A stretch of DNA of 59,762 nt from the IMG/VR virus record IMGVR_UViG_3300033148_002141, positions 1-59,762 of that record; one strand, 5' to 3'. Of the stretch, positions 1 to 59,762 are shown piece by piece (the first letter of the stretch is position 1; the number at the start of each line of letters is the position of its first letter). The DNA comes from a virus. Made by a program: the position numbers and the translations under genes. The notes under the pieces were generated by a model, which did no database searches, was not told where the DNA came from, and saw nothing but the letters and a program-made list of their open reading frames with translations.

Positions 1-1035
1 CGCGATGCGGAAACGAAGGATGCTCGCGTTAACATCTTGACAAATGGCCGAGTCATTTGGCTTGGCGGAACGTGGATTAACGGCGAATGGCTCGACGGCG
101 AGTGGCACGGCGGCGAATGGTATGGCGGCTCGTGGTACAGCGGCCTTTGGCTTCACGGCAATTGGTACAGCGGTACTTGGCGCGACGGCGAATGGCGTAA
201 TGGTATTTGGCACAGCGGCACTTGGTACGACGGCACTTGGCATGGCCACCATTGGCTTAGCGGCGAGTGGCACAACGGCTATTGGCGTCATGGCATCTGG
301 GCTGGCGGCTATTGGCATGACGGCACTTGGCGCAACGGCACTTGGCGCGGCGGCTGCTGGCATAACGGCACTTGGCACCGTGGGGAATGGCACGGCGACA
401 TTTGGCGCAACGGCACTTGGCACGATGGGGAATGGCACGGCGGCACTTGGCTTAACGGCAATTGGCGAGGCGGGGAATGGCGCGCCGGCATCTGGAATGG
501 CGGCATCTGGAATGGCGGCATCTGGAATAGCGGCATCTGGAATGGCGGCATCTGGCGCGACGGCAAATGGCGAAGTGGCCTCTGGCGTGGCGGATTCTGG
601 AATGGCGGCACTTGGAATGGCGGTGAGTGGCACGGCGGCCAATGGCGCGACGCCAGAATTGACCGTCTGCTATTCATGGCGGCCCGAATCGGGATCGTGT
701 TCGACGCCGAAGGTTACGCGACAGCGTATCGTTCCACAGGCCCCGATGGCGAAGGCCGGTGGACCAGCGACTTTCACCAGACCGAGGGCGAGTATTACGA
801 AACCGATGTTCCTCCCGCCGGAAGTGGAACGTGTGTACGAGGTATCCACGTATGCTCGCAGGCTACGGCACTAACATATTTCAATGTTCAGCCGACTGCC
901 GAATTGTGGCAGGTGCGATTCCACCGCGACGACCTGCTTGATTGCGATGGACAGAAGGCCCGTATCAGGGGTGGCACGTTCACCCGGATTCCCTGGACGT
1001 TCTACAACCCCATAGACGCGCGAGAGACGACATAA
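1..1035 (+). CDS. W-x-x-G-x pentad-repeat protein, copy 1 (5' truncated by window edge)
   Basis: The frame is open from base 1 and its first residues (RDAETKDARV) match positions 19-28 of the paralogue at 1663-2742, so the true start lies outside the window; TTG at 37 is only the first start-like codon. The body is 39 contiguous five-residue units W-x-x-G-x (first Trp codon 73, last 643), probably a beta-solenoid with a Trp ladder. A non-repetitive C-terminal domain follows (from about 655), with the segment RGIHVCSQATALTYF and the ending TFTRIPWTFYNP. No function is known to me. Similar W/G repeats occur in phage hypothetical proteins. Confidence 0.85.
   Translation, partial: RDAETKDARVNILTNGRVIWLGGTWINGEWLDGEWHGGEWYGGSWYSGLWLHGNWYSGTWRDGEWRNGIWHSGTWYDGTWHGHHWLSGEWHNGYWRHGIWAGGYWHDGTWRNGTWRGGCWHNGTWHRGEWHGDIWRNGTWHDGEWHGGTWLNGNWRGGEWRAGIWNGGIWNGGIWNSGIWNGGIWRDGKWRSGLWRGGFWNGGTWNGGEWHGGQWRDARIDRLLFMAARIGIVFDAEGYATAYRSTGPDGEGRWTSDFHQTEGEYYETDVPPAGSGTCVRGIHVCSQATALTYFNVQPTAELWQVRFHRDDLLDCDGQKARIRGGTFTRIPWTFYNPIDARETT
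974..1004 (+). repeat. 31-bp direct repeat, copy 1 (3' end of W-repeat gene)
   Basis: This 31-bp stretch encodes the C-terminal end (TFTRIPWTFY) of the first W-repeat gene. It recurs exactly at 1602-1632 and with two mismatches at 2681-2711. Confidence 0.9.
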
Positions 1036-1085
1036 TAACCCTCGATGCACTATCGGGGGGAGCACTAAACACAAAGGAGAAAGAC

Positions 1086-1574
1086 GTGGGAGCGCAAGCA
1101 TACCTACAGGTAAAGCGGATCGGCGACGGCCAGCACCTGCTCCAAGATGATGCGCCGAAGTTCGTGGTCCGAGAATCAGGCGTAATCGTGGTTCACCTCT
1201 GGCCGGTGCGATTCGGATCGCGTCACGCGAACCTGGTTTCACCCATTCCTGCCATCCAAGACATTTTGGAGGCTGCCGAGGGACCCGAGGACGGAGCCGA
1301 ATGTCTTCCCCTCTATAGCCAAGGCCGCTTGATTGTCGGAATCGGAGTGATCGACCGGGATCGAGTGACCGACACCCAGTTGCTCGACGAATATCGCGCG
1401 CCGCCGGGTCACATCCCGCTGGGCCAATTGAAGGCCGCGTGGCAGAAGATTACGCCGGGCCTGTGGGTGATTACGAATTACTTCGCAAACTGCTGTCCCG
1501 ACGACTATTTCGACTTTCGGCCGCCCGAAGGATGCGAGATCACGAAGGCCGTCAAGTGGCAGATTTGGACCTGA
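1086..1574 (+). CDS. Hypothetical protein between the W-repeat genes
   Basis: 162 aa from GTG at 1086, chosen because AAAGGAGA lies just upstream at 1073-1080. The frame is open upstream, but that part overlaps the W-repeat gene. The protein is a mixed alpha/beta globular type with Cys-Cys near the C-terminus (FANCCPDDYFDF) and no signal peptide or membrane segment. I do not recognise the family. It lies between two W-repeat paralogues and probably belongs to the same transcript. Confidence 0.7.
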   Translation: MGAQAYLQVKRIGDGQHLLQDDAPKFVVRESGVIVVHLWPVRFGSRHANLVSPIPAIQDILEAAEGPEDGAECLPLYSQGRLIVGIGVIDRDRVTDTQLLDEYRAPPGHIPLGQLKAAWQKITPGLWVITNYFANCCPDDYFDFRPPEGCEITKAVKWQIWT

Positions 1575-1601
1575 CCCAGCCCACGAGACCTCAGGACACA
1601 C

Positions 1602-1632
1602 GCACGTTCACCCGGATTCCCTGGACGTTCTA
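1602..1632 (+). repeat. 31-bp direct repeat, copy 2 (orphan gene-end fragment)
   Basis: Exact copy of 974-1004 lying after the stop of the 1086-1574 gene. It carries an orphan W-repeat gene C-terminus followed by the sequence AAAGAAGGAGAAACGACACG and the ATG of the next paralogue. It looks like a recombination scar. The related copy at 2681-2711 is in its native position at the end of the second W-repeat gene. Confidence 0.85.
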
Positions 1633-1662
1633 TACCTCTCTCAAAGAAGGAGAAACGACACG

Positions 1663-2742
1663 ATGACTGAACATGCAACCGATATGACTGCGTGGCCGCA
1701 ATGGCTGCGCGATGCGGAAACCCGTAACGCCCGCGTTACTATCTCGGGAAAAGACCGGGTGATATGGCTTGGCGGGACGTGGATTAACGGCGAATGGCAC
1801 GGCGGCGAATGGCGTGGCGGCCATTGGCGTGACGGTATTTGGCGCGGCGGCCACTGGAATGGGGGCCTTTGGTATCACGGGACCTGGCGCGGTGGCACTT
1901 GGCGTACTGGCACATGGTACAATGGCACATGGAATAACGGCTTTTGGTATGACGGTCATTGGTACGACGGACAATGGCACGGCGGCCATTGGTGTGGCGG
2001 TATTTGGCACGGCGGCGAATGGCATCGAGGCGATTGGGTCAACGGCACTTGGCATACTGGCCATTGGCACGATGGTGTGTGGTACGATGGCAATTGGTGC
2101 CGGGGTAGTTGGTGCAATGGCAGTTGGCACAATGGTAAATGGCATAACGGCGTCTGGTTCAACGGCATTTGGGACGATGGCCAGTGGCATAACGGCGTCT
2201 GGTTCAACGGCAGTTGGCGTGATGGTTGGTGGTATAACGGCACTTGGCACTACGGCAATTGGAATGCTGGCACATGGCGTTCTGGGTGCTGGTGTGGCGG
2301 CGCGTGGTATGGCGGCGAATGGTGTGGCGGCGAATGGCGCCGTGGTGAATGGCTTGATGCGAGGATTGACCGCCTGTTATTCATGGCGTCGCGTATCGGA
2401 ATCGTATTCGACGCCGACGGTTACGCAACGGCCTATCGCTCCACAGGCCCCGACGGCGAAGGCCGGTGGACCGGCGACTTTCACCAGGCCGAAGGTGAAT
2501 GCTACGACGATGACCTGTCTCCATCTGGTAGTGGAGTGACTACGCGAGGCATCTGCGTCTGTTCCCAGGCCACGGCATTAACGCATTGCGATATCGACGC
2601 GACTGCCCAACTATGGCAGGTACGATTCCACCGCGATGATCTGCTCGACTGTGACGGACAGCAGGCCCGTATCCGGGGTGGCACATTCACCCGGATTCCC
2701 TGGCCGTTCTATCGACCTCTCGAAGAAGGAGAAACAACCTGA
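1663..2742 (+). CDS. W-x-x-G-x pentad-repeat protein, copy 2
   Basis: 359 aa from ATG 1663, with AAGGAGAAA a few bases upstream. The N-terminal cap is about 38 residues and shares WPQWLRDAE-type sequence with copy 1. Then come 39 W-x-x-G-x units (Trp codons from 1780 to 2350 at 15-nt spacing) and a C-terminal domain closely matching copy 1 (LDARIDRLLFMASRIGIVFD, ICVCSQATALTH, TFTRIPWPFY). The unit number equals copy 1 although most variable positions differ. A fibrous or solenoid scaffold carrying a small globular domain is likely; the role is unknown. The stop overlaps the next ATG by one base. Confidence 0.9.
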   Translation: MTEHATDMTAWPQWLRDAETRNARVTISGKDRVIWLGGTWINGEWHGGEWRGGHWRDGIWRGGHWNGGLWYHGTWRGGTWRTGTWYNGTWNNGFWYDGHWYDGQWHGGHWCGGIWHGGEWHRGDWVNGTWHTGHWHDGVWYDGNWCRGSWCNGSWHNGKWHNGVWFNGIWDDGQWHNGVWFNGSWRDGWWYNGTWHYGNWNAGTWRSGCWCGGAWYGGEWCGGEWRRGEWLDARIDRLLFMASRIGIVFDADGYATAYRSTGPDGEGRWTGDFHQAEGECYDDDLSPSGSGVTTRGICVCSQATALTHCDIDATAQLWQVRFHRDDLLDCDGQQARIRGGTFTRIPWPFYRPLEEGETT

Positions 2743-3068
2743 TGACTCTCAACGAACTGACTGCCCCCAAAGGCACTACTGGCTTGGGTGTGGATTCGCC
2801 GAAGGACGGCGACTTCTACGCCGTGGCCGCGGATTGGAAGGAACCGGATTCCCCGGTCTTCATCTACTGTAGAAGCGAAGGGCAGTGGACACCCGCTCCG
2901 TCCGACGTCCTCGTCAAGGATGTGGATGGCGACCCGGAATATGCGTTGGCTGATTATCTCTGGGCGATGTGGGAATATCGCCCCATCGTAAGCGGTGAAA
3001 TCGCGGAAGCACTTGACCGCGCTGTGCCGATCTGCGAGGAGGGCAGCGAGTCAAATACCCCCGGCTAA
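2742..3068 (+). CDS. Hypothetical protein, C-terminus probably replaced by the tnpB element
   Basis: 108 aa, ATG overlapping the previous TGA, so translationally coupled. The body is acidic (PKDGDFYAVAADWKEPDSPV). The last five residues, SNTPG, are encoded by sequence that looks like the right end of the tnpB element (from about 3051), so the original C-terminus has probably been cut off by that insertion. Family not recognised. Confidence 0.7.
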   Translation: MTLNELTAPKGTTGLGVDSPKDGDFYAVAADWKEPDSPVFIYCRSEGQWTPAPSDVLVKDVDGDPEYALADYLWAMWEYRPIVSGEIAEALDRAVPICEEGSESNTPG

Positions 3069-3250
3069 ACCCGAGGGCTTGTAAGTAGCCTCAAGCGCAG
3101 TCCAGGAGTAACCCTGTTTTGCCTTCAACGGCTCCTACCATAGGCCCTTTGACGAGGCCCTTTGAACGGATGTTTACCGCAGCCACGAAATCAGCATTGG
3201 CCGAGTAGCCGCAATGCTTACACGCAAACTCAGATTGACTCTTGCGATTG
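3052..3250 (-). ncRNA. Candidate omega-RNA of TnpB (3' portion)
   Basis: TnpB guide RNAs are read from the 3' end of tnpB through the right end, and the guide comes from flanking DNA. On the minus strand a hairpin, CCCUCGG-GUUUAGC-CCGGGGG (3058-3077 region), includes a U-G pair, so it pairs better as this RNA than as its complement. It is followed by GUAUUUGAC at the element border. Sequence just below 3049 would then be the guide. The 5' limit is a guess. Confidence 0.45.
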
Positions 3251-4197
3251 CCCTTCTCGCAATGCCCGCATTTTGGGCAGGTGCGACTGGTATTGCGCGG
3301 GTCAACCAGCATGACGAGCACACCGGCGAGCTTGGCCTTGTACTCAATAAAAGACCTCAGTTGGAAGAAAGCCCAACTACTGAACTTGGCCCGCTGGCTG
3401 CGTCGAACCGTTGTGCCCTTCCGGATTCCCTTGAGATTTTCAAGGACGATTGCGGAACGGGATGCCTTTGCTTTGCCAACGAGCCTTTTGCTGATTACGT
3501 GGTTCGTGTTCCTCTTGAAATTGGATTCCTTGCGTCTGATTTTGACGAGCCGACGTTTCGCCGACTTGGTGCCCACCGATTGCAGTACCGCCCGCCGGGT
3601 GGCGTACTTTACACGGTTGGCCTCGACCGCATCCCCGGAAAATGTCTCCCCGGTCGAGTCGGTGGCGATATTGACGATGCCCAGATCAACACCCAGTACG
3701 TCGGTAGGCTCCAAGGGTGCCCCGTCGGGCATTTCGATCGTACACAGCAGATAGAACTTGCGGTTGCGGTAGATCAGGTCTGCCTGACCCTTGATTCGAC
3801 CCTGGCGGTGCTTCTGGTACGCCCCGCACACGAACGGTATTCGGAGCCGGCCGGTCAATGCCCACAAGCTGACTTCCGTCAGACCCTTGAAGCTCAAAAC
3901 CCGCTGATCGTAGCAGATTGCCCCGCGCGGCTTGAACTTGGGACACTTACTTTTGTTCCGTTGGAAACACTCGACCGCCTTGGCAATGGCCCGAATGGCC
4001 ATCTGAGACGACAGGCCGAACTTTTCGCGGATGTCGTAGTAGGCCCGGCGGTGCAGGGAAACTTGCCCGAAGACCTTATCTCGGAACCCTACTTCCGCGG
4101 CATAGGTGGCGGCCTGGTTGAACCGCTCCATCGTGTCGAGCAGGTCTTTCTTCTGCTGGCGAGTTGGCAGAAGTTGCAGTTGGAGTGTGAGCTTCAT
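3091..4197 (-). CDS. tnpB: TnpB RNA-guided nuclease (IS605 OrfB family)
   Basis: 368 aa from ATG at 4197 (MKLTLQLQLLPTRQQ); the longer frame to 4302 is an upstream extension. N-terminal OrfB helix-turn-helix region, then a RuvC-like nuclease with the three acidic motifs visible: VLGVDLGIVN, IVLENLKGI and ANADFVAAVNI. A zinc ribbon CPKCGH...CKHCGY lies between motifs two and three. All catalytic acids appear intact. Family members are RNA-guided DNA nucleases that favour retention of their element. In a phage it might cut competing element-free genomes; that is inference. Confidence 0.93.
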   Translation of the reverse strand: MKLTLQLQLLPTRQQKKDLLDTMERFNQAATYAAEVGFRDKVFGQVSLHRRAYYDIREKFGLSSQMAIRAIAKAVECFQRNKSKCPKFKPRGAICYDQRVLSFKGLTEVSLWALTGRLRIPFVCGAYQKHRQGRIKGQADLIYRNRKFYLLCTIEMPDGAPLEPTDVLGVDLGIVNIATDSTGETFSGDAVEANRVKYATRRAVLQSVGTKSAKRRLVKIRRKESNFKRNTNHVISKRLVGKAKASRSAIVLENLKGIRKGTTVRRSQRAKFSSWAFFQLRSFIEYKAKLAGVLVMLVDPRNTSRTCPKCGHCEKGNRKSQSEFACKHCGYSANADFVAAVNIRSKGLVKGPMVGAVEGKTGLLLDCA

Positions 4198-4286
4198 ATT
4201 GGAAGTATACCCAAAACCAATCCTGTAGTCAAAGAAAGGACGCATTCTTCCGCCCACTAAAGTGGACGGTATCTTGCGTAACACAC

Positions 4287-4502
4287 ATGACACGAAAACC
4301 ACAAACCTTCGGCCAACGTGTTCGCGCTCTGCGCGGGGCTCGAACGCAAGATGAGTGCTGCCGGGCCGCCGGAATCACTCGGCAAAGCACTTGGTCCGAG
4401 ATCGAAACCGACAACGCGAATCCGACCCTTTCGACGCTACGCAAAATCGCCAAGGGCCTGGGATTCACGCTATCCGAACTGTTTGACGAGGCTGAATCCT
4501 GA
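4287..4502 (+). CDS. XRE/Cro-CI type helix-turn-helix regulator
   Basis: 71 aa from ATG 4287. A single HTH-XRE domain fills the protein: FGQRVRALRGARTQDECC, then AAGITRQSTWSEIETDNANP as turn and recognition helix, then LSTLRKIAKGLGFTLSELF. This is the size of small phage repressors or plasmid-type regulators. It is convergent with the small HTH gene at 4521-4775 and lies upstream of the palindromic element at 5267-5290. Which operator it binds cannot be read here. Confidence 0.85.
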   Translation: MTRKPQTFGQRVRALRGARTQDECCRAAGITRQSTWSEIETDNANPTLSTLRKIAKGLGFTLSELFDEAES

Positions 4503-4520
4503 TCGGCAGAGAATCAGTCT

Positions 4521-4775
4521 TCAGAGCGTGCATGTCAGTTCCCCTGAGTTTTGGCCGACCGGCCCCATTCCCTGCGCCTGTCGCCGCTTATTTACCCAAT
4601 GCAAAATTGATTCGGCCGACCTGGGATCGTAATAGCCCTGCCTCGCATACTCGATCACCGTAGTCCGGGCCAACCCAGTCCACCGCGAAATGAGGGAATA
4701 AGTAAGATGGCAAAGTTTTTTCTCTGCCCCTTTGGGCTTTCGTGGCATTTTTTTTGGCATTTTCGCCCAATTCAT
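4521..4775 (-). CDS. Small HTH DNA-binding protein
   Basis: 84 aa from ATG 4775; a GTG at 4793 and ATGs at 4760 and 4748 are alternatives because no clear Shine-Dalgarno decides. A basic N-terminus (KMPRKPKGAEKK) precedes a helix-turn-helix-like segment, LISRWTGLARTTVIEYARQG, then YYDPRSAESILHWVNKRR. It is divergent from the promoter at 4787-4814, which lies immediately upstream of its start, so it may autoregulate or control that promoter. Confidence 0.65.
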   Translation of the reverse strand: MNWAKMPKKMPRKPKGAEKKLCHLTYSLISRWTGLARTTVIEYARQGYYDPRSAESILHWVNKRRQAQGMGPVGQNSGELTCTL

Positions 4776-4786
4776 CAAATCTGCTG

Positions 4787-4814
4787 TTGACACAACGCGT
4801 GAGTGTCGTATATT
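4787..4814 (+). promoter_or_regulatory. Sigma70-like promoter ahead of the interleaved hairpins
   Basis: TTGACA at 4787-4792 and TATATT at 4809-4814, spacer 16 (or TATTCT at 4811-4816 with spacer 18). It points into the hairpin leader and the small gene at 4926. Confidence 0.65.
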
Positions 4815-4832
4815 CTACAGGAACCACAACCG

Positions 4833-4912
4833 AAGGCAACCACCGTCTGAGCACCACCTGGCCTTGCCCGGATTCTTATGGTTGCCTTTCCCGCCGGGCA
4901 AGGCCGCTTTTT
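4833..4912 (+). terminator. Interleaved hairpins ending in a terminator (attenuator-like leader)
   Basis: Two perfect inverted repeats are interlocked in the order a-b-a'-b'. a is AAGGCAACCA (4833-4842) with a' TGGTTGCCTT (4879-4888). b is GGCCTTGCCCGG (4860-4871) with b' CCGGGCAAGGCC (4894-4905), followed by GC and five T (4908-4912). b:b' forms a strong intrinsic-terminator-like stem. a:a' either competes with it or makes an H-type pseudoknot. This is typical of conditional termination; the ligand or factor is unknown. Confidence 0.7.
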
Positions 4913-4925
4913 GAAAGGCCACCCC

Positions 4926-5153
4926 ATGAAACCCGTTTGGAAGAACGATCATCTCACTGTCGTGTTGCACAAGCCCGAATTGTCGATCTTGGCGAAAGCC
5001 CGCAAAATTGGGCAAGCATTGCACGCAATGGCTCAGGAAACAGGGCAGCCCTTGATGGACGCCATCGACGCCATTGCTCCCCATCCCGACATTATTGCCC
5101 GCCGTCCCGGCATTTGGGAGCAATTCTCGGACACACAGGCGGAAGAGGAATAG
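4926..5153 (+). CDS. Small hypothetical protein behind the attenuator-like leader
   Basis: 75 aa from ATG 4926, 14 bases past the terminator T-run. The sequence is largely helical (LSILAKARKIGQALHAMAQE) with an acidic C-terminus (SDTQAEEE) and no membrane segment. The leader suggests that its expression is conditional. It could be a small regulator or inhibitor; I do not recognise it. Confidence 0.65.
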   Translation: MKPVWKNDHLTVVLHKPELSILAKARKIGQALHAMAQETGQPLMDAIDAIAPHPDIIARRPGIWEQFSDTQAEEE

Positions 5154-5177
5154 GGCCGCCTTGCCCCGACCCTGCTT

Positions 5178-5200
5178 CCTGGGGGTCCACCCCCCAGGGG
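5178..5200 (+). terminator. GC-rich hairpin after the 4926 gene
   Basis: CCTGGGGG pairs with CCCCCAGG around a short loop. No T-run follows, so a Rho-independent terminator is not secure. It may insulate the small gene from the operon starting at 5314. Confidence 0.4.
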
Positions 5201-5239
5201 TAGGGCGGGGCCGATTGTTGTAACCTATTATGCCACCAT

Positions 5240-5290
5240 GACTTAAGTGCCCTCAAAGACGGTTTCAAAATGGCAACGCGGTGCCATTTT
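5240..5290 (+). promoter_or_regulatory. Bipartite palindromic control element, left copy
   Basis: GACTTAAGTGC (5240-5250), a 16-bp gap, then a near-perfect 24-bp palindrome (5267-5290) with core ATGGCAACGCGGTGCCAT. It lies 23 bp before the GTG of the Rad52-like gene. The same two parts with the same gap occur inverted at 59674-59724. It is probably an operator or promoter-operator for the rightward early operon. Confidence 0.75.
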
Positions 5291-5313
5291 GATTTCCATT
5301 CAAGGAGTGAATT

Positions 5314-6084
5314 GTGAGTGATTCGATCGACTTGGCGAAGCTCGCCGAACCATTCCCGCCAGAGGATATCGAATGGCGGGTCTCCCGTGCCGGCATGGGA
5401 AAAAACGGAATCTTTTGCTTGGTCCTCGCCTACATCACCGCCCGGGCAATTCAGAAGCGCCTCGATGAGGTGTGCGGTCCGGAAAACTGGAAGCTCGAAG
5501 AACCCCGAGTGGTAGAAGCCAACGGGAAATCGGCCTTCGCCTGTGGGCTCTCAATTCGTCTCCAAGGCGAATGGGTGACGAAATGGGATGTGAGCGAACC
5601 GACGAATGTCGAACCGGCCAAAGGTGGCTGGTCGGGTGCAATGAAGCGAGCCGGTGCCCAGTGGGGAATTGGTCGCTATCTCTACTATCTTGACGAAACC
5701 TTCGCCGAAGTCGTCGATCAGCCACTTGAAGGGGCTCGCGGATGGAATTACGCCCGCCTACCAGAAAAGCACGGCGGGGCTGTTTATTACTGGAAGACGC
5801 CAAGTCTGCCAGCCTGGGCCTTGCCGAAAGAACCGGAACACGAAATCAGCCTGGCCGAGCTTGGCGAATTAAAACGGGCGTGGATGGCAAAATTCGCGCC
5901 GAACACCACGAATCCCAAGGAATTGCGTGATGGATTTAGCAGCTTCGTCGTTTCGGTGGCTGGTGACTTCCCGGCATCCGATTACACCTGCTGGACCAGG
6001 GAGGCATTCGAGAAGTGTATGACGCGAATTGCCGAGACAACTGACCCGAATGGACCGGCAGCCGATGTGCCATTCGAGGAGTAG
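5314..6084 (+). CDS. Rad52/22-like single-strand annealing protein (phage recombinase)
   Basis: 256 aa from GTG 5314 (AAGGAG at 5302-5307). The Rad52/22-type core is clear: IEWRVSRAGMGKNG near residue 20, RLDEVCGPENW at 49-59, WVTKWDVSE near 87 and GGWSGAMKRAGAQWGIGRY at 104-122. The family forms rings that anneal complementary single strands, usually working with a 5'-3' exonuclease; one is encoded two genes downstream (6451). The C-terminal third is less conserved. First gene after the bipartite element, so it probably heads the early recombination and replication operon. Confidence 0.85.
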   Translation: MSDSIDLAKLAEPFPPEDIEWRVSRAGMGKNGIFCLVLAYITARAIQKRLDEVCGPENWKLEEPRVVEANGKSAFACGLSIRLQGEWVTKWDVSEPTNVEPAKGGWSGAMKRAGAQWGIGRYLYYLDETFAEVVDQPLEGARGWNYARLPEKHGGAVYYWKTPSLPAWALPKEPEHEISLAELGELKRAWMAKFAPNTTNPKELRDGFSSFVVSVAGDFPASDYTCWTREAFEKCMTRIAETTDPNGPAADVPFEE

Positions 6085-6096
6085 GGAGAGGCGACG

Positions 6097-6438
6097 ATGG
6101 CGAAGATCGGAGAGGTTAAATTCACGCTCGCGGACAACATGATCGGGGTGGAGTACGCTGGACGCCGTTGGCAATGGTATTGCTGTGTTAGCTTCCCGTA
6201 TCTCTGTAGGCTGTGGGAAGTCCCGTTGACTCTGGCTGCATGGGACGTGTCTCTCCACGATTGTCCGGGCGACGAGCGATGGGAAATGCGTATCGAACGG
6301 GCATCGACTATCTACACAACATTTCCGGTTCTTCAGGTACGCCGCAATGGCGAATGGGAGACCTATCTCAATAGGGAATCGGCGGACCACTTGCTTCGCA
6401 TCTTGCCGAAACGGTTTTACGCCCAACTGGAATACTGA
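6097..6438 (+). CDS. Hypothetical protein, paralogue of 22782-23126
   Basis: 113 aa from ATG 6097, GGAGAGG just upstream. It shares its whole architecture with the later paralogue: MAKIGEVKF start, LHDCPGDERWEMR in the middle, RNGEWETYL, then LLRILPKRFYAQLEY. Aromatic-rich and beta-like. Role unknown. It lies between the annealing protein and the nuclease. Confidence 0.8.
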   Translation: MAKIGEVKFTLADNMIGVEYAGRRWQWYCCVSFPYLCRLWEVPLTLAAWDVSLHDCPGDERWEMRIERASTIYTTFPVLQVRRNGEWETYLNRESADHLLRILPKRFYAQLEY

Positions 6439-6450
6439 ACGAGCCCCCCC

Positions 6451-7638
6451 ATGAGCAGAACACGCAAGCGATTCCTCGATTGCTCCGGAATGACCATCGA
6501 GGAAGCCGAGCAGTGGGGCCGCGATCTGGCCGAAATGCAACGCGACATCATGTTTTGGATCGGCGACCTTGCCCGATATGCCGAGGCCCGTTGGCCAGAT
6601 ACGCACCACCAAGTCTGGCCCGAATGGGTCTCGCCCGGGATGCTGGCCCGGGCTGCCGCAGTCTGCCGGGCGTACCCCACCGAGGATAAGCGACAAGGGG
6701 ACGCCACCTACACGATCTACATGCGAGAGGCGAATCGGCCCGACCGGCTCAAACGAATACAGGCACACATTGACGCCGGCCGGACAAGCGATGAGGCGGC
6801 AAAGGCCAACCGCGAGCAACGACGTGCAAACGACCGCCCCCGGTGGCTGCTGGCGTTCGACGTGCATTACTTCGTCCATCGCACCTATTTCTCTGGCGCC
6901 GGGGTAGAAACCGCCCATCAAATTACGCAATGGGTCAAGCGGACCGTCGAACGGCTCCGGCAGAAAGGGGCCACGGACGTACTGTGTGCATTCGAGGGTC
7001 GGGATAGCTTCCGCCGCGAATTGACGGCCGGCGACGAATGGGAAGGGCACCGCTACAAGGATCGGCCACCGAAACCGGCCGACCTGACGCATCAACTCCA
7101 ACTGACGCGCACGCTCCTGGAACGAGACGGATTCTGTTGCGTTTCGGAAGACACATACGAAGCCGATGACATCTTGGCGAGTGCCGCCAAGCAATTCCCC
7201 GGCAAGACGACCATCGTGTCCGCCGACAAGGATTTACGCCAATGCCTGTGCGATCAGTGCAACATCCTGCTGGACGTGGAATGGACCGTGAATGAATTGA
7301 CGGGCGACGCCGAACCCCAATGGAAATGGCTTACCGCCAAATCGCACACCGAGGAAACCGGGCTTCCGCCGTATCTGTTTTGCGAAGTCCAGATTCTCCA
7401 AGGAGACCAAGTTGACGGAATCCAGGGGGCCGAGGGGATCGGCAAAAAGGGGGCCGTCGATCTGATTTTGGCTTTTGGCTCGGCCAAAAAGGCAATCCAG
7501 GCCGCGAAAGCCAATGACCCGCAAATCACAGCCAAGAAGCGCGAATCTCTTATTGCGTTTGAAAGCCGTCTGGACGTAACCAGGCAACTCGTCACGCTCG
7601 TGGATACCTTGCCTATCCCGAGCAATACCCGGATTTAG
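6451..7638 (+). CDS. 5'-3' exonuclease/FEN-like nuclease with extra N-terminal domain
   Basis: 395 aa. Residues about 130-395 are a flap endonuclease or T5-exonuclease type nuclease: LLAFDVHYFVHRTYF with D137, EADDIL at 237-242, SADKDLRQ at 257-264 and the H3TH DNA-binding motif GDQVDGIQGAEGIGKKGA at 318-335. These acidic residues bind the two metals. The first ~125 residues are an extra charged helical domain not usual in phage FENs, possibly a DNA- or partner-binding module. It probably resects 5' ends for the annealing protein. Confidence 0.88.
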   Translation: MSRTRKRFLDCSGMTIEEAEQWGRDLAEMQRDIMFWIGDLARYAEARWPDTHHQVWPEWVSPGMLARAAAVCRAYPTEDKRQGDATYTIYMREANRPDRLKRIQAHIDAGRTSDEAAKANREQRRANDRPRWLLAFDVHYFVHRTYFSGAGVETAHQITQWVKRTVERLRQKGATDVLCAFEGRDSFRRELTAGDEWEGHRYKDRPPKPADLTHQLQLTRTLLERDGFCCVSEDTYEADDILASAAKQFPGKTTIVSADKDLRQCLCDQCNILLDVEWTVNELTGDAEPQWKWLTAKSHTEETGLPPYLFCEVQILQGDQVDGIQGAEGIGKKGAVDLILAFGSAKKAIQAAKANDPQITAKKRESLIAFESRLDVTRQLVTLVDTLPIPSNTRI

Positions 7639-7651
7639 AAAGGGAAGTTCC

Positions 7652-7864
7652 ATGTTGGTTCTGGCACGGAAGCAAGGCGAAGTGATCCGAATCGGTGACG
7701 ACATTCGCGTAATGGTCGTATCCACTGGGCGCCAACAGGTGAAACTCGGAATCACCGCTCCCGAACACGTCGTGATTCTGCGTGAGGAAATCGCCGGCGA
7801 ATCCAGCCCCGCAGGGGAGCGCAGGAAGCGCAACGCATTGGACGCAGAAGGGGACGGGCACTGA
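7652..7864 (+). CDS. csrA: CsrA/RsmA-family mRNA-binding translational regulator
   Basis: 70 aa from ATG 7652 (AAAGGGAAG upstream). Canonical CsrA: MLVLARKQGEVIRIGDDIRV, then VKLGITAPEHVVILREEI. The N-terminal LxLxRKxGE and central GIxAPxxVxIxREEI strands that bind GGA motifs in mRNA leaders are intact. A charged tail of about 20 residues follows. It is co-directional with the nuclease and HNH genes. It could retune host carbon and motility mRNAs or time phage translation; which one is not visible here. Confidence 0.95.
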   Translation: MLVLARKQGEVIRIGDDIRVMVVSTGRQQVKLGITAPEHVVILREEIAGESSPAGERRKRNALDAEGDGH

Positions 7865-7904
7865 TTGCAGCGGGGTTGGGTCTATTACACGGGAGGCATA
7901 AACC

Positions 7905-8378
7905 GTGAAACGGAAACGACGAAAACGAACCAGCGCGAACGTGCCGGCGAAAGGTCGCCTGCGCGACATCGCTGACAGGCTGTGGGCCCTGGCTGTACGC
8001 GAGGATTGGCTATGTCGATGTGCCGTGTGTGGGCGCCGCAAAACTGAATCTCACCACATGGTGCCCCGGCAGCATTACGCTACGCGGTATCTCTTGGAAA
8101 ACGGCATCGCCTTGTGTTCAACCCATCATCAATTTGACCCCAATATCAGCCCGCACCAAAACGCGGCCGGCTGGATGGCGTGGATGAAGGAGCATCATCC
8201 CTTTCGGGCGCAATGGTATCTCGAAAACTGTTGCCCACAATTCGACGGCATCACGAACGCCGCATACTACATCGAGCAGATTCAACGATTGCGGGAGTAC
8301 GTCGATCCGGATGACTTCGTTCGCATAGTCGGCGTTCGGTTTGCGGCTTACCTGGACGAATTACGCGAGAGAACGTGA
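7905..8378 (+). CDS. HNH-type nuclease, NinG/Rap-like
   Basis: 157 aa from GTG 7905 (GGGAGG at 7891-7896). Basic N-terminus, then a zinc/HNH motif CAVCGRRKTESHHMVPRQ with CSTHHQF about 35 residues later, which is the beta-beta-alpha-metal arrangement. Lambda NinG (Rap) proteins have a similar layout and cut branched recombination intermediates. The position in a recombination operon fits, but a plain HNH homing or restriction nuclease is also possible. Confidence 0.75.
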   Translation: MKRKRRKRTSANVPAKGRLRDIADRLWALAVREDWLCRCAVCGRRKTESHHMVPRQHYATRYLLENGIALCSTHHQFDPNISPHQNAAGWMAWMKEHHPFRAQWYLENCCPQFDGITNAAYYIEQIQRLREYVDPDDFVRIVGVRFAAYLDELRERT

Positions 8379-8381
8379 ACC

Positions 8382-8621
8382 ATGAGTGAGATCCCAGTAT
8401 ACTACGCGGTGTTGTTTCGCTCGCATACTAAACGCGAAGGCAAACAGCAACATCTAGTCCACGAGAATTTTGTGCCGGTGCTATTTCCGACGCGCAAAGA
8501 GGCGACTGCGTACATCAAAGCCGAGTACGGTCTTCTCGCCAAACGCTCGGAATTGCGTAAAGAACCGTATGGGTGGCGAATGCCGATTCCCGTGCGTGTT
8601 CATGTTGAACTTGCTGAATAA
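8382..8621 (+). CDS. Hypothetical small basic protein
   Basis: 79 aa, ATG 8382 just after the HNH stop. It contains charged beta-like stretches (YYAVLFRSHTKREGKQQH) and no recognisable motif. It is tightly packed in the early operon. Confidence 0.65.
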   Translation: MSEIPVYYAVLFRSHTKREGKQQHLVHENFVPVLFPTRKEATAYIKAEYGLLAKRSELRKEPYGWRMPIPVRVHVELAE

Positions 8622-8627
8622 ACCACC

Positions 8628-9404
8628 ATGAATGATTTATCCCATCTATCACGCGAAGCATACGGTCATTTCCAAGAAGCCAATCACTTCCACGGCCAGG
8701 TGACCAAGCATGTCGGCGATGCAGTTGACTGCGCTCTACGGACCGGCCGGGCATTGCTGGCCGCGAAGAAGGCCGTGCCACATGGACGGTGGACAGCCGA
8801 ATGTGAGCGGCTCTTTCACGGCAGCGCCCGTACAGCCCGGTTCTACATGGAGTTCGCCAAACGGGTATCCGCCATTCCGCAATGGCAATCAGCCGCAATG
8901 ACCTTGCTCGAAGGAAGCCTGAAGGGTGCCGCCGAAGCCGCCAAACTTGTAGCCACGCAATCGCCGGCTGCATTGACACCGCCTATAGTGGGGGACGGCG
9001 AAATAGAGCCGGACACATCACCCGTGTCTGAAGCATCCCCGGAAACGCCCCCAGAATCGCCTGTGACGCGACCTTCCGAGAGCCGGCCCGACACACCACC
9101 CCCGCCTCCAAAGCCCGCCAGAGAGGCGCCTGAGGCCGATTACGGCAAATGTCCGAATTGCCTGAGTGCAGAGTGGGACGAAGACGAGTTTGGCGTCTCG
9201 TGTGCCAAGTGCCACCACCCTTGGGGGGAGCCGGCTGGCGATCCCGATGAAGATCGGGTGAAGATTCAGCGGTTGAAGACGATCAAAACCGTGGAGGCAA
9301 CAATGCGGGCGTTCGATGATTTGCAGTATTTGCAGGCCCGAGCTTGGCACAACGACGCAATTCGCCAGTGCAAAGCATTGTTGAAAATGGCCCAAGAGTG
9401 GTAG
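8628..9404 (+). CDS. DUF3102-like protein with C-terminal zinc ribbon
   Basis: 258 aa. Residues about 15-85 (RTGRALLAAKKAVPHGRWTA, SARTARFYMEFAKR) resemble DUF3102, found in phage and plasmid DNA-associated proteins. A Pro/Thr/Glu-rich linker follows, then a zinc ribbon CPNCLSAEWDEDEFGVSC AKCHHPWG, then a charged helix. Probably DNA-binding or replication-associated. It stops two bases before the helicase start. Confidence 0.7.
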   Translation: MNDLSHLSREAYGHFQEANHFHGQVTKHVGDAVDCALRTGRALLAAKKAVPHGRWTAECERLFHGSARTARFYMEFAKRVSAIPQWQSAAMTLLEGSLKGAAEAAKLVATQSPAALTPPIVGDGEIEPDTSPVSEASPETPPESPVTRPSESRPDTPPPPPKPAREAPEADYGKCPNCLSAEWDEDEFGVSCAKCHHPWGEPAGDPDEDRVKIQRLKTIKTVEATMRAFDDLQYLQARAWHNDAIRQCKALLKMAQEW

Positions 9405-9406
9405 CC

Positions 9407-11002
9407 ATGGCCCAACAGGTAGAACTTCCCAGCTTGTACCCTCATCAAGAGGAGCAAAAGGACCGGCTCCGGGCCGCCCTGGCTGTGCACCGGCGGGCCA
9501 TTCTTTGCGCCCAAACGGGAGTCGGGAAAACCCGAGTATCGAAATGGATTCTCGGGGCATGTTTGAATCGGCCAGCTGGCGAACGAGCCAGCGGGCGATA
9601 CCTGTGGTGTGTTCACCGCCGGGGCCTGGTCGATAACGCCATCGCCTCATTCCAGGAAGAACCCGCCCTGCCCCACGGTGTAATCATGTCCGGCGAACCG
9701 ACGGCCTACGGGCGGAAAATACAGGTTGCGTCCATTGATTCCCTCTTGGCATGGTTCATTGATGAGAACGGTTACCGTACCGACATCACGTTCGACCTGG
9801 CCGTCATCGACGAAACCCACAGTCACCTGCAAAAATTCGCCCGATTCCTGAAATACCACGACGCCCAACGTGAAGCGATGGGCTTGCATCCCGCCTACGT
9901 AATCGGCCTGACGGCAACGCCGCAAGCCAAGGGGCTGGCGGACATCTACGGCACAATCGTCAAGGGGCAATCCACCCAGTGGCTGATCGACAATGGCTAC
10001 CTATGCCCCTTCCGCTATTTCGGAGCCACCCAAGGCAAGCTCGGTCTGCTCGTCAAGCGGGGCGGGGAGTTCACCAAGGCGTCTGAATCCGCCGCGATGG
10101 AATCTCTGGCTGGAAACCTTGTGGAGGATTGGAAGCGATTCGGCGAAGGGCGTCCGACTGTCGGGTTCTTTCCCCGACGCTCCCATGCCCGGGACGCCAT
10201 GCGGGCCTTTGCCGAGGCCGGATTGCGAGTGGAATACGTCGATGGGAATACGCCGGATGATGAACGCCGCCGCATCTTTCGTTGGCTGAATGAGCATCGA
10301 ATCGACTACCTCTGCAATGTCCAAGTGGTTGAACGAGGGACCGACATTCCCCGCATCGCCTGTATTCAGTTGTGTGTCGCTACCGCGTCTGTTGTCCGGT
10401 GCCGCCAGATGATCGGCCGAGGGAGCCGAGTCCATCCCGACAAGACGGATACTGTCATCATAGACCACGGCGGGAATATCGCCCGCTGCGGATTCTTCGA
10501 GGACGACCCCGATTGGACGCTCGACATCACCACGAAAGACCCGGGGGAAGCCAAGGCCCGGCCCACGATCGAATGTCCCAAGTGCCAGGCGATCTATCGG
10601 GGTGGGCGGTGCCGGAATTGCGGCTACGAACCCACCCCTGCTGAACGACGTGCGAGAGGGCTCCAATTCGATGGCTCGGCCCTGCGTGAACTCACCCCAG
10701 AGAAGCCGAAACCTGTTCGATCCGCCGAAGAATTGATGGTCAAGGCGCTCTACATGGCTGGAAGATCAGGCCGGACGTGGCGGCAGTGTTGCGGCATATT
10801 CCGGGGCATGAATCAGAGGCAGGGAACCAATTATCGCGTCCCCTCGATTGTCACCATAGGCGGACGCCGCTACAGAATGATTCGGTACGGCTCCCCCGAT
10901 GCCAACCGGCGGGTGTCGGCCGTGTATCCATTCACTCGCCGTAGAGGTGAGCATGGCGGCGAATACCTGATCGACGAACCTGTTGCAGCCGCGCCTTATT
11001 GA
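9407..11002 (+). CDS. Superfamily 2 DEAD/DEAH-type helicase
   Basis: 531 aa from ATG 9407; the frame opens at 9344, inside the previous gene. Walker A QTGVGKT at 36-42, Walker B VIDETH at 133-138, motif III-like GLTATPQ, and motif VI QMIGRGSRVHPDK. A zinc ribbon CPKCQAIYRGGRCRNCGYEP (about 387-406) and an extra C-terminal domain follow. It resembles RadD/UvsW-type phage and bacterial helicases that remodel branched DNA, which fits the recombination genes before it. Confidence 0.88.
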   Translation: MAQQVELPSLYPHQEEQKDRLRAALAVHRRAILCAQTGVGKTRVSKWILGACLNRPAGERASGRYLWCVHRRGLVDNAIASFQEEPALPHGVIMSGEPTAYGRKIQVASIDSLLAWFIDENGYRTDITFDLAVIDETHSHLQKFARFLKYHDAQREAMGLHPAYVIGLTATPQAKGLADIYGTIVKGQSTQWLIDNGYLCPFRYFGATQGKLGLLVKRGGEFTKASESAAMESLAGNLVEDWKRFGEGRPTVGFFPRRSHARDAMRAFAEAGLRVEYVDGNTPDDERRRIFRWLNEHRIDYLCNVQVVERGTDIPRIACIQLCVATASVVRCRQMIGRGSRVHPDKTDTVIIDHGGNIARCGFFEDDPDWTLDITTKDPGEAKARPTIECPKCQAIYRGGRCRNCGYEPTPAERRARGLQFDGSALRELTPEKPKPVRSAEELMVKALYMAGRSGRTWRQCCGIFRGMNQRQGTNYRVPSIVTIGGRRYRMIRYGSPDANRRVSAVYPFTRRRGEHGGEYLIDEPVAAAPY

Positions 11003-11019
11003 ACTCCGGAGGCACCCGA

Positions 11020-11322
11020 ATGGCTACCGAGTCAACTACACTGGCGAAGCAGATTGCAGCGTCTCTCGAAGATGTGCAGGCACTATTGGAAGACAACCGG
11101 CACCTCTCCATCGCATACTTGACGCGGCGTGTGCGTGATCTTGAGGCCGATTTGCGGGCCCATTTCCGCCAGACCCACTGCCCTTGCCAGGGTTTGATCG
11201 AATTGAAAGCGGCCGTCGAAAAGCTCCAGCACAGGATCGAGCAAGCGAAAGTCAAGTTTATGGAAATACGGCACGATGTCGATCGGTTACAGGAAGCCAC
11301 ATCCCGCCAATCGGGGGTATAA
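11020..11322 (+). CDS. Hypothetical coiled-coil protein
   Basis: 100 aa from ATG 11020 (TCCGGAGG at 11006-11013). Almost wholly helical and charged, with a Cys-rich break CPCQGLIELKAAVEKLQHRI and heptad-like spacing on both sides. No membrane segment. It is probably co-translated with the ribbon-helix-helix gene starting one base after its stop. Confidence 0.7.
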   Translation: MATESTTLAKQIAASLEDVQALLEDNRHLSIAYLTRRVRDLEADLRAHFRQTHCPCQGLIELKAAVEKLQHRIEQAKVKFMEIRHDVDRLQEATSRQSGV

Positions 11323-11323
11323 C

Positions 11324-11659
11324 ATGGCCAAGGCACCCATGCGCAAACTGGTGATACGCCTACCGGCTGCATTACGCACGGCACTTGCCAATACCGCCAA
11401 GGTGCGAGGCAAGTCAATGACTCAGCTTGTTGTCGAATTGATTGAGGCCGAAATTGCGCCTTACGCGAAATCTGTCCGCAATGTATTCACCGCAATCCGC
11501 GACACGGGCACCGAGGCCGATTTCAAGCCTCGCCCAGCCAGCCGGCCTACCACCGCACGGCAAGGCAGCCCCGAGAAGCTCCGCGTGATGATCGACCGGG
11601 CTGAACGCGGTGAAGAATTGTTCCACCCGGATGACGGCCCCCTGGATTCGTCTGGATAA
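11324..11659 (+). CDS. Ribbon-helix-helix (Arc-like) DNA-binding protein
   Basis: 111 aa from ATG 11324. The N-terminal ~45 residues fit the RHH fold: RKLVIRLPAALRTALANTAK as strand and helix 1, then GKSMTQLVVELIEAEI as helix 2. The tail is basic and proline-rich. Arc/MetJ-type proteins repress by inserting the strand pair in the major groove. It ends the early operon just before the accessory repeat-gene region, so it may regulate that boundary. Confidence 0.75.
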   Translation: MAKAPMRKLVIRLPAALRTALANTAKVRGKSMTQLVVELIEAEIAPYAKSVRNVFTAIRDTGTEADFKPRPASRPTTARQGSPEKLRVMIDRAERGEELFHPDDGPLDSSG

Positions 11660-11670
11660 GGAAGCCACAC

Positions 11671-12243
11671 ATGCTCACCCTAAACGAGATTCTCGCCCAA
11701 TTACATGTGTGTAGCGAAGCCCGCCAGTGGGCCGCCACACAACCGGACGCCCGAACGGCATGGTGCAATTGCCCGCGCGGCGACTGGCTGCTACGGGGGG
11801 CGGTCATGCTTGGCATTGAGCACAAGACAATCATTGCCGCAGCTTGTGATTGCGCGGAGCTTGCTTTGCCTTATGTCGCTAAAGGCGAAGATCGTCCGCA
11901 GAAGACCGTCGATATAATACGCGCATGGCTTGTAGGCGAAGCGACACTGGATGAGGTGCGTACTGCCGCCCGGGCTGCCGACGCCGCCTGGGCCGCCTGG
12001 GCCGCCGAAACTCCCGCCGCCGCCCGGGCCGCCCGGGCCGCTGCCGCCGCCGCCCGGGCCGCCTGGGCCGCCGAAGCCGCTACTGCCGCCCCTGCCTCCG
12101 CTGCTGCCGCCGCCTGGATCGTCGCTACCGCTCGGGCCGACGCTAGAAGCGGCACGCTCAAGCAATGCGCCGACATCGTACGTTCGCGCATAACTTGGGA
12201 GCATATTGCCGAAGCGGTGAACCAAAAGTGCCTGACTCATTAG
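11671..12243 (+). CDS. Ala-rich WAA-repeat protein, copy 1
   Basis: 190 aa from ATG 11671. The N-terminal ~95 residues (TLNEILAQLHVCSEARQWAA, ARTAWCNCPRGDWLL, ACDCAELALPYV, IIRAWLVGEATLDEV) precede ~60 residues of A-A-W/R-A repeats, then a conserved tail LKQCADIVRSRITWEHIAEA. The DCAE.ALP and RAW..GEAT pattern resembles proteins annotated as Imm-5-like; that is from memory only. Paralogues at 12255 and 21599. Probably an all-helical solenoid. Confidence 0.8.
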   Translation: MLTLNEILAQLHVCSEARQWAATQPDARTAWCNCPRGDWLLRGAVMLGIEHKTIIAAACDCAELALPYVAKGEDRPQKTVDIIRAWLVGEATLDEVRTAARAADAAWAAWAAETPAAARAARAAAAAARAAWAAEAATAAPASAAAAAWIVATARADARSGTLKQCADIVRSRITWEHIAEAVNQKCLTH

Positions 12244-12254
12244 GAATCGCTCAC

Positions 12255-12824
12255 ATGCTCACCCTAAACGAGATTCTCGACCAATTACATGTGTGTAGCG
12301 AAGCCCGCCAGTGGGCCGCCACACAACCGGACGCCCGAACGGCGTGGTGCAATTGCCCGCGCGGTGATCGGTTGATTTGGCTGGCGGGTATGCTCGGCAT
12401 TGATCGCAAGACAATTGCTGCCGCAGTTTGTGATTGCGTCGAATTGGCGTTGCCATTCGTGATTAAACACAACGAGCGCCCACGGAACGCCATCACTGTG
12501 ACGCGGGCGCGGCTTGCAGGCGAGGCAACACTGGAGGATTTACGGGCCGCCGCCGCTGCCGCCGACGATGCCGCCGACGCTGCCTGGGCCAAAGCCGCCT
12601 GGGCCGACGCTGCCTGGGCCAAAGCCGCCTCGGCCGCCGCCGCTGCCGCCGAAGACGTCACCTGGACCGCCGCCTCGGCTACTGCCGCCGTTGCCTGGAC
12701 CGTTGCCGCCGCTCCGGCTGATGCTAGAAGCGACGTACTTAAGCAATGCGCTGACATCGTGCGGTCGCGAATCACGTGGGAGCAGATTGCAGACGGAATT
12801 GAGAACACCTTTCCTTCAGCCTGA
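12255..12824 (+). CDS. Ala-rich WAA-repeat protein, copy 2
   Basis: 189 aa from ATG 12255, preceded by the same kind of leader as copy 1. The first ~100 nt are nearly identical to the gene at 11671, showing recent duplication. The repeat block (DAAWAKAAWADAAWAKAA) differs in phase and composition while the ends are conserved, so the repeat core evolves faster. C-terminus LKQCADIVRSRITWEQIADG. Function unknown. Confidence 0.8.
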   Translation: MLTLNEILDQLHVCSEARQWAATQPDARTAWCNCPRGDRLIWLAGMLGIDRKTIAAAVCDCVELALPFVIKHNERPRNAITVTRARLAGEATLEDLRAAAAAADDAADAAWAKAAWADAAWAKAASAAAAAAEDVTWTAASATAAVAWTVAAAPADARSDVLKQCADIVRSRITWEQIADGIENTFPSA

Positions 12825-12837
12825 CGGGAACAATACG

Positions 12838-13101
12838 ATGTGCAATGATTCCACAAATGAAGTCACTATGCTTCTGGATATTACTCGTGACTTCATCTGC
12901 ACATATGGTGGACCGACGAATGTGTGTGCGAGCGGCGATAGACTTGGTGACGCGCTGGAAGATGGCGAATGCCGCCGCTTCTTGACGGACATTGCTGCAA
13001 GCGAGGACAGTGCCAGGCAACTTTGTGCGACGGCATTGCTGGGATTGAGTCTCGCCATGCTCGTGATTGAATTCGATGCAGAACACGCGGAGGCGAATTG
13101 A
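12838..13101 (+). CDS. Small hypothetical protein, paralogue of 16575-16841
   Basis: 87 aa from ATG 12838. It shares DGECRRFL, ARQLCATALLGL and the C-terminal AEAN with the gene at 16575. A hydrophobic helix near the C-terminus (LCATALLGLSLAMLVIEF) could insert in a membrane. The stop overlaps an ATG that opens a 10-codon remnant (13101-13133), which looks like the stub of the Cys-coil gene following the paralogue at 16841. Confidence 0.7.
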   Translation: MCNDSTNEVTMLLDITRDFICTYGGPTNVCASGDRLGDALEDGECRRFLTDIAASEDSARQLCATALLGLSLAMLVIEFDAEHAEAN

Positions 13102-13133
13102 TGGGCACGAAGACGCCTTGCGATTACGACTGA
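13101..13133 (+). pseudogene. Ten-codon stub of a Cys/coiled-coil gene
   Basis: ATG at 13101 overlaps the stop of the 12838 gene exactly as ATG 16841 overlaps the stop of 16575-16841. Only MGTKTPCDYD is encoded before a stop, against 127 aa in the intact copy. It is best read as a truncated duplicate. Confidence 0.45.
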
Positions 13134-13166
13134 CCACTCGCCTTGGTCCTAAAGGAGACCTCAGCT

Positions 13167-13925
13167 ATGTGCAATTTTTTGAGTGCCATTGTTATCAAGC
13201 CGAAACCCGGCGATTCGCCCGAGGTCTATTGCGATCCGGAACATACGGATTCGCATGAAGACCTAATCGCCAATCGGGGGTTGGCCGACAACGGCCGGGG
13301 AGGATTCGTGCGGGTCGAGCTAACGTTATCCAGCCTCGACTATGCCGACCTGGAAGCCTACACGTTGCGGATCGACTGCCTGCACAGGCCCGAATGGTTC
13401 GACGAACAAGCCGGCGCGCGAGTCGAACATATCCTCCGTGGGTGCATCAAGCGAATGCTCGTGGACGATCAGCGCGATATGTTATTGGGGGGCTGCTGGA
13501 TTTTACACAACGCGGCCCATATTAAGCGAGTACACAACGCTCGAATCGTGGCCATGCAAGATTCGGCACGCATCGGCGAAGTGCGTGGCGTGGCTTGGAT
13601 CGACAGGATGCTGGATTCCGCTCGGATCGAGAGGATGCTGGACTCGACTCGAATTGGCGCGATGTGGGATTCGGCGCGGGTAGACAGGATGCTGGGCTCG
13701 GCGCGGGTCGATAGGATGTTGCACTTGGCTCAGGTCGGTGAGATGTGGGGCTCGGCGCGGGTCCGCGAGATGCTGGACTCGGCGCGGATCGGCGAGATGT
13801 GGGACTCGACTCGGATCGACAGGATGCGTGACTTAACTCGGATCGACAGGATGCTGGATTCGGCTCGGGTCGTTGCCATGCACAATTCAGCGCGCATAGC
13901 AAACTATCGCCCTTGGCGCGGGTAG
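13167..13925 (+). CDS. Nonapeptide-repeat protein (D-S-A-R-I-x-x-M-x units)
   Basis: 252 aa from ATG 13167 (AAAGGAGACC upstream at 13151). A globular N-terminus (about 1-115; CNFLSAIVIKPKPGD) precedes about 14 nine-residue units such as SARIERMLD and SARVDRMLG up to the C-terminus. The regular hydrophobic I/V and M positions suggest a beta-helix. DNA in this part has a 27-bp period. Similar nonad repeats are seen in uncharacterised phage proteins. Role unknown. Confidence 0.8.
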   Translation: MCNFLSAIVIKPKPGDSPEVYCDPEHTDSHEDLIANRGLADNGRGGFVRVELTLSSLDYADLEAYTLRIDCLHRPEWFDEQAGARVEHILRGCIKRMLVDDQRDMLLGGCWILHNAAHIKRVHNARIVAMQDSARIGEVRGVAWIDRMLDSARIERMLDSTRIGAMWDSARVDRMLGSARVDRMLHLAQVGEMWGSARVREMLDSARIGEMWDSTRIDRMRDLTRIDRMLDSARVVAMHNSARIANYRPWRG

Positions 13926-13985
13926 GTGGCATACCGGAAAGCACACACTAAAGGTTGCGAGCACCATTCTAAATTAGGAGACGCG

Positions 13986-14246
13986 ATGTTCCGAATGGCG
14001 CAAATCTGTACCTCTGGCGAATGCGGTGGAAGCTGCTACAAATGCCGCTGCGCCAAGCTGGAGGAACTCGGCCAGCAATTACAGGCCGAGCTTGCTGAAC
14101 TGGAAGCCGCCGTAGCGGCCATGCGGGACTGTCAACAGGAATACTTCCGCATCCGCAGTCGGGCCGCTTTGATCGAAAGCAAGGCTGCCGAAAAGCGGGT
14201 GGACGCTATTCTTCGACAGAAACGCGAGCCGTCGCTGTTTGATTGA
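13986..14246 (+). CDS. Small Cys-motif coiled-coil protein
   Basis: 86 aa from ATG 13986 (TTAGGAG upstream at 13976-13982). The N-terminal zinc-ligand-like motif QICTSGECGGSCYKCRC is followed by a coiled coil and a C-terminal VDAILR segment. The Cys motif is shared with 16841-17224. The coil (AAVAAMRDCQQEYF, VDAILR) is shared with 23187-23420. Confidence 0.75.
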   Translation: MFRMAQICTSGECGGSCYKCRCAKLEELGQQLQAELAELEAAVAAMRDCQQEYFRIRSRAALIESKAAEKRVDAILRQKREPSLFD

Positions 14247-14288
14247 TTGCACATCACACACACCCCTTTTTGGTGGAGGCTATTTGTC

Positions 14289-14594
14289 ATGCCTGAATTG
14301 CCTATTGATCCCCCCATCCGCGATTACGAGGAACGCGAAGCCGAAATCGAGGCCGAGGAAGAGGACGCTTATCGCCGCGCTGATTGGGCGTACCACGAGG
14401 AATGCAAGGCGGAAGACCCGCCGTCCTATTCGGCGCTTCGCCAAGCGCTCACCTTGGCTGCGGACCTTAACGGCCGGATTGCCTATGGAGCCGCACCGAC
14501 GGCCCAGCCGGAACGATATGGATATTACATCGACGGCGAATACTGCGGCCCGGATTTGAGAAACGCTCTACTACGAGCAGCGAAAAACACGTGA
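14289..14594 (+). CDS. Hypothetical protein, paralogue of 15179-15403
   Basis: 101 aa from ATG 14289 (GGTGGAGG upstream). An acidic, Glu-rich N-terminal half (EREAEIEAEEEDAYRRADWA) precedes a C-terminal module shared with the gene at 15179: LRQALTLAA, RIAYGAAP, ERYGYYIDGEYCGPDL, ALLRAA. The shared module is the likely functional part. Unrecognised family. Confidence 0.75.
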   Translation: MPELPIDPPIRDYEEREAEIEAEEEDAYRRADWAYHEECKAEDPPSYSALRQALTLAADLNGRIAYGAAPTAQPERYGYYIDGEYCGPDLRNALLRAAKNT

Positions 14595-14629
14595 TGGGTG
14601 ACTTTGCCCACTTCAAGAAGGAGAACCCA

Positions 14630-15163
14630 ATGGCAACCGTAACGAAGAGTACGATCGAGGACGTCCTAAGTACACACGTGGCATGGCTGCGAGGGAGTCC
14701 CCATGGAGTAATGGCCGATTTGCGAAACGCCGATCTGCCAAACGTCGATCTGCGAACCGCCGATCTGCAAAGTGCCGATCTGCGAAACGCCGATCTGCAA
14801 GGAGCCGATTTGCAAACCGCCGATTTGCATAATGCCGATGTGCGATTCACCGATCTGCACAATGCTGATCTGCGAAACGCCGATTTGCATAATGCTGATC
14901 TGCGAAACGCCAACCTACGACGCGCCGCTCTACGCAACGCCAACCTGCAACACGCCGATCTGCAACACGCTGATCTGCGAAACGCCGATCTGCAACACGC
15001 CGATCTGCGAAACGCCACTTTGCAAGGCGCTAATTTGCAAGATGCAGATCTGCGGTTTGCAGATTTGACAAGGACGTCCCTGTGTGGCGCGAACTTCGAT
15101 GGGGCGATAATTATGTATCGTGGTCATGTGGTACGGATTCAATTTCATGTCGTGGATGCCTGA
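14630..15163 (+). CDS. Pentapeptide-repeat protein, A(D/N)LxX type
   Basis: 177 aa from ATG 14630 (AAGAAGGAGAA upstream); the frame opens at 14591 without an SD. After ~40 residues come about 27 units of ADLRN/ADLQH/ANLRR type, the signature of right-handed quadrilateral beta-helices such as MfpA and Qnr that mimic DNA and bind gyrase. The tail GAIIMYRGHVVRIQFHVVDA closes the helix. Binding to host gyrase or another DNA enzyme is possible but unproven. Confidence 0.88.
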   Translation: MATVTKSTIEDVLSTHVAWLRGSPHGVMADLRNADLPNVDLRTADLQSADLRNADLQGADLQTADLHNADVRFTDLHNADLRNADLHNADLRNANLRRAALRNANLQHADLQHADLRNADLQHADLRNATLQGANLQDADLRFADLTRTSLCGANFDGAIIMYRGHVVRIQFHVVDA

Positions 15164-15178
15164 TGGTTGGGAGACGTG

Positions 15179-15403
15179 ATGTCCAAGACGATAGACATCT
15201 GCTGTCGTAGGCTGGCACAACGCAATAAGGAGCTTCGCCGAGCGCTCACCTTGGCTGCGGAACTCATCGCTCGGCCAGAGCGGATTGCCTACGGAGCCGC
15301 GCCAATACGCCACGCGGAACGATACGGATACTACATCGACGGCGAATACTGCGGCCCGGATTTGAAGGAAGCCCTGTTAAGGGCAACAACAGACACCCGA
15401 TGA
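15179..15403 (+). CDS. Hypothetical protein, paralogue of 14289-14594
   Basis: 74 aa from ATG 15179. It keeps the shared module (LRRALTLAAELIA, RIAYGAAP, ERYGYYIDGEYCGPDLKEA) but replaces the acidic N-terminus of its paralogue with a short Cys-containing one (TIDICCRRLAQR). The stop overlaps the methylase start (ATGA). Confidence 0.75.
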   Translation: MSKTIDICCRRLAQRNKELRRALTLAAELIARPERIAYGAAPIRHAERYGYYIDGEYCGPDLKEALLRATTDTR

Positions 15404-16341
15404 AGATCAAAGCCATTGCCCCCTGGTTCGGTGCGAAGCGGACGATCGTGAAGCGAATCGTCGAGGAGATCGGACGTCCCAAGGCGTTCTGGGATTCGAT
15501 GGCCGGTTCACTGTCCGTGACTCTGGCGATGGAGCCGTGCCAGATGGAAACGGTCAACGACCTGCATGGCGACGTAATCAATCTGGGCCGGGTGCTGGCA
15601 TCGGACGCTTGCAAAGACCTGTATGCCCGACTTCAACGCACGCTTATGTGTGATGAACTGTTTTTGGAAGCGAAGGCGATTTGTTGCGAGACGCCATGTG
15701 ACGTGGCCCCGTCGATCCGCGAAGTCAAGCCTTCGCATGTGGAGCGGGCCTTCTACTACATGATTCTCTCTTGGCAGGGCCGCAACGGCGCGGCGGGGAC
15801 CGGCCCGGGAAACCTCACGCCAGTTAGGCGATACACGAGCAACGGTGGTCCGAGCGGCCGGCGGTGGCTCTCGGCTGTCGAGTCCATACCGGCGTGGCAT
15901 CAGCGCTTGCGCGCGGTGGACTTCATGAATGTGGATGCGTTCGATTTGCTGGATCGAGTCGAGGACAAGCAGGGCACCGTGGTGTACAACGACCCGCCCT
16001 ACATCCGCAAGGGGGCGAAGTACGTCTACGATTTTGTCCAGGAGGTATCAATCGAAGAGGCGTTGGCGGATGGTGGCGGTGAGAAAGAAGGCAAACGGAA
16101 CGATCACGTCCGCCTGGCGATTCATCTTCGGCGGTTTCGCAAAACGCGCGTGATCGTGAGTTACTACGACGAACCGGAATTGGACTTGCTCTATCCGGGG
16201 TGGACGAAGCGGCGGCTGGACGTGACGAAAAGCCTAGTTAATCAAGGTATGCGGGATCGGCGTGGCCAGATCGTGAAGACGCCGGAAGTCCTGCTAATTA
16301 ACGGCCCTAGCTACGTGGCCGAACGCTTATTGTTCGATTGA
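15400..16341 (+). CDS. D12-class DNA N6-adenine methyltransferase (Dam-like)
   Basis: 313 aa from ATG 15400. SAM-binding motif I region AIAPWFGAKR at 5-14 and catalytic motif IV NDPPY at 197-201, as in D12-class N6-adenine methyltransferases. SMAGSLSVTLA takes the place of the usual FxGxG motif. The target is unknown. No cognate nuclease lies next to it, so it is an orphan methylase that may protect phage DNA from host restriction or affect replication timing. Confidence 0.9.
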   Translation: MKIKAIAPWFGAKRTIVKRIVEEIGRPKAFWDSMAGSLSVTLAMEPCQMETVNDLHGDVINLGRVLASDACKDLYARLQRTLMCDELFLEAKAICCETPCDVAPSIREVKPSHVERAFYYMILSWQGRNGAAGTGPGNLTPVRRYTSNGGPSGRRWLSAVESIPAWHQRLRAVDFMNVDAFDLLDRVEDKQGTVVYNDPPYIRKGAKYVYDFVQEVSIEEALADGGGEKEGKRNDHVRLAIHLRRFRKTRVIVSYYDEPELDLLYPGWTKRRLDVTKSLVNQGMRDRRGQIVKTPEVLLINGPSYVAERLLFD

Positions 16342-16574
16342 GGAGCACATACCTGGAAGACCACTAATACTTACACCCGATGCTGTTGGACCACAGAGCC
16401 TGTCTGCTGTCTGGCGCAGTTATCATAAGACACTCCGGTTATCATGTCAGCCTACGCGAGCCGGAATAGTGCCGGCAGATAAACGCACGGGATTAGGCGC
16501 CGTTTGGGGCTTCCGTGCTGCGGTTCGATTCCATAGCGTGTCACTTTAGGAACCAATAAAAGGAGGATTGCCCG
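16342..16574. other. Intergenic stretch of about 230 bp
   Basis: No ORF is convincing. It contains a tRNA T-loop-like string (16522-16532) without a matching acceptor stem, and AAAAGGAGG at 16558-16566 serving the next gene. Nothing else was identified. Confidence 0.5.
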
Positions 16575-16841
16575 ATGAGCGAACGGAAAACATCCACGAT
16601 GCGGAACATGCTCGAAGAGCACATACGCGGCTTCGTCCGGAAGAGCGGTGGACGGAAGAAAGTGATTGAAGCGCGCGACGCTATCCAACGTGAGGCGCGG
16701 GACGGCGAGTGCCACTTGTTCCTGGCAAGAATGGCCGAGAGCAAGGTGGGGGCCAAGCAGCTTTGCGCGGCGGCGCTGCTCGGCCTAATTGTTGCCTCGA
16801 TTGTGGCCGAGTCCGATGCGCGGCGTGCGGAGGCGAATTGA
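16575..16841 (+). CDS. Small hypothetical protein, paralogue of 12838-13101
   Basis: 88 aa from ATG 16575 with a strong AAAAGGAGG. A charged N-terminus (MLEEHIRGFVRKSGGRKKV) precedes DGECHLFL, AKQLCAAALLGLIVASIVAE and AEAN, shared with the earlier paralogue. The C-terminal hydrophobic helix may be membrane-associated. Stop and next start overlap (TGATG). Confidence 0.75.
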   Translation: MSERKTSTMRNMLEEHIRGFVRKSGGRKKVIEARDAIQREARDGECHLFLARMAESKVGAKQLCAAALLGLIVASIVAESDARRAEAN

Positions 16842-17224
16842 TGGGCAAAACAGTACAAATCTGCACCGCCGGCGAGTGCGGCGGAGAATGTTACAAATGC
16901 CGCTGCGACAGGCTGGTAGAGCAGAACCAGCAATTGCAGACTCAGTTTGACGATTTGTACACCGCAGTAACCATCACGGCAGATTGGTCACAGATCATTG
17001 ACCGTCGCAACGAACTTCTGCTTCTGAAAGAAACAACGCGCCTCACTTCGGCTCAAGCGGCTGAATTGGACAATCTTGAGCGGTCCGCAGACATCCTGTT
17101 AAGGCTTCTCTGGCATGAAATGTGTTTCTGCTTTGATGCGGGCGTGCTCCGCCCGCATTGTCGAGTGGTACGACGAGCCGACGCGGGCCGCGGAATTGAT
17201 ACGCGAATCGGGAGCGGACATTGA
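16841..17224 (+). CDS. Chimeric Cys-motif/coiled-coil protein
   Basis: 127 aa from ATG 16841. The N-terminus QICTAGECGGECYKCRC matches the gene at 13986. The middle (RRNELLLLKETTRLTSAQAA) matches the gene at 19588. It therefore looks like a recombinant of two families. The last ~35 residues (FDAGVLRPHCRVVRRADAGR) lack coil character and overlap a better-looking frame starting at 17115, so a frameshift near 17115 may have altered the end. Confidence 0.65.
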   Translation: MGKTVQICTAGECGGECYKCRCDRLVEQNQQLQTQFDDLYTAVTITADWSQIIDRRNELLLLKETTRLTSAQAAELDNLERSADILLRLLWHEMCFCFDAGVLRPHCRVVRRADAGRGIDTRIGSGH

Positions 17225-17288
17225 ATTGGCGGATGAGATCGACGCCCCATTCACTGACAAGATCGTCGCCGAATTCGAAGGAGGCTAA
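17115..17288 (+). CDS. Small hypothetical protein, overlapping frame
   Basis: 57 aa reading MKCVSALMRACSARIVEWYD ... AELIRESGADIELADE ... IVAEFEGG, from ATG 17115 to TAA 17286-17288. It overlaps the 3' part of the previous CDS and ends one base before the next ATG. The residue pattern is more protein-like than the overlapping frame. It may be a real coupled gene or the original continuation of the 16841 gene after a frameshift. Confidence 0.45.
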   Translation: MKCVSALMRACSARIVEWYDEPTRAAELIRESGADIELADEIDAPFTDKIVAEFEGG

Positions 17289-17493
17289 ATGTTCTGCGAA
17301 CAATGCGGAACCGAATTCGATGACCCCAGCGACCTCGCCGAATGCCCGCGAATGCGGTCTCCGGATTTGCTACTGGTGCGCACACGAGGACGATTTGTAC
17401 TATTGGGTGTGCGACTTTTGCGATCAGCACCTGAAGGCCGTGGCTTACCGGCGACGATCGGCCAGCGGCGGCGATGAACTGGATGAATGGTGA
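17289..17493 (+). pseudogene. Zinc-ribbon protein split by a frameshift
   Basis: ATG 17289 with GGAGG at 17280-17284 opens MFCEQCGTEFDDPSDLAECP. After about base 17350 the convincing sequence moves to another frame: ECGLRICYWCAHEDDLYYW VCDFCDQHLK, ending at 17493. The switch lies in the repeated GAATGC...GAATGC. Joined, the two frames give CxxC...C...CxxC...CxxC metal-ligand pairs. A sequencing error, a true frameshift mutation or programmed slippage are all possible. Confidence 0.5.
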
Positions 17494-17587
17494 TAGCTAC
17501 TTCGACAGGTGGTGGTATGTATCGCCGGGACCGTTCGGACGGTTCCAGGCCGCGTTGCGGTGACTTTCGTAAAACAGGAGAAACGCG

Positions 17588-18085
17588 ATGTCGTGGAGAA
17601 GTTATCAGCGAGCCGCCGAGTGCGGACCGGTGCGGTTGTTCTTCCAAGTGCTGCCCGCCCTATTGGTTGTGGCAGCCGCGGCGGGCACCGCGATCTATCT
17701 CGCCGGGTGGTTCGGCGAAGGCGCGGCCGTGATGCGGGAGGAGTTCGGGCCGCGGGAGCTTCTGCGGAAGTACGAGTGGTTCAAGGACGCGGCCGCGCAG
17801 TGCGACGCCAAGCTGGCGAGCCTGCGGGCCTACGATGCCCGGCAAAGGGCGATCATCGAGTCGTACGAAGGCGCGAAGCGGTCCGAGTGGTCCCGGGCGG
17901 ATACCGAGCAATTCAATCTCTGGGAATCGGAGAAGGCCGGCATCAAGGCGAGCTACAATCAGTTGGCCGCTGAGTACAACGCCCAGATGGCAAAGTTCAA
18001 TTGGCGATTTTGCGAGGCAGGCCGGTTGCCTGAGGGAGCAACTGAGCCGCTGCCCCGCGAGTTCAAACCCTACGTGGAGGAATGA
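17588..18085 (+). CDS. Membrane-anchored coiled-coil protein
   Basis: 165 aa from ATG 17588 (AACAGGAG upstream). One transmembrane helix at about 18-44 (VLPALLVVAAAAGTAIYLAG), then a long charged helical ectodomain (LLRKYEWFKDAAAQCDAKLA) ending LPREFKPYVEE. Topology resembles inner-membrane spanins or slippage-type anchors, but no lysis enzyme is adjacent. It pairs with the lipoprotein gene that follows. Confidence 0.75.
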   Translation: MSWRSYQRAAECGPVRLFFQVLPALLVVAAAAGTAIYLAGWFGEGAAVMREEFGPRELLRKYEWFKDAAAQCDAKLASLRAYDARQRAIIESYEGAKRSEWSRADTEQFNLWESEKAGIKASYNQLAAEYNAQMAKFNWRFCEAGRLPEGATEPLPREFKPYVEE

Positions 18086-18087
18086 TT

Positions 18088-18627
18088 ATGCGGCGAAATC
18101 GAATGTTGATTGGAATCTCGCCAGGTACGGCGATGGGCGTTATTGCGGCGCTGCTGCTTGCGCCGGCCTTGACCGGTTGCGGGGGAAAGTCGCCCAGTAG
18201 CGGCATCGGCGAAGTGTCGGCGGACATAGAAGTCAATGCCGAGGGGCGTACCTTCGAACAGGAGAACATCAAGCGGCGCCTGGAATTGGAAAACGCGCCC
18301 GGCAGCATCAAGCACCTGTATGTCTTTTCGGCCTACAGCGGACAAGCGATTTTCTATTCTACCGTCGCGGGAAAGGTAACCAGCAGCGGCAAACGGCTGA
18401 CTAACCCGATGACGTTGAAGCGAGGTTGCCTGGGGGGCGAATACGTCCTACCAGCTCTCGGGGAGGACGGAACCTACGGCAGCAGCATCCCATACCTTTA
18501 CTGGTTCGACGCGAAAGGCATCTACCACCAGCACTACGTTACAGGTGGGCAGATCGTCCATCTATCCGATCAGCCCATTGCCGTCAAGAGCGTGATCCTG
18601 AATCTGGAGATTTCTGAGGAGCCATAA
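18088..18627 (+). CDS. Lipoprotein
   Basis: 179 aa. ATG 18088 is chosen over ATG 18082 because GGAGG (18076-18080) is 7 nt before it. A signal peptide with hydrophobic core GVIAALLLAPALTGC gives a type II lipobox LTGC. The mature part is beta-rich (HLYVFSAYSGQAIFYSTVAG, KVTSSGKRL). Phage lipoproteins act in superinfection exclusion or as outer spanins. Placed right after a single-TM protein, either role is possible. Confidence 0.8.
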   Translation: MRRNRMLIGISPGTAMGVIAALLLAPALTGCGGKSPSSGIGEVSADIEVNAEGRTFEQENIKRRLELENAPGSIKHLYVFSAYSGQAIFYSTVAGKVTSSGKRLTNPMTLKRGCLGGEYVLPALGEDGTYGSSIPYLYWFDAKGIYHQHYVTGGQIVHLSDQPIAVKSVILNLEISEEP

Positions 18628-18714
18628 GGAAACCTAAACGACCGACCTGAGCACAAGCAGTCGGGCAGGGAATTGCCACTCGTGTGCTATGCTCACAATG
18701 AAAGGAATGCTCCC

Positions 18715-19575
18715 ATGAAGCCCTACGAACTCACAGACCTGAACGCCCAGATCTACGATGGCTGTCAATCTGGCGAGGGCGTCGAATATACGGCTCTGCC
18801 TGACGGTGATGCTGGGATTGAGCGTCGCCTTGGTTGCTGCCGAGAACGACAAATAATGCGCGAAGCCGAATTGATGACCACGACGACCGTTGTTAGATCA
18901 CAAGATGAGTTGCTGTCATGCTACGACGGCGACGTCGTGATTGAGTGCGAAGTCAATTTGCCGTTACTACCGCTATCGGCGACCGGTTCCCTGACGTTTA
19001 AGCAGCGAATTCTTCTCGGGTCGATCGAAGCCGGCGGGTCACTCAAGGCCCGCAAGGCGATCGAGGTACGCGGGGGAATTAAGGCCCACGGGTGGATCGA
19101 GACCCACAGGTGGCTCACCGCCGGTGGGTCGATCAAGGCTGGCGGGTCGATTAAGGCCCACAAGTTGATTAAGGCCCGCAAATCAATCAAGGCCGGTGGG
19201 GCAATCGAGGCCGACGGGTGGATCGTTGCCGGCAGGTCGATTGTGGCTGGCGAGTGGATTCTGTCGATCCCTTTTGAGGTCCACTGTGACGTCCTGGTGA
19301 CCAAGCTACTACCGTTTGGACGGTCATTCTGGGCGGCAATGCCGCCATTACGGCAATGGGCTTCGCAGATTCTTGACGACGCTTATTGCTGGCAGTATTT
19401 TCGTAATCTTCTCAGCGCAGCCGAACAGCGCAATGTGGTGGCGTGGGACGGCTGGCACCCGATTCTACGGGCGCAGCTCGGCATGTTTTTCGGGCTTCGG
19501 GAGGCCGTGCCGGGCACCGAATTACTGGCCACGCACACGGATGGCGATGCGGAAGTTGCCGCCGCCAATAAGTGA
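18715..19575 (+). CDS. Hexapeptide-repeat (beta-helix) protein with borrowed N-terminus
   Basis: 286 aa from ATG 18715. The first ~28 residues (MKPYELTDLNAQIYDGCQ) match the start of the 19941 gene, then homology stops. From about 100 to 183 run ~13 six-residue units of GSIKAG/GSIKAH/KSIKAG type, probably a left-handed-type beta-helix. The C-terminal domain has WHPILRAQLGMFF. It looks like an in-frame fusion of a gene start to a repeat protein whose own start may be further in (MTTTTVVRSQDELL). Confidence 0.7.
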   Translation: MKPYELTDLNAQIYDGCQSGEGVEYTALPDGDAGIERRLGCCRERQIMREAELMTTTTVVRSQDELLSCYDGDVVIECEVNLPLLPLSATGSLTFKQRILLGSIEAGGSLKARKAIEVRGGIKAHGWIETHRWLTAGGSIKAGGSIKAHKLIKARKSIKAGGAIEADGWIVAGRSIVAGEWILSIPFEVHCDVLVTKLLPFGRSFWAAMPPLRQWASQILDDAYCWQYFRNLLSAAEQRNVVAWDGWHPILRAQLGMFFGLREAVPGTELLATHTDGDAEVAAANK

Positions 19576-19587
19576 GAGGAGCAGTTC

Positions 19588-19929
19588 ATGACGTCCGACG
19601 CCTTCACACTCAAAGACCTTTCATCGCCAGATCGGGAATGCGCGATGCTACAAGACGCCTTGCGGAATCAACTGGTTGAACGCAACGTCAAAGCATACCG
19701 ACAATTAAACCGGCTGGCAGCGGCCGTTATCGCAGTCTGGCCACGCATCACTCGACGCCGCGCCGAACTGATTGATTTGGGGAAAGATTCGCACCTCACT
19801 GCCGCCCAGGCCGACGAACTGCAAAACCTCCAGCGGCTGACTGATGCCCTGATAGACGTTCTTCAGCCCTTCGCACTGGAAGAGGCTGGCGACATCATGG
19901 AAGAACTCAAACGGCGAGACTTGTGGTAG
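19588..19929 (+). CDS. Small helical coiled-coil protein
   Basis: 113 aa from ATG 19588 (AGAGGAGC upstream). Helical, with RRRAELIDLGKDSHLTAAQA and DELQNLQRLTDALIDVL. The latter half is shared with 16841-17224. No Cys motif. Unrecognised function. It is packed within the accessory operon. Confidence 0.7.
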   Translation: MTSDAFTLKDLSSPDRECAMLQDALRNQLVERNVKAYRQLNRLAAAVIAVWPRITRRRAELIDLGKDSHLTAAQADELQNLQRLTDALIDVLQPFALEEAGDIMEELKRRDLW

Positions 19930-19940
19930 GAGACCTCACC

Positions 19941-20609
19941 ATGAAGCTTTACAAGCTCACCGATGAATACGGGCAAACGCATGGCGGTTGCCAATGGGGA
20001 GAAGGTATCGAACATACGGCCAGTGGCGAGGGCCCCCTCTGCCATTCGGGTTGGCTACACGCCTACACGCACCCGCTGCTGGCTGTATTCATGAATCCGA
20101 TCCACGCGAACTTCGAGCGACCACGATTGTGGGAGGCCGACGGGGACGTGGGCATATCCGATGGTAACCTGAAAGTGGGGTGCACGCGACTAAAGACGCT
20201 GCGGGAATTGCCGGTGCCCGAGGTCACGCGCGAGCAGCGGATTCGATTTGCGATAGCCTGCGCATTGCAGGTCTGGGATGACGCGACGTTTCGCAATTGG
20301 GCTTTGGCTTGGCTTGATGGTAGCGATAGATCGGACAATGCGGCCCTGGCGGCGTCGGAGACGGCGCGGGCGAAGGCGGCGTGGGCGAAGGCGGCAAAGG
20401 CGGCAGCGTGGTCGGCGTGGTCGGCATGGTCGGCGTGGGTGGCGGAGGCGGCAGCGTGCGCGGTGAATGCGGTAGCAGAGATAGCGGCGAAGACGGGTGC
20501 GAATATCCCATTCACCGCAATCGCCGAATGGGCGGTCACTGACGAACCGATTCAAGCGCTGGAAGTGACACTTGGGGATACGAGTGATGTCGCTACATCC
20601 CGTAAGTGA
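19941..20609 (+). CDS. Phage domain of unknown function fused to an Ala-rich repeat tail
   Basis: 222 aa from ATG 19941. Residues 1-115 (KLTDEYGQTHGGCQWGEGIE, LCHSGWLHAYTHPLLAVFMN, WEADGDV, LPVPEVTREQRIRFAI) match a domain I have seen in many phage hypothetical proteins. The C-terminal half is Ala/Trp repeat (KAAWAKAAKAAAWSAWSAW) like the WAA family at 11671. A domain chimera; role unknown. Confidence 0.75.
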   Translation: MKLYKLTDEYGQTHGGCQWGEGIEHTASGEGPLCHSGWLHAYTHPLLAVFMNPIHANFERPRLWEADGDVGISDGNLKVGCTRLKTLRELPVPEVTREQRIRFAIACALQVWDDATFRNWALAWLDGSDRSDNAALAASETARAKAAWAKAAKAAAWSAWSAWSAWVAEAAACAVNAVAEIAAKTGANIPFTAIAEWAVTDEPIQALEVTLGDTSDVATSRK

Positions 20610-20679
20610 ACCGATATGATATTGGGCGGCTACCGCCGGCAGTTCATTCAGATGTCCACAATAACAGGAGGCCAACGAG

Positions 20680-20841
20680 ATGTTTCGTTCACTGGCTGTA
20701 ATCGTAATGTGCGCAATTGTCCTGTGGCTGACCTGGACGGCCAGCCAACAACCGCAAGAACCGCGAGAGGGCATCAGGCAAGACGCCGAGCGATTCGTCT
20801 CGCCAATAACAGAAAGGGTAGAGCGATGGCAGAATCGTTGA
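20680..20841 (+). CDS. Small single-TM protein
   Basis: 53 aa from ATG 20680, with ACAGGAGGCC at 20663-20672. The sequence MFRSLAVIVMCAIVLWLTW is a signal anchor, followed by a short polar tail (ERFVSPITERVERWQNR). It overlaps the start of the next small membrane gene by 16 nt. The pair could be holin-like or spanin-like; no enzyme is adjacent. Confidence 0.6.
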   Translation: MFRSLAVIVMCAIVLWLTWTASQQPQEPREGIRQDAERFVSPITERVERWQNR

Positions 20842-20930
20842 TTGCGACTGTGCTGTTCGGCGCGTTTTCGATCGGATGGGCCGTGTGGCTGTTCGTTTAC
20901 ACCGGCCGATTGCATCGCGAGCCGGAATGA
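20826..20930 (+). CDS. Very small single-TM protein
   Basis: 34 aa from ATG 20826: MAESLIATVLFGAFSIGWAV, then WLFVYTGRLHREPE. Almost entirely one transmembrane helix with a polar C-terminus. AAAGGGTAG lies upstream at 20814-20822. It overlaps the previous ORF in another frame. Confidence 0.55.
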   Translation: MAESLIATVLFGAFSIGWAVWLFVYTGRLHREPE

Positions 20931-21059
20931 CGGCAAGGACCGTATCGTGCGAATATTCGAATAGAAGTTTGTGCGAAGCGCGTGGTGGCCGTCTCGCTAC
21001 GTCCAATCTACGCGCGGGGAAAATGCTGTCCGCGCCGCGGCCTGGAAAGAATCAAAACC

Positions 21060-21275
21060 ATGAAGATCACACGCGAATGCCCGACATGCGGGCATAAGTA
21101 TGAAGTCGAGGCGTGTCCGGAATGTGGCGGCACAGGATACGTCCGAAAGCCAAAGAAGACTTTCACCGGCATTCTCCCTGAGCGCCACGTTCCCTGCGCA
21201 GCCTGTGGTGGCACTGGCGAAAAGGATTTCGTATGGCTCAAACAGTTGCTATCGTCGGTGGAGACACAAACATGA
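21060..21275 (+). CDS. DnaJ-type zinc-finger protein
   Basis: 71 aa from ATG 21060. Two CxxCxGxG-like half-sites: CPTCGHKYEVEACPECGGTG and CAACGGTG, the pattern of the DnaJ/Hsp40 central zinc domain. A J-domain is absent, so it is a stand-alone zinc module as in many small phage proteins. The stop overlaps the next start (ATGA). Confidence 0.75.
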   Translation: MKITRECPTCGHKYEVEACPECGGTGYVRKPKKTFTGILPERHVPCAACGGTGEKDFVWLKQLLSSVETQT

Positions 21276-21523
21276 CATTCGATCCCACAACCGAAACCAA
21301 AGAAGAGTTCATGGCCCGCTACCAGGCTGGTACCCCCGCGATGCCCGACATATTTCTGCGGCACTTAATCGCATTGCCTTGCGACTGCGAGGATGGCGGC
21401 GGCCCGACGCATTGGGCTGCCGTGTCTCGTGATCCATTGCACATTCAACAGCATTTGGAGTTGTACGCACCGTCCGGGACGCCTTGGCCGGCAGACATCG
21501 AACAACCCGATTCTCAGGTATGA
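21272..21523 (+). CDS. Hypothetical acidic protein
   Basis: 83 aa from ATG 21272, coupled to the zinc protein by a 4-nt overlap with GGTGGAG upstream. It contains TETKEEFMARYQAG and a Cys pair LPCDCEDGGGPTHW. No family recognised. A longer frame from 21233 lies inside the previous gene. Confidence 0.65.
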   Translation: MTFDPTTETKEEFMARYQAGTPAMPDIFLRHLIALPCDCEDGGGPTHWAAVSRDPLHIQQHLELYAPSGTPWPADIEQPDSQV

Positions 21524-21598
21524 GTGGCGCCAGCTATACCTGGGAATCCCGTCGCGGCAGATGCTCGAACCGGAGGACTCGCAGCGGAGCACCGAAAC

Positions 21599-22291
21599 AT
21601 GCACACACTAACACACATCCTCGACCACCTGAATGCGTCGTTCCATTTTCGGAAGTGGGCTGATACGCAGCCTGACGCCCGCACAGTATGGTTCGCGTGT
21701 CCATGCGGTGACTGGCTGCTGTCGCTGGCAGCCGAGTTGGACATTGACCGCAGAATACTCCTTACCATAGTCTGCGATTGGGCGGAATTGGCTTTGCCAT
21801 ACATGCTTACAAGTGACGAGCATCCGCAGAACGCCATTGCTACGACACGCGCGTGGATTGCCGGCGAAGCGACACTGGAGCAGATACACGATGCCTCTAG
21901 GGCGGTCTGGGAGGAAGCTCTTCCGATTGCTTCCGAAGTTGCGTGGATTGCCAGCGAACTCGATCGGGAGGATGCCCATGCTTTCCGGGCCGCCGTACGG
22001 GCTACCTGGGCCGCGATCGATACTATTCGGGCTGCTCAGGCCGCCGCCGGCGACGTTCAATACGATTTCACTGCCGTCGCCCCCTCCGTTGCTGCGGATG
22101 CCGCTGATGCCGTCGCCGCTGCCGCTGAATCCGACGATATTGACGCCACAACCATCGCCGCTATCCATGCCGATACATTGCGGCAATGCGCTGACATCGT
22201 ACGTTCGCACATAACCTGGGAGCAGGTTGCAGAAGCGATAGAGCGTATGCGTTCACACGGAATGATAGGACGACACTTTACGAAGCAGTAG
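21599..22291 (+). CDS. Ala-rich repeat protein, divergent third copy
   Basis: 230 aa from ATG 21599. The N-terminus aligns with the genes at 11671 and 12255 (ARTVWFACPCGDWLL, VCDWAELALPYM, TTRAWIAGEATLEQI) and the C-terminus keeps LRQCADIVRSHITWEQVAEA. The repeat core is longer and more degenerate (VAADAADAVAAAAESD). Older duplicate of the same family. Function unknown. Confidence 0.78.
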   Translation: MHTLTHILDHLNASFHFRKWADTQPDARTVWFACPCGDWLLSLAAELDIDRRILLTIVCDWAELALPYMLTSDEHPQNAIATTRAWIAGEATLEQIHDASRAVWEEALPIASEVAWIASELDREDAHAFRAAVRATWAAIDTIRAAQAAAGDVQYDFTAVAPSVAADAADAVAAAAESDDIDATTIAAIHADTLRQCADIVRSHITWEQVAEAIERMRSHGMIGRHFTKQ

Positions 22292-22371
22292 GGACGTTTC
22301 CTGACACGAGGCCGGAAGATTGGCGCGAGCCGGCCGGCGGAAGTATTACTCCAACCATTCGAGGAAAAGCC

Positions 22372-22782
22372 ATGACTTACTCATCCCCGCTTACCTACAG
22401 ACAGCGAAGCGACCTTATGCGACTGGCTGAACGCATACGCAGGGGGGAATGGGACCACGAAACTCTGTGCCGCTTGTCCGACGCCATTCCCATCTTGGTG
22501 ACTGACATCGACGCATTGCTGGCCCTACAATCCTGTGGCCACCCGGTACAATGCCTTACTGGCGGTGAAGACGAGCCGGACGAAGGCGGAACCCGATTCT
22601 GCGCGATGTGTCGGCTGGAAGCCGAGGTACGGAACTTACGCAAGCACAGAGACGTAACGCGAGGGCTGGTGCGCTTGTGCCGAGAATTGGACGCGGAACT
22701 CGATGGAGTCCGCCTACCCGCAACGGCCGCCGCCATCACCTGCGGTATCCGCACCCTTCTGAATCGGCTGGAGGACGAATGA
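22372..22782 (+). CDS. Hypothetical helical protein
   Basis: 136 aa from ATG 22372. Helical throughout (YRQRSDLMRLAERIRRGEW), with a CxxC pair (FCAMCRLEAEVRNLRKHRD) preceding a coil. The CAMC-coil layout recalls the small Cys-coil family. The TGA overlaps the next ATG. Confidence 0.7.
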   Translation: MTYSSPLTYRQRSDLMRLAERIRRGEWDHETLCRLSDAIPILVTDIDALLALQSCGHPVQCLTGGEDEPDEGGTRFCAMCRLEAEVRNLRKHRDVTRGLVRLCRELDAELDGVRLPATAAAITCGIRTLLNRLEDE

Positions 22783-23126
22783 TGGCTAAACTCGGAGAAA
22801 TTATCTTCCGGCATATCGCCAATTCCGGAATCATTGTTGTTCAGTACGGGGATCACTATTGGGCATTCCCAGACGTACCTTATGCGCCCGATCCTTCGGA
22901 GCTCTGGGAGTGCCCTGATATCCTTGTGTGTTGGGCGATAGTTCTCCACGATCGCCCGGGCAAGGATCGATGGGAAATGCGGGTGCGCGTTTCTGAATGG
23001 CGAGACAACCCTGAACCATACCTTGTGGTGCGCAACGGCCGATGGGAGTCGTATCTTGACTGCCCGGAATTGGACGAACTACTGAATATGTTGCCAGAGC
23101 GGTTCTTCGTCCAGATGGAATACTGA
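22782..23126 (+). CDS. Hypothetical protein, paralogue of 6097-6438
   Basis: 114 aa from ATG 22782. Shared segments: MAKLGEIIF, LHDRPGKDRWEMR, RNGRWESYL, LLNMLPERFFVQMEY. The two copies are 16 kb apart on the same strand. The conserved GxDRWEMR and RNGxWE motifs may mark the functional face. Function unknown. Confidence 0.8.
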   Translation: MAKLGEIIFRHIANSGIIVVQYGDHYWAFPDVPYAPDPSELWECPDILVCWAIVLHDRPGKDRWEMRVRVSEWRDNPEPYLVVRNGRWESYLDCPELDELLNMLPERFFVQMEY

Positions 23127-23186
23127 GAATTACCCCCCCCAACTATGCCCTAATACGGTCGCAGAAAGACCGTGGAATGGTGATTT

Positions 23187-23420
23187 ATGCCCAAAACCCC
23201 AAAACATCGTGCTGGCAACCAACGCCATCGCAAGTGCCCCAAGTGCCAGAAGTTGAAGAAAGCGAACGCCCGATTGCGAAAGGAGCTTCACGATCTCCAA
23301 CTCGCCGTCAGTGAAATGCGCGATTGCCAACGTGAATACCTCTCCACGCACTGCAATGTCGATTTGGTTGCCGCCAAGAACGCTGAAGCCTGGGTGGATT
23401 CCATACTCCGGAATGGCTGA
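23187..23420 (+). CDS. Small Cys-motif coiled-coil protein
   Basis: 77 aa from ATG 23187. A basic start (MPKTPKHRAGNQRHR), CPKCQKLKK, then a coil (ARLRKELHDLQLAVSEMRDC) and VDSILR at the end, matching 13986-14246. Last gene before the structured intergenic region. Confidence 0.72.
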   Translation: MPKTPKHRAGNQRHRKCPKCQKLKKANARLRKELHDLQLAVSEMRDCQREYLSTHCNVDLVAAKNAEAWVDSILRNG

Positions 23421-23444
23421 TCCTCCAATTCCGTGACAGCTTCC

Positions 23445-23473
23445 TTGACGGCTCTTTATCCTCAGGCTAAATT
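23445..23473 (+). promoter_or_regulatory. Sigma70-like promoter of the candidate ncRNA
   Basis: TTGACG at 23445-23450 and TAAATT at 23468-23473, spacer 17. It is directed into a 450-nt stretch without a credible gene. Confidence 0.55.
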
Positions 23474-23925
23474 AGTGGATGTGACTATCACTCGTCCCGT
23501 GTTAACTTGTGGTCCACTGTCATGTGTGCGGTTCTTGGACTGCTGAGAGGCGGAGATTGGAATACCCCTCCGAAAGCCGGAGGAAGGCCGCCACGGTACG
23601 GAAGGACGGACCGGAGCAGGCATGGAGACCGCCAGGGGTCACAAGTGGCACGGGCGAATATGGCCGACCGCAATCATTGCGGTAACGACAGGCCAACTCG
23701 GCATAGCTGGAGGGACACATACTCCGCGGCCCCGCCGATCGCTGAGGCGACAAGAGGGTCGAGTGGGTACTCAACCAACCCAAGCGAATCCGGTAAGACC
23801 GTTTCCGGGGAGACTATCCCGGCGCAGATTGGTTGCGGCGAAACCCTGACTCGTCGTTAGGTACACCCACCGAGGATGGGGCCGTTCGTTCGGCCGTGCG
23901 AACCTCGTTAAATATGCGGAGCGGG
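23474..23925 (+). ncRNA. Candidate large structured non-coding RNA
   Basis: This stretch follows a promoter and lacks a credible ORF. It holds many local hairpins: CCTCCG-AAAGC-CGGAGG (about 23563-23585), CCGCAAT-C-ATTGCGG (about 23669-23683), GAGT-GGGT-ACTC, CCTGAC-TCGTC-GTTAGG, and CGAGG...GGCCG-TTCGTT-CGGCC...CCTCG near the 3' end. That density and the loops suggest a folded RNA. Large ornate RNAs are known in phages (GOLLD, ROOL), but I cannot assign it to one. The ends are approximate. Confidence 0.5.
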
Positions 23926-23969
23926 TGGGGGGAATTGCGCGTGTAGCACAAACTCCAGGAGAATTGCGA

Positions 23970-24224
23970 ATGGGCTTTGCACCATCATACGACCGCTGGT
24001 TGGAAAAGCACCGTCACGAGGTACGTGCTTTCAAGGAATGCGAGCGCTGCCAAGGACGCCGCTTTGGTGACTGTTCGCCTCAGTGCAGGTATTTCTGGGA
24101 AACAGCCTCAGACGCCGAAGAGGAGGCTGCCTGTCGTGCTTCCGAGGATGTGAAGCCGCTGCCTGGGAAGAAGACGTACTACGACGCTTACCCGACGGCC
24201 CCCGAGAGGATTAGCCAGGGTTGA
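23970..24224 (+). CDS. Small Cys-rich hypothetical protein
   Basis: 84 aa from ATG 23970 (CCAGGAGAA upstream). Putative metal site CERCQGRRFGDCSPQC in the middle and an acidic stretch (ASDAEEEAACRASED). The 3' end overlaps the convergent papain-like gene by 14 bp. Confidence 0.65.
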   Translation: MGFAPSYDRWLEKHRHEVRAFKECERCQGRRFGDCSPQCRYFWETASDAEEEAACRASEDVKPLPGKKTYYDAYPTAPERISQG

Positions 24225-24906
24225 TGACGCTGCGAACGGCGAATGCACCGTAGCGGAAGTTGACGCTGGCCAGCGGGATGATTCCGAATCCGGCGTCACC
24301 CCAGTTGGTGCCATACGAATTGGCGTAGAGGGCCCGGTCACGATCCAGGAGTTCAAGCAAGACGCAACTGTGGGCTCGCCAGCCGAATACGACGGGCCAC
24401 CCTTTGAGCAGGGCTGTGCCGAGTTCCTCGATCGAATCAATGTCAACGAATTCGTCGATGCGGTGCTTTCGGGCGTGTTCGTCGAGCAGGGCTTGCGGCG
24501 GCCTGCGACGCCAGCCATTGGACCGGGGCCAGACGCTTTCGGGCAGAATTCCGACATCCCGGGCGTGCTGGAGGTTGTCGTCGATTGACGATCCACGATC
24601 TCGGCCGCCGCTGGTGAAGGCGTAGATGCTCCACGGATTCAGGGACGTGAACGGGAGCTTCTGCCACGCTTGCATCACCATGACGCTCTGCGTTGTGGAT
24701 TCGGTGGCACATGATCCGACGCCATTCTGGTCCAGAATCTGACGCACGTAGGGTTTCAGGGTCACCCCTTCGGCAATCAATTCGGGCCACTTGTCCCGTG
24801 GAATCACGTCCACCACGTCTTCGAGCTTGGGACAGATTTGGCCGTACTTGCTACGCCGCGGCAGACAGCCGGGGACGCGCCCTGGAGGAAAGAATGCTCG
24901 CCTCAT
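24211..24906 (-). CDS. Papain-like (C1A) cysteine peptidase, possible lysis enzyme
   Basis: 231 aa from ATG 24906 (GGGAGGG upstream on the minus strand). The C1A active site is complete: oxyanion Gln60 and Cys66 in QNGVGSCATESTTQS, His179 in GWRAHSC, Asn196 in YANSYGTNWGDAGFG. Gln-Cys and His-Asn spacings match papain. No pro-domain; the N-terminus is basic. It is followed upstream by two secreted or membrane proteins and faces an XhlA-like gene, so an envelope-lysis role is plausible. No peptidoglycan hydrolase was found elsewhere. Confidence 0.85.
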   Translation of the reverse strand: MRRAFFPPGRVPGCLPRRSKYGQICPKLEDVVDVIPRDKWPELIAEGVTLKPYVRQILDQNGVGSCATESTTQSVMVMQAWQKLPFTSLNPWSIYAFTSGGRDRGSSIDDNLQHARDVGILPESVWPRSNGWRRRPPQALLDEHARKHRIDEFVDIDSIEELGTALLKGWPVVFGWRAHSCVLLELLDRDRALYANSYGTNWGDAGFGIIPLASVNFRYGAFAVRSVINPG

Positions 24907-25562
24907 TGTCGGCCCTCCCAATATTGAACCCGTTCCACCACGTCGGCCCCGAGCGGTTCAACGGCGACGACGTGCAATCCATCCGCGCGGATGGAACCGA
25001 TTGCCAAGAATGGAACGGACACGCCTTCTCGTCGTGCCCGATTCAGAAACGCCGTGATCCACGACGGCTTGCTCCCGTCCGGCAGCTTCTCGTCTCGATC
25101 CGCCAATCGGCTCCGCGTCTCGGACGTTTCCAGATAGGCCCGGAGTCGTGACAGATTCACCGCTTCCTCCGCCGGCCGGCCCTGCGATTCGTAGATCGCC
25201 CCGATGAACAATTCCCCCGGAATCGGGGGCGGCGGAGGGTTTGGGGCTGTTCCCCTCACCGTGAAGCTGGCGGAGCCGTACTGGATTCCTCCGTCTCGAA
25301 TCACCGCCACCGCCACCATGCAGCGGCCCGGTTCTGGAAACGCCAGCCAGAGGAACTGTTGACCTCGATTCCAGCCGGCCACCCCGACGGCCGTGGTGGC
25401 TTTCGGCTCGGTAATGATCCGGGCCGTCGTCGTGTCGTTTGGGGACAGCCCTTGAACCTGCACAAGGAAATGCCGGCCGGCAACTGGTTGGTCCGGGGGC
25501 GGGGCAATCCGAATCGGCTCACCCGCCCCCAACAGGAGTGGTATCAATGCCAGGATTCGCAT
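24903..25562 (-). CDS. Secreted hypothetical protein
   Basis: 219 aa from ATG 25562, with a short signal peptide (MRILALIPLLLGAGEP). Beta-rich middle part (FLVQVQGLSPNDTTTARIIT, GWNRGQQFLWLAFP) like an Ig-type fold, a proline run PPPPPIPGE, then a helical C-terminus. It overlaps the peptidase start by four bases, so the two are co-translated. It could be a partner or envelope adaptor of the peptidase. Confidence 0.72.
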   Translation of the reverse strand: MRILALIPLLLGAGEPIRIAPPPDQPVAGRHFLVQVQGLSPNDTTTARIITEPKATTAVGVAGWNRGQQFLWLAFPEPGRCMVAVAVIRDGGIQYGSASFTVRGTAPNPPPPPIPGELFIGAIYESQGRPAEEAVNLSRLRAYLETSETRSRLADRDEKLPDGSKPSWITAFLNRARREGVSVPFLAIGSIRADGLHVVAVEPLGADVVERVQYWEGRQ

Positions 25563-25575
25563 GTCGCCCTCCCGA

Positions 25576-25992
25576 TCAGCTAAACAGCGAGATCAATTGC
25601 ATGATGAGCGGGATCAGCTTCTCCAGGAACGCCAGAATCGCGTCCCAGTCCAGCGACGGGTCACTGAATGCCTGCGGATTCTCCGTCACGAGGTCATTGA
25701 ATACCTCGACAGCCAATTCGGCGGTGTCCCGTCCCTCCAATTCGCCGGCCTTCTGCTTTTCGGCCAGCAGTCGGCGAACGTTTCGGAACGTCAAACCCAA
25801 TTCCCGCCGCTGGCGGAAGGTCAATCCTCGCCGAATCTTGGCGGGTGCCAATTCCGGCGTGTCAGAAGTCACGGTGGCTCCCCCTCCCCAAGTGGAATCG
25901 GGAGCAGCCAGTTGATTCGGGGCCGCTGCCCCCAAGGCAAACGCAACCACAGTCAAGAGCACCAACAGACCGACACAGAAATAGTTGGACAT
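25576..25992 (-). CDS. Small exported or membrane protein, holin candidate
   Basis: 138 aa from ATG 25992 (AAAGGAGAA upstream). The N-terminal segment YFCVGLLVLLTVVAFALG is a signal or TM helix. The C-terminus ILAFLEKLIPLIMQLISLF is strongly amphipathic or hydrophobic. The centre is charged and helical (KIRRGLTFRQRRELGLTF). First gene of the minus-strand lysis-like operon. Confidence 0.7.
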   Translation of the reverse strand: MSNYFCVGLLVLLTVVAFALGAAAPNQLAAPDSTWGGGATVTSDTPELAPAKIRRGLTFRQRRELGLTFRNVRRLLAEKQKAGELEGRDTAELAVEVFNDLVTENPQAFSDPSLDWDAILAFLEKLIPLIMQLISLFS

Positions 25993-26027
25993 CGGATTCT
26001 CCTTTGTGAAGATGGGAAACATACTCG

Positions 26028-26056
26028 ATTCTATTGTGCCTGCCCCGCGACTTCAA
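26028..26056 (-). promoter_or_regulatory. Promoter of the minus-strand lysis-like operon
   Basis: On the minus strand TTGAAG (26051-26056) and TAGAAT (26028-26033) with spacer 17, about 35 bp before the ATG at 25992. Confidence 0.6.
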
Positions 26057-26111
26057 GCTTCTTCTTGGCCTTGTCGAAGATCATGTCCCCCCTTAGGGGT
26101 TGTGTCTCGAC

Positions 26112-26140
26112 TTGACACTGGTGTGGCGGTGGGCAACAAT
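26112..26140 (+). promoter_or_regulatory. Possible divergent promoter toward the fibre genes
   Basis: TTGACA (26112-26117) with a weak AACAAT (26135-26140) at spacer 17. It lies about 90 bp upstream of ATG 26232. Confidence 0.35.
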
Positions 26141-26231
26141 CAAAGAAACTGGGGCAGGATGGACAGACTTCGAGATCCCCGGTTGGAAGGATTCGGAATC
26201 ACTCTCCACCCGGGGGCGATTGGTGACAAGA

Positions 26232-26528
26232 ATGACTACAACCGAAGCCCGCGAGATTTTTACCCAACTCCGCGAGATCGTCCAAAAGTTGGCCGTGCTG
26301 GAGGAAACGCAGAAATTAGTAGCTGCGCACGACCGCATACTACGCGGGTGCAACGGCGAACCGGGAATCGTTGCCGAGGTCAAGGCCCACGAAAAGCAAC
26401 TCGGCGAGATTTCCAGCATAGAGCGGCAGGACAGGTCCCGCTGGGCGACCGCGGGCCTCTGCTTGGCCACGGGGTTGATCGTGGCAATGGGGTCGTCATT
26501 GTTTCAAATGTTGCTCACTGGAGGATAA
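26232..26528 (+). CDS. XhlA-like coiled-coil/TM protein (holin-associated)
   Basis: 98 aa from ATG 26232. A coiled coil (EIFTQLREIVQKLAVLEETQ) and a charged stretch (ERQDRSRW) precede one C-terminal TM helix (TAGLCLATGLIVAMGSSLFQ). This is the XhlA/haemolysin-like topology of phage lysis accessories. It is divergent from the peptidase operon. Confidence 0.75.
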   Translation: MTTTEAREIFTQLREIVQKLAVLEETQKLVAAHDRILRGCNGEPGIVAEVKAHEKQLGEISSIERQDRSRWATAGLCLATGLIVAMGSSLFQMLLTGG

Positions 26529-26530
26529 AG

Positions 26531-26818
26531 ATGGCCGACGAACCGCCTGTCAAGGCAACCAATCAATCCGCGTCCGGTGACACTGAATCCCGCCGCAAGT
26601 CGCTGCCGAAGCGGTGCGAGTTCCATGAAGCGGTGATTCATGTGCGAGCGCTAATTCGTGATGACCAGCAGTCCTACGGAGAGTTCCCGGTCCAGCAGGC
26701 CGTATTGGTGGATACGGAAACGGAATGGGACGGAGCAATCAACAACATCCGCCAGGTAATTGCGCGGCAGGACCCCGAAGCGGTCCTGCGTCAATTGCAA
26801 CAGCGTCAGGGTCGATAG
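26531..26818 (+). CDS. Hypothetical charged protein
   Basis: 95 aa from ATG 26531 (GGAGGATAAAG upstream). The disordered polar N-terminus precedes a helical part (FHEAVIHVRALIRDDQQSYG, AINNIRQVIARQDPEAVLRQ). The stop abuts the fibre gene start. It may be a small virion or chaperone protein; unrecognised. Confidence 0.65.
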   Translation: MADEPPVKATNQSASGDTESRRKSLPKRCEFHEAVIHVRALIRDDQQSYGEFPVQQAVLVDTETEWDGAINNIRQVIARQDPEAVLRQLQQRQGR

Positions 26819-29344
26819 ATGCCTCCACCCAGCTTTTCATCCGGACAGCCACACACCTGGACGGCATTGCAGACGTGCAATGCCAACGTCGCAATGGCCG
26901 AAGATACCTGGATCGGAATCGGTGCATCGGCGGAACGGCTGGTATTCGACGGTTCGGAGCACCGAATTGACTTGTATTTGCCAGACGACGAGGGAGGCGC
27001 GGCCTTCCGGGTGCTCAATTCGGACGGCAGCTTCATTCTGGACAACAACACGGAGAACACCGACGAATTCAACCCGCGATTCGTAGCTACCGCCAAGGGG
27101 GCGGACAACCGGCTGACGTTAATCGGCCGGACGAACGATGACACTGGTACATGGGCCCCAACGGTATTCGTGTCGGACTTGAACGGCAGCAGCGCTCTTT
27201 CTACGCGCCCGGCCTTCCAATGGTACAATTACGATACACTACTAGCGCAGCTTGATGCCAGTGGGAATTTGCGATTGCCGGGAAACGCACAAATTCTTCA
27301 TATAGGCTCTGGTTCCGCGGGCTCTTATAATCCGGCAATCGTGGTAGACCGACAAGTGACGGACGCCACGCAAAATGCGCATGCATTTGTGGACGAGTCG
27401 GTATACACGCTTGGTGCATCCAAGGCGGCCAATTCATTCGACGCCAAATGCCAAACCTCCGGTACGGCCAACTTAGACCATCTTCTTGCCTTTCAGGCTC
27501 GGCAGACACATAACAGTGATGGCACACTTGATGCGCTGGGCGGTTTTTCATCGTTTCCCAGCAATTCAGGAGGCAACATCACGGACGTCTACCATTTCAA
27601 ATGCAAAGACCTCCTGGGTGCCGGAACGTGTACCAATCAATATGGATTCTATGTGGAAGATAATCTCGACGCCGGCTCGGCGTTGAATTACGCCTTCTAC
27701 AATGCTGGTACTGCGCCGTCCTATTTTGTAGGCGACCTGGCTCTTGGTCTGACGCCCGCGCAGAGCGGCAGCCGCCTGGGAGTGAAAGTCAAAACAACTG
27801 GATCGTCAGATGGCATTTCCCTATTCAACATCGACAACACCGAAATTGCCAAGCTGTATACGGACGCCGGCAAAGATGCGGTGCTTGAATTGCTAGACAG
27901 TGGTGGCAATACCAAAATCAGCATACAGGCTGAAGGTGTTAGCTATTTCACTGGTGGCGATGTCGGGTTCGGCACAACTAATTCTCCGAGTTATCCGGTA
28001 GACGTGGGCGGTGTAATCCGCGCAGTAGTTGGTTCCGACTCGATTATGATGCTTGATGCCGGCAACGGAATTGCCCTAGATATTGATGCGCAATCCGGGT
28101 CATTCGCCGGGCTGAAAATCAATGACGGCACTGGGCCGATTTACCTTGGGGACGGAATAGCACAGAGCGGCACGGAATGCTTGGCCAACTTCATTGCGAC
28201 AGGGCTTGGTCACGTAAGGCTATTCGATGCGGATGCCAACCGCTCACTGGCCATTCAGAGCACCAACACTACAGTGATTGCCGCCGAGCGATACACGGCA
28301 AACGCGAATGGGGCTAACCTCGTTTTCTACAAATCCCGTAACGCAACACTCGGTTCCCATACCGCCGTACAAGCCGGAGATAGCTGCGGGGTAATCAGTG
28401 CCTACGGTAGCGACGGGGCGAACTTCGATGAAGTGGCGAGAATCTCCCTCCAGTGCGATTCGATTAGCGGAGGAAACATCGGCGGAAAGATTCTCTTCCA
28501 AACGGCGACAAGCGGTGGAGTGCTGACGGATCGCCTAACAATCTCGGAGACAGGTGCGGCCACGTTTGAGGCCAATGTGCATGCGGATGGTCAGATAGGG
28601 AGTAACACAGGTTTTTACGGGGGATATGGGGCGTATTACCAAATAGGAGATGGTAATTGGCGACTTACCAGACCGTACAACGAAGGATATATATTTAGAA
28701 TAACGTATCCTGATAAGGGGTTTGAGCTTCAGTCTACTTATAGCGGCCCTATCGTATTTAAGATAGAGGAGAATGGCGATACCGGCATCGGTACAACAAG
28801 TCCCGGAGCACGACTAGATGTCAAAGGTTCAACAAATGATGGAAGCACAAACGTATTGACGTGGCAGGATAGCGATGGGGCCAGCTTGGGTGTGATAGAC
28901 ACGAATGGCAATGTGGGTATTGGGACAACAAGCCCCGGAGCCCGATTAGACATCAAGGGTTCAACAAACGATGGAAGCACAAATATACTGACGTGGCAGG
29001 ATAGCGATGGGGCGAATCTAGGCGGAGTAAATACGCAGGGAAAGCTGACAACAGTAGGATCGCGAATCCACAAGGCTACTCTGGAAACGGGCACCACAAC
29101 GCTGGGCGATACCGATGAAGTAGTTGTCGTGGACACCGACAGCGGACCGGTGACAATCAATCTGCCGCCCGGAACGAATGGGCAGCATTACGTGATTACG
29201 AATGCGGGGAGTTCGGGCAACGATGTAACGCTCACGCCAGACGGAAGCGAGAATCTACTTCTGGTGAACGCGGATCAATTGCTACACGATGGCGAGACGC
29301 TGGCCTTGTATTATGAAGATGACAAAGGGTGGGTAGCGGCATGA
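26819..29344 (+). CDS. Large tail fibre/adhesin-like protein
   Basis: 841 aa, ATG directly after the previous stop. Asp/Gly/Thr/Ser-rich and beta-structured, with repeated GNVGIGTTSPGARLD motifs typical of phage fibres and trimeric beta structures. A 44-residue unit is tandemly duplicated (28784-28915 and 28916 on). The C-terminus has GPVTINLPPGTNGQHYVITN and SENLLLVNADQLLHDG, a typical fibre-tip beta domain. Probably receptor-binding or side fibre. Confidence 0.78.
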   Translation: MPPPSFSSGQPHTWTALQTCNANVAMAEDTWIGIGASAERLVFDGSEHRIDLYLPDDEGGAAFRVLNSDGSFILDNNTENTDEFNPRFVATAKGADNRLTLIGRTNDDTGTWAPTVFVSDLNGSSALSTRPAFQWYNYDTLLAQLDASGNLRLPGNAQILHIGSGSAGSYNPAIVVDRQVTDATQNAHAFVDESVYTLGASKAANSFDAKCQTSGTANLDHLLAFQARQTHNSDGTLDALGGFSSFPSNSGGNITDVYHFKCKDLLGAGTCTNQYGFYVEDNLDAGSALNYAFYNAGTAPSYFVGDLALGLTPAQSGSRLGVKVKTTGSSDGISLFNIDNTEIAKLYTDAGKDAVLELLDSGGNTKISIQAEGVSYFTGGDVGFGTTNSPSYPVDVGGVIRAVVGSDSIMMLDAGNGIALDIDAQSGSFAGLKINDGTGPIYLGDGIAQSGTECLANFIATGLGHVRLFDADANRSLAIQSTNTTVIAAERYTANANGANLVFYKSRNATLGSHTAVQAGDSCGVISAYGSDGANFDEVARISLQCDSISGGNIGGKILFQTATSGGVLTDRLTISETGAATFEANVHADGQIGSNTGFYGGYGAYYQIGDGNWRLTRPYNEGYIFRITYPDKGFELQSTYSGPIVFKIEENGDTGIGTTSPGARLDVKGSTNDGSTNVLTWQDSDGASLGVIDTNGNVGIGTTSPGARLDIKGSTNDGSTNILTWQDSDGANLGGVNTQGKLTTVGSRIHKATLETGTTTLGDTDEVVVVDTDSGPVTINLPPGTNGQHYVITNAGSSGNDVTLTPDGSENLLLVNADQLLHDGETLALYYEDDKGWVAA
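28784..29047 (+). repeat. Two 132-bp tandem units inside the fibre gene
   Basis: GGC ATC GGT ACA at 28784 recurs as GGT ATT GGG ACA at 28916, exactly 132 bp (44 codons) later. Both units encode IGTTSPGARLD, then STNDGSTN, then LTWQDSDGA. Modular fibre growth. Confidence 0.8.
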
Positions 29345-29763
29345 GCCTGATTCGACTCACGGAAGCGTTGGGTATGCACCGGCTGGAAAAGACGGTGACG
29401 TTCTCGGGTGGCAGTGACCCGATAACTCTATTTACTGTGACTGGCGATGTGATCGTCCGGATCATCCCGATATGCAAGGATGATATTCAATCCACCGAGG
29501 CACCGAATATCAGTCTGGGAGTCGAGGGCGATGCCGACGCAATGATCTCCGATACGGTGGCCGAGGACTTGGCAACCGACGAGATTTGGATCGACGTGTC
29601 GCCGGACAGCAAGGTCGAAGCGGCGGACGCTATTCGGGCGTACATCATAAGTGGTGGCAACGACGTGATTCTCACGCCGGATGACACGATTGATTCCGGC
29701 GAGATCGTATTCTACTGCTACTGGAGCCCGCTGAGCACAGACGGGAAAGTCGAGGCGGCGTAA
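29341..29763 (+). CDS. Putative virion-associated beta protein
   Basis: 140 aa from ATG 29341, overlapping the fibre stop (ATGA). Beta-rich (KTVTFSGGSDPITLFTVTGD, IWIDVSPDSKVEAADAIRAY). It looks like a small structural or fibre-accessory domain. The C-terminal repeat of KVEAA is notable. No named family recognised. Confidence 0.65.
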   Translation: MSLIRLTEALGMHRLEKTVTFSGGSDPITLFTVTGDVIVRIIPICKDDIQSTEAPNISLGVEGDADAMISDTVAEDLATDEIWIDVSPDSKVEAADAIRAYIISGGNDVILTPDDTIDSGEIVFYCYWSPLSTDGKVEAA

Positions 29764-29779
29764 TACGGGGGTATTTGCT

Positions 29780-30229
29780 ATGGGCTACATCGCTGGAAAG
29801 CAAACGATAGCGGACCAAATCGCCATTGCGGCCAGGCACTTGAACGCTGTCAGTTACGTGTATCCGAGCCTGGCCGATGGTGTGTTGCTGACGGCTGCCG
29901 CTGGCGCATGGGCCATGCCAGACCCAATAACCTATACAACGATCCTCCCCGCGAATCAGGTTCCCTTTGATTACGTATTGCATTTCGTGTCCATCGAAGC
30001 AATCAGCGACAACGATGTATACCAACTCTTCCTGTACAGCGGCGCCGATGGCGAGGAAACCCAAATCACGGCGAAGCGATTCGTCCGGACGGACAAGCGG
30101 GACTCCGTATTTGGGCTGAAGATTGCGATGCCGATTCAGAAGGCGAATACACCAATCAAGGGGATATTGGCGTGCAAAAGTGCGTCGCAATACACGGCGA
30201 GGGTGTCGCTGGAATACTACCCGTACTGA
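29780..30229 (+). CDS. Putative virion structural protein
   Basis: 149 aa from ATG 29780 (GGGGGTATT upstream). It contains ADQIAIAARHLNAVSYVYPS, then beta strands (VYQLFLYSGADGEETQITAK). Reads like a small phage structural or adhesin protein in the fibre cluster; not assigned. Confidence 0.62.
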   Translation: MGYIAGKQTIADQIAIAARHLNAVSYVYPSLADGVLLTAAAGAWAMPDPITYTTILPANQVPFDYVLHFVSIEAISDNDVYQLFLYSGADGEETQITAKRFVRTDKRDSVFGLKIAMPIQKANTPIKGILACKSASQYTARVSLEYYPY

Positions 30230-30254
30230 GGAAGCGTATTACAGGAGCAATGCA

Positions 30255-30473
30255 ATGCAAGATAGGGCCAGACCATTGAAAACCGTTCGGCAGCACAACG
30301 CGGAGCGGCTGGCATTGCATAAGAACAGCCGTAAGCCGACGCCTTCCGGTATTGCGTGCCCGTCATGTGGTGCGGAAATGGTTGGACAATCCGACACAAT
30401 TCTGTTATCGCATCCGCCTCAGGTGATGATTTATTGCCCGGAATGCGGACAACGCGAAACCGTTTACGTATAG
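30255..30473 (+). CDS. Zinc-ribbon protein, copy 1
   Basis: 72 aa from ATG 30255 (CAGGAGCAA upstream). Basic N-terminus KTVRQHNAERLALHKN, then a zinc ribbon CPSCGAEM...CPECGQRE. It pairs with the copy at 30914, which has the same residues at the ends and ligands. Possible DNA- or RNA-binding role. Confidence 0.75.
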   Translation: MQDRARPLKTVRQHNAERLALHKNSRKPTPSGIACPSCGAEMVGQSDTILLSHPPQVMIYCPECGQRETVYV

Positions 30474-30522
30474 GGGGAAAGACGTGGAAATCACCCAGCT
30501 TACCTGTAATGAGGAGTGAATC

Positions 30523-30843
30523 ATGACTGGCGAAATGTACATGAAAGAATCGGCTGCAGGCGTGACGCCGTACGCGCACCTACGCGACGACTCCAACGGG
30601 CAGCTATGGGATTGCGTGGGTCCGCAATTCACCACCGAAGTATTGGAGAGTGTCACGAACTGCAATAATGATTTGACCATGATTGCGCCATATCGCTATC
30701 ACGGCGACATTCCGAGCGGTGTGCCTCGGGGACGATATTTCCTCGAATACTTCACGAGGACCACTGGCCAAAATCCGGCATGGGATGACGATCCAGAAGG
30801 CGAACACGTAGCTAAAGGCCAAATTGGCCTATGTAGCAATTGA
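30523..30843 (+). CDS. MTGEMYM-type protein, truncated copy
   Basis: 106 aa from ATG 30523. It matches the first ~95 residues of the gene at 31494 (GEMYM.ESAAGVTPY, APYRYHGDIPSGVPRGRYFL). The frame then diverges after the identical 79-bp block and ends early with an unrelated tail (KGQIGLCSN). Probably a truncated duplicate; still open. Confidence 0.65.
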   Translation: MTGEMYMKESAAGVTPYAHLRDDSNGQLWDCVGPQFTTEVLESVTNCNNDLTMIAPYRYHGDIPSGVPRGRYFLEYFTRTTGQNPAWDDDPEGEHVAKGQIGLCSN

Positions 30844-30913
30844 CCAAGCCTATTCGGCTACAATCGCATTGAATGGGTATCCTTACTAAGACACGTATTA
30901 CAGGAGCAATGCA

Positions 30914-31132
30914 ATGCAAGGTATGGCCAGGCCATCGAAAACCGTTCGACAGCATAACGCGGAGCGGCTACAATTCTACAAGAACACCGGCAGGCGGAAG
31001 CCGGCCGGCATTGCGTGCCCGTGGTGTGGCGAGGGAATGGTTCAAGAATCCGACACAATTCTGTTATCGGAGCCGCCTAAGGTGATGGTTACTTGCCCAC
31101 ACTGCGGACAACGCGAAAGCGTATATCTATAG
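30914..31132 (+). CDS. Zinc-ribbon protein, copy 2
   Basis: 72 aa from ATG 30914, with the same leader as copy 1. Ribbon CPWCGEGM...CPHCGQRE with all four Cys kept. Synonymous and conservative changes dominate, which suggests both copies stay functional. Confidence 0.75.
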   Translation: MQGMARPSKTVRQHNAERLQFYKNTGRRKPAGIACPWCGEGMVQESDTILLSEPPKVMVTCPHCGQRESVYL

Positions 31133-31141
31133 GAGGCAGGT

Positions 31142-31465
31142 ATGGAAATCACGTTGACTATTCCACCCGAGAAAGAAGCCCAGGTGATGACGTGGTTTCT
31201 TTCGGTGCATCCCAACGACAGACACGTAACGGTTCAGCAGCCGAACCCGGAATACGTGTCACCCGAAGAAACGCCCGACGTGCCGGAAACCCTTTGGGTC
31301 TTGCAGCCGGCTTTCACGGATCAGGAGTGGTTGGAATACGTGGTAGAAGACATGCTCTGGCAGCGGATTCTACAAGGGGCGGATCGGCAACTCGAAGCGG
31401 AAGCCAAGGCCAAGCGGCCGAAGAGGGCTGAACACATACGGCGTGGGCGGACGGTACAACGCTAA
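31142..31465 (+). CDS. Hypothetical protein inside the duplicated unit
   Basis: 107 aa from ATG 31142 (AGGAGGCAGGT upstream). Acidic middle (EYVSPEETPDVPETLWVLQP) and basic C-terminus (KAKRPKRAEHIRRGRTVQR). It has no counterpart in the first duplication unit, where a shorter gap (30474-30522) lies instead; either it was inserted here or lost there. Confidence 0.65.
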   Translation: MEITLTIPPEKEAQVMTWFLSVHPNDRHVTVQQPNPEYVSPEETPDVPETLWVLQPAFTDQEWLEYVVEDMLWQRILQGADRQLEAEAKAKRPKRAEHIRRGRTVQR

Positions 31466-31493
31466 TCAGCTTACCTATAATGAGTGGTGAATC

Positions 31494-32030
31494 ATGGCTG
31501 GTGAAATGTACATGACCGAATCGGCGGCCGGCGTGACGCCGTACACACATTTACGCGACGACTCCAACGGGCAGCTATGGGATCGCGTGAATGAGGAGTT
31601 CACCACCGAGGTCTCGGCGAACGTCACGAACTACAATCTCGATTTGACTATGATTGCGCCGTATCGTTATCACGGCGACATTCCCAGCGGTGTGCCTCGG
31701 GGACGATATTTCCTCGAATACTTCACGAGGACCACTGGCCAAAATCCGGCATGGGATGACGATCACAAAGGGACCAGCGCACCGTTCGATTACAACGGGT
31801 CGACGATTCTCCCAACTGCGCTGGACGTGCTTTCTGCGGGTATGGCGTCCATCGAATCCGCGACTACGCCGGAAGCAGATTCCGTCTACACCGTCATCGC
31901 CGGGCGTTTCCACGCGACCATTTCCGGGACCACGCTCACCATCTACGAAAACGACGACACCACCGTACACGCGACCAAGACAGTAGCTACTGACGCGGGT
32001 GCTGCCCCGGTGACGGGAGTCAGTACATGA
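31494..32030 (+). CDS. MAGEMYM-type virion-associated protein, full-length copy
   Basis: 178 aa from ATG 31494. N-terminal half as in the truncated copy. The C-terminal half is beta-rich (SVYTVIAGRFHATISGTTLT, YENDDTTVHATKTV), like a small adhesin or head-fibre domain. The stop overlaps the next ATG (ATGA). Confidence 0.68.
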   Translation: MAGEMYMTESAAGVTPYTHLRDDSNGQLWDRVNEEFTTEVSANVTNYNLDLTMIAPYRYHGDIPSGVPRGRYFLEYFTRTTGQNPAWDDDHKGTSAPFDYNGSTILPTALDVLSAGMASIESATTPEADSVYTVIAGRFHATISGTTLTIYENDDTTVHATKTVATDAGAAPVTGVST

Positions 32031-32200
32031 GCGAGCAGGCAGGATTCTGGGATTTCTTCGGCTGGTATTCGTCGATCTCCACGCGCGACGACACGATCAC
32101 TCGAATTGATCGTACCGAGGATGTGGTTCATCGCACCACAATCAGCAGCGACGTACTGCCGCGCGTTGACCGAACGAGCGATACCGTAACTCGTCCGTAA
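32027..32200 (+). CDS. Small hypothetical protein at the convergence point
   Basis: 57 aa from ATG 32027: MSEQAGFWDFFGWYSSISTR, then polar RIDRTEDVVHRTTI and VDRTSDTVTRP. It stops two bases before the 3' end of the minus-strand operon. The DRT repeats (IDRTED, VDRTSD) look like small beta units. Confidence 0.6.
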   Translation: MSEQAGFWDFFGWYSSISTRDDTITRIDRTEDVVHRTTISSDVLPRVDRTSDTVTRP

Positions 32201-32201
32201 G

Positions 32202-32375
32202 CTATTTGCGACGACGCCTTTTCTTGGCAGTCTTCCGTTTCTTCTTCGGCGGTCGGCCCGTGGCCAATGCCTGTCCGGATTCTGCCTGGGCTATGCGCGC
32301 CGCCTTGGATTTGCTGTAGCCCTGTCTGCGTAATGCCGAATAGATGCGCTCTACTTTTGTGCCTTGTGGCATCAT
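32202..32375 (-). CDS. Small basic phage protein
   Basis: 57 aa from ATG 32375 (AAGGAGGG upstream on the minus strand). A helical SALRRQGYSKSKAARIAQAE segment and TGRPPKKKRK with a Lys/Arg tail. Such proteins occur near virion genes and bind nucleic acid. The start overlaps the stop of the giant gene (ATGATG), so it is translationally coupled. Last gene of the long minus operon. Confidence 0.65.
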   Translation of the reverse strand: MMPQGTKVERIYSALRRQGYSKSKAARIAQAESGQALATGRPPKKKRKTAKKRRRRK

Positions 32376-35300
32376 CGACCCTCCTTCTTGCGTTGGGCCA
32401 CGAGATCCCGAATCGCCTTATCGAGCGCCCGCTGTATTCGCATCTGCTTGTTCAATTCAGCCAACCGCTCAGGCGATGCTGTCTCGCGCGCCCGCTTGGT
32501 GATATAGAGCCTCTTCATTTCGCCGATCTCTGGCGCTTGCCGGGCTAATTCCTGCCATGCTTCGCGAAGCTCGAATACCCGTTGGCGCGGCAAGTCGTAA
32601 GTCCCGATCTGTACTCCGGTGAGCAGGTCCAACAGCGCGTAGGCTGGCGGTTTGCGCTTCTCTCGACCGGGCCAGAAATACGCCGCCTCCTGTCCGGTCC
32701 GAATGGCCCGGGCTACGGGCGTTCCCATCAGCAGCGTATCCAGAATGGGACTCAGCACATCCACACTGGGAACCCCCGTTTTGGGAAGCACGGGGCGCAT
32801 GTATTTCAACTCGCGCCCCGAGAACGGATCACGTTTCGCGGCCAGCTTGTACGCCGTGGTGAAGATCGGATGTGTCTGCGCGAAGTATCGTTCGCCGGTC
32901 CGAATCGGGTCCAGCAGACCGTGCGCGAACGTGATGTTGCTCAAATCCTCAATGGAGAGGCCGAACTTTCTCAGGAAGTGGGCCTCGGTATCGTCGCCAC
33001 CGGGGAGCCGGATAGCCGTCCTCTCGCGCAGCCATTTCGGCAGATAGCCGCCGCCCTCCCGCCGGATGGCGTTAATCAATCGCAAAGTTTGGGCGTGTCG
33101 CCCGCCCGGTGCGTTCAACAATTGGCCAAGCTGATATGGGATATTATTCGACATGAATCCCCAGAAGGGCACCAATCGCCGCATAGCACGCTGAACACCA
33201 TAGTGGACATGCTGCCCCCGGCCACCCAGGGCGTAGTTGTATTGAATTGTGTCCACGATATGCTTCGCTTCGGCAGGCGTATACCCGGCCTTGCGGAGCG
33301 CCATGTAAGCTGGAACCCGGTTCTGGTATTCGACCCACGCATACGCCCGTTCGCCGGTGTCACGGAAGCTCTTGAGCAACTTTTGCGGCGTCCTGGTGCC
33401 GGGAATATCGGCCCACGGCTCCTGTTTCGCAATCCTACTAGGCTTCAGTGGCTTGAAGATCGCAAACATCCGCTCGGCCGGCATTGCCTCGGCACCTTCG
33501 CCGGCAATGTCCTCGATGCGCCCGCCTTTCAGCAGTTGCAAATCGAGCAACTTCGCTTCGTCACCGAATTGCGATGCTTCGCCCCGCAGCCATTTCTGGG
33601 CTTCCTTGTGGCCCCACCACAGATGTTTGAAGGCATCTTCCGGCAAGCCGGCGATGTTTCTCCACTGACCGTCAACCCAATTCCTGAAATGGAAAGCGGG
33701 CCAGAATAGCGTCAATCCCTGTTTCGTCGCGTCGGTCCAAGTATCGTACAGTTGGGCCAAGCGACTCCTGGTCTTGGGCTCCATGATTTCGACGTAGCGC
33801 CCCAAGACCTGCGGAATCTTCTCCGGCACATGAATCCTGGACGCAGCCTCCGCCATTTCCTCAGCGGTCTCGAAGGTCTGTCCAGTAAAGTCCCGGACAA
33901 ACGTATTCAGCCCGCGTTCATGGAGCAATCTTCGGCCCTGCTTCGATTGGACTGCGTGCCAGGCATCCGCTATGGGCATCATACCCTCGGGAGGCTCATC
34001 AGCTGTCTTGGCCACAGTGCGCAGGATATTGTGGATCGTATGCAGATTCGCCAGTGATACCGCCAGATGCTCCGCGTAGTCCATCCAATCTTCGACCAGC
34101 GAACGGTCGAATAGGCCCGTGTCAAGCACTTCTTCCGGCAGTTTGGACAGATACTTGCTGAGAGTCTCGGCTACCGACGGTTGGGCGAGGGTCAGCACCT
34201 CTGCCTTTTTGTCGTATTTCCAACCTTCTCGCTTTAAGGCTTCAATTGCTTCGTCACTCAGGCTCCCCGCATCCTGACTGAGCGTGCGCCCTTCCCTGAG
34301 CCGCTTCAATTCGTCCAGGAGTTCCTCGGGGGTAATCCGCCCCGCTTCCAATGCCGGCTGGTAATGGCGCAGGGCAGCGGGTTGCAGGTATTTGTAGTAC
34401 GCTAAATCCTGTTGCATTTTGCTGACTGCTGCCCTCTTGCCGTAGGTGACGCCGTAGGATTCCAATTCCGCCCGCAAAGCCTTCTTCAAGTCGTCGATCG
34501 GCCATCCCTTCGTGGCAGTCAGCAATTGCTCTCTCGACATCCGGTTGACAGTATAGCTTCCCTCGGGAATATTCTTCAGTACGTCATGCCGAGCGGAAGC
34601 GAATGGAAATCCGGTGGGCAACAATCTTCGGGCTACTTGTTCGTCCCATGCCTTGGCCGCGCGCTTATTTGACGGCCTCCGTGGGAACTGCTTGATATAC
34701 ACATCGTCCAACCATTCACCCCGTCCGCCCAATTCCCGGAATCTCTTGTAACCGAGGTCCTTGACCTGGATCATCGCATCAAGAACCTTGTGCAACCGGC
34801 GTGAGAATTCGTGGACGCCGGGCAGGTCGCCTGAATCAAACAGGCGGGCGATCTCCTCTGCCGCGAGCGGTTGCGTGGCGTCGAGTTCCGACGCCTTTTC
34901 CGCCACGAACCGCCGGAATTCAAGAAAATCGCCTACGGCCTTCTCATCTTTGGCCAACTTGGAGCGTTCAGCTAATTCCTTGTATAACTCCCCTAACTCA
35001 TTGATCTCGTTTTTGAATATAGGCAGCGTGTTCCGCGTGGCTCCAGCGATATTCTGGAACTCAGCAAACGTTTTATCAACTGCCATCTGTTCAAGCGGGT
35101 CCCAGACGCCACCAACCTTTTTGCTCCACAGATACCGCATCACACGCATTGGTGACGCCCGGCCGTAATGGAGACCCTCATAGAATCTGGCGGCCTTTTC
35201 GCTGCCCGCGCCAAAGACGGCCAGCGGCTTTTTGGCAAAGGGAATCTTCAGTGCCATCAACCCGCGTTCTTCTGCGCGGATTTCGTCAGCAATCGCCTTG

Positions 35301-35842
35301 GGGGTGACGCCGAGAAGCCGGAATCCACCCTTCTTCCCCGCTTCCGCGACGTGAGAGACCGTTTCCGCCACCTCCTTGACACCTCGGCCTGCCTCCGCCG
35401 CTTTTCTTCCGGCTGCCGTCAACGATTTTGCCGGCCCAGATAGCAATATCAACGGATCGAGTGCTACCTCGGCCCCGAATCCGGCCACGTCCCACCAATC
35501 GAACCCGGGAGCGTTCTCCGGGGCAATTCCCCACTTCTCCAGCAGATCACGGCCAGACACGCGCTCCTTTGGCTCGGTAATCCCGAGCGTGTCCGAGAAC
35601 GGAATCAAATTCAGGAGTTGTTCCGGTTCGCCCGCCAACAGCCCCCGTAATGCGGCTCCCGGCTTATCGAGCGTTTCTCCTGCGTATTGAAGGAATCCCA
35701 GCGATCGGGCCAGCAGTGATTCGGTCTCTTCCTCTGTGAGCGGTTCGACTGGCGGGGACCACGGCGCACGCGGTCTCTGTCCCGGCTGCGGAAGCGTGAG
35801 GGCTCGCAATGTTGGCAATGCTGGTAATGGAGGTAGCGGCAT
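32372..35842 (-). CDS. Giant internal virion (ejection-type) protein
   Basis: About 1156 aa. ATG 35842 is preferred; a TTG at 35857 extends it by five codons. Helical with a Pro-rich start, AEEMAEAASRIHVPEKIPQV, FWPAFHFRNWVDGQWRNIAG, ERAYAWVEYQNRVPAYMALR, YALGGRGQHVHYGVQRAMRR and LVPFWGFMSNNIPYQL. The latter parts resemble large polyvalent-protein-associated domains (LPD38-like) of phage ejection proteins. Lies at the end of the virion operon, as internal core proteins of podoviruses do. Confidence 0.75.
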   Translation of the reverse strand: MPLPPLPALPTLRALTLPQPGQRPRAPWSPPVEPLTEEETESLLARSLGFLQYAGETLDKPGAALRGLLAGEPEQLLNLIPFSDTLGITEPKERVSGRDLLEKWGIAPENAPGFDWWDVAGFGAEVALDPLILLSGPAKSLTAAGRKAAEAGRGVKEVAETVSHVAEAGKKGGFRLLGVTPKAIADEIRAEERGLMALKIPFAKKPLAVFGAGSEKAARFYEGLHYGRASPMRVMRYLWSKKVGGVWDPLEQMAVDKTFAEFQNIAGATRNTLPIFKNEINELGELYKELAERSKLAKDEKAVGDFLEFRRFVAEKASELDATQPLAAEEIARLFDSGDLPGVHEFSRRLHKVLDAMIQVKDLGYKRFRELGGRGEWLDDVYIKQFPRRPSNKRAAKAWDEQVARRLLPTGFPFASARHDVLKNIPEGSYTVNRMSREQLLTATKGWPIDDLKKALRAELESYGVTYGKRAAVSKMQQDLAYYKYLQPAALRHYQPALEAGRITPEELLDELKRLREGRTLSQDAGSLSDEAIEALKREGWKYDKKAEVLTLAQPSVAETLSKYLSKLPEEVLDTGLFDRSLVEDWMDYAEHLAVSLANLHTIHNILRTVAKTADEPPEGMMPIADAWHAVQSKQGRRLLHERGLNTFVRDFTGQTFETAEEMAEAASRIHVPEKIPQVLGRYVEIMEPKTRSRLAQLYDTWTDATKQGLTLFWPAFHFRNWVDGQWRNIAGLPEDAFKHLWWGHKEAQKWLRGEASQFGDEAKLLDLQLLKGGRIEDIAGEGAEAMPAERMFAIFKPLKPSRIAKQEPWADIPGTRTPQKLLKSFRDTGERAYAWVEYQNRVPAYMALRKAGYTPAEAKHIVDTIQYNYALGGRGQHVHYGVQRAMRRLVPFWGFMSNNIPYQLGQLLNAPGGRHAQTLRLINAIRREGGGYLPKWLRERTAIRLPGGDDTEAHFLRKFGLSIEDLSNITFAHGLLDPIRTGERYFAQTHPIFTTAYKLAAKRDPFSGRELKYMRPVLPKTGVPSVDVLSPILDTLLMGTPVARAIRTGQEAAYFWPGREKRKPPAYALLDLLTGVQIGTYDLPRQRVFELREAWQELARQAPEIGEMKRLYITKRARETASPERLAELNKQMRIQRALDKAIRDLVAQRKKEGR

Positions 35843-35860
35843 TGGTTCAAGTTCCAAATA

Positions 35861-37195
35861 TCATAGATACGGCTGTATAGGCTCCATAGGCATGTTCTTC
35901 CCTGACTCTAAGAAGACTCCTGCCATCGGGTCGATGACATTTTCTCGTATCCACCTCCCGAGCGACTTTCCCGATTTATCCGGCGGCCATAGTTTGTTCG
36001 CTTCGGTCTGGGCAACCTCTTCCGAGGCACCGCGCTCACGCATCTTGGCCACGAATTCGTCGCGGTCCTTGCTCTCTTTGGCAATCTCGGCAATTTCATT
36101 CGGCCCCAGATGTCGCCCGCCACCAGGCAGCGGTGGAGACGCACCACCAGGCGGCGGTGGAGGGCCGCCAGCAGGCAGCGGTGAAGGACCGCCGGCAAAG
36201 GTGTCGGCCACCAGGTCCAGCACAATGCCCGGCACAGGTACGCCTTGCGGCCAGTTGCCCAGAATGGAACCCAAGATTTGCATACGCTGATACCGCGGAT
36301 CAGTTGCAAGTTGCGCTTCCGTTTCCGCTCTTGTCATTGCGGCCTGTGCGGCAATTGCTTCCGGTCCATAGACCGCCAACATATCCGCCAAGCGATTGCC
36401 GCCCTCGACCAACCGTTGCTCGGCGGGCGTTCGTCCGGCTGCCCGGGCACGGACATTCAATGCCCGCGATTCAATCGGGGCCTGCATCGCAGCCGCGCGT
36501 GTCGCGGCCCTTTCTTCCATCGCCTCGTAGGCTTCCGGGGATCGTTCACGAAATGCTTCCGTCGTGGACATCGGCCTCGTTGCCGGATACCGCATCGGCC
36601 CCTTCCATGCGCCCGGCCAACTGGTCGGAGCTTCGCCGCGCCGCGCTTGTTCGCCAGCGGCCTTGGCCATCTCCATGTAAACGCGCGGATCACGGAGAGC
36701 TGGGTCCTGGGCGTCGATTTCCCACACGGTCGGCTCGTCGGCTGCCCGGAAATCGCCTCGCCATGCCCGGTACGCATTGATCCGTTCCCGTTCCTCCGGC
36801 GTCAATTGCGGCGGTTCGGGCACCGGGAATGTCAGGCCAGCCAGTGGCGACAATTGGGTTCGATCATAGACATTGGGCAGTTCCTCCACTTCCTCCATTG
36901 GAGTCATCGCGCCGCTGCGCCTTCCGCCTCGCTTCTCCAGAAGCATTCTGTGAATATGAGCCAGTTGTCCCGGCTCAGCAGCGTTTTCGATGGCATATTG
37001 AATAGCATTGTTCTCACGTCTCAATGCCTCGTACTCCCGTTGCAATGCTTCCAACTCCGGGTCGCTCGGAATTGGCGGGGGCGTCGGGACAATAGGCGCG
37101 GCCGGCATAGGCACCGGCGACGCGGCCAGGGCCGTCGACATCGGCAGCATCCCGGGGATGCCAGTCCAGGCGTTGGTGAATGGGATCCGGGACAT
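35861..37195 (-). CDS. Putative internal core/virion protein
   Basis: 444 aa from ATG 37195 (GAGGAG upstream). Pro-rich N-terminus, a coiled coil LEALQREYEALRRENNAIQY, helical Ala/Arg-rich middle and a Pro/Gly run (PAGGPPPPPGGASPPLPGGG). C-terminal basic domain (MAGVFLESGKNMPMEP). Likely internal virion or tail-core protein by position. Confidence 0.65.
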   Translation of the reverse strand: MSRIPFTNAWTGIPGMLPMSTALAASPVPMPAAPIVPTPPPIPSDPELEALQREYEALRRENNAIQYAIENAAEPGQLAHIHRMLLEKRGGRRSGAMTPMEEVEELPNVYDRTQLSPLAGLTFPVPEPPQLTPEERERINAYRAWRGDFRAADEPTVWEIDAQDPALRDPRVYMEMAKAAGEQARRGEAPTSWPGAWKGPMRYPATRPMSTTEAFRERSPEAYEAMEERAATRAAAMQAPIESRALNVRARAAGRTPAEQRLVEGGNRLADMLAVYGPEAIAAQAAMTRAETEAQLATDPRYQRMQILGSILGNWPQGVPVPGIVLDLVADTFAGGPSPLPAGGPPPPPGGASPPLPGGGRHLGPNEIAEIAKESKDRDEFVAKMRERGASEEVAQTEANKLWPPDKSGKSLGRWIRENVIDPMAGVFLESGKNMPMEPIQPYL

Positions 37196-37207
37196 CGTTC
37201 GTACTCC

Positions 37208-37645
37208 TCAGCCAAGGGGCTGGTAAATGTTCCTCAAGAAATTCAGTAGATTGTTCTGTTGTTGTTGGGCTATCGCCTGGTTTCGTAGCCCCAATTGTGC
37301 CCATTGCTGGGCCTCTCGTTCTCGGGCCGCTTGCTGACTAAGCCGCCGCTGAGCATTGTAGAGCGCATGTTGCGATGCAATCTCGGCCGGGGCCATCAAG
37401 CTCCGGGCGAGGGCTCCGGCGTATTCAGTACCCCGATTCCACGCCAGCATCGGGCTGGACGATGCCACGCCAGCCATGTGGCCGCCGGCCATCAAATCGG
37501 CCCGCCCCGGAATCGCCAAGGCCGCCGCCAGATTCCCCGCCTGACGAGTATACGCTGCTGGGAACATTCCACCCGGCTGGATGGATGTTCGCACATTCAT
37601 CTGTTGGGCTCTCGGGTCCCCGGTCGGATTCCAATTGTATGCCAT
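37208..37645 (-). CDS. Gln-rich internal core protein A
   Basis: 145 aa from ATG 37645; a GTG one codon upstream abuts the previous stop. Ala/Gln-rich helices (ALYNAQRRLSQQAAREREAQ, NQAIAQQQQNNLLNFLRNI). The C-terminal NNLLNFL motif recurs in the gene at 37649. Confidence 0.68.
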   Translation of the reverse strand: MAYNWNPTGDPRAQQMNVRTSIQPGGMFPAAYTRQAGNLAAALAIPGRADLMAGGHMAGVASSSPMLAWNRGTEYAGALARSLMAPAEIASQHALYNAQRRLSQQAAREREAQQWAQLGLRNQAIAQQQQNNLLNFLRNIYQPLG

Positions 37646-37648
37646 CAC

Positions 37649-38371
37649 TTACCCCAATCCTGTGAGAAAATTCAAAAGATTGGCCTGCCGTGCCGTCTGA
37701 AGCTGACGCATCTGCGGAATCATCGCCGCCCAACCAAGCCCGGCACCCGCCCGCGCCTGCTGGAAGGCGTCAGTCAGCCCGGCGGTATTCGCGTAGTATC
37801 GGCCCATCGCTTCCGTCTGCATCGGCTGGAGGTATTGTGCCAAATTGCTCTGGACGGCCCGCGAATCCAGCCATGCCGGCAATCCCGGCCTCCTCCCCGC
37901 AACAGGGGCAGGAATCGCCGCCGGCTCGGAAATCCCCGTGGTAATCTGGGTTGGCTGGGCAGCCTGTTGTTGGCCGCCGCTGAAGCCGCCCAAAATATTC
38001 CAAGCACCCGCACCGTATGGCATGGCCTCAGGAGGCGACAGGAGGCCCAGTAATGCACTCGGGCTCTGAATGGGCCCAAAGGGTATCGGCTGCGCTGGAG
38101 GCGGCACAGCGGCCGCCTGTGGGCTCACAGCGGGTGCTAAGGGCATTGTTGGCTGGCCAGCCATCGCGCCGGCTCGCCCGATCTGCTGCTGGGCGAATTG
38201 GAGCGCTTGGTGCGGGCCCCCCCCGCCCGCGCCTGTGCGGGGCATTTCGACGAATCCGCCGCCCGGCAGATAACGGACTTGTCGGCCGCCCTGGTAACCT
38301 GTACTGCCGGCACCGGTCCGGAGTGGCATTCCACCCCAGGCTCGGGCTGCGAGTTGTTGTGCTGTCGGCAT
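37649..38371 (-). CDS. Gln/Pro-rich internal core protein B
   Basis: 240 aa from ATG 38371 (GGAGAAAGAA upstream). Low-complexity Ala/Gly/Pro/Gln, then a helical C-terminus QMRQLQTARQANLLNFLTGL. Same architecture and end motif as core protein A. Probably an ejected inner-core component. Confidence 0.66.
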   Translation of the reverse strand: MPTAQQLAARAWGGMPLRTGAGSTGYQGGRQVRYLPGGGFVEMPRTGAGGGGPHQALQFAQQQIGRAGAMAGQPTMPLAPAVSPQAAAVPPPAQPIPFGPIQSPSALLGLLSPPEAMPYGAGAWNILGGFSGGQQQAAQPTQITTGISEPAAIPAPVAGRRPGLPAWLDSRAVQSNLAQYLQPMQTEAMGRYYANTAGLTDAFQQARAGAGLGWAAMIPQMRQLQTARQANLLNFLTGLG

Positions 38372-38380
38372 TTCTTTCTC

Positions 38381-39049
38381 CTATGAGATTCCGGCTCCAT
38401 AGCCCGTTTGAATGGCTCCCGGCGACCCGCCGCCCATGTACTGCCCGGCGAATTGAAGCATTGCCGCCAACCGGTTCATCTGTGCTTCATTCTGCATCTG
38501 GGCGAGATTCTGGGCAGTAATCGCCTGCACGGTCGGCCCGTATGTCGCGGCCATCAATTCATAGGGCGCTCGCTGGAGCGCGGCTGCCGGGGCATAGTAT
38601 TGGCCCAATTGCCCTTGCTGTGCCCCGTACATGGCCGCTTGGGCCCCGAGACGGGCCTGTTCTGTCCCCTGCTGCGCCCCGTACATGCCGGCCTGTGCCA
38701 TCGGAACAGTCTGCTGGGCCGCCATAGCCACTCCATACGGACCCTCGAGCGCCCGGCCGAGGAAGCCCAATTCGGCGGCATAGCGGCTGGCGTCCGTGGC
38801 GTACCGATTCGCGTCGGACATCTCGCGCATCGCTTGCACATACGGGCTGGGTGCCGTCGGCATGTAGCTCCACGATCCGAAAGCCATCGGGTTGAATCCG
38901 ACCTGTCCGCCTGGGTTCGCCAGCATGGCCGCCAGCGAATTGCGGCTCGGCATTTGTGTCATCGCGGTCCGTTGTGGCTGGCGCTGATCTTTTACGGTGG
39001 CCGGCGGATTCTGTCTGCTGAACTGCCAGAACGGTGCGGTTGTTGGCAT
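38381..39049 (-). CDS. Gln/Ala/Met-rich internal core protein C
   Basis: 222 aa from ATG 39049 (GAGGTACGATC upstream). It contains repeated MYGAQQG and AQAAMYGAQQGQLGQYY segments and a helical tail (QNLAQMQNEAQMNRLAAMLQ). Compositionally close to its two neighbours. Confidence 0.66.
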   Translation of the reverse strand: MPTTAPFWQFSRQNPPATVKDQRQPQRTAMTQMPSRNSLAAMLANPGGQVGFNPMAFGSWSYMPTAPSPYVQAMREMSDANRYATDASRYAAELGFLGRALEGPYGVAMAAQQTVPMAQAGMYGAQQGTEQARLGAQAAMYGAQQGQLGQYYAPAAALQRAPYELMAATYGPTVQAITAQNLAQMQNEAQMNRLAAMLQFAGQYMGGGSPGAIQTGYGAGIS

Positions 39050-39060
39050 GATCGTACCTC

Positions 39061-40842
39061 CTATTCGTCGTCCGGCCCAACGCGAACTCGGAATAGCACT
39101 GTTCCGAAGGGTGGACGAAAATCTTCTTGCCGGTGATAGAGTTGGCCGGTGTGCGCAAGCGATGGAATCATATGGCTGTGCATCGGATCGGTTACGGTCG
39201 GTTCAATTCGCACAGTGTGTTCGTGCCCAGGATCAATAGCCGCAATGTCCCATTCCGGAATCGTCACCGAATGGGAATGGGCTGTGGACGTGGCACTGTG
39301 CGAGTGCTGAATACTGTGCAAATGATCGGGGTTTGTTAACGTGTTAGTTACGGTGTGAACATGGCCGTTTGCACCGTGGTCAAGTGTTGCGTTTTCCACT
39401 CCTGTGTAATCGACGTTCAATATGTAAGCGCCGAAATAACCGCTCGCGGTCGATTCGACCAGATTGACCGAACGCACATCCAAGTCATGGTAGTGGCTGT
39501 CGTGATCCTCGATGTTCGCGTTGCCAGAATCGACGGATAGATCGCCCCATAGGGGTTGGCCGCCGCCGTCTGTAGGCGTGCTGCCGTCGTATTCAGATAC
39601 GGTAATCGAAACAACGGTCGCCGCACTTACCACGGTTGTACCGGCCACACTTGTAATACCAGTCGCATTCGTGCTGGTGGCGACTGTCATACCATCCACA
39701 GTCAGGCCGGTCGCCGTGGTTTCTGTGACCGTGCTCTCGTGGGCGGCCAGAATCCACGCTGAATTATACCAGCCAGTGGCGTCATAAGTCACTTCGCTGG
39801 TGGCGGGATCAGCCGAATCGTGTTCTTTCGGACGAATCGGATGCGACCCTCCGGTCTTCCCCACGGCGTCGTAATCTGCGTTGGCCGCATCGAAGCCGAC
39901 AAGAAATTTGCCGGAAATCGTGGTGTCTTCCTTCCAGCCGGCCGGAATGGTGTCTGCGCCTTCATTCCACTTTACGCTGGTGCCGATTTTGGCGTCCAAA
40001 TGCCCTTCGATGGCCACCCGCCGTCCATCGTCGTCATACTTGTAGACCACCACGTCGCCGGCATGGATGTTAGGGTCCATGTAAGGCGTGGCCTTCAAAT
40101 AGACTTTGTAAGTCGTCTCGTCCGCCGCAGCCGTATTCCCGAAAATGTCGTCGGCGTCCTGGAAGATGGCACTGCCGATCTGGTTTTCATACCCGGATTC
40201 CCATTGCCACCGACTCGTCGCCTTGGCGTAAAGAGCGTGATCCCGTGTATCCGACACGCCCCATGCCAGACCATCCATATCCCGCAGATAGTAGGCGATA
40301 TTATCCACTCGGGGCAGATTCTCCCGATGCAGATAGAAGATGCGAATTGGCACCCGTGTAACGCCTCGGCCGCGGCTGTCTGCGCATTCAAATCCATCCG
40401 CGTACCAATAGGTAGAATCTGCGCCGGAGGGCAGGTTGTACGGTTTCCCGTCCGTCAGCTTGCCGACGGCCGTGATCTTGGCCGGTTTGAGAATCCACGA
40501 CTCGCCTTGATTCCAGAAGATGCCATCCGGAATGTGGATTGCGAAACCACCATTCCCGTGCCGATTCGGAAGCGGCAATCCACCCATAGGCCGATTCCAG
40601 ACGGTGAGTGCGGCCTCGGTGACAATCGGCGGATTCACCGGCGGGATCGGCAACAGTTGCGAAGTGCCGGACAACGGAGCGTAGCCGCGGTCCACTGCGT
40701 CGAACCACGTGCCGAATTCGGTGGGCGCATTATAATGCGCCAGCGGTATGCCCTCGCCGCCGAGAATCTGCGCCAAGCGCCGGCCATCGACGCCGCTACC
40801 GTCGAAGCACCTGACCACACATTCCGCCTGTTCTGCGAACAC
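39061..40842 (-). CDS. Large fibre/collar-like structural protein with His-rich tip
   Basis: 593 aa from GTG 40842, which overlaps the upstream TAG. N-terminal half globular, beta-rich middle. The C-terminal ~150 residues carry a chain of H-x-H motifs (DHDSHYHD, NGHVHT, DHLHSIQHSHS, STAHSHSV, PGHEHT, DPMHSHM), as in metal-stabilised trimeric fibre tips such as T4 gp12-type needles. Likely tail fibre or needle. Confidence 0.75.
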   Translation of the reverse strand: MFAEQAECVVRCFDGSGVDGRRLAQILGGEGIPLAHYNAPTEFGTWFDAVDRGYAPLSGTSQLLPIPPVNPPIVTEAALTVWNRPMGGLPLPNRHGNGGFAIHIPDGIFWNQGESWILKPAKITAVGKLTDGKPYNLPSGADSTYWYADGFECADSRGRGVTRVPIRIFYLHRENLPRVDNIAYYLRDMDGLAWGVSDTRDHALYAKATSRWQWESGYENQIGSAIFQDADDIFGNTAAADETTYKVYLKATPYMDPNIHAGDVVVYKYDDDGRRVAIEGHLDAKIGTSVKWNEGADTIPAGWKEDTTISGKFLVGFDAANADYDAVGKTGGSHPIRPKEHDSADPATSEVTYDATGWYNSAWILAAHESTVTETTATGLTVDGMTVATSTNATGITSVAGTTVVSAATVVSITVSEYDGSTPTDGGGQPLWGDLSVDSGNANIEDHDSHYHDLDVRSVNLVESTASGYFGAYILNVDYTGVENATLDHGANGHVHTVTNTLTNPDHLHSIQHSHSATSTAHSHSVTIPEWDIAAIDPGHEHTVRIEPTVTDPMHSHMIPSLAHTGQLYHRQEDFRPPFGTVLFRVRVGPDDE

Positions 40843-42638
40843 TATCGTCGCCCCCCTTCGACTCCCCGAATCTCGACCTCGTACAACGTCACGGCCTGAG
40901 TTGTGTTGCCCGTCAATTCCACTTCCAGGAACCGATTCGCCGGCGTATCCCCCTCGAATCCGTGTCCATCCAGATTCCAATCGAGATAGCCCGTAGTCTT
41001 GCTCAAATCAAACGCTACGTCCGGGCTGTTCACTTCGACTGACACCCCCGTCTCGTCATCCTTCGCCATGCTCGCCGTCTGTGGTGTCGCGCTGTGGTTG
41101 TAGTAGTATCGCAAATGCAGCGTCTCCGTGTTCGCCAGCGGCTCGAATCGGAGCCCGACTGCCCGCACGGTGGCATGTTCTTTCGCGTCGATGGCGAACG
41201 TGCCCAACTTCAGGGTGTAATTGATGGCCGAGCCGGCATCACTTGTCCCCTCATACATCAGGTTCGGGGTTCCCGCCACTCCGGCCAATACCCGTTGTTC
41301 GTTGTCGATGATTCCAACGCAACTCGCCCGCATGTCCGCCCCGAATGATTCCTCGTACCACTGCTGCTGCCGGTAATTGAACGCAAGACAATTCTGCGGC
41401 TGTGTATCCGAATCCTTCGCGTAATAGAACCGCACGCACTGATTCTGCGGATCATGCACCACGTGAAACCACTGCTTGGCCGCCCAATTGATGGTGTCCC
41501 GCCAGTAGTCCTGAATGGGATCGGACACCGATTGAATCTGATTGCCGTCGAAGAAATAGGCCCCCAATTCGTCCACCAGGAACGCCAAGCCCTCCACCCG
41601 GCACCAACAGCGCTGATTCACGCAGCCGCGCTCTGCAACCAGGGTGATGCTCGTATCGGTCCGCGGATCGCTGCACGTTGTCAATCGGTAGATGTGCCGG
41701 CTTTTTAACAGGAACATCTGTCCATAAGCTGTCATCGCGCCCACCAATCGGTCGCCGTCCGGATAGCCGTACAGCTTGTTGGTGGCCGGCACGCTCTCCG
41801 GCTCGTCGTCTTCCGAGAAATAGATCGCGTCGTATTCGGTCGCGGTCGGTTTGATGGCGTAATTCGGCGGGGTTCCGCTACCGGCTCCCGTGCTTTCCAG
41901 CACCATCGCAGTCACGCTATCCACCGAGGAAATAGTCGCCTGCCCGGATGGCGTGTGAAACACCAGGCCCACCATGTGCGAGGTCCAATTGGTCCCTGAT
42001 CCAACCACGGCCGTCCCGGATATCGTGACCGTGCCCTCGGAATACTCGTCGGGCACCAACCACCATGACCGATTCTGGTAGAACTGCACCACCGCCATGT
42101 GACTCGGCGGCACAGTGAAGCGATTCGCGTTGGGATATCCCTTCGTCGTCGTGAATCGAAGCGACTCGTTCTCCCGCAACTGCGCATCGGTATTCGATGT
42201 GTAAGCAGTCGTCGCCACGTTGTCATCCAGGGTGACATCCAAGTAATACGTGACGCCCTGCCCGTCCGTATTGCGCCAAATCTGACGCTGTGTGACTCGC
42301 GATTCCGAAGACGTTGGAATCCCGGAATAGTAGAGTTTGGCGACCCCGCTATCGCTCTGGTCGATTTCAGCGACGGGGGAGAAGCTCGACGGGATATTCG
42401 AATCGTCTAAAAACCGGACATAGGCGCTGTAGACACCCTGAATGCTGCCGGCCCCTCCGGTTGCCTCGATGCTGCATGATGTCTCCGGGGCACTGATTCC
42501 GGCGTCTTCGGTGGTGTTGCTGTAGCCGTCCCATCGCTGCGGACGCCCGAGGCCGGTAGCGATGAATACTTCGCCCTTCCGGGATTCTGCAATCGTAGGT
42601 GGGCGGCTTGTGGGCAGATTGCCGTACAAGACTGTCAT
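40842..42638 (-). CDS. Tail nozzle/tubular protein (T7 gp12/P22 gp10-like)
   Basis: 598 aa from ATG 42638. Beta-propeller-like pattern typical of podovirus nozzle proteins: VYSAYVRFLDDSNIPSSFSP, QRQIWRNTDGQGVTYYLDVT, MAVVQFYQNRSWWLVPDEY, AMTAYGQMFLLKSRHIYRLT and YEVEIRGVEGG at the end. The usual N-terminal 'all phage head' segment is missing and is supplied by the separate gene at 42765. Confidence 0.78.
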   Translation of the reverse strand: MTVLYGNLPTSRPPTIAESRKGEVFIATGLGRPQRWDGYSNTTEDAGISAPETSCSIEATGGAGSIQGVYSAYVRFLDDSNIPSSFSPVAEIDQSDSGVAKLYYSGIPTSSESRVTQRQIWRNTDGQGVTYYLDVTLDDNVATTAYTSNTDAQLRENESLRFTTTKGYPNANRFTVPPSHMAVVQFYQNRSWWLVPDEYSEGTVTISGTAVVGSGTNWTSHMVGLVFHTPSGQATISSVDSVTAMVLESTGAGSGTPPNYAIKPTATEYDAIYFSEDDEPESVPATNKLYGYPDGDRLVGAMTAYGQMFLLKSRHIYRLTTCSDPRTDTSITLVAERGCVNQRCWCRVEGLAFLVDELGAYFFDGNQIQSVSDPIQDYWRDTINWAAKQWFHVVHDPQNQCVRFYYAKDSDTQPQNCLAFNYRQQQWYEESFGADMRASCVGIIDNEQRVLAGVAGTPNLMYEGTSDAGSAINYTLKLGTFAIDAKEHATVRAVGLRFEPLANTETLHLRYYYNHSATPQTASMAKDDETGVSVEVNSPDVAFDLSKTTGYLDWNLDGHGFEGDTPANRFLEVELTGNTTQAVTLYEVEIRGVEGGRR

Positions 42639-42764
42639 CGGTGCCCCCCCTCTTGCAATGCGTTCTGGAATCGCAAGCGAAGCGAACGGTCAGACGGAAA
42701 CGCTCGGCGTCTCAATCGCAGGCGGCTGGTACTGCCGTTGATTGAAGCCGTGAATACCATTGCT

Positions 42765-43055
42765 TTACGCCGGCGTTTCTCCAACGATTATGTGGCCGTC
42801 AGCAGTTGCCCAGATTAGATAGTCCGTATGCGGAGCACGATAGAAGTGCATCGCAATTACGTCCCCCGAACCGCCCGGCGTGCCTGTAAATGTCAGCGCC
42901 CGGCGGCCCTTGCGAACTTGTAGCATCCCGGGCCCAGGGCTGTGCAAGTTCTCCTGTTTCTGCGCATCCCCGGGCCGGCCAACCAGCGCGCCGCGGTTGG
43001 TCACCAGCCCGTGGAATTCGCGGACCACCATGCGGGATTCGGGTGATTCGGCCAT
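42765..43055 (-). CDS. N-terminal segment of a nozzle-type protein (separate gene)
   Basis: 96 aa from ATG 43055, overlapping the upstream TGA. REFHGLVTNRGALVGRPGDA and MLQVRKGRR resemble the first residues of podovirus nozzle proteins, which normally continue into the body encoded at 40842. A 126-bp gap lies between. Either a split gene or a small docking protein. Confidence 0.6.
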   Translation of the reverse strand: MAESPESRMVVREFHGLVTNRGALVGRPGDAQKQENLHSPGPGMLQVRKGRRALTFTGTPGGSGDVIAMHFYRAPHTDYLIWATADGHIIVGETPA

Positions 43056-43780
43056 CAATCCGCCGTCTTCAGGATTCCAGTAACAATGACGATCCCGTCG
43101 GCACCATCATCGTCAGCGTCCTCGCCGGCTACCAAATCCAGGGTGTCGCCAGCCTCGACTTCATCCTCAGCATCATCGAGGTTGTCAAATTGGACCATTT
43201 CCTTGTCGGCGATTGCATTCAATTCCTCAGTGTCGAAGATATTGGCCGCGCTGCCGTCGTTGTTCTGTAAGTCCCATTGGTCATCCGCGTGGTCCCCCGC
43301 AGCGGCAGTCTTCCAGCCAATACAGTTGAGCACACGCAGGTCATACCCCGTCGGGACGGTGTAGCTCAGCGTCTCGCCGGTATCCGGCTCGAAAATGATA
43401 GTCACGGGAATCCCGGCCAGCGTTCCCGTTCCAGCCACGGCGGCGATTCTCAGGCTTCCCGAGGCAGGCCAGGCGAGATTCCCACTGCTATCGAGTACCA
43501 CAGCCTTGCTGGCTGCCCCGGTTCCCGCCGTCACGCCGTCCAATACGTCCACTTCCGTCTGCGTGAGATTCTCGATGATGTCAATCCGGTCGCAAATCTC
43601 TGTTGCGGCGGTCTGACTGGTCAGAGCTACGCCCAACTTGTTCTTTGAGTCGGCGCTGATTGCCGCGTCACCCGACCGCGTGCAGACCCACGTAATCATC
43701 ACAAACAGCGTCAGCGTCAACAGGACACACAGTGTTCGCCACGGGTGATTGCGAGCGTTGGTTTTCAAATACGTCACCAT
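43055..43780 (-). CDS. Membrane-anchored or exported structural-like protein
   Basis: 241 aa from ATG 43780 (AAAGGAGC upstream). One hydrophobic segment LCVLLTLTLFVMITWVC near the N-terminus, then LTQTEVDVLDGVTAGTGAAS, a phrase common in phage structural proteins, and an acidic C-terminus (GEDADDDGADGIVIVTG). Between the tail adaptor and nozzle genes. Confidence 0.65.
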   Translation of the reverse strand: MVTYLKTNARNHPWRTLCVLLTLTLFVMITWVCTRSGDAAISADSKNKLGVALTSQTAATEICDRIDIIENLTQTEVDVLDGVTAGTGAASKAVVLDSSGNLAWPASGSLRIAAVAGTGTLAGIPVTIIFEPDTGETLSYTVPTGYDLRVLNCIGWKTAAAGDHADDQWDLQNNDGSAANIFDTEELNAIADKEMVQFDNLDDAEDEVEAGDTLDLVAGEDADDDGADGIVIVTGILKTAD

Positions 43781-43812
43781 TGTTCATGCTCCTTTCGGAA
43801 AGCTATGGGATT

Positions 43813-44976
43813 CTACAGGTCACTCTTGATGGTAACTATGTCCCTGAGTCGATAGGGTCCAGGCTGTGGGCGGCCGATGACCTCGGTTTGCCGGTCGCGG
43901 TTATCGGCACCTTTGGCCCGCAGTAGAGCGTCCCGGTATTCCGCCGCGAATTCGGCCTTGTTCTTCATATTCCTCTGGTACGCCAGATGCTTCCGGACAC
44001 ATGCGAACAACGCTTCTTGGGCGGCATATTCGATGTCCACAATGTCCGACACGTAATACTTGGCGCCGCTGGTGGTGGAGAGGGATTGGGAGAGGGTCAG
44101 GTGCGTTGCGTCGGTGACGGCTGAAATCGTCTGCTGTTCACTGTACGGGTACAAGCCTTCCAAGCCGGTGGGGACATTGCTGGTATCCCCCACCCGCAAG
44201 AGCGCGCCTACCATCGTGCTGGAAAAGGCGGTGCCGGTTCCAGTCACGGCGGTTCCGTTTATGGCAATCGTTCCGGCCCGGTCGTTCGCCGCGTGCCCGG
44301 AATGGCGAAGCTGCCGGCCGTACCGCTGATACAGGAAGTCGATTGTCTCCGATTCGTCATTGGCCGGATACAGATACAGGCTCCAGGTCCCATGCAAATC
44401 CGGGTCGGCGCGCAGGCAATACGCTACTAAATCCCCGGTCGTGTCATTGAAGCGGTGCAGAGCCATCATCTGCTGGTAATCGACCCGCCGACCCCACCGC
44501 CAATACGTCTCAGACCACGGGCCGTCGAAACAATGAAAATCGTGCGGTAGATGGTAGGCCAGCGGGTACAACTGAAAACTGCTTGCGGACACATCCGCGC
44601 CGGGATTCAGCGTAGCGTCCAGCGTCACATGGGTACTGTCCACGTAGCTGTCCACCAAATGCAGGGCGTTAGTGCCGCTGATCTTCAGCGCAATCAGCTT
44701 GTCCGTATCAGACACCCACGAAGGCAGGGTCGAACTGAATGTCACCTGACGGCCCGTGTGCTCGTATGCAGCCGTGCCCGTGGTGTGTGCTGCCTGCGTA
44801 ACCACGCGGCCCTGTTTGAGGCTGAATGTCCATCTATGCGCATTCAGCACTTCCCGATAAGCGTTCTGCACGGCTCGCCGCAGGTCCCGCTGCGCGGCGC
44901 TCGCGCTCAGCGCCCCAATGAAATCATTGGCCGCCTCAAGAATATCGGCGAACGTCAGAATGTAGGGCTGTGGCAT
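43813..44976 (-). CDS. Tail adaptor/tubular protein (T7 gp11-like)
   Basis: 387 aa from ATG 44976. The N-terminal helices (FADILEAANDFIGALSASAA, DLRRAVQNAYREVLNAHRW) are typical of the adaptor ring under the portal. A beta insertion domain (AGTIAINGTAVTGTGTAFSS) and a C-terminal helix (RNMKNKAEFAAEYRDALLRA) follow. Position between portal and nozzle fits. Confidence 0.75.
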   Translation of the reverse strand: MPQPYILTFADILEAANDFIGALSASAAQRDLRRAVQNAYREVLNAHRWTFSLKQGRVVTQAAHTTGTAAYEHTGRQVTFSSTLPSWVSDTDKLIALKISGTNALHLVDSYVDSTHVTLDATLNPGADVSASSFQLYPLAYHLPHDFHCFDGPWSETYWRWGRRVDYQQMMALHRFNDTTGDLVAYCLRADPDLHGTWSLYLYPANDESETIDFLYQRYGRQLRHSGHAANDRAGTIAINGTAVTGTGTAFSSTMVGALLRVGDTSNVPTGLEGLYPYSEQQTISAVTDATHLTLSQSLSTTSGAKYYVSDIVDIEYAAQEALFACVRKHLAYQRNMKNKAEFAAEYRDALLRAKGADNRDRQTEVIGRPQPGPYRLRDIVTIKSDL

Positions 44977-44980
44977 CGTT

Positions 44981-45478
44981 CTATCTCCCGGCCAGTTCTT
45001 CGGCCAGAGCCTCTTTCATTTCCGCACGCTTGACCGGTGTAATTCGTTCGCCTTCCGCCTCCATGTCGGCAATCTTGTCGTTCAAGTGCCGCTCGACCAG
45101 GTGATCGGCCACCTGATACGGCCGGTCGTCAGGAACCTCCGGAATCGCCCGGGTTATCGTTTTGCCATCACAGGTGGCGTTCCAGCCATTTCGATTGCAA
45201 ATCTTCGCCACTTCCGCTTTGATGTCGCCTTCGGAAACCCACGCAAGCGGATCGTCACGCACCCCATGTCGGCATAAGCCCGGTATGAATCGCTTGCCCT
45301 CTGGATTCACGCCATGCGCACGCGCCTTGGCCATCGCCCGCTTCCGCGCCGCTTCCGTGGGAAACGGGTCGCCAAGACTCGCGGCAAAAGTCGTGCTGGT
45401 ACGAATAGCCGTAGCCAGATTCAGCTTCGTTTTGAGCCGTCTCCGATGACGAATGCGATGCAATAAGCGTTCGGTCAT
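44981..45478 (-). CDS. Hypothetical protein next to the portal
   Basis: 165 aa from ATG 45478, overlapping the portal stop by four bases. Basic N-terminus (RLLHRIRHRRRLKTKLNLAT), ARKRAMAKARAHGVNPEGKR, and an acidic helical tail. Possibly a head-completion or portal-associated protein; unassigned. Confidence 0.65.
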   Translation of the reverse strand: MTERLLHRIRHRRRLKTKLNLATAIRTSTTFAASLGDPFPTEAARKRAMAKARAHGVNPEGKRFIPGLCRHGVRDDPLAWVSEGDIKAEVAKICNRNGWNATCDGKTITRAIPEVPDDRPYQVADHLVERHLNDKIADMEAEGERITPVKRAEMKEALAEELAGR

Positions 45479-47406
45479 GCTGGTCCCTGTTCCTGCTGCG
45501 GCTGCTCGCCTCCCGCCCCGGGCGGCGGCGCTGGCGGCATGACGGGCAGCATCATGTCATCCAGACGGACCTCGTATACCTCGGACATCCAACGAATGAA
45601 GGCATTCCAGGGCTGCGTTACGCCTTGCGCCGCGAAGTTCAACAGTCCCGGCACGATCACCTGTCCGACCTGCTGGAAGTCCGCCTGCTCCTTGTTCTTG
45701 TTCTTGGGCGTATCAGTGCCCACCTCGATGCTGTAATCCACCTCGGCACACGCCTGATACGGATCAGGAGTATTCCAGAGCGTAGACCACAAATGCGTCA
45801 GTGGCCCCAAGTTGCCGATCGGCTTTCCGTCGGAGTCGAATTCGGGCGGCGGCTCACCGGCCAACGGGGCAATCACCGACGGCGCTGTGTACAGCCGACT
45901 GGCGATTCCCTCTTTCCGGGCAATCAGCGAGTGCCATTCGCGGCACTTCTGGCGGAATTGTTCCGGCCGGGTCATCGCCCTCGCATCCCGAATCTGCGCC
46001 TCGCTGCCGGATCGCATCTGCGTTTCGCCCATATTGCCAACCAACAACGGACTCATACCAGTCATGTCCTCGAATGCCCGTTCGACCAGCGAAATCAGCT
46101 TGTAGTTGTCGATCGAAGCGTCCGGGAACATGATGTAGTCGATCAATTCCTTGACCGGCCGTTCCGCCGTCACCACCGAACCATCGTAGCCTTCCAGAAG
46201 GGCATCCTTGACAGACTTCGCCAGGGCTGGGTCCACAGTCAGAAGCACCCGTGAAGTCCACCAAATACGGTCCATCAGGAAGCTATACGCCTGATCCAGA
46301 TACACTTGCAACGGCAGCGCGGCCTTCAAAGGTGCCCGCGGCCAACAGGAATCTGTGCCGGGCAGAAAGTCCAATACACTGCACGGCCAAGGGCTTTCGG
46401 ACAGCCGGTCCGCATAGAATGGAATCGGCCAATCGACCCGGCTGCGGAACTCTTCAGCGGTCAGGTTGTCGGTGAAAATGTGCGGAGGCAGATTGGCAGG
46501 ATACCCCAACCCGGGAATGATAACCAGCCATACGTGCCGTATCTCTTCGGGCAGCGCGGGAGGGGTTTTGGTATCATCCTGGGCGATATTCAACTGCGTG
46601 CCGAATCCGATTCGAGAATAGACCTCGTAATACCATACGATGTCGCTCTTGTTGTCTACCGCTCCGGGCTTTCCTTCGTCCGGCACCTCTCTGACCGATT
46701 GGAGCGTACTCTTGTACTTGGCGCGAATCTCTTCCGGGTCCAGATTCAACAATTCGGCCAACCGCCAACGGCTTTCGGAACGCTCGCGGATTATGTAACC
46801 CGCGTTGCGCATCTGCCGGGCGTCCGGGTCGATGAATAGGTGGTCCACCGAATCATAGAACGTACCCGGCACTTCGCCGTAAGCGCCCTCGGTCAATTCA
46901 TGCCAGACAACCCCGCGACCCTTCCCCAATGCTTCGGTCGTCGCCTTGACGGTCTCGGTCTCCAGCCCGGTTTCCACTCTCAGGTAATTCAAAAACCATT
47001 GGCCCAGCCATGCGCGTACGTGGTCAATCCACTGCATGAATGTTTCCGGCATCGCCATCCCGGACGGCACCGGCTGGCCGCTCAATAAGGACAGAAGTTC
47101 CGGCGGCGGTGCCGGGCGACTCGGCGATACCTTGCGGTGCGGTGCCCGATAATGGACATAGGGCAGGTACGTGTCGATGAATTGCGCCGTCTTATTCAAT
47201 CGGGCTCTGAAATGCGGAGAACCACCGTCAGGGAACGGCTTAAACTTCGCATCGCACCTGATGTAGAGGTCATCGTATGTCTTGCCGACGAACTCCCAAA
47301 TCCGGTTGGCCGTCTCACCGAATTCATCGTGCTTGTGCTTGCGCGCACGCTCGATGAGCTTTTCCCAGATTTCTGCAACCCTATTGAGCCGGTTACGAAT
47401 CGTCAT
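45475..47406 (-). CDS. Portal (head-tail connector) protein
   Basis: 643 aa from ATG 47406. Podovirus-type portal features: DDLYIRCDAKFKPFPDGGSP, YHGF-like ALGKGRGVVWHELTEGA, VDHLFIDPDARQMRNAGYII, WWTSRVLLTVDPALAKSVKD, and an AFEDMTGMSPLLVGNMGETQ stem-helix region. The C-terminus is Pro/Gln-rich. Upstream of it is the terminase, downstream the adaptor, the usual late order. Confidence 0.85.
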   Translation of the reverse strand: MTIRNRLNRVAEIWEKLIERARKHKHDEFGETANRIWEFVGKTYDDLYIRCDAKFKPFPDGGSPHFRARLNKTAQFIDTYLPYVHYRAPHRKVSPSRPAPPPELLSLLSGQPVPSGMAMPETFMQWIDHVRAWLGQWFLNYLRVETGLETETVKATTEALGKGRGVVWHELTEGAYGEVPGTFYDSVDHLFIDPDARQMRNAGYIIRERSESRWRLAELLNLDPEEIRAKYKSTLQSVREVPDEGKPGAVDNKSDIVWYYEVYSRIGFGTQLNIAQDDTKTPPALPEEIRHVWLVIIPGLGYPANLPPHIFTDNLTAEEFRSRVDWPIPFYADRLSESPWPCSVLDFLPGTDSCWPRAPLKAALPLQVYLDQAYSFLMDRIWWTSRVLLTVDPALAKSVKDALLEGYDGSVVTAERPVKELIDYIMFPDASIDNYKLISLVERAFEDMTGMSPLLVGNMGETQMRSGSEAQIRDARAMTRPEQFRQKCREWHSLIARKEGIASRLYTAPSVIAPLAGEPPPEFDSDGKPIGNLGPLTHLWSTLWNTPDPYQACAEVDYSIEVGTDTPKNKNKEQADFQQVGQVIVPGLLNFAAQGVTQPWNAFIRWMSEVYEVRLDDMMLPVMPPAPPPGAGGEQPQQEQGPA

Positions 47407-47825
47407 GTACTACTCGTTTCTACGGCGTGGGTTTCGATCTTCTTGGGCCGACCGGGACCGCGCTTGGGTGCATCGCCTTTAGTCACATGCTCTTCCAATG
47501 CGCATATTCTCTCGATGAGATCGGATACGATCCCATCCAATCGCTCCAGCAGCGGCACGATTTTCTTCAGCCACTCCGTCTGCGGGGCCAGCTTGTATAC
47601 GGCGCCCTCCTTCAGCAATTCGGGGCGTGACGCCACCCACGGATCATCTACGTGGTAACACGTCTCGTAAAATCGAAAGCCGCCTTCCCTGCGAATCGCC
47701 AGGGCGTTCACGGCCCGTTCGCCGACCCATGTGACCCACGCCGGCATCCACGGGCCATTCTTGCTCTTGGCCACCATGATGACATCACTGGGGTTTAATT
47801 CCGGCTTCTGATACTCAGCAGTCAC
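47403..47825 (-). CDS. Hypothetical protein between terminase and portal
   Basis: 140 aa from GTG 47825 (AAGGAGAGTAAC upstream); it overlaps the portal start. A globular N-terminal half (GPWMPAWVTWVGERAVNALA) precedes a coiled-coil segment (VPLLERLDGIVSDLIERICA) and an AT-hook-like GRPKK near the C-terminus (KRGPGRPKKIETHAVETSST). Confidence 0.7.
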   Translation of the reverse strand: MTAEYQKPELNPSDVIMVAKSKNGPWMPAWVTWVGERAVNALAIRREGGFRFYETCYHVDDPWVASRPELLKEGAVYKLAPQTEWLKKIVPLLERLDGIVSDLIERICALEEHVTKGDAPKRGPGRPKKIETHAVETSST

Positions 47826-47849
47826 GTTACTCTCCTTTCGGGCTGGTGC

Positions 47850-49550
47850 TTATCCAAGCACGACGCCGGACGTATTCCGACGCCGCTGCTCGGCCTGAAT
47901 TGCCAACAAGTGGTCTGTCCATGCTTTGCTGTGCGTCGTTCGCCGGGGCGGCTCGACGTATCCCGGTCGGAACGCAGCCAAATACTCTGCACATTGTACG
48001 AGTTCATCACATCCGGGGAACTTCACTCGTTTCGTGCCGGTCTTGTGATCGTATTGCGCACGGCGAATCTGCCGTTCTAATTCGGGCATCTTGCCGCGAT
48101 GTATTTGCAGTATGGCCGTCCCTGCAAACGGGCCGATTTCCCGGACCGTCATCCACGACAGCAGTGCTTCCTCCCTACCCAGAATGTCGTCGCTGCCGGG
48201 AAAAAAGCCCGCCATGGGACCTTGCCGCCTGGGTAGGAAGTCCACGAGTTTCAGGGCTTCCCAATAATGCTGCGCCGTTGTTCGATCGTCTTTCGCGCCC
48301 ACAGCGACTTGCCGGCCCATTCGCTGGTCCATCACGATGGCTTCCAATTGGTGTCCGCCATGCCGCTCTTTCAGCGCCCGAGCCCAGATCATGGCGTTCA
48401 CCCCGCCCTCCAGCATGTAAGCATCGTACACTTCGACGTACTTTTCGTCCGGGTCCACGGCGGCCAAGAGCGTGCCGGCCCATTGTCGTCCCGGGTCAAC
48501 CGCCGCATATCGACTGTAGTTCTCCGGAATGGCCCTCGGTTCGCAACCGTGAAGTCCCTGGGGATCGAATAGCCGGTCATAGACCCTTCGCCCGACGGCC
48601 CCGTACTCGCCGTGGAATTTGACCCGCCGAGCATCTTCATTCGGCAGATCGTCGTAAAACGCCTGCTTCTCGTCGGCGTCGATATACGGGTTGTCCATAA
48701 TCAAGAACGTGAATCGCTGTACGCGAGGGTCGCCGGCCAACGCCCGGTCTCGCAATTCGATCAGGTACGGATTGGCGTGTTCCGGACATGCGGAACAGAC
48801 GCCCTTCCCGTGTACGTCCACGAATCCGCGCGCCATCTCGCTCTGAAACAATTCGTTCCCGATATGCTCGTCGATCCACCCGTAATGGTATACGTCCCCT
48901 TGTGGCGGATTGGCCGAGCCACCAGCCGACCGCCACAATGAGCGCCAACCGGTCGTGCGGAATCGGATCAACCGCGGCTCGCGCTTGCCGAAGTCCTCGT
49001 ATTTGACCTCGACCAGGTGCGGTGGAATCAGCGGTGGAGCATCCCGCCACTTCTCCTTGTAGGCCAGATCGTACGGGTCCAATTCCACTGGATTGTCCGG
49101 ATTCGGCCGGACGGCACGCCACTTGCCCGAATGTTCGTCCTGAATGATCTTGAATGCGCCCGGTTCACTCAATTTGCGCCACATCGTCTGCGATAGATGA
49201 TCGGCACTCAAACCCACCACCAGACTATTGCCGTTATATCGCGGGAACTTGTCGTAAGGATCACACCCCAAATGGGCCCGGGCGTACTCCACTGCGGCAC
49301 TAAGCGTTTTGCCGCTCCTGTTCGACCCGTCTGCCAACCGCCATCGGGCTGAACACGCATGAAACGCCGCTCCCACCGGCAGCGGCCTGAACAAGACCAG
49401 TGCTTCCATCCGCTTCTTCACCAGCTTGGCCAGCACCCGGCGCAAGCGCTCGGTCTGCGGAGACGGCACCGTGCCGCCGTTCCGGGAATGAGGGCGCACC
49501 GATTCGCCTCGCAATTCCCGCTCCAGCGCTTCTCGATCGAAATCAATCAT
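47850..49550 (-). CDS. terL: Terminase large subunit
   Basis: 566 aa from ATG 49550. The packaging ATPase shows Walker A GSNRSGKT at 75-82. The C-terminal RNase H-like nuclease shows YAAVDPGRQWAGTLLAAVD and AIVMDQRMGRQVAVGA. A Cys-rich insertion (GVCSACPEHANPYLIEL) is present. It translocates and cuts genome DNA at the portal. Its start overlaps the upstream coil gene, a likely small-terminase partner. Confidence 0.85.
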   Translation of the reverse strand: MIDFDREALERELRGESVRPHSRNGGTVPSPQTERLRRVLAKLVKKRMEALVLFRPLPVGAAFHACSARWRLADGSNRSGKTLSAAVEYARAHLGCDPYDKFPRYNGNSLVVGLSADHLSQTMWRKLSEPGAFKIIQDEHSGKWRAVRPNPDNPVELDPYDLAYKEKWRDAPPLIPPHLVEVKYEDFGKREPRLIRFRTTGWRSLWRSAGGSANPPQGDVYHYGWIDEHIGNELFQSEMARGFVDVHGKGVCSACPEHANPYLIELRDRALAGDPRVQRFTFLIMDNPYIDADEKQAFYDDLPNEDARRVKFHGEYGAVGRRVYDRLFDPQGLHGCEPRAIPENYSRYAAVDPGRQWAGTLLAAVDPDEKYVEVYDAYMLEGGVNAMIWARALKERHGGHQLEAIVMDQRMGRQVAVGAKDDRTTAQHYWEALKLVDFLPRRQGPMAGFFPGSDDILGREEALLSWMTVREIGPFAGTAILQIHRGKMPELERQIRRAQYDHKTGTKRVKFPGCDELVQCAEYLAAFRPGYVEPPRRTTHSKAWTDHLLAIQAEQRRRNTSGVVLG

Positions 49551-49833
49551 CGGCTTGTAGCAGTGCCTTGGCTTCCGCTTCCAGCGCTTCGATGTCGTCC
49601 GGCAAATCGTCATCTTCGGGCTCAGAAGTGACGTTGATGATCTTTAGAATCTCGATCATCAACCGCACCCGATTCTGCTCGTTCTTCGCGGTCCTTTGCA
49701 GCCGGGTGACTTCCTTCCCCAATTCCTCCAGCCCGTCGTATTCTTCGATAATCGAAGCTACCAGCGGCCGAATGTCGATGCGGCGCTCGAGCCCTTTGCG
49801 CAGCTCCCGTATTGTGTCGATCTCGTCAGCCAT
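49543..49833 (-). CDS. Coiled-coil protein, candidate small terminase or packaging factor
   Basis: 96 aa from ATG 49833. DEIDTIRELRKGLERRIDIR, then a coil (LEELGKEVTRLQRTAKNEQN) and an acidic tail (DDDLPDDIEALEAEAKALLQ). The position directly upstream of terL and the overlap suggest a packaging role. No HTH is visible. Confidence 0.65.
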   Translation of the reverse strand: MADEIDTIRELRKGLERRIDIRPLVASIIEEYDGLEELGKEVTRLQRTAKNEQNRVRLMIEILKIINVTSEPEDDDLPDDIEALEAEAKALLQADD

Positions 49834-49843
49834 CGCAATCCCG

Positions 49844-50152
49844 CTATCGGTAGTGCTGCAATTCGTCGCAGACGACAACCAACCGCTCTCTGGCCTTGTA
49901 TTCGCCCCGTGTTTTCCATGTATATCGCCGCAGCGGTCCATTGATCCGAACACGAGTACCTTTTTTCAGTCCGGCCAATCGTTCCGCTATATCGCCGCTG
50001 GCTTGCACGGGAATCTCCTGCCCGGCCGCTTTCACAACTGCCTCGACCCGCTGGCCATTCTTACCAGGGGCCAGCAGACAGGGCATTTCCGTCAATACCC
50101 CCAGAAGTATCACTCGGCAGGACGTATCATCGCCTCGGCCGTGCTCAGCCAT
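49844..50152 (-). CDS. OB-fold (SSB-like) protein
   Basis: 102 aa from ATG 50152 (GAGGGGAAGC upstream). Strand pattern CRVILLGVLTEMPCL, VVKAAGQEIPVQASG, GTRVRINGPLRRYTW, RLVVVCDELQHYR is like PriB/SSB OB-folds. It may bind single-stranded DNA or be a small structural piece. Unusual position in the late operon. Confidence 0.6.
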   Translation of the reverse strand: MAEHGRGDDTSCRVILLGVLTEMPCLLAPGKNGQRVEAVVKAAGQEIPVQASGDIAERLAGLKKGTRVRINGPLRRYTWKTRGEYKARERLVVVCDELQHYR

Positions 50153-50436
50153 CGCTTCCCCTCGCATAAGGGACAGTCCACCTCGCGTTCACCACAATCA
50201 CACACCTTGTACGGCATGGCCCGCTGAATCTCTACGTCAATCTCCTCCATGAGCCGCAACACCTTGGCTAGATTTAGCTGTCTCGCCCCTTCGCGCTGCT
50301 TGGCAATCTCTATCAGCGTTTGCCTCTTTACGCGCAGGCTGTACAGCCATTGTTCCAGCCGCTGACGATCGTAAAACACATCTTGAAGCATCGCGGGAAT
50401 ACGACGCCCTACTTGATCGGTTCGCCGACGTTTCAT
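50110..50436 (-). CDS. Hypothetical zinc-motif coiled-coil protein
   Basis: 108 aa from ATG 50436; the frame is open to 50544 through the previous gene. Basic N-terminus (MKRRRTDQVGRR), helical middle (LEQWLYSLRVKRQTLIEIAK) and a Cys cluster CDCGEREVDCPLCEGKRWL. It overlaps the OB-fold gene by 43 bp. Role unknown. Confidence 0.6.
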   Translation of the reverse strand: MKRRRTDQVGRRIPAMLQDVFYDRQRLEQWLYSLRVKRQTLIEIAKQREGARQLNLAKVLRLMEEIDVEIQRAMPYKVCDCGEREVDCPLCEGKRWLSTAEAMIRPAE

Positions 50437-50438
50437 GC

Positions 50439-50777
50439 TTACCCGTGTCCGCTGATCTTGATGGTTCTCGCTGCGCTCTGGGCGTCGCTGGCCACGATCT
50501 TCACCGAATGCAGCCCGAATACAGCACTCGGAAATTCGTGCCACGCATCGCTGGTAACTTGCGTGCTGATTTCCTCCGGCGTGCTATTGACGATCTTGCT
50601 GTACGTCCCGCCGTACTTCTCGGTCCCCACGTAAGTGACGTAATTGGGTGTCGTGAAGCCTGACGGTATGTGAAACAGCGCATCACCAAAGCCCGAGAGT
50701 TGAATCGCGCTGCTGGTCTTCTCCCCGCTGGCTATCGTGACGTCAAACGTCTGTTGCTCTCTTAGGGGGGCGGTCAT
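50439..50777 (-). CDS. Small beta-rich virion-like protein
   Basis: 112 aa from ATG 50777. EQQTFDVTIASGEKTSSAIQ, FHIPSGFTTPNYVTYVGTEK, and a C-terminal IVASDAQSAARTIKISGHG. It looks like a minor capsid or decoration protein; by position between capsid and packaging genes. Confidence 0.65.
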   Translation of the reverse strand: MTAPLREQQTFDVTIASGEKTSSAIQLSGFGDALFHIPSGFTTPNYVTYVGTEKYGGTYSKIVNSTPEEISTQVTSDAWHEFPSAVFGLHSVKIVASDAQSAARTIKISGHG

Positions 50778-50780
50778 TGC

Positions 50781-51575
50781 TCAGTCCTCCCAGGAAGTGA
50801 AAGATAGTGCTTGATTGGTTGCCGTGCTCTCCGGTTCGCCGGTGAATTCGGGCGACTCCGGATCATAGCCCGGCATGTGAACGAACGCGCTCTGCCAATG
50901 GGCTGACCAGCAATTGAAGTTCACCAATACGGGCACGTCCGCCTCATAGCATTTCTTGCAGAACTTCACGTCCTGCGTCCGTTTCAAGGTGACATGATCT
51001 ATGGCTGTGTACTGGTCCTCGAAGTATGGGGGCTCCAGCCGGTCGAATACCCGCATGTCAATCAGCATCATGTGCGTGCCGACTGCCCCGACCCGCTCCC
51101 AACCACGCAATGTCTGGGCGTACTCTCGCTTGATCTTCGGCAAACGCCCGCCCGGCACTCGGGCGAATACCTGCACATCTTCCGCCGGCGGCTTGCCGCA
51201 CGCCGGCGCCGCAAGCACGCATGGCCCCACTTGTTCCGCCTGCTCCTGCATGAATCGCCACGCTTCATCCCAGAACGGGCGGAAACGATTCTGAAATCCA
51301 CGTTTCGGGTTCCATCTTACATACGGGTCGGGCCAGGCGTCCGGATCGACAGTCAGCAGATACTTGCAGTTTTCGGACCGGGCGTATTCCACGGCCATAT
51401 TCCGCATCTGGCCGATACGGTGACTGCTCGCCTCATGCAAGAACGGGTGCACTTGTGGATAGTGCTTGGCCAAGTTCATGCCGAATACGAACAGCCATGT
51501 TCCTAACTTGACCGTTTCCGTTCCGTAACCGGCCGGACGGGTCAAGCATAAACGCACTTCTTCGGGCTGGTGCAA
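50781..51575 (-). CDS. Glycosyltransferase-like protein (GT-A type)
   Basis: 264 aa; TTG 51575 is the only start covering the domain (next Met is residue 33). It contains RIGQMRNMAVEYARSENCKY, then a DxD-like LLTVDPDAWPDPYVRWNPKR and VGTHMMLIDMRVFDRLEPPY. The same family pattern occurs in phage-encoded nucleotide-sugar-using enzymes. A moron within the capsid operon; the acceptor is unknown. Confidence 0.65.
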   Translation of the reverse strand: MHQPEEVRLCLTRPAGYGTETVKLGTWLFVFGMNLAKHYPQVHPFLHEASSHRIGQMRNMAVEYARSENCKYLLTVDPDAWPDPYVRWNPKRGFQNRFRPFWDEAWRFMQEQAEQVGPCVLAAPACGKPPAEDVQVFARVPGGRLPKIKREYAQTLRGWERVGAVGTHMMLIDMRVFDRLEPPYFEDQYTAIDHVTLKRTQDVKFCKKCYEADVPVLVNFNCWSAHWQSAFVHMPGYDPESPEFTGEPESTATNQALSFTSWED

Positions 51576-51662
51576 AATGCGCTCTCTGCAAAGTGGTGAT
51601 AATATCGGGCCGCCCGACCCGCTGTCGCCAGCAGGCGGCCAGGCGGCCCGGTAGGGGGTACG
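51576..51662 (-). terminator. GC-rich hairpin between decoration and glycosyltransferase genes
   Basis: GGGCCGCC pairs with GGCGGCCC around about 32 nt. In the minus-strand sense GATATTAT follows. No classical T-run, so termination is uncertain. It may lower read-through into the glycosyltransferase. Confidence 0.4.
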
Positions 51663-52286
51663 TCAAGCCTGAACTCCGGTTTGGAGACCAAAGTGGACGT
51701 TCACCAATTCAGCGGTGACCTCGGAGGTCGTACCGTCCTTCAAATAGGTTGCAACGACCGTATCGGCGGCAGCCGCCTTGCCATTGCGCCCGGCACCTGC
51801 CATCTGCACGGCATCACCTGCGCTTCCTGCGGCAACACCGGTCTGCCCCTCCACCAGACACGGACCCGCTTCCACTACGTAGAACAGATCGTACTGGGCG
51901 ATGGTGGTTTCCAATCCGCCTTGCGACGTGTCTTCCGTGCCGTAGTAATAGGCGTCGTCCATCGGCTTACAGGGTTCGCCGCCGGTGCCCGCTACGCCAT
52001 CAACACGGCGTCCCCAATCGCCAGGCGTGGTGGCCGCATTGCTCAACCGGAACGACAGCCACTTTCTGGCTACAGCCAAATCACCGCCGCTGTCATTCTT
52101 TACCACCCGCAAGATGACCGGAATACCGGTGTTGTGGATGGTATCTTTCACCTGGTACAACTTCCCTTCCAGATTGGACGCCGGCCCACTATCGCTGAGG
52201 GTCACCAGACTGTTGGCTCCCCTTTTCGCGTCCGAATACGTGCTGCCACGCGGGAAAGGAAGCGCCTTTTCGATAATCGCACTCAT
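51663..52286 (-). CDS. Putative head decoration protein
   Basis: 207 aa from ATG 52286 (AAGGAGGGCTAAT, strong). Soluble and beta-rich (IPVILRVVKNDSGGDLAVAR, TTIAQYDLFYVVEAGPCLVE). It directly follows the capsid gene with a strong SD, as an abundant decoration or cement protein would. Confidence 0.65.
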   Translation of the reverse strand: MSAIIEKALPFPRGSTYSDAKRGANSLVTLSDSGPASNLEGKLYQVKDTIHNTGIPVILRVVKNDSGGDLAVARKWLSFRLSNAATTPGDWGRRVDGVAGTGGEPCKPMDDAYYYGTEDTSQGGLETTIAQYDLFYVVEAGPCLVEGQTGVAAGSAGDAVQMAGAGRNGKAAAADTVVATYLKDGTTSEVTAELVNVHFGLQTGVQA

Positions 52287-52300
52287 ATTAGCCCTCCTTT

Positions 52301-53365
52301 CTAGCTAATGCTGCGCAGGCAAGGGAAGAACGCCGGCGTCTCGAATCGCATGTTGCAGTACGTCCGCAACACGATCATGTCCGTCAGCGTCGTTATGTCC
52401 TCGTCAGTCTTCTTGCCAACCACCTGCCCGAGCATGTTGCGGAATTCGATGTGGTCCTTCGACAGACCGTAGGCAACATTCGGGGTGCAGTAGTGATCCG
52501 CAATCAACTCACTGCCGTTGTGACTGAGACCTCGGAACCCGAGCTTTAATAGCTCCGGAATCTGAGAGATTTCGATTCGCTCCTTGTCGTGCAAGGACAG
52601 CCGGCATAGCCGCAGCATTTCGGGCGTCATAACCCACACGTCCGGAACGATCCCGTGCAGCGATTCGACGTGCGTTTCCGCCCAATCCATTGCTTCACGC
52701 CACGTATACTGCCAGGTCTTCGTGGTGGCAGACCATCCCGAATTGGTGTAATCGGCCACGATGGGCGAATTGAAGAAATACTCCAAGGAGCCAGTCCCGT
52801 TGGGCCATGTGCCGTCAAACTTGCCGGCCCCGTAATAATTCAGGACCATGCTCAGGCCGGCATACGTTCCGGCTGGTACTCCCGCGACCCCAGATGCCGC
52901 GCTGATGTCGGAGTACATCGTCTCCAACCCATCCATGTGGTCTTCCTCGGTCGAATCGCCATCCTTGAATATCTCGGAGCAGAGATGCTTGTTGAAATCG
53001 CGCGATAGCGCATCGAGCGCCGCCTTGACAAGATTGAACAAGGCCAGCTTGTTGTCTTGCTGAACGAGTTGTTCAAATTCGCTAATCGATTCGCCCTCGC
53101 GCCAATGGTGCCACTTCACGCTGGCTTCGCGCCATCGGTTACGTCTCGGCGGTGAATAGCTGTCCATGTCGTCGGCGTATTCAGGAGTCGCTTCTTTGTA
53201 CTCCACACGCCAATTGACAGAGGGGCCGCCCTGGTTATAGGTGATTGCACCCCAGGAATCGAGAAGCCCCATTACCCGCTTGTGGCGGTCGCCGGGTTTG
53301 GTCAGCTTCTTGATCTCCTTGTCGATCGTACTGACACTTACCCGTGCACTAGATGAGACAGGCAT
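52301..53365 (-). CDS. Major capsid protein (HK97-fold candidate)
   Basis: 354 aa from ATG 53365 (GGAGAGTCAT upstream). The N-arm (SVSTIDKEIKKLTKPGDRHK), EFEQLVQQDNKLALFNLVKA spine-helix-like region and the C-terminal IEFRNMLGQVVGKKTDEDIT, TLTDMIVLRTYCNMRFETPA fit a capsid subunit of HK97 type. Flanked by scaffold and decoration genes. A nested hairpin lies before it in the mRNA. Confidence 0.78.
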   Translation of the reverse strand: MPVSSSARVSVSTIDKEIKKLTKPGDRHKRVMGLLDSWGAITYNQGGPSVNWRVEYKEATPEYADDMDSYSPPRRNRWREASVKWHHWREGESISEFEQLVQQDNKLALFNLVKAALDALSRDFNKHLCSEIFKDGDSTEEDHMDGLETMYSDISAASGVAGVPAGTYAGLSMVLNYYGAGKFDGTWPNGTGSLEYFFNSPIVADYTNSGWSATTKTWQYTWREAMDWAETHVESLHGIVPDVWVMTPEMLRLCRLSLHDKERIEISQIPELLKLGFRGLSHNGSELIADHYCTPNVAYGLSKDHIEFRNMLGQVVGKKTDEDITTLTDMIVLRTYCNMRFETPAFFPCLRSIS

Positions 53366-53573
53366 ATGACTCTCCACAAAGTGAACTTATCCGATTTGCC
53401 AAGCGAAGGGTTTATGGGCACGCTGGCATGGTGCGTTGTGGAGAAGGGCCGCGAGAAGGGTGTGGGCGTAATGCGGGAACTAGGGCGGGGTCTTCCCCGA
53501 AGGAAGAGTTGGCCGCCCCGCGTTCCCGCGCACCAGCCGCCCCCTTCTCCTTTAGCGACTGGTGTGTATCCAA
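53366..53573 (-). promoter_or_regulatory. Intergenic leader with a three-tier nested hairpin
   Basis: Between the scaffold and capsid genes. Positions 53473-53529 nest three stems: GCGGGAAC/GTTCCCGC (53473-53480 with 53522-53529), GCGGGG/CCCCGC (53485-53490 with 53516-53521) and CTTCC/GGAAG (53492-53496 with 53502-53506). On the mRNA strand the loop is TTCGG. It could be an RNA-processing, partial-termination or stability element that raises capsid yield. Confidence 0.6.
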
Positions 53574-54551
53574 TCAGAGCATGCCGCTATCACGCATACA
53601 TGCCTGTAGGAAATCAAAGTCCTCGTCTCCAGCCGAATCCGGTGCCGGCGACACTGCCGGTCTGTGCCGAGCCGCCGGACTCGCCTTGCGCGTCGGCTGC
53701 CGTTGCGCTTCCAATCGGGCGGCACGCTGTTCGGCCAGGACGCGGAATACTCCGAGATTGCTCATATGTGGTTCGGCCGCCTTCAGTCTACGGGCAGCCT
53801 GAATGAACTCCAAGCCTTCCTTGGTAAGCTGTCCTTGCGCTCCCGGCGGCGGCGGTTGTTTGTCCACGTACAGCCATTCTGCGTTTTCCTGCTCGAATTG
53901 GTTCAGCGCTGCAATCTCCTGTTGCTGGGCCGCCTGCGATTGAAGCCATTGTTGCGTCTGTTCGGCGATTGTTTGTTCTCGCTGCTTCAGTAGCGGACCC
54001 AAGACCTGCTCCGGATCGGTTGCCAACAAGTATGCCGTCTTGGCAACCTTCGTGGATAGCTCTTGTGCCATCCGCATTTGGTCGCTCGGAACCTCGGACT
54101 TGTCCGACCGGATTTGGCTTTGCAGCAGTTGAAACTCTTCCCAGGTAGGCGCCTTGGTGCCCTCCGAAGTGCTCGCCTGCTGAGGCTGCTGCTTGCTTTG
54201 CAGGTACTCCATGACTTCCTGCATCCGTTCCGGAGGAATCAACTTCCCCCGCTGGGCGTCCTCATCACGCTGGCGTATTGCCGTGCGCAATTCCCGAACG
54301 GATCGCAAGAATTCCGCGTCATTTGTGAATCGTGTACTCGCGTTGTCGCCGTAAACCTCGTCGTACCATTTCGTCAACCGAAGTGGATCATCGTCATCGG
54401 CGGTCGATTGTTCTACACCGTCGTCCATGTCCGGAGTGTCCGCAACGGCATCATGCGTCGGCTCTTGATCCGGCTCGTCCGTCACCTGATCTCCTTGGAC
54501 ATTCGGCTGATCCTGGTCATCCACAGCATCGCTGGGCGGCTCGCTGGGCAT
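53574..54551 (-). CDS. Scaffolding protein
   Basis: 325 aa from ATG 54551. Acidic, low-complexity N-terminus (PDMDDGVEQSTADDDDPLRL), Gln-rich helices (RMQEVMEYLQSKQQPQQAST, QTQQWLQSQAAQQQEIAALN) and a basic C-terminus (RQPTRKASPAARHRPAVSPA) that would bind capsid subunits. Composition and position before the capsid gene fit a scaffold. Confidence 0.78.
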   Translation of the reverse strand: MPSEPPSDAVDDQDQPNVQGDQVTDEPDQEPTHDAVADTPDMDDGVEQSTADDDDPLRLTKWYDEVYGDNASTRFTNDAEFLRSVRELRTAIRQRDEDAQRGKLIPPERMQEVMEYLQSKQQPQQASTSEGTKAPTWEEFQLLQSQIRSDKSEVPSDQMRMAQELSTKVAKTAYLLATDPEQVLGPLLKQREQTIAEQTQQWLQSQAAQQQEIAALNQFEQENAEWLYVDKQPPPPGAQGQLTKEGLEFIQAARRLKAAEPHMSNLGVFRVLAEQRAARLEAQRQPTRKASPAARHRPAVSPAPDSAGDEDFDFLQACMRDSGML

Positions 54552-54665
54552 AATAGCGTCCCCAAGTTGAAAGCGGAGAAGGGCTTTCAATCTACGCAAC
54601 ACGACCTTGAGAAGGGGCGTCAATGACGGCAAGTTGGAGAAGGAGGGATGCCATCACTGTGACAA

Positions 54666-54695
54666 ATTATAGCGATATGAGTTCCACCTGGACAA
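54666..54695 (-). promoter_or_regulatory. Promoter of the capsid/late operon
   Basis: Minus strand: TTGTCC (54690-54695) and consensus TATAAT (54666-54671), spacer 18. It sits between the glycosyltransferase stop (54702) and the scaffold start (54551). Only one near-consensus -10 of this quality was seen in the late region. Confidence 0.6.
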
Positions 54696-54701
54696 GCACG
54701 T

Positions 54702-55367
54702 CTATGCCAATTTCCACTTCTTTTGGAGGGTTTTCCGATTTTTTTCCCAGTACGGACGGTCAATTCCGGTGGTTTGGCTACGCTTATGGCGTATTGGTAG
54801 GGGTACCTCCCGGAGGGTTCCGCCCGATTCAACCACGCGGATTCCTAGATCGACATCTTCGCAGAGTTGCGGGACAAAAACGGGGTCGAACAGCCAGGGC
54901 CAGCGTCGTAAGAGGCCATATCGCCCCGCCACACACCAACCTTCCAGGTAGCGGTATTTGCCCACAGGAGAATCGTAGCCGAATCCATCCGGCCCGCAAT
55001 ACTTCAGTGCTGGACCGGCCAGCGCATTCTCTGTCAAAGCCTCCATCAATGGCTCGATCCACGGTCCGCAGAACTCCAAGTCATCATTCAGCACCACAAC
55101 CGCGTCATCATCATGGGCCAGCATCACCCTCCAAGCGGCATTGCACGCGCGCACAAACCCCACCCGTTCGTGGTATCGGAGCAATAGACACTCATTGCCA
55201 TATTCGGCCAAATACGCAGCCCACGTCAGCGATTCCCTGGCGCCCGCTTCGTCGTCCGTATTGCAGACCACGTAAAGCCGACACGTCGGTGTATGGCAGA
55301 CAAAGGATTCGCAGAATATCTGTAGAAGCCGAGCGTGACCGCAGGTCGGAATGATGATGTGATTCAT
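54702..55367 (-). CDS. GT2-type glycosyltransferase
   Basis: 221 aa from ATG 55367. It contains IIIPTCGHARLLQIFCESFV, RVGFVRACNAAWRVM, the DxD-like VVVLNDDLEFCGPWIEPLME, and EDVDLGIRVVESGG, the usual GT2 (GT-A) layout with ED...G at the catalytic end. Follows the radical SAM gene with a four-base gap. Donor and acceptor are unknown. Confidence 0.82.
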   Translation of the reverse strand: MNHIIIPTCGHARLLQIFCESFVCHTPTCRLYVVCNTDDEAGARESLTWAAYLAEYGNECLLLRYHERVGFVRACNAAWRVMLAHDDDAVVVLNDDLEFCGPWIEPLMEALTENALAGPALKYCGPDGFGYDSPVGKYRYLEGWCVAGRYGLLRRWPWLFDPVFVPQLCEDVDLGIRVVESGGTLREVPLPIRHKRSQTTGIDRPYWEKNRKTLQKKWKLA

Positions 55368-55371
55368 AGAT

Positions 55372-56436
55372 TCAGAGAAAGTTCTTGTGCGGTTTTGGTT
55401 CACACAAACACTGGATTTCCCTGTTGATACCGTCGCAGCGACAGAACGGCACACATTCTCGCATGTCAATCGAGTTCACGACCTGCCGCTTGCGTTCCCC
55501 CTCCCAGATGGCCTTGAATGATTCCGTCCGGAGATTCCCCAGGTAATACTTCTCCACGCCGCGGAAGTAGCAGCAGACAGACAGGTTGCCGTCCGCCTGA
55601 ATGGTTCCCACGAATGACGCGCCGTGACACTTCTTGTACGGCCGGCGCGGCTCGCCGAATCGGCGGTACTTGTGTTCCGACGCCAGCACTTGAAAGCCTT
55701 GTCTGGCGTATTGCTTGCAGACCGGAAACACGTCTGCAATCGGGGTCTGATCCCAATTGAACGGCCGGAATTGAATGTAGTCCGGCCGTTCTTTGTCGGA
55801 GAACTCTTCGTCGAACAATCGCACGCACCGCAACATGCCAGCTTTGGTGTCCTGTCCCACAAGATAGCCCACCCCCACGGTGCATTGCTTGTCGCAATCG
55901 TGTGCTACCGCCACCAGCTTCCCGATGTTCCAGAGCACGCGATTCCATCCCCGTTCGTCGCAGCCGTGAGTTTGCCTGTATGTCGCTGCATCGTAGGCAT
56001 CCACACTTACCCGAATCCATTCGCAGGCCATCACCAGTCGCAGGCTGGCAACCGTGTGCAATAGACTGCCGTTGGTAATCAGCCCAACAGACAACCCACG
56101 CTCGTGTGCATACTTAATCGCTTCCAGAGTATCGGGATTGCATAAGGGCTCGCCGCCGCCGGTGAAAATCAGGCCCCTCACGCCGTATTCGGCCATCTGC
56201 CCGATCCAGTCCTGTGCTTCGACCAGCGACAGTTCGCCCCCAGCGCTCTTTCCGCCGCTGCACTGCGGGCAATGATGATTGCAGATGTTCGTCATGTCGA
56301 ACTCCATCGTCACCGGGGGGGCGATTTCGCCGCGCAAATACGCATCTACCCGGTCACGGTGGTGTGTCAACAACTTCGAGGACGAGAAGATTTCAGCCAT
56401 CGCACCATTCCCACGGTCTTGAAATAGACGCATCAT
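55372..56436 (-). CDS. Radical SAM/SPASM enzyme
   Basis: 354 aa; ATG 56436 abuts the upstream TAA, with ATG 56400 an alternative. The SAM cluster is CNHHCPQC (C52, C56, C59), followed by GLIFTGGGEPLCNPDT. The C-terminal SPASM-like Cys set lies in KKCHGASF, LSVCCYFRG, CVPFCRCDGINREIQCLCEP. SPASM enzymes modify peptides or sugars such as epimerising or dehydrogenating substrates. The glycosyltransferase neighbours suggest carbohydrate chemistry, but peptide modification is possible. Confidence 0.82.
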   Translation of the reverse strand: MMRLFQDRGNGAMAEIFSSSKLLTHHRDRVDAYLRGEIAPPVTMEFDMTNICNHHCPQCSGGKSAGGELSLVEAQDWIGQMAEYGVRGLIFTGGGEPLCNPDTLEAIKYAHERGLSVGLITNGSLLHTVASLRLVMACEWIRVSVDAYDAATYRQTHGCDERGWNRVLWNIGKLVAVAHDCDKQCTVGVGYLVGQDTKAGMLRCVRLFDEEFSDKERPDYIQFRPFNWDQTPIADVFPVCKQYARQGFQVLASEHKYRRFGEPRRPYKKCHGASFVGTIQADGNLSVCCYFRGVEKYYLGNLRTESFKAIWEGERKRQVVNSIDMRECVPFCRCDGINREIQCLCEPKPHKNFL

Positions 56437-57141
56437 TTATGCCGTCGCAATCGTGCCCCATTCCACCAGCGGAGCCAGATATTCCGGCTCGCAGTGTGTC
56501 GAATACGCCGGAATGGATGACCCGATCGTCCGCCCCCGACGCCTGAGTTCACGGAACGCCTCATAACTGTGCGGCCATGTACCTTGGCTCTGCCGCTGCC
56601 ATACGTCACGGTCTGCGCGCAGCGTGTCCGCGTTTACGGCGAAGGTCGCCACCGTCGAATTCGTCCACTTCCAATGACACCACTCGCCCACAAACACCTT
56701 CGTCTCTTCCCCGCCGCCGCGCACTTCGGGATTCGGGCCGTCATTGCGATACTTGTCCGGATGATCGTATAGAGTCACGTAATCGAATCGCCGCAACCCA
56801 TCCGCCAGCACCGCCGGCGCGCCGGATCGGTGAAGGAAATCGTCTTCCAGCAGATACACGTCTCCTTGCAGCTTGCAGGCATAATCAAGCGCCTTGCGAA
56901 ACGCCCGCGCATTATGCCGCTCGTTGATGCGCATTATCATCCCGCGGTATCCCGTTTCTCTAATGCGCTGCACATACTCATCGGTCACACCGTCGCAGAT
57001 CAGCATCCATTCCGGTCCACCGTATTCCGGAGAATACTGGCCGAATACACTCAGCGCATTCCGCAAACACCCCAGATAGCTGAACCATTCAGGCCGAGGC
57101 TTTTTGCTCTGCGTCATAGATGTGCGGTAAATGATGTGCAT
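56437..57141 (-). CDS. Putative glycosyltransferase
   Basis: 234 aa from ATG 57141, with GGAAGG upstream. It contains IIYRTSMTQSKKPRPEWFSY, a DD motif DVYLLEDDFLHRSGAP and SSIPAYSTHCEPEYLAPLVE. The pattern is that of GT-A-like enzymes in phages. It may be followed by the radical SAM enzyme in one transcript. Confidence 0.65.
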   Translation of the reverse strand: MHIIYRTSMTQSKKPRPEWFSYLGCLRNALSVFGQYSPEYGGPEWMLICDGVTDEYVQRIRETGYRGMIMRINERHNARAFRKALDYACKLQGDVYLLEDDFLHRSGAPAVLADGLRRFDYVTLYDHPDKYRNDGPNPEVRGGGEETKVFVGEWCHWKWTNSTVATFAVNADTLRADRDVWQRQSQGTWPHSYEAFRELRRRGRTIGSSIPAYSTHCEPEYLAPLVEWGTIATA

Positions 57142-57173
57142 GTACCGTCCTTCCACTGCCGCATCGCTCTTAT

Positions 57174-57428
57174 TCACGACAACCCCCTGTCTTTCAGCAT
57201 TTTGGTAATTTGCGACTTCAGAATCCCCTCGGGCCATTCGCCACCAAAGTTCAATTCGTTCGCGCCGCCTCTCAATTGCAGCACGACCGCATCGTATATC
57301 TTGGCGGCATATTCCGGATCACGATACACGCCAAAGCTGTACAGCCGGCCCGCGTAACGCACCCTCACCTGCCATCCGTCAGGCATACCGGAATACCCAG
57401 ACACACCGATGTATCCACTGGCTGCCAT
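57174..57428 (-). CDS. Stand-alone AP2-domain DNA-binding protein
   Basis: 84 aa from ATG 57428 (AAAGGACGTG upstream). YIGVSGYSGMPDGWQVRVRY, GRLYSFGVYRDPEYAAKIYD and GGANELNF match the AP2 fold (Y-x-G-V, W-x-x-x-I/V, G-x-F/Y, EAAxAYD, NF). AP2 domains in phages usually accompany HNH nucleases or integrases. Here it is alone beside a recombinase-like gene. Confidence 0.82.
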   Translation of the reverse strand: MAASGYIGVSGYSGMPDGWQVRVRYAGRLYSFGVYRDPEYAAKIYDAVVLQLRGGANELNFGGEWPEGILKSQITKMLKDRGLS

Positions 57429-57480
57429 GTGTCACGTCCTTTCGGTTCGAATTGAATACACGTCTTGCGTCGCTGCAACG

Positions 57481-58323
57481 TCAGGACGCCAATTTGTTCC
57501 TCATCGTATGATCCACCGGCTTGGATCGACTTGTATCCCACGGGTCTATTCCAGCCTCTACGTGTTCCCCGTACCACGCGAGAACGTCGCCCAACCACAT
57601 CAAGCCCCAGTCCTCGCCTTCCGCAGTCTTTATTCCCCGCCGTTTCAAGTCCCGGTGGATCGACGCGATGCTTTCGCCGTCCTTCTTCCGCCGGTACATC
57701 TCATCCACCAATGCACGCTCGGCAAAATCAGGTTCGTATCGCTCTACTCGCCGCTCCCCGCCCCGATTAGACTCCTGCGTCCAAGTTCGCTTGTAACCAA
57801 GGCGACGTGTGCCCTGATAGGGGAGCCCCTTGCTCTTGAAGTATCGCGCCCTCGCCTTCATTTGCTGCGCTTTCGACCCGATTTCCATCGCCAGAAAAGC
57901 CTTGTGCATGTGAAGGACGAACCGGCCAAGCTCACTTGCCATGTCCAACGGCTCGCCACCGACCATCGGAAGGCCCGTGATGTAGACGGCGACCCCACGA
58001 CGGAAGAATTCCTCCAGCGTATTCAGCGCATCCCGTATGCTCCAACTGATCCGATCCAACTTCACCGCAACCACTTTGTCACCCCAGCGGCACTCGCGCA
58101 GAAGTTTCGATGCTTCCGGACGATTCTGGAACTTCGGTGCCCAGACCACACTGTCATCGTCCACCCGACAATGGACGAATTCCCCGTCGAGTCGCTTCGC
58201 AAATTCGCGTATCTCTGACTCCTGCGAAGCCGCAGAATCCTCCTCTTTGTCACTGAATAGCCGCACAAGCCCGAAAATGCGCGGGGTGGTTTTCGCCCTG
58301 CCGTTTCCTGTAGAATGTGCCAT
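57481..58323 (-). CDS. Serine-recombinase-like protein with altered active site
   Basis: 280 aa from ATG 58323. The resolvase fold is clear: GLVRLFSDKEEDSAASQESE, KVVAVKLDRISWSIRDALNT, and a following recombinase region (GRFVLHMHKAFLAMEIGSKA). Compared with R-x-S and D-R-x-x-R of active enzymes, the first motif reads RLFS (Ser one residue late) and the second DRISW (Trp for the last Arg). It may be inactive or specialised. No attP could be defined. Confidence 0.72.
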   Translation of the reverse strand: MAHSTGNGRAKTTPRIFGLVRLFSDKEEDSAASQESEIREFAKRLDGEFVHCRVDDDSVVWAPKFQNRPEASKLLRECRWGDKVVAVKLDRISWSIRDALNTLEEFFRRGVAVYITGLPMVGGEPLDMASELGRFVLHMHKAFLAMEIGSKAQQMKARARYFKSKGLPYQGTRRLGYKRTWTQESNRGGERRVERYEPDFAERALVDEMYRRKKDGESIASIHRDLKRRGIKTAEGEDWGLMWLGDVLAWYGEHVEAGIDPWDTSRSKPVDHTMRNKLAS

Positions 58324-58360
58324 CAGCCGTCACACACCCTTTATCCTACTGGAGAATGCC

Positions 58361-59161
58361 ATGCAGTTCCCGCACGTCGTGGCCGTGGTGGTCACCGGAA
58401 AATCAAAAGAGCACGTCGAACGATTCCTGCCCGTCTGCCTCACTTCATTGCAGGAACAGAGCTACCCCCCCGAATTGCTGACCATCCTGCTGGTCAGCGA
58501 ACAGCAAAACAGTGAGTTCCTCAAACAATTCACCCGAAGCCGCGGATTCCGCGTATCCGCCGTATTCCCTCAAATGGAGGCGCCCACGCTCGGGGATCTG
58601 CGTAATACCGCGTTGGAATGGTGCAAGGCAACACACCCGGATGCCTACGTGATTCAGTGCGATGATGATGACTATCATGGCGTGGATCGAATCCGATTAC
58701 AGATCGAAGCCGCACTGACCAAGCCGGGCAGCCCGTCACTGCTCAAACGCCAACTCTGCTACTCCTGGGATACCGATGTGGCCTTCATCCGGGAATTGAA
58801 ACTCTACAAAGGACCTGAAGACGACGGCCGACCTACCCCGCTTCACGGAACGATCTGCCATCCACCCACCAACTTGCGGTACCCATCCCTGCCGAAAGGT
58901 GAGGACACGCCATTCTTCCTCGGCTGGAAGCATTTCGTCGAAATCGACAACCCGCCCGAACTCTACGTCCGATTTGCCCATGACGCCTCCACGTCGCCGC
59001 ACGATCATGTCATGCAGGATGCCGCCCAATGGCGACCAGGAACATGGGCTATCCCCACCAGGCTGATTCCCTTCCTGAAAGACGTGCTCGCCAAGTACCC
59101 GGTCTACTGCCCTGACGAGCCGGCCGCCGAGACTCCGGAAAAGGGATTCGATGCGTGGTAA
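58361..59161 (+). CDS. GT2-type glycosyltransferase
   Basis: 266 aa from ATG 58361 (GGAG at 58351-58354). It starts with VVAVVVTGKSKEHVERFLPV, then TLGDLRNTALEWCKATHPDA and the DxD-like VIQCDDDDYHGVDRIRLQIE, the layout of GT2 enzymes. On the opposite strand to the other glycosyltransferases and divergent from the recombinase gene. Confidence 0.78.
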   Translation: MQFPHVVAVVVTGKSKEHVERFLPVCLTSLQEQSYPPELLTILLVSEQQNSEFLKQFTRSRGFRVSAVFPQMEAPTLGDLRNTALEWCKATHPDAYVIQCDDDDYHGVDRIRLQIEAALTKPGSPSLLKRQLCYSWDTDVAFIRELKLYKGPEDDGRPTPLHGTICHPPTNLRYPSLPKGEDTPFFLGWKHFVEIDNPPELYVRFAHDASTSPHDHVMQDAAQWRPGTWAIPTRLIPFLKDVLAKYPVYCPDEPAAETPEKGFDAW

Positions 59162-59169
59162 AACAACCC

Positions 59170-59373
59170 TCATCGCTGCTCTACCAGGTCCCAGATGCTG
59201 ACCTCGAATAGCTTCGCTATCTTCACCAGCGACCGCAAACGTGGATAACTTTCGCCACGCTCCCACCTGCTGACCGTATTCAGCGAAACCCCCAATTGCC
59301 GGGCAGTCTTCTTCAATGACCAACCAGAACCTCTTCGCAGTAACCTGAACGTTGACGCAAAGGACCTATCCAT
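59170..59373 (-). CDS. XRE-type repressor-like regulator
   Basis: 67 aa from ATG 59373. HTH: FRLLRRGSGWSLKKTARQLG, then VSLNTVSRWERGESYPRLRS as turn and recognition helix, and LVKIAKLFEVSIWDLVEQR. The longer frame to 59433 is rejected because AAGGAGG and the promoter fit ATG 59373. It sits downstream of the inverted bipartite element and is the best candidate to bind it, but a link is not proven. Confidence 0.85.
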   Translation of the reverse strand: MDRSFASTFRLLRRGSGWSLKKTARQLGVSLNTVSRWERGESYPRLRSLVKIAKLFEVSIWDLVEQR

Positions 59374-59379
59374 GCCCTC

Positions 59380-59408
59380 CTTATACGGCAAATCTCGAAA
59401 TGCGTCAA
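59380..59408 (-). promoter_or_regulatory. Promoter of the XRE-type gene, likely leaderless
   Basis: Minus strand TTGACG (59403-59408) and TATAAG (59380-59385), spacer 17. Only six bases separate the -10 from the ATG, so transcription would start at or next to the start codon, as for lambda cI from PRM. Confidence 0.65.
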
Positions 59409-59673
59409 GCGGCAAACCACCGCCCCGACGCAATTAGATCGGCCGACAAACCGATTCGTCCACACCAGACTCATTCCAACAGCCCATCACCATAAACAAC
59501 CACGTCCGACCAAGCACAACACCACTCCTGCGTAGCACAACGCTGAGTTTTGATGAACTCGGAGGGTAGCTACCTACAGGGCGGCGGGCGGCCATTGGGG
59601 GCCCTCCCGGGGCCCCTCGACCCCGCCACCCGGGGTACGCGACTTCACTGCCGGACCCCGCTACCCCGCACCT

Positions 59674-59724
59674 AAAATGGCACCGCGTTGCCATTTTGAA
59701 AGCCCTTCCGACCGCACTTAAGTC
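59674..59724 (-). promoter_or_regulatory. Bipartite palindromic control element, right copy (inverted)
   Basis: Reading leftward: GACTTAAGTGC (59714-59724), 16-bp gap, then the 24-bp palindrome (59674-59697), core ATGGCACCGCGTTGCCAT on the plus strand. It is the exact inverse complement of the left palindrome and keeps the same spacing, although the gap sequence differs. Confidence 0.75.
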
Positions 59725-59762
59725 CTGCCACCCCACTGACTTGCGGCAATCACGCTTCTGCC

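Follow-up and report, generated by a model that had tools for sequence, protein, structure and literature searches.

The window, by which we mean the whole stretch of 59,762 nucleotides analysed here, is the record of an uncultivated virus and has genes for portal-like and capsid-like proteins and for a serine recombinase. An Erf/Rad52 gene (5314–6084) lies just 3' of the leader region described below, and a 5'–3' exonuclease is also encoded. On the minus strand a small HTH-like gene (4521–4760) begins 26 nt before the −35 box of the leader promoter and points away from it; homologous divergent genes stand at the equivalent place in two other phages, G012 and L093 (38–49% identity among the three). 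Behind the leader, on the plus strand, is an ORF of 75 aa (4926–5153) whose beta-alpha structural model is of low confidence (pLDDT 67). The first-pass annotation of this DNA had assigned it to no known family, in keeping with which no homologue was detected in IMG/VR, phages or GTDB genomes; the sole GTDB match (L040) was a false positive lying antisense to an aminotransferase-like ORF. The interval that separates the 75-aa gene from the Erf/Rad52 gene holds two more strong hairpins (5163–5214 and 5265–5292), and the second one (TCAAAATGGCA..TGCCATTTTGA) directly precedes the Shine–Dalgarno (SD) sequence of the Erf/Rad52 gene. On the other side a TnpB-like gene (3091–4302, minus strand, with Cas12f1-like TNB and OrfB_IS605 domains) adjoins the early region and is unconnected with the leader, a 71-aa HTH protein is encoded at 4287–4502, and 37–1035 and 1663–2742 encode a paralogous protein pair with W-x-x-G type repeats (GGTWINGEWHGG...) and a shared C-terminal domain.

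Anatomy of the leader

The leader starts with a sigma-70-type promoter on the plus strand (4787–4814), made up of TTGACA (4787–4792), a 16-nt spacer and TATATT (4809–4814), which matches consensus at 11 of 12 positions and has its counterpart at the equivalent relative place in the other copies. It is followed by two interlocked inverted repeats in the order a-b-a'-b'. Arm a (GAAGGCAACCA, 4832–4842) pairs with arm a' (TGGTTGCCTTT, 4879–4889, located by an inverted-repeat search) through 11 pairs including one G-U, around a perfect core in which 4833–4842 (AAGGCAACCA) matches 4879–4888 at 10 of 10 positions. Arm b (TGGCCTTGCCCGG, 4859–4871) likewise pairs with arm b' (CCGGGCAAGGCCG, 4894–4906) through 13 pairs including one G-U, and the perfect core here is 12/12 (4860–4871, GGCCTTGCCCGG, with 4894–4905). 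Loop L1 (CCGTCTGAGCACCACC, 4843–4858) is A/C-rich and shares GAGCAC with G012 and L093; at loop L2 (ATTCTTA, 4872–4878) most copies have either TTCT or ATCTGC; and linker L3 (CCCG, 4890–4893) measures 0–7 nt in most copies when b is counted with its extension. Arm b' forms the 3' half of a candidate terminator, being followed by GC and a T5 tract (4908–4912), although the 22-nt loop of b:b' is long for an intrinsic terminator. The SD sequence GAAAGG (4913–4918) is part of an a-like sequence (GAAAGGCCACC, 4913–4923) that could pair with a' in place of a but is not consistently found in other copies, and the ATG of the 75-aa ORF is at 4926. The promoter, the perfect repeats and the T5 tract before this gene, all noted in the first-pass annotation, were borne out by sequence, repeat and promoter searches, and its statement that, barring a pseudoknot, only one of the repeats can form fully holds in the sense that both cannot form in a simple nested fold.

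Short repeats present in two copies are common, and interlocks with 8-bp arms arose in dinucleotide shuffles of the window at 0.75 per shuffle, so that chance complementarity in GC-rich DNA has to be considered. When all perfect inverted repeats were taken, the leader was the only interlocked pair in the window with arms of at least 9. Such pairs occurred 0.1 times per shuffle, and an interlock with both arms of at least 10 was absent from all 40 shuffles, as against the arms of 10 and 12 seen here.

Copies in related phages

Relatives were collected by a search with the window helicase (9407–10999), which gave phages 61–72% identical in that protein, and were searched for interlocked repeats blind to sequence. 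The same layout of promoter, a-b-a'-b' and start codon was found with other stem letters and before different genes. One phage, L041, carries two leaders with a shared flank at 12395 and 13038, each with a promoter, T6 and SD-ATG; these twins (12374–12535 and 13017–13172) are 640 bp apart and have near-identical flanks, and their stems, with about half of the pairs changed, look as though pushed to differ. The protein behind the first twin (12514–12771, GQKVTLFCLVYIYTGVLSGVNEHDVELTDP) has by eye an Sm/Hfq-type fold, without a Pfam match. In L042/L043 a copy at 6801 precedes a NinG-like gene and another at 7999 a gene that, by reading, is ParB-like. In G012 one copy is carried by L081 (minus strand), and a further copy in G010 has no gene close behind. 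A search pattern built from the window and G012 leaders then led to L093, a phage record without the window-type helicase that yet carries the leader; its genome has an additional copy in L101 (minus strand, 989–912). The G010 and L101 copies lack a clear downstream start and stand outside the seven counted below. Pattern matches in L094, L095 and L097 were rejected as chance, resembling the coding sequence of one tail-type gene. In the helicase gene of another relative, L044 (from about 9968), the coding sequence seems to be split by an in-frame, intein-like insertion (CCVAAGTMILTDRGEV... to ...NGAIVANC).

Other routes to the leader gave less. Among relatives collected through Rad52 the nearest two (L004 and L005) are without it, and the others had no copy in the full scan; the exact b/b' hairpin was not found in IMG/VR; a search for DNA similarity in phages and plasmids returned nothing useful; and a search anchored on the HTH-like gene for additional copies returned G012 and L093 only. 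Copies fall in the early recombination and replication gene block of the related phages, and those of L041 and L042 precede other genes elsewhere in this block, so the leader is not tied to the HTH gene. Of the earlier suggestion of a lysis/lysogeny or early-gene switch, the early-gene part thus agrees with the position of the copies, and for the lysis/lysogeny part the only evidence is that the window, G012 and L093 have the divergent HTH-like gene.

A scan for the full architecture, in which a match needed an interlock together with a promoter and an SD-preceded start codon, gave exactly seven matches in the family genomes, all scoring at least 50. Other phage loci (0.89 Mb, both strands) gave none; 12 shuffled family sets gave on average one match each, with a top score of 49.5. 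When a promoter and T tract were required but not a start codon, there were six matches against 0.4 per shuffled set. At least five T within 10 nt after b' were present in six of the seven scanned copies, compared with a background of 4.3%. It should be noted that the score threshold and filters were fixed after the first copies had been seen, and these figures show enrichment as distinct from a pre-registered test.

Covariation of the two helices

As the scan favours complementarity by design, counts of covariation are valid only where homology rests on other sequence, which is the case for the L041 twins and for the window, G012 and L093. In the twins homology is established from flanks outside the stems (GCTATGTTTACCAGAAGTTC and TTTTTTATTGG are identical), with 20 identical bases before a and 11 after b'. 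With the unpaired stretch that joins the outer to the inner b:b' helix left out, 12 of the 23 compared stem pairs differ and all are compensated: a:a' has four double changes in 11 pairs and b:b' eight in 12 (3/7 outer, 5/5 inner), with no pair broken in either. Between the window and G012 all 23 compared pairs are kept despite nine double changes (two in 10 pairs of a:a' and seven in 13 of b:b', none broken), the b arms being matched by position since their sequences cannot be aligned. Between G012 and L093, where one change is double and three are one-sided, all 27 pairs are kept. Since MAFFT did not align arm a correctly across these two and the window, pairs were counted on a hand structural alignment. 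Covariation in homologues had been named beforehand as the observation to look for, and it is present in all three comparisons. Compensated changes without broken pairs indicate that both helices are under selection. We regard it as almost certain that the leader represents a genuine RNA family, and recurrence in the scan relative to the shuffled sets, together with covariation, refutes chance complementarity, to which we give a negligible probability.

In the window and the L041 twins the helices are not spanned by any frame that has a usual start, so coding cannot explain the covariation there. This bears on ribosome-controlled attenuation through a leader peptide, of the trp or erm type. 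G012, L093 and L101 do have an SD-like sequence and an ATG at the a/L1 boundary that open a mini-ORF, but between the −10 box and b there is no ATG, GTG or TTG in the window or in either twin, and the twin helices covary though no shared frame with a usual start spans them. A leader peptide in the window would require a non-canonical start (CTG in L1); for lack of a usual start codon it is excluded for the window, and for the leader in general we consider it highly improbable. An element acting as DNA (an operator, or a recombination or single-strand structure) would agree with the presence of inverted repeats on both strands and with the small HTH-like gene divergent in three phages. Against this, the copies lie between promoter and gene in one orientation with the T tract on the coding strand, and G-U pairs are tolerated in b:b' of G012 and L093, which fits RNA; a DNA-level element is thus very unlikely.

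Mechanism and relation to described elements

We incline to the view that the window leader is a promoter-proximal transcription attenuator, most likely serving the gene behind it as an early stop/go switch. Polymerase would first make a, b and a', upon which hairpin a:a' would form; about 17 nt later b' would emerge, and the 13-pair b:b' helix with U5 could displace a:a' and end transcription before the 75-aa gene. A factor holding a:a', should one exist, would let transcription pass, and would probably contact the more constant loops L1 and L2. The predicted folding order fits such an attenuator: for RNA ending at a', the predicted probability of a:a' is 0.89–0.99 in all seven copies, and once b' is included b:b' becomes the predominant helix in five of the seven, the window among them (0.91), while a:a' is predicted to remain dominant in the second L041 twin. 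In a nested model of the full window transcript a:a' is ahead again (0.86 vs 0.08 for b:b'). Several features expected of an attenuator are present, in that a promoter stands shortly upstream and a gene shortly downstream, the GC hairpin b:b' in the window is followed by GC-T5, and the earlier hairpin is under selection and, as far as nested folds go, exclusive with the terminator. Clear T runs follow b' in the window, both L041 twins, L101 and G010, with a weaker one in L042_1; the tract is weak or poor in L093 and L042_2 and missing in G012. Intrinsic termination consequently cannot be the rule for every copy; what the copies share is the helix pair, and the output may differ between them. 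The attenuator or riboswitch logic suggested in the first-pass annotation is accordingly retained for its attenuator half, with which the folding order agrees, and nothing points to a metabolite ligand.

The copies without a T tract may also be read as favouring a pseudoknot in which both helices exist at once as the functional unit, for example as a protein-binding operator or a 5' mRNA stabiliser, with termination incidental. Both helices covary, L2 is never below 5–7 nt and L3 is 0–7 nt in most copies, the total paired length is 23–28 bp, the distance from the end of b' to the ATG is 18–26 nt in all seven gene-bearing copies, and phage T4 gene 32 offers a precedent in its 5' pseudoknot acting as a translational operator (PMC535899). 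On geometrical grounds, however, an L3 of 0–2 nt in several copies together with 11–13 pairs in a:a' would make a classical coaxial H-type fold doubtful, the alternative stacking would need an L1 of 10–13 nt to cross about 25 pairs, and the T-rich tail seen in six of seven copies would be superfluous. We therefore hold the pseudoknot to be possible but on the unlikely side.

A translational switch, in which a' pairs with the SD region (GAAAGGCCACC) and masks it unless a captures a', is suggested by the match of the window a' to 4913–4923 at 10 of 11 positions and by partial likeness in L042_1 and G012. The L041 copies, however, have no a-like SD sequence, and predicted SD exposure in the window is 0.56 with a:a' enforced vs 0.58 with b:b'. 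Exposure changes by at most 0.10–0.16 in five of the seven copies, and a:a' favours exposure in L093 and L042_2 only. Since exposure in the window is independent of the imposed helix and does not move much in most copies, masking of the SD sequence is unlikely to be the general mechanism.

Returning to the attenuator, intrinsic-terminator attenuators with a competing antiterminator include the LicT/SacY RAT, TRAP and T-box types. The leader resembles these in being promoter-proximal, in having an early hairpin that overlaps a later GC hairpin and U tract, and in having a gene just behind, but it has no recognised antiterminator sequence, tRNA site or protein site, its stems vary freely and several copies are without a U tract. 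Pseudoknot riboswitches (preQ1, SAM-II, fluoride) combine short stems with a conserved aptamer core. The leader shares with them interlocked helices coupled to a terminator or SD sequence, whereas its copies have only loose loop motifs in common and Rfam gave no match. The T4/RB69 gene 32 operator, too, lies in a phage 5' leader and has interlocked pairing upstream of the SD sequence (PMC535899); its pseudoknot takes up about 28 nt, with an unstructured UUAAA region after it (PMC535899), whereas in the leader described here the stems have 10–17 pairs, L3 is short and the predicted effect on SD exposure is not consistent. STAXI and c4 antisense RNA (PMC2864571; Rfam RF01695 = c4) are likewise structured RNAs linked to phages. 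STAXI, for the most part a pseudoknot, occurs close to genes for DNA-handling proteins in tandem arrays of two or three units (PMC2864571), in contrast to the single unit per leader here, and Rfam matched the leader to neither. From such phage-linked pseudoknots as STAXI and the gene 32 operator the leader differs in repeat structure, stem length and position. Indeed Rfam searches with the leader gave only chance-level scores far below the gathering scores, as expected from the earlier remark that it matches no recognised class. Attenuator-like working is thus supported and membership in a described family is not, and the leader is apparently an undescribed RNA control element.

The family, found in a group of uncultivated phages, is a short cassette in which a promoter, a-b-a'-b' and a start codon stand before different, mostly small genes. 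We put forward tentatively that the class is a transferable cassette, a promoter plus a switch set before unrelated early genes, with loops recognised by a phage or host factor and two long stems free to change their sequence completely as long as they pair. To our knowledge, phages of uncultivated bacteria have so far yielded few cis-acting RNA switches. A leader with clear covariation, before different genes and twice in one genome with diverged stems, is directly testable, and the family can be used in seeking a shared phage regulator. Such RNAs escape scans that rely on sequence similarity or on one nested fold; the nested-fold z-score of the leader region is an unremarkable −1.17 because nested folding scores only one of the two interlocked helices. 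Binding of CsrA was considered since the phage encodes this protein, but was rejected as the GGA motifs of the leaders are, by reading, inconsistent in number and place. The csrA gene of the window lies at 7652–7864 (PF02599, E 1.7e-20), and CsrA-like genes are present in L041, L042/L043 and L044 too.
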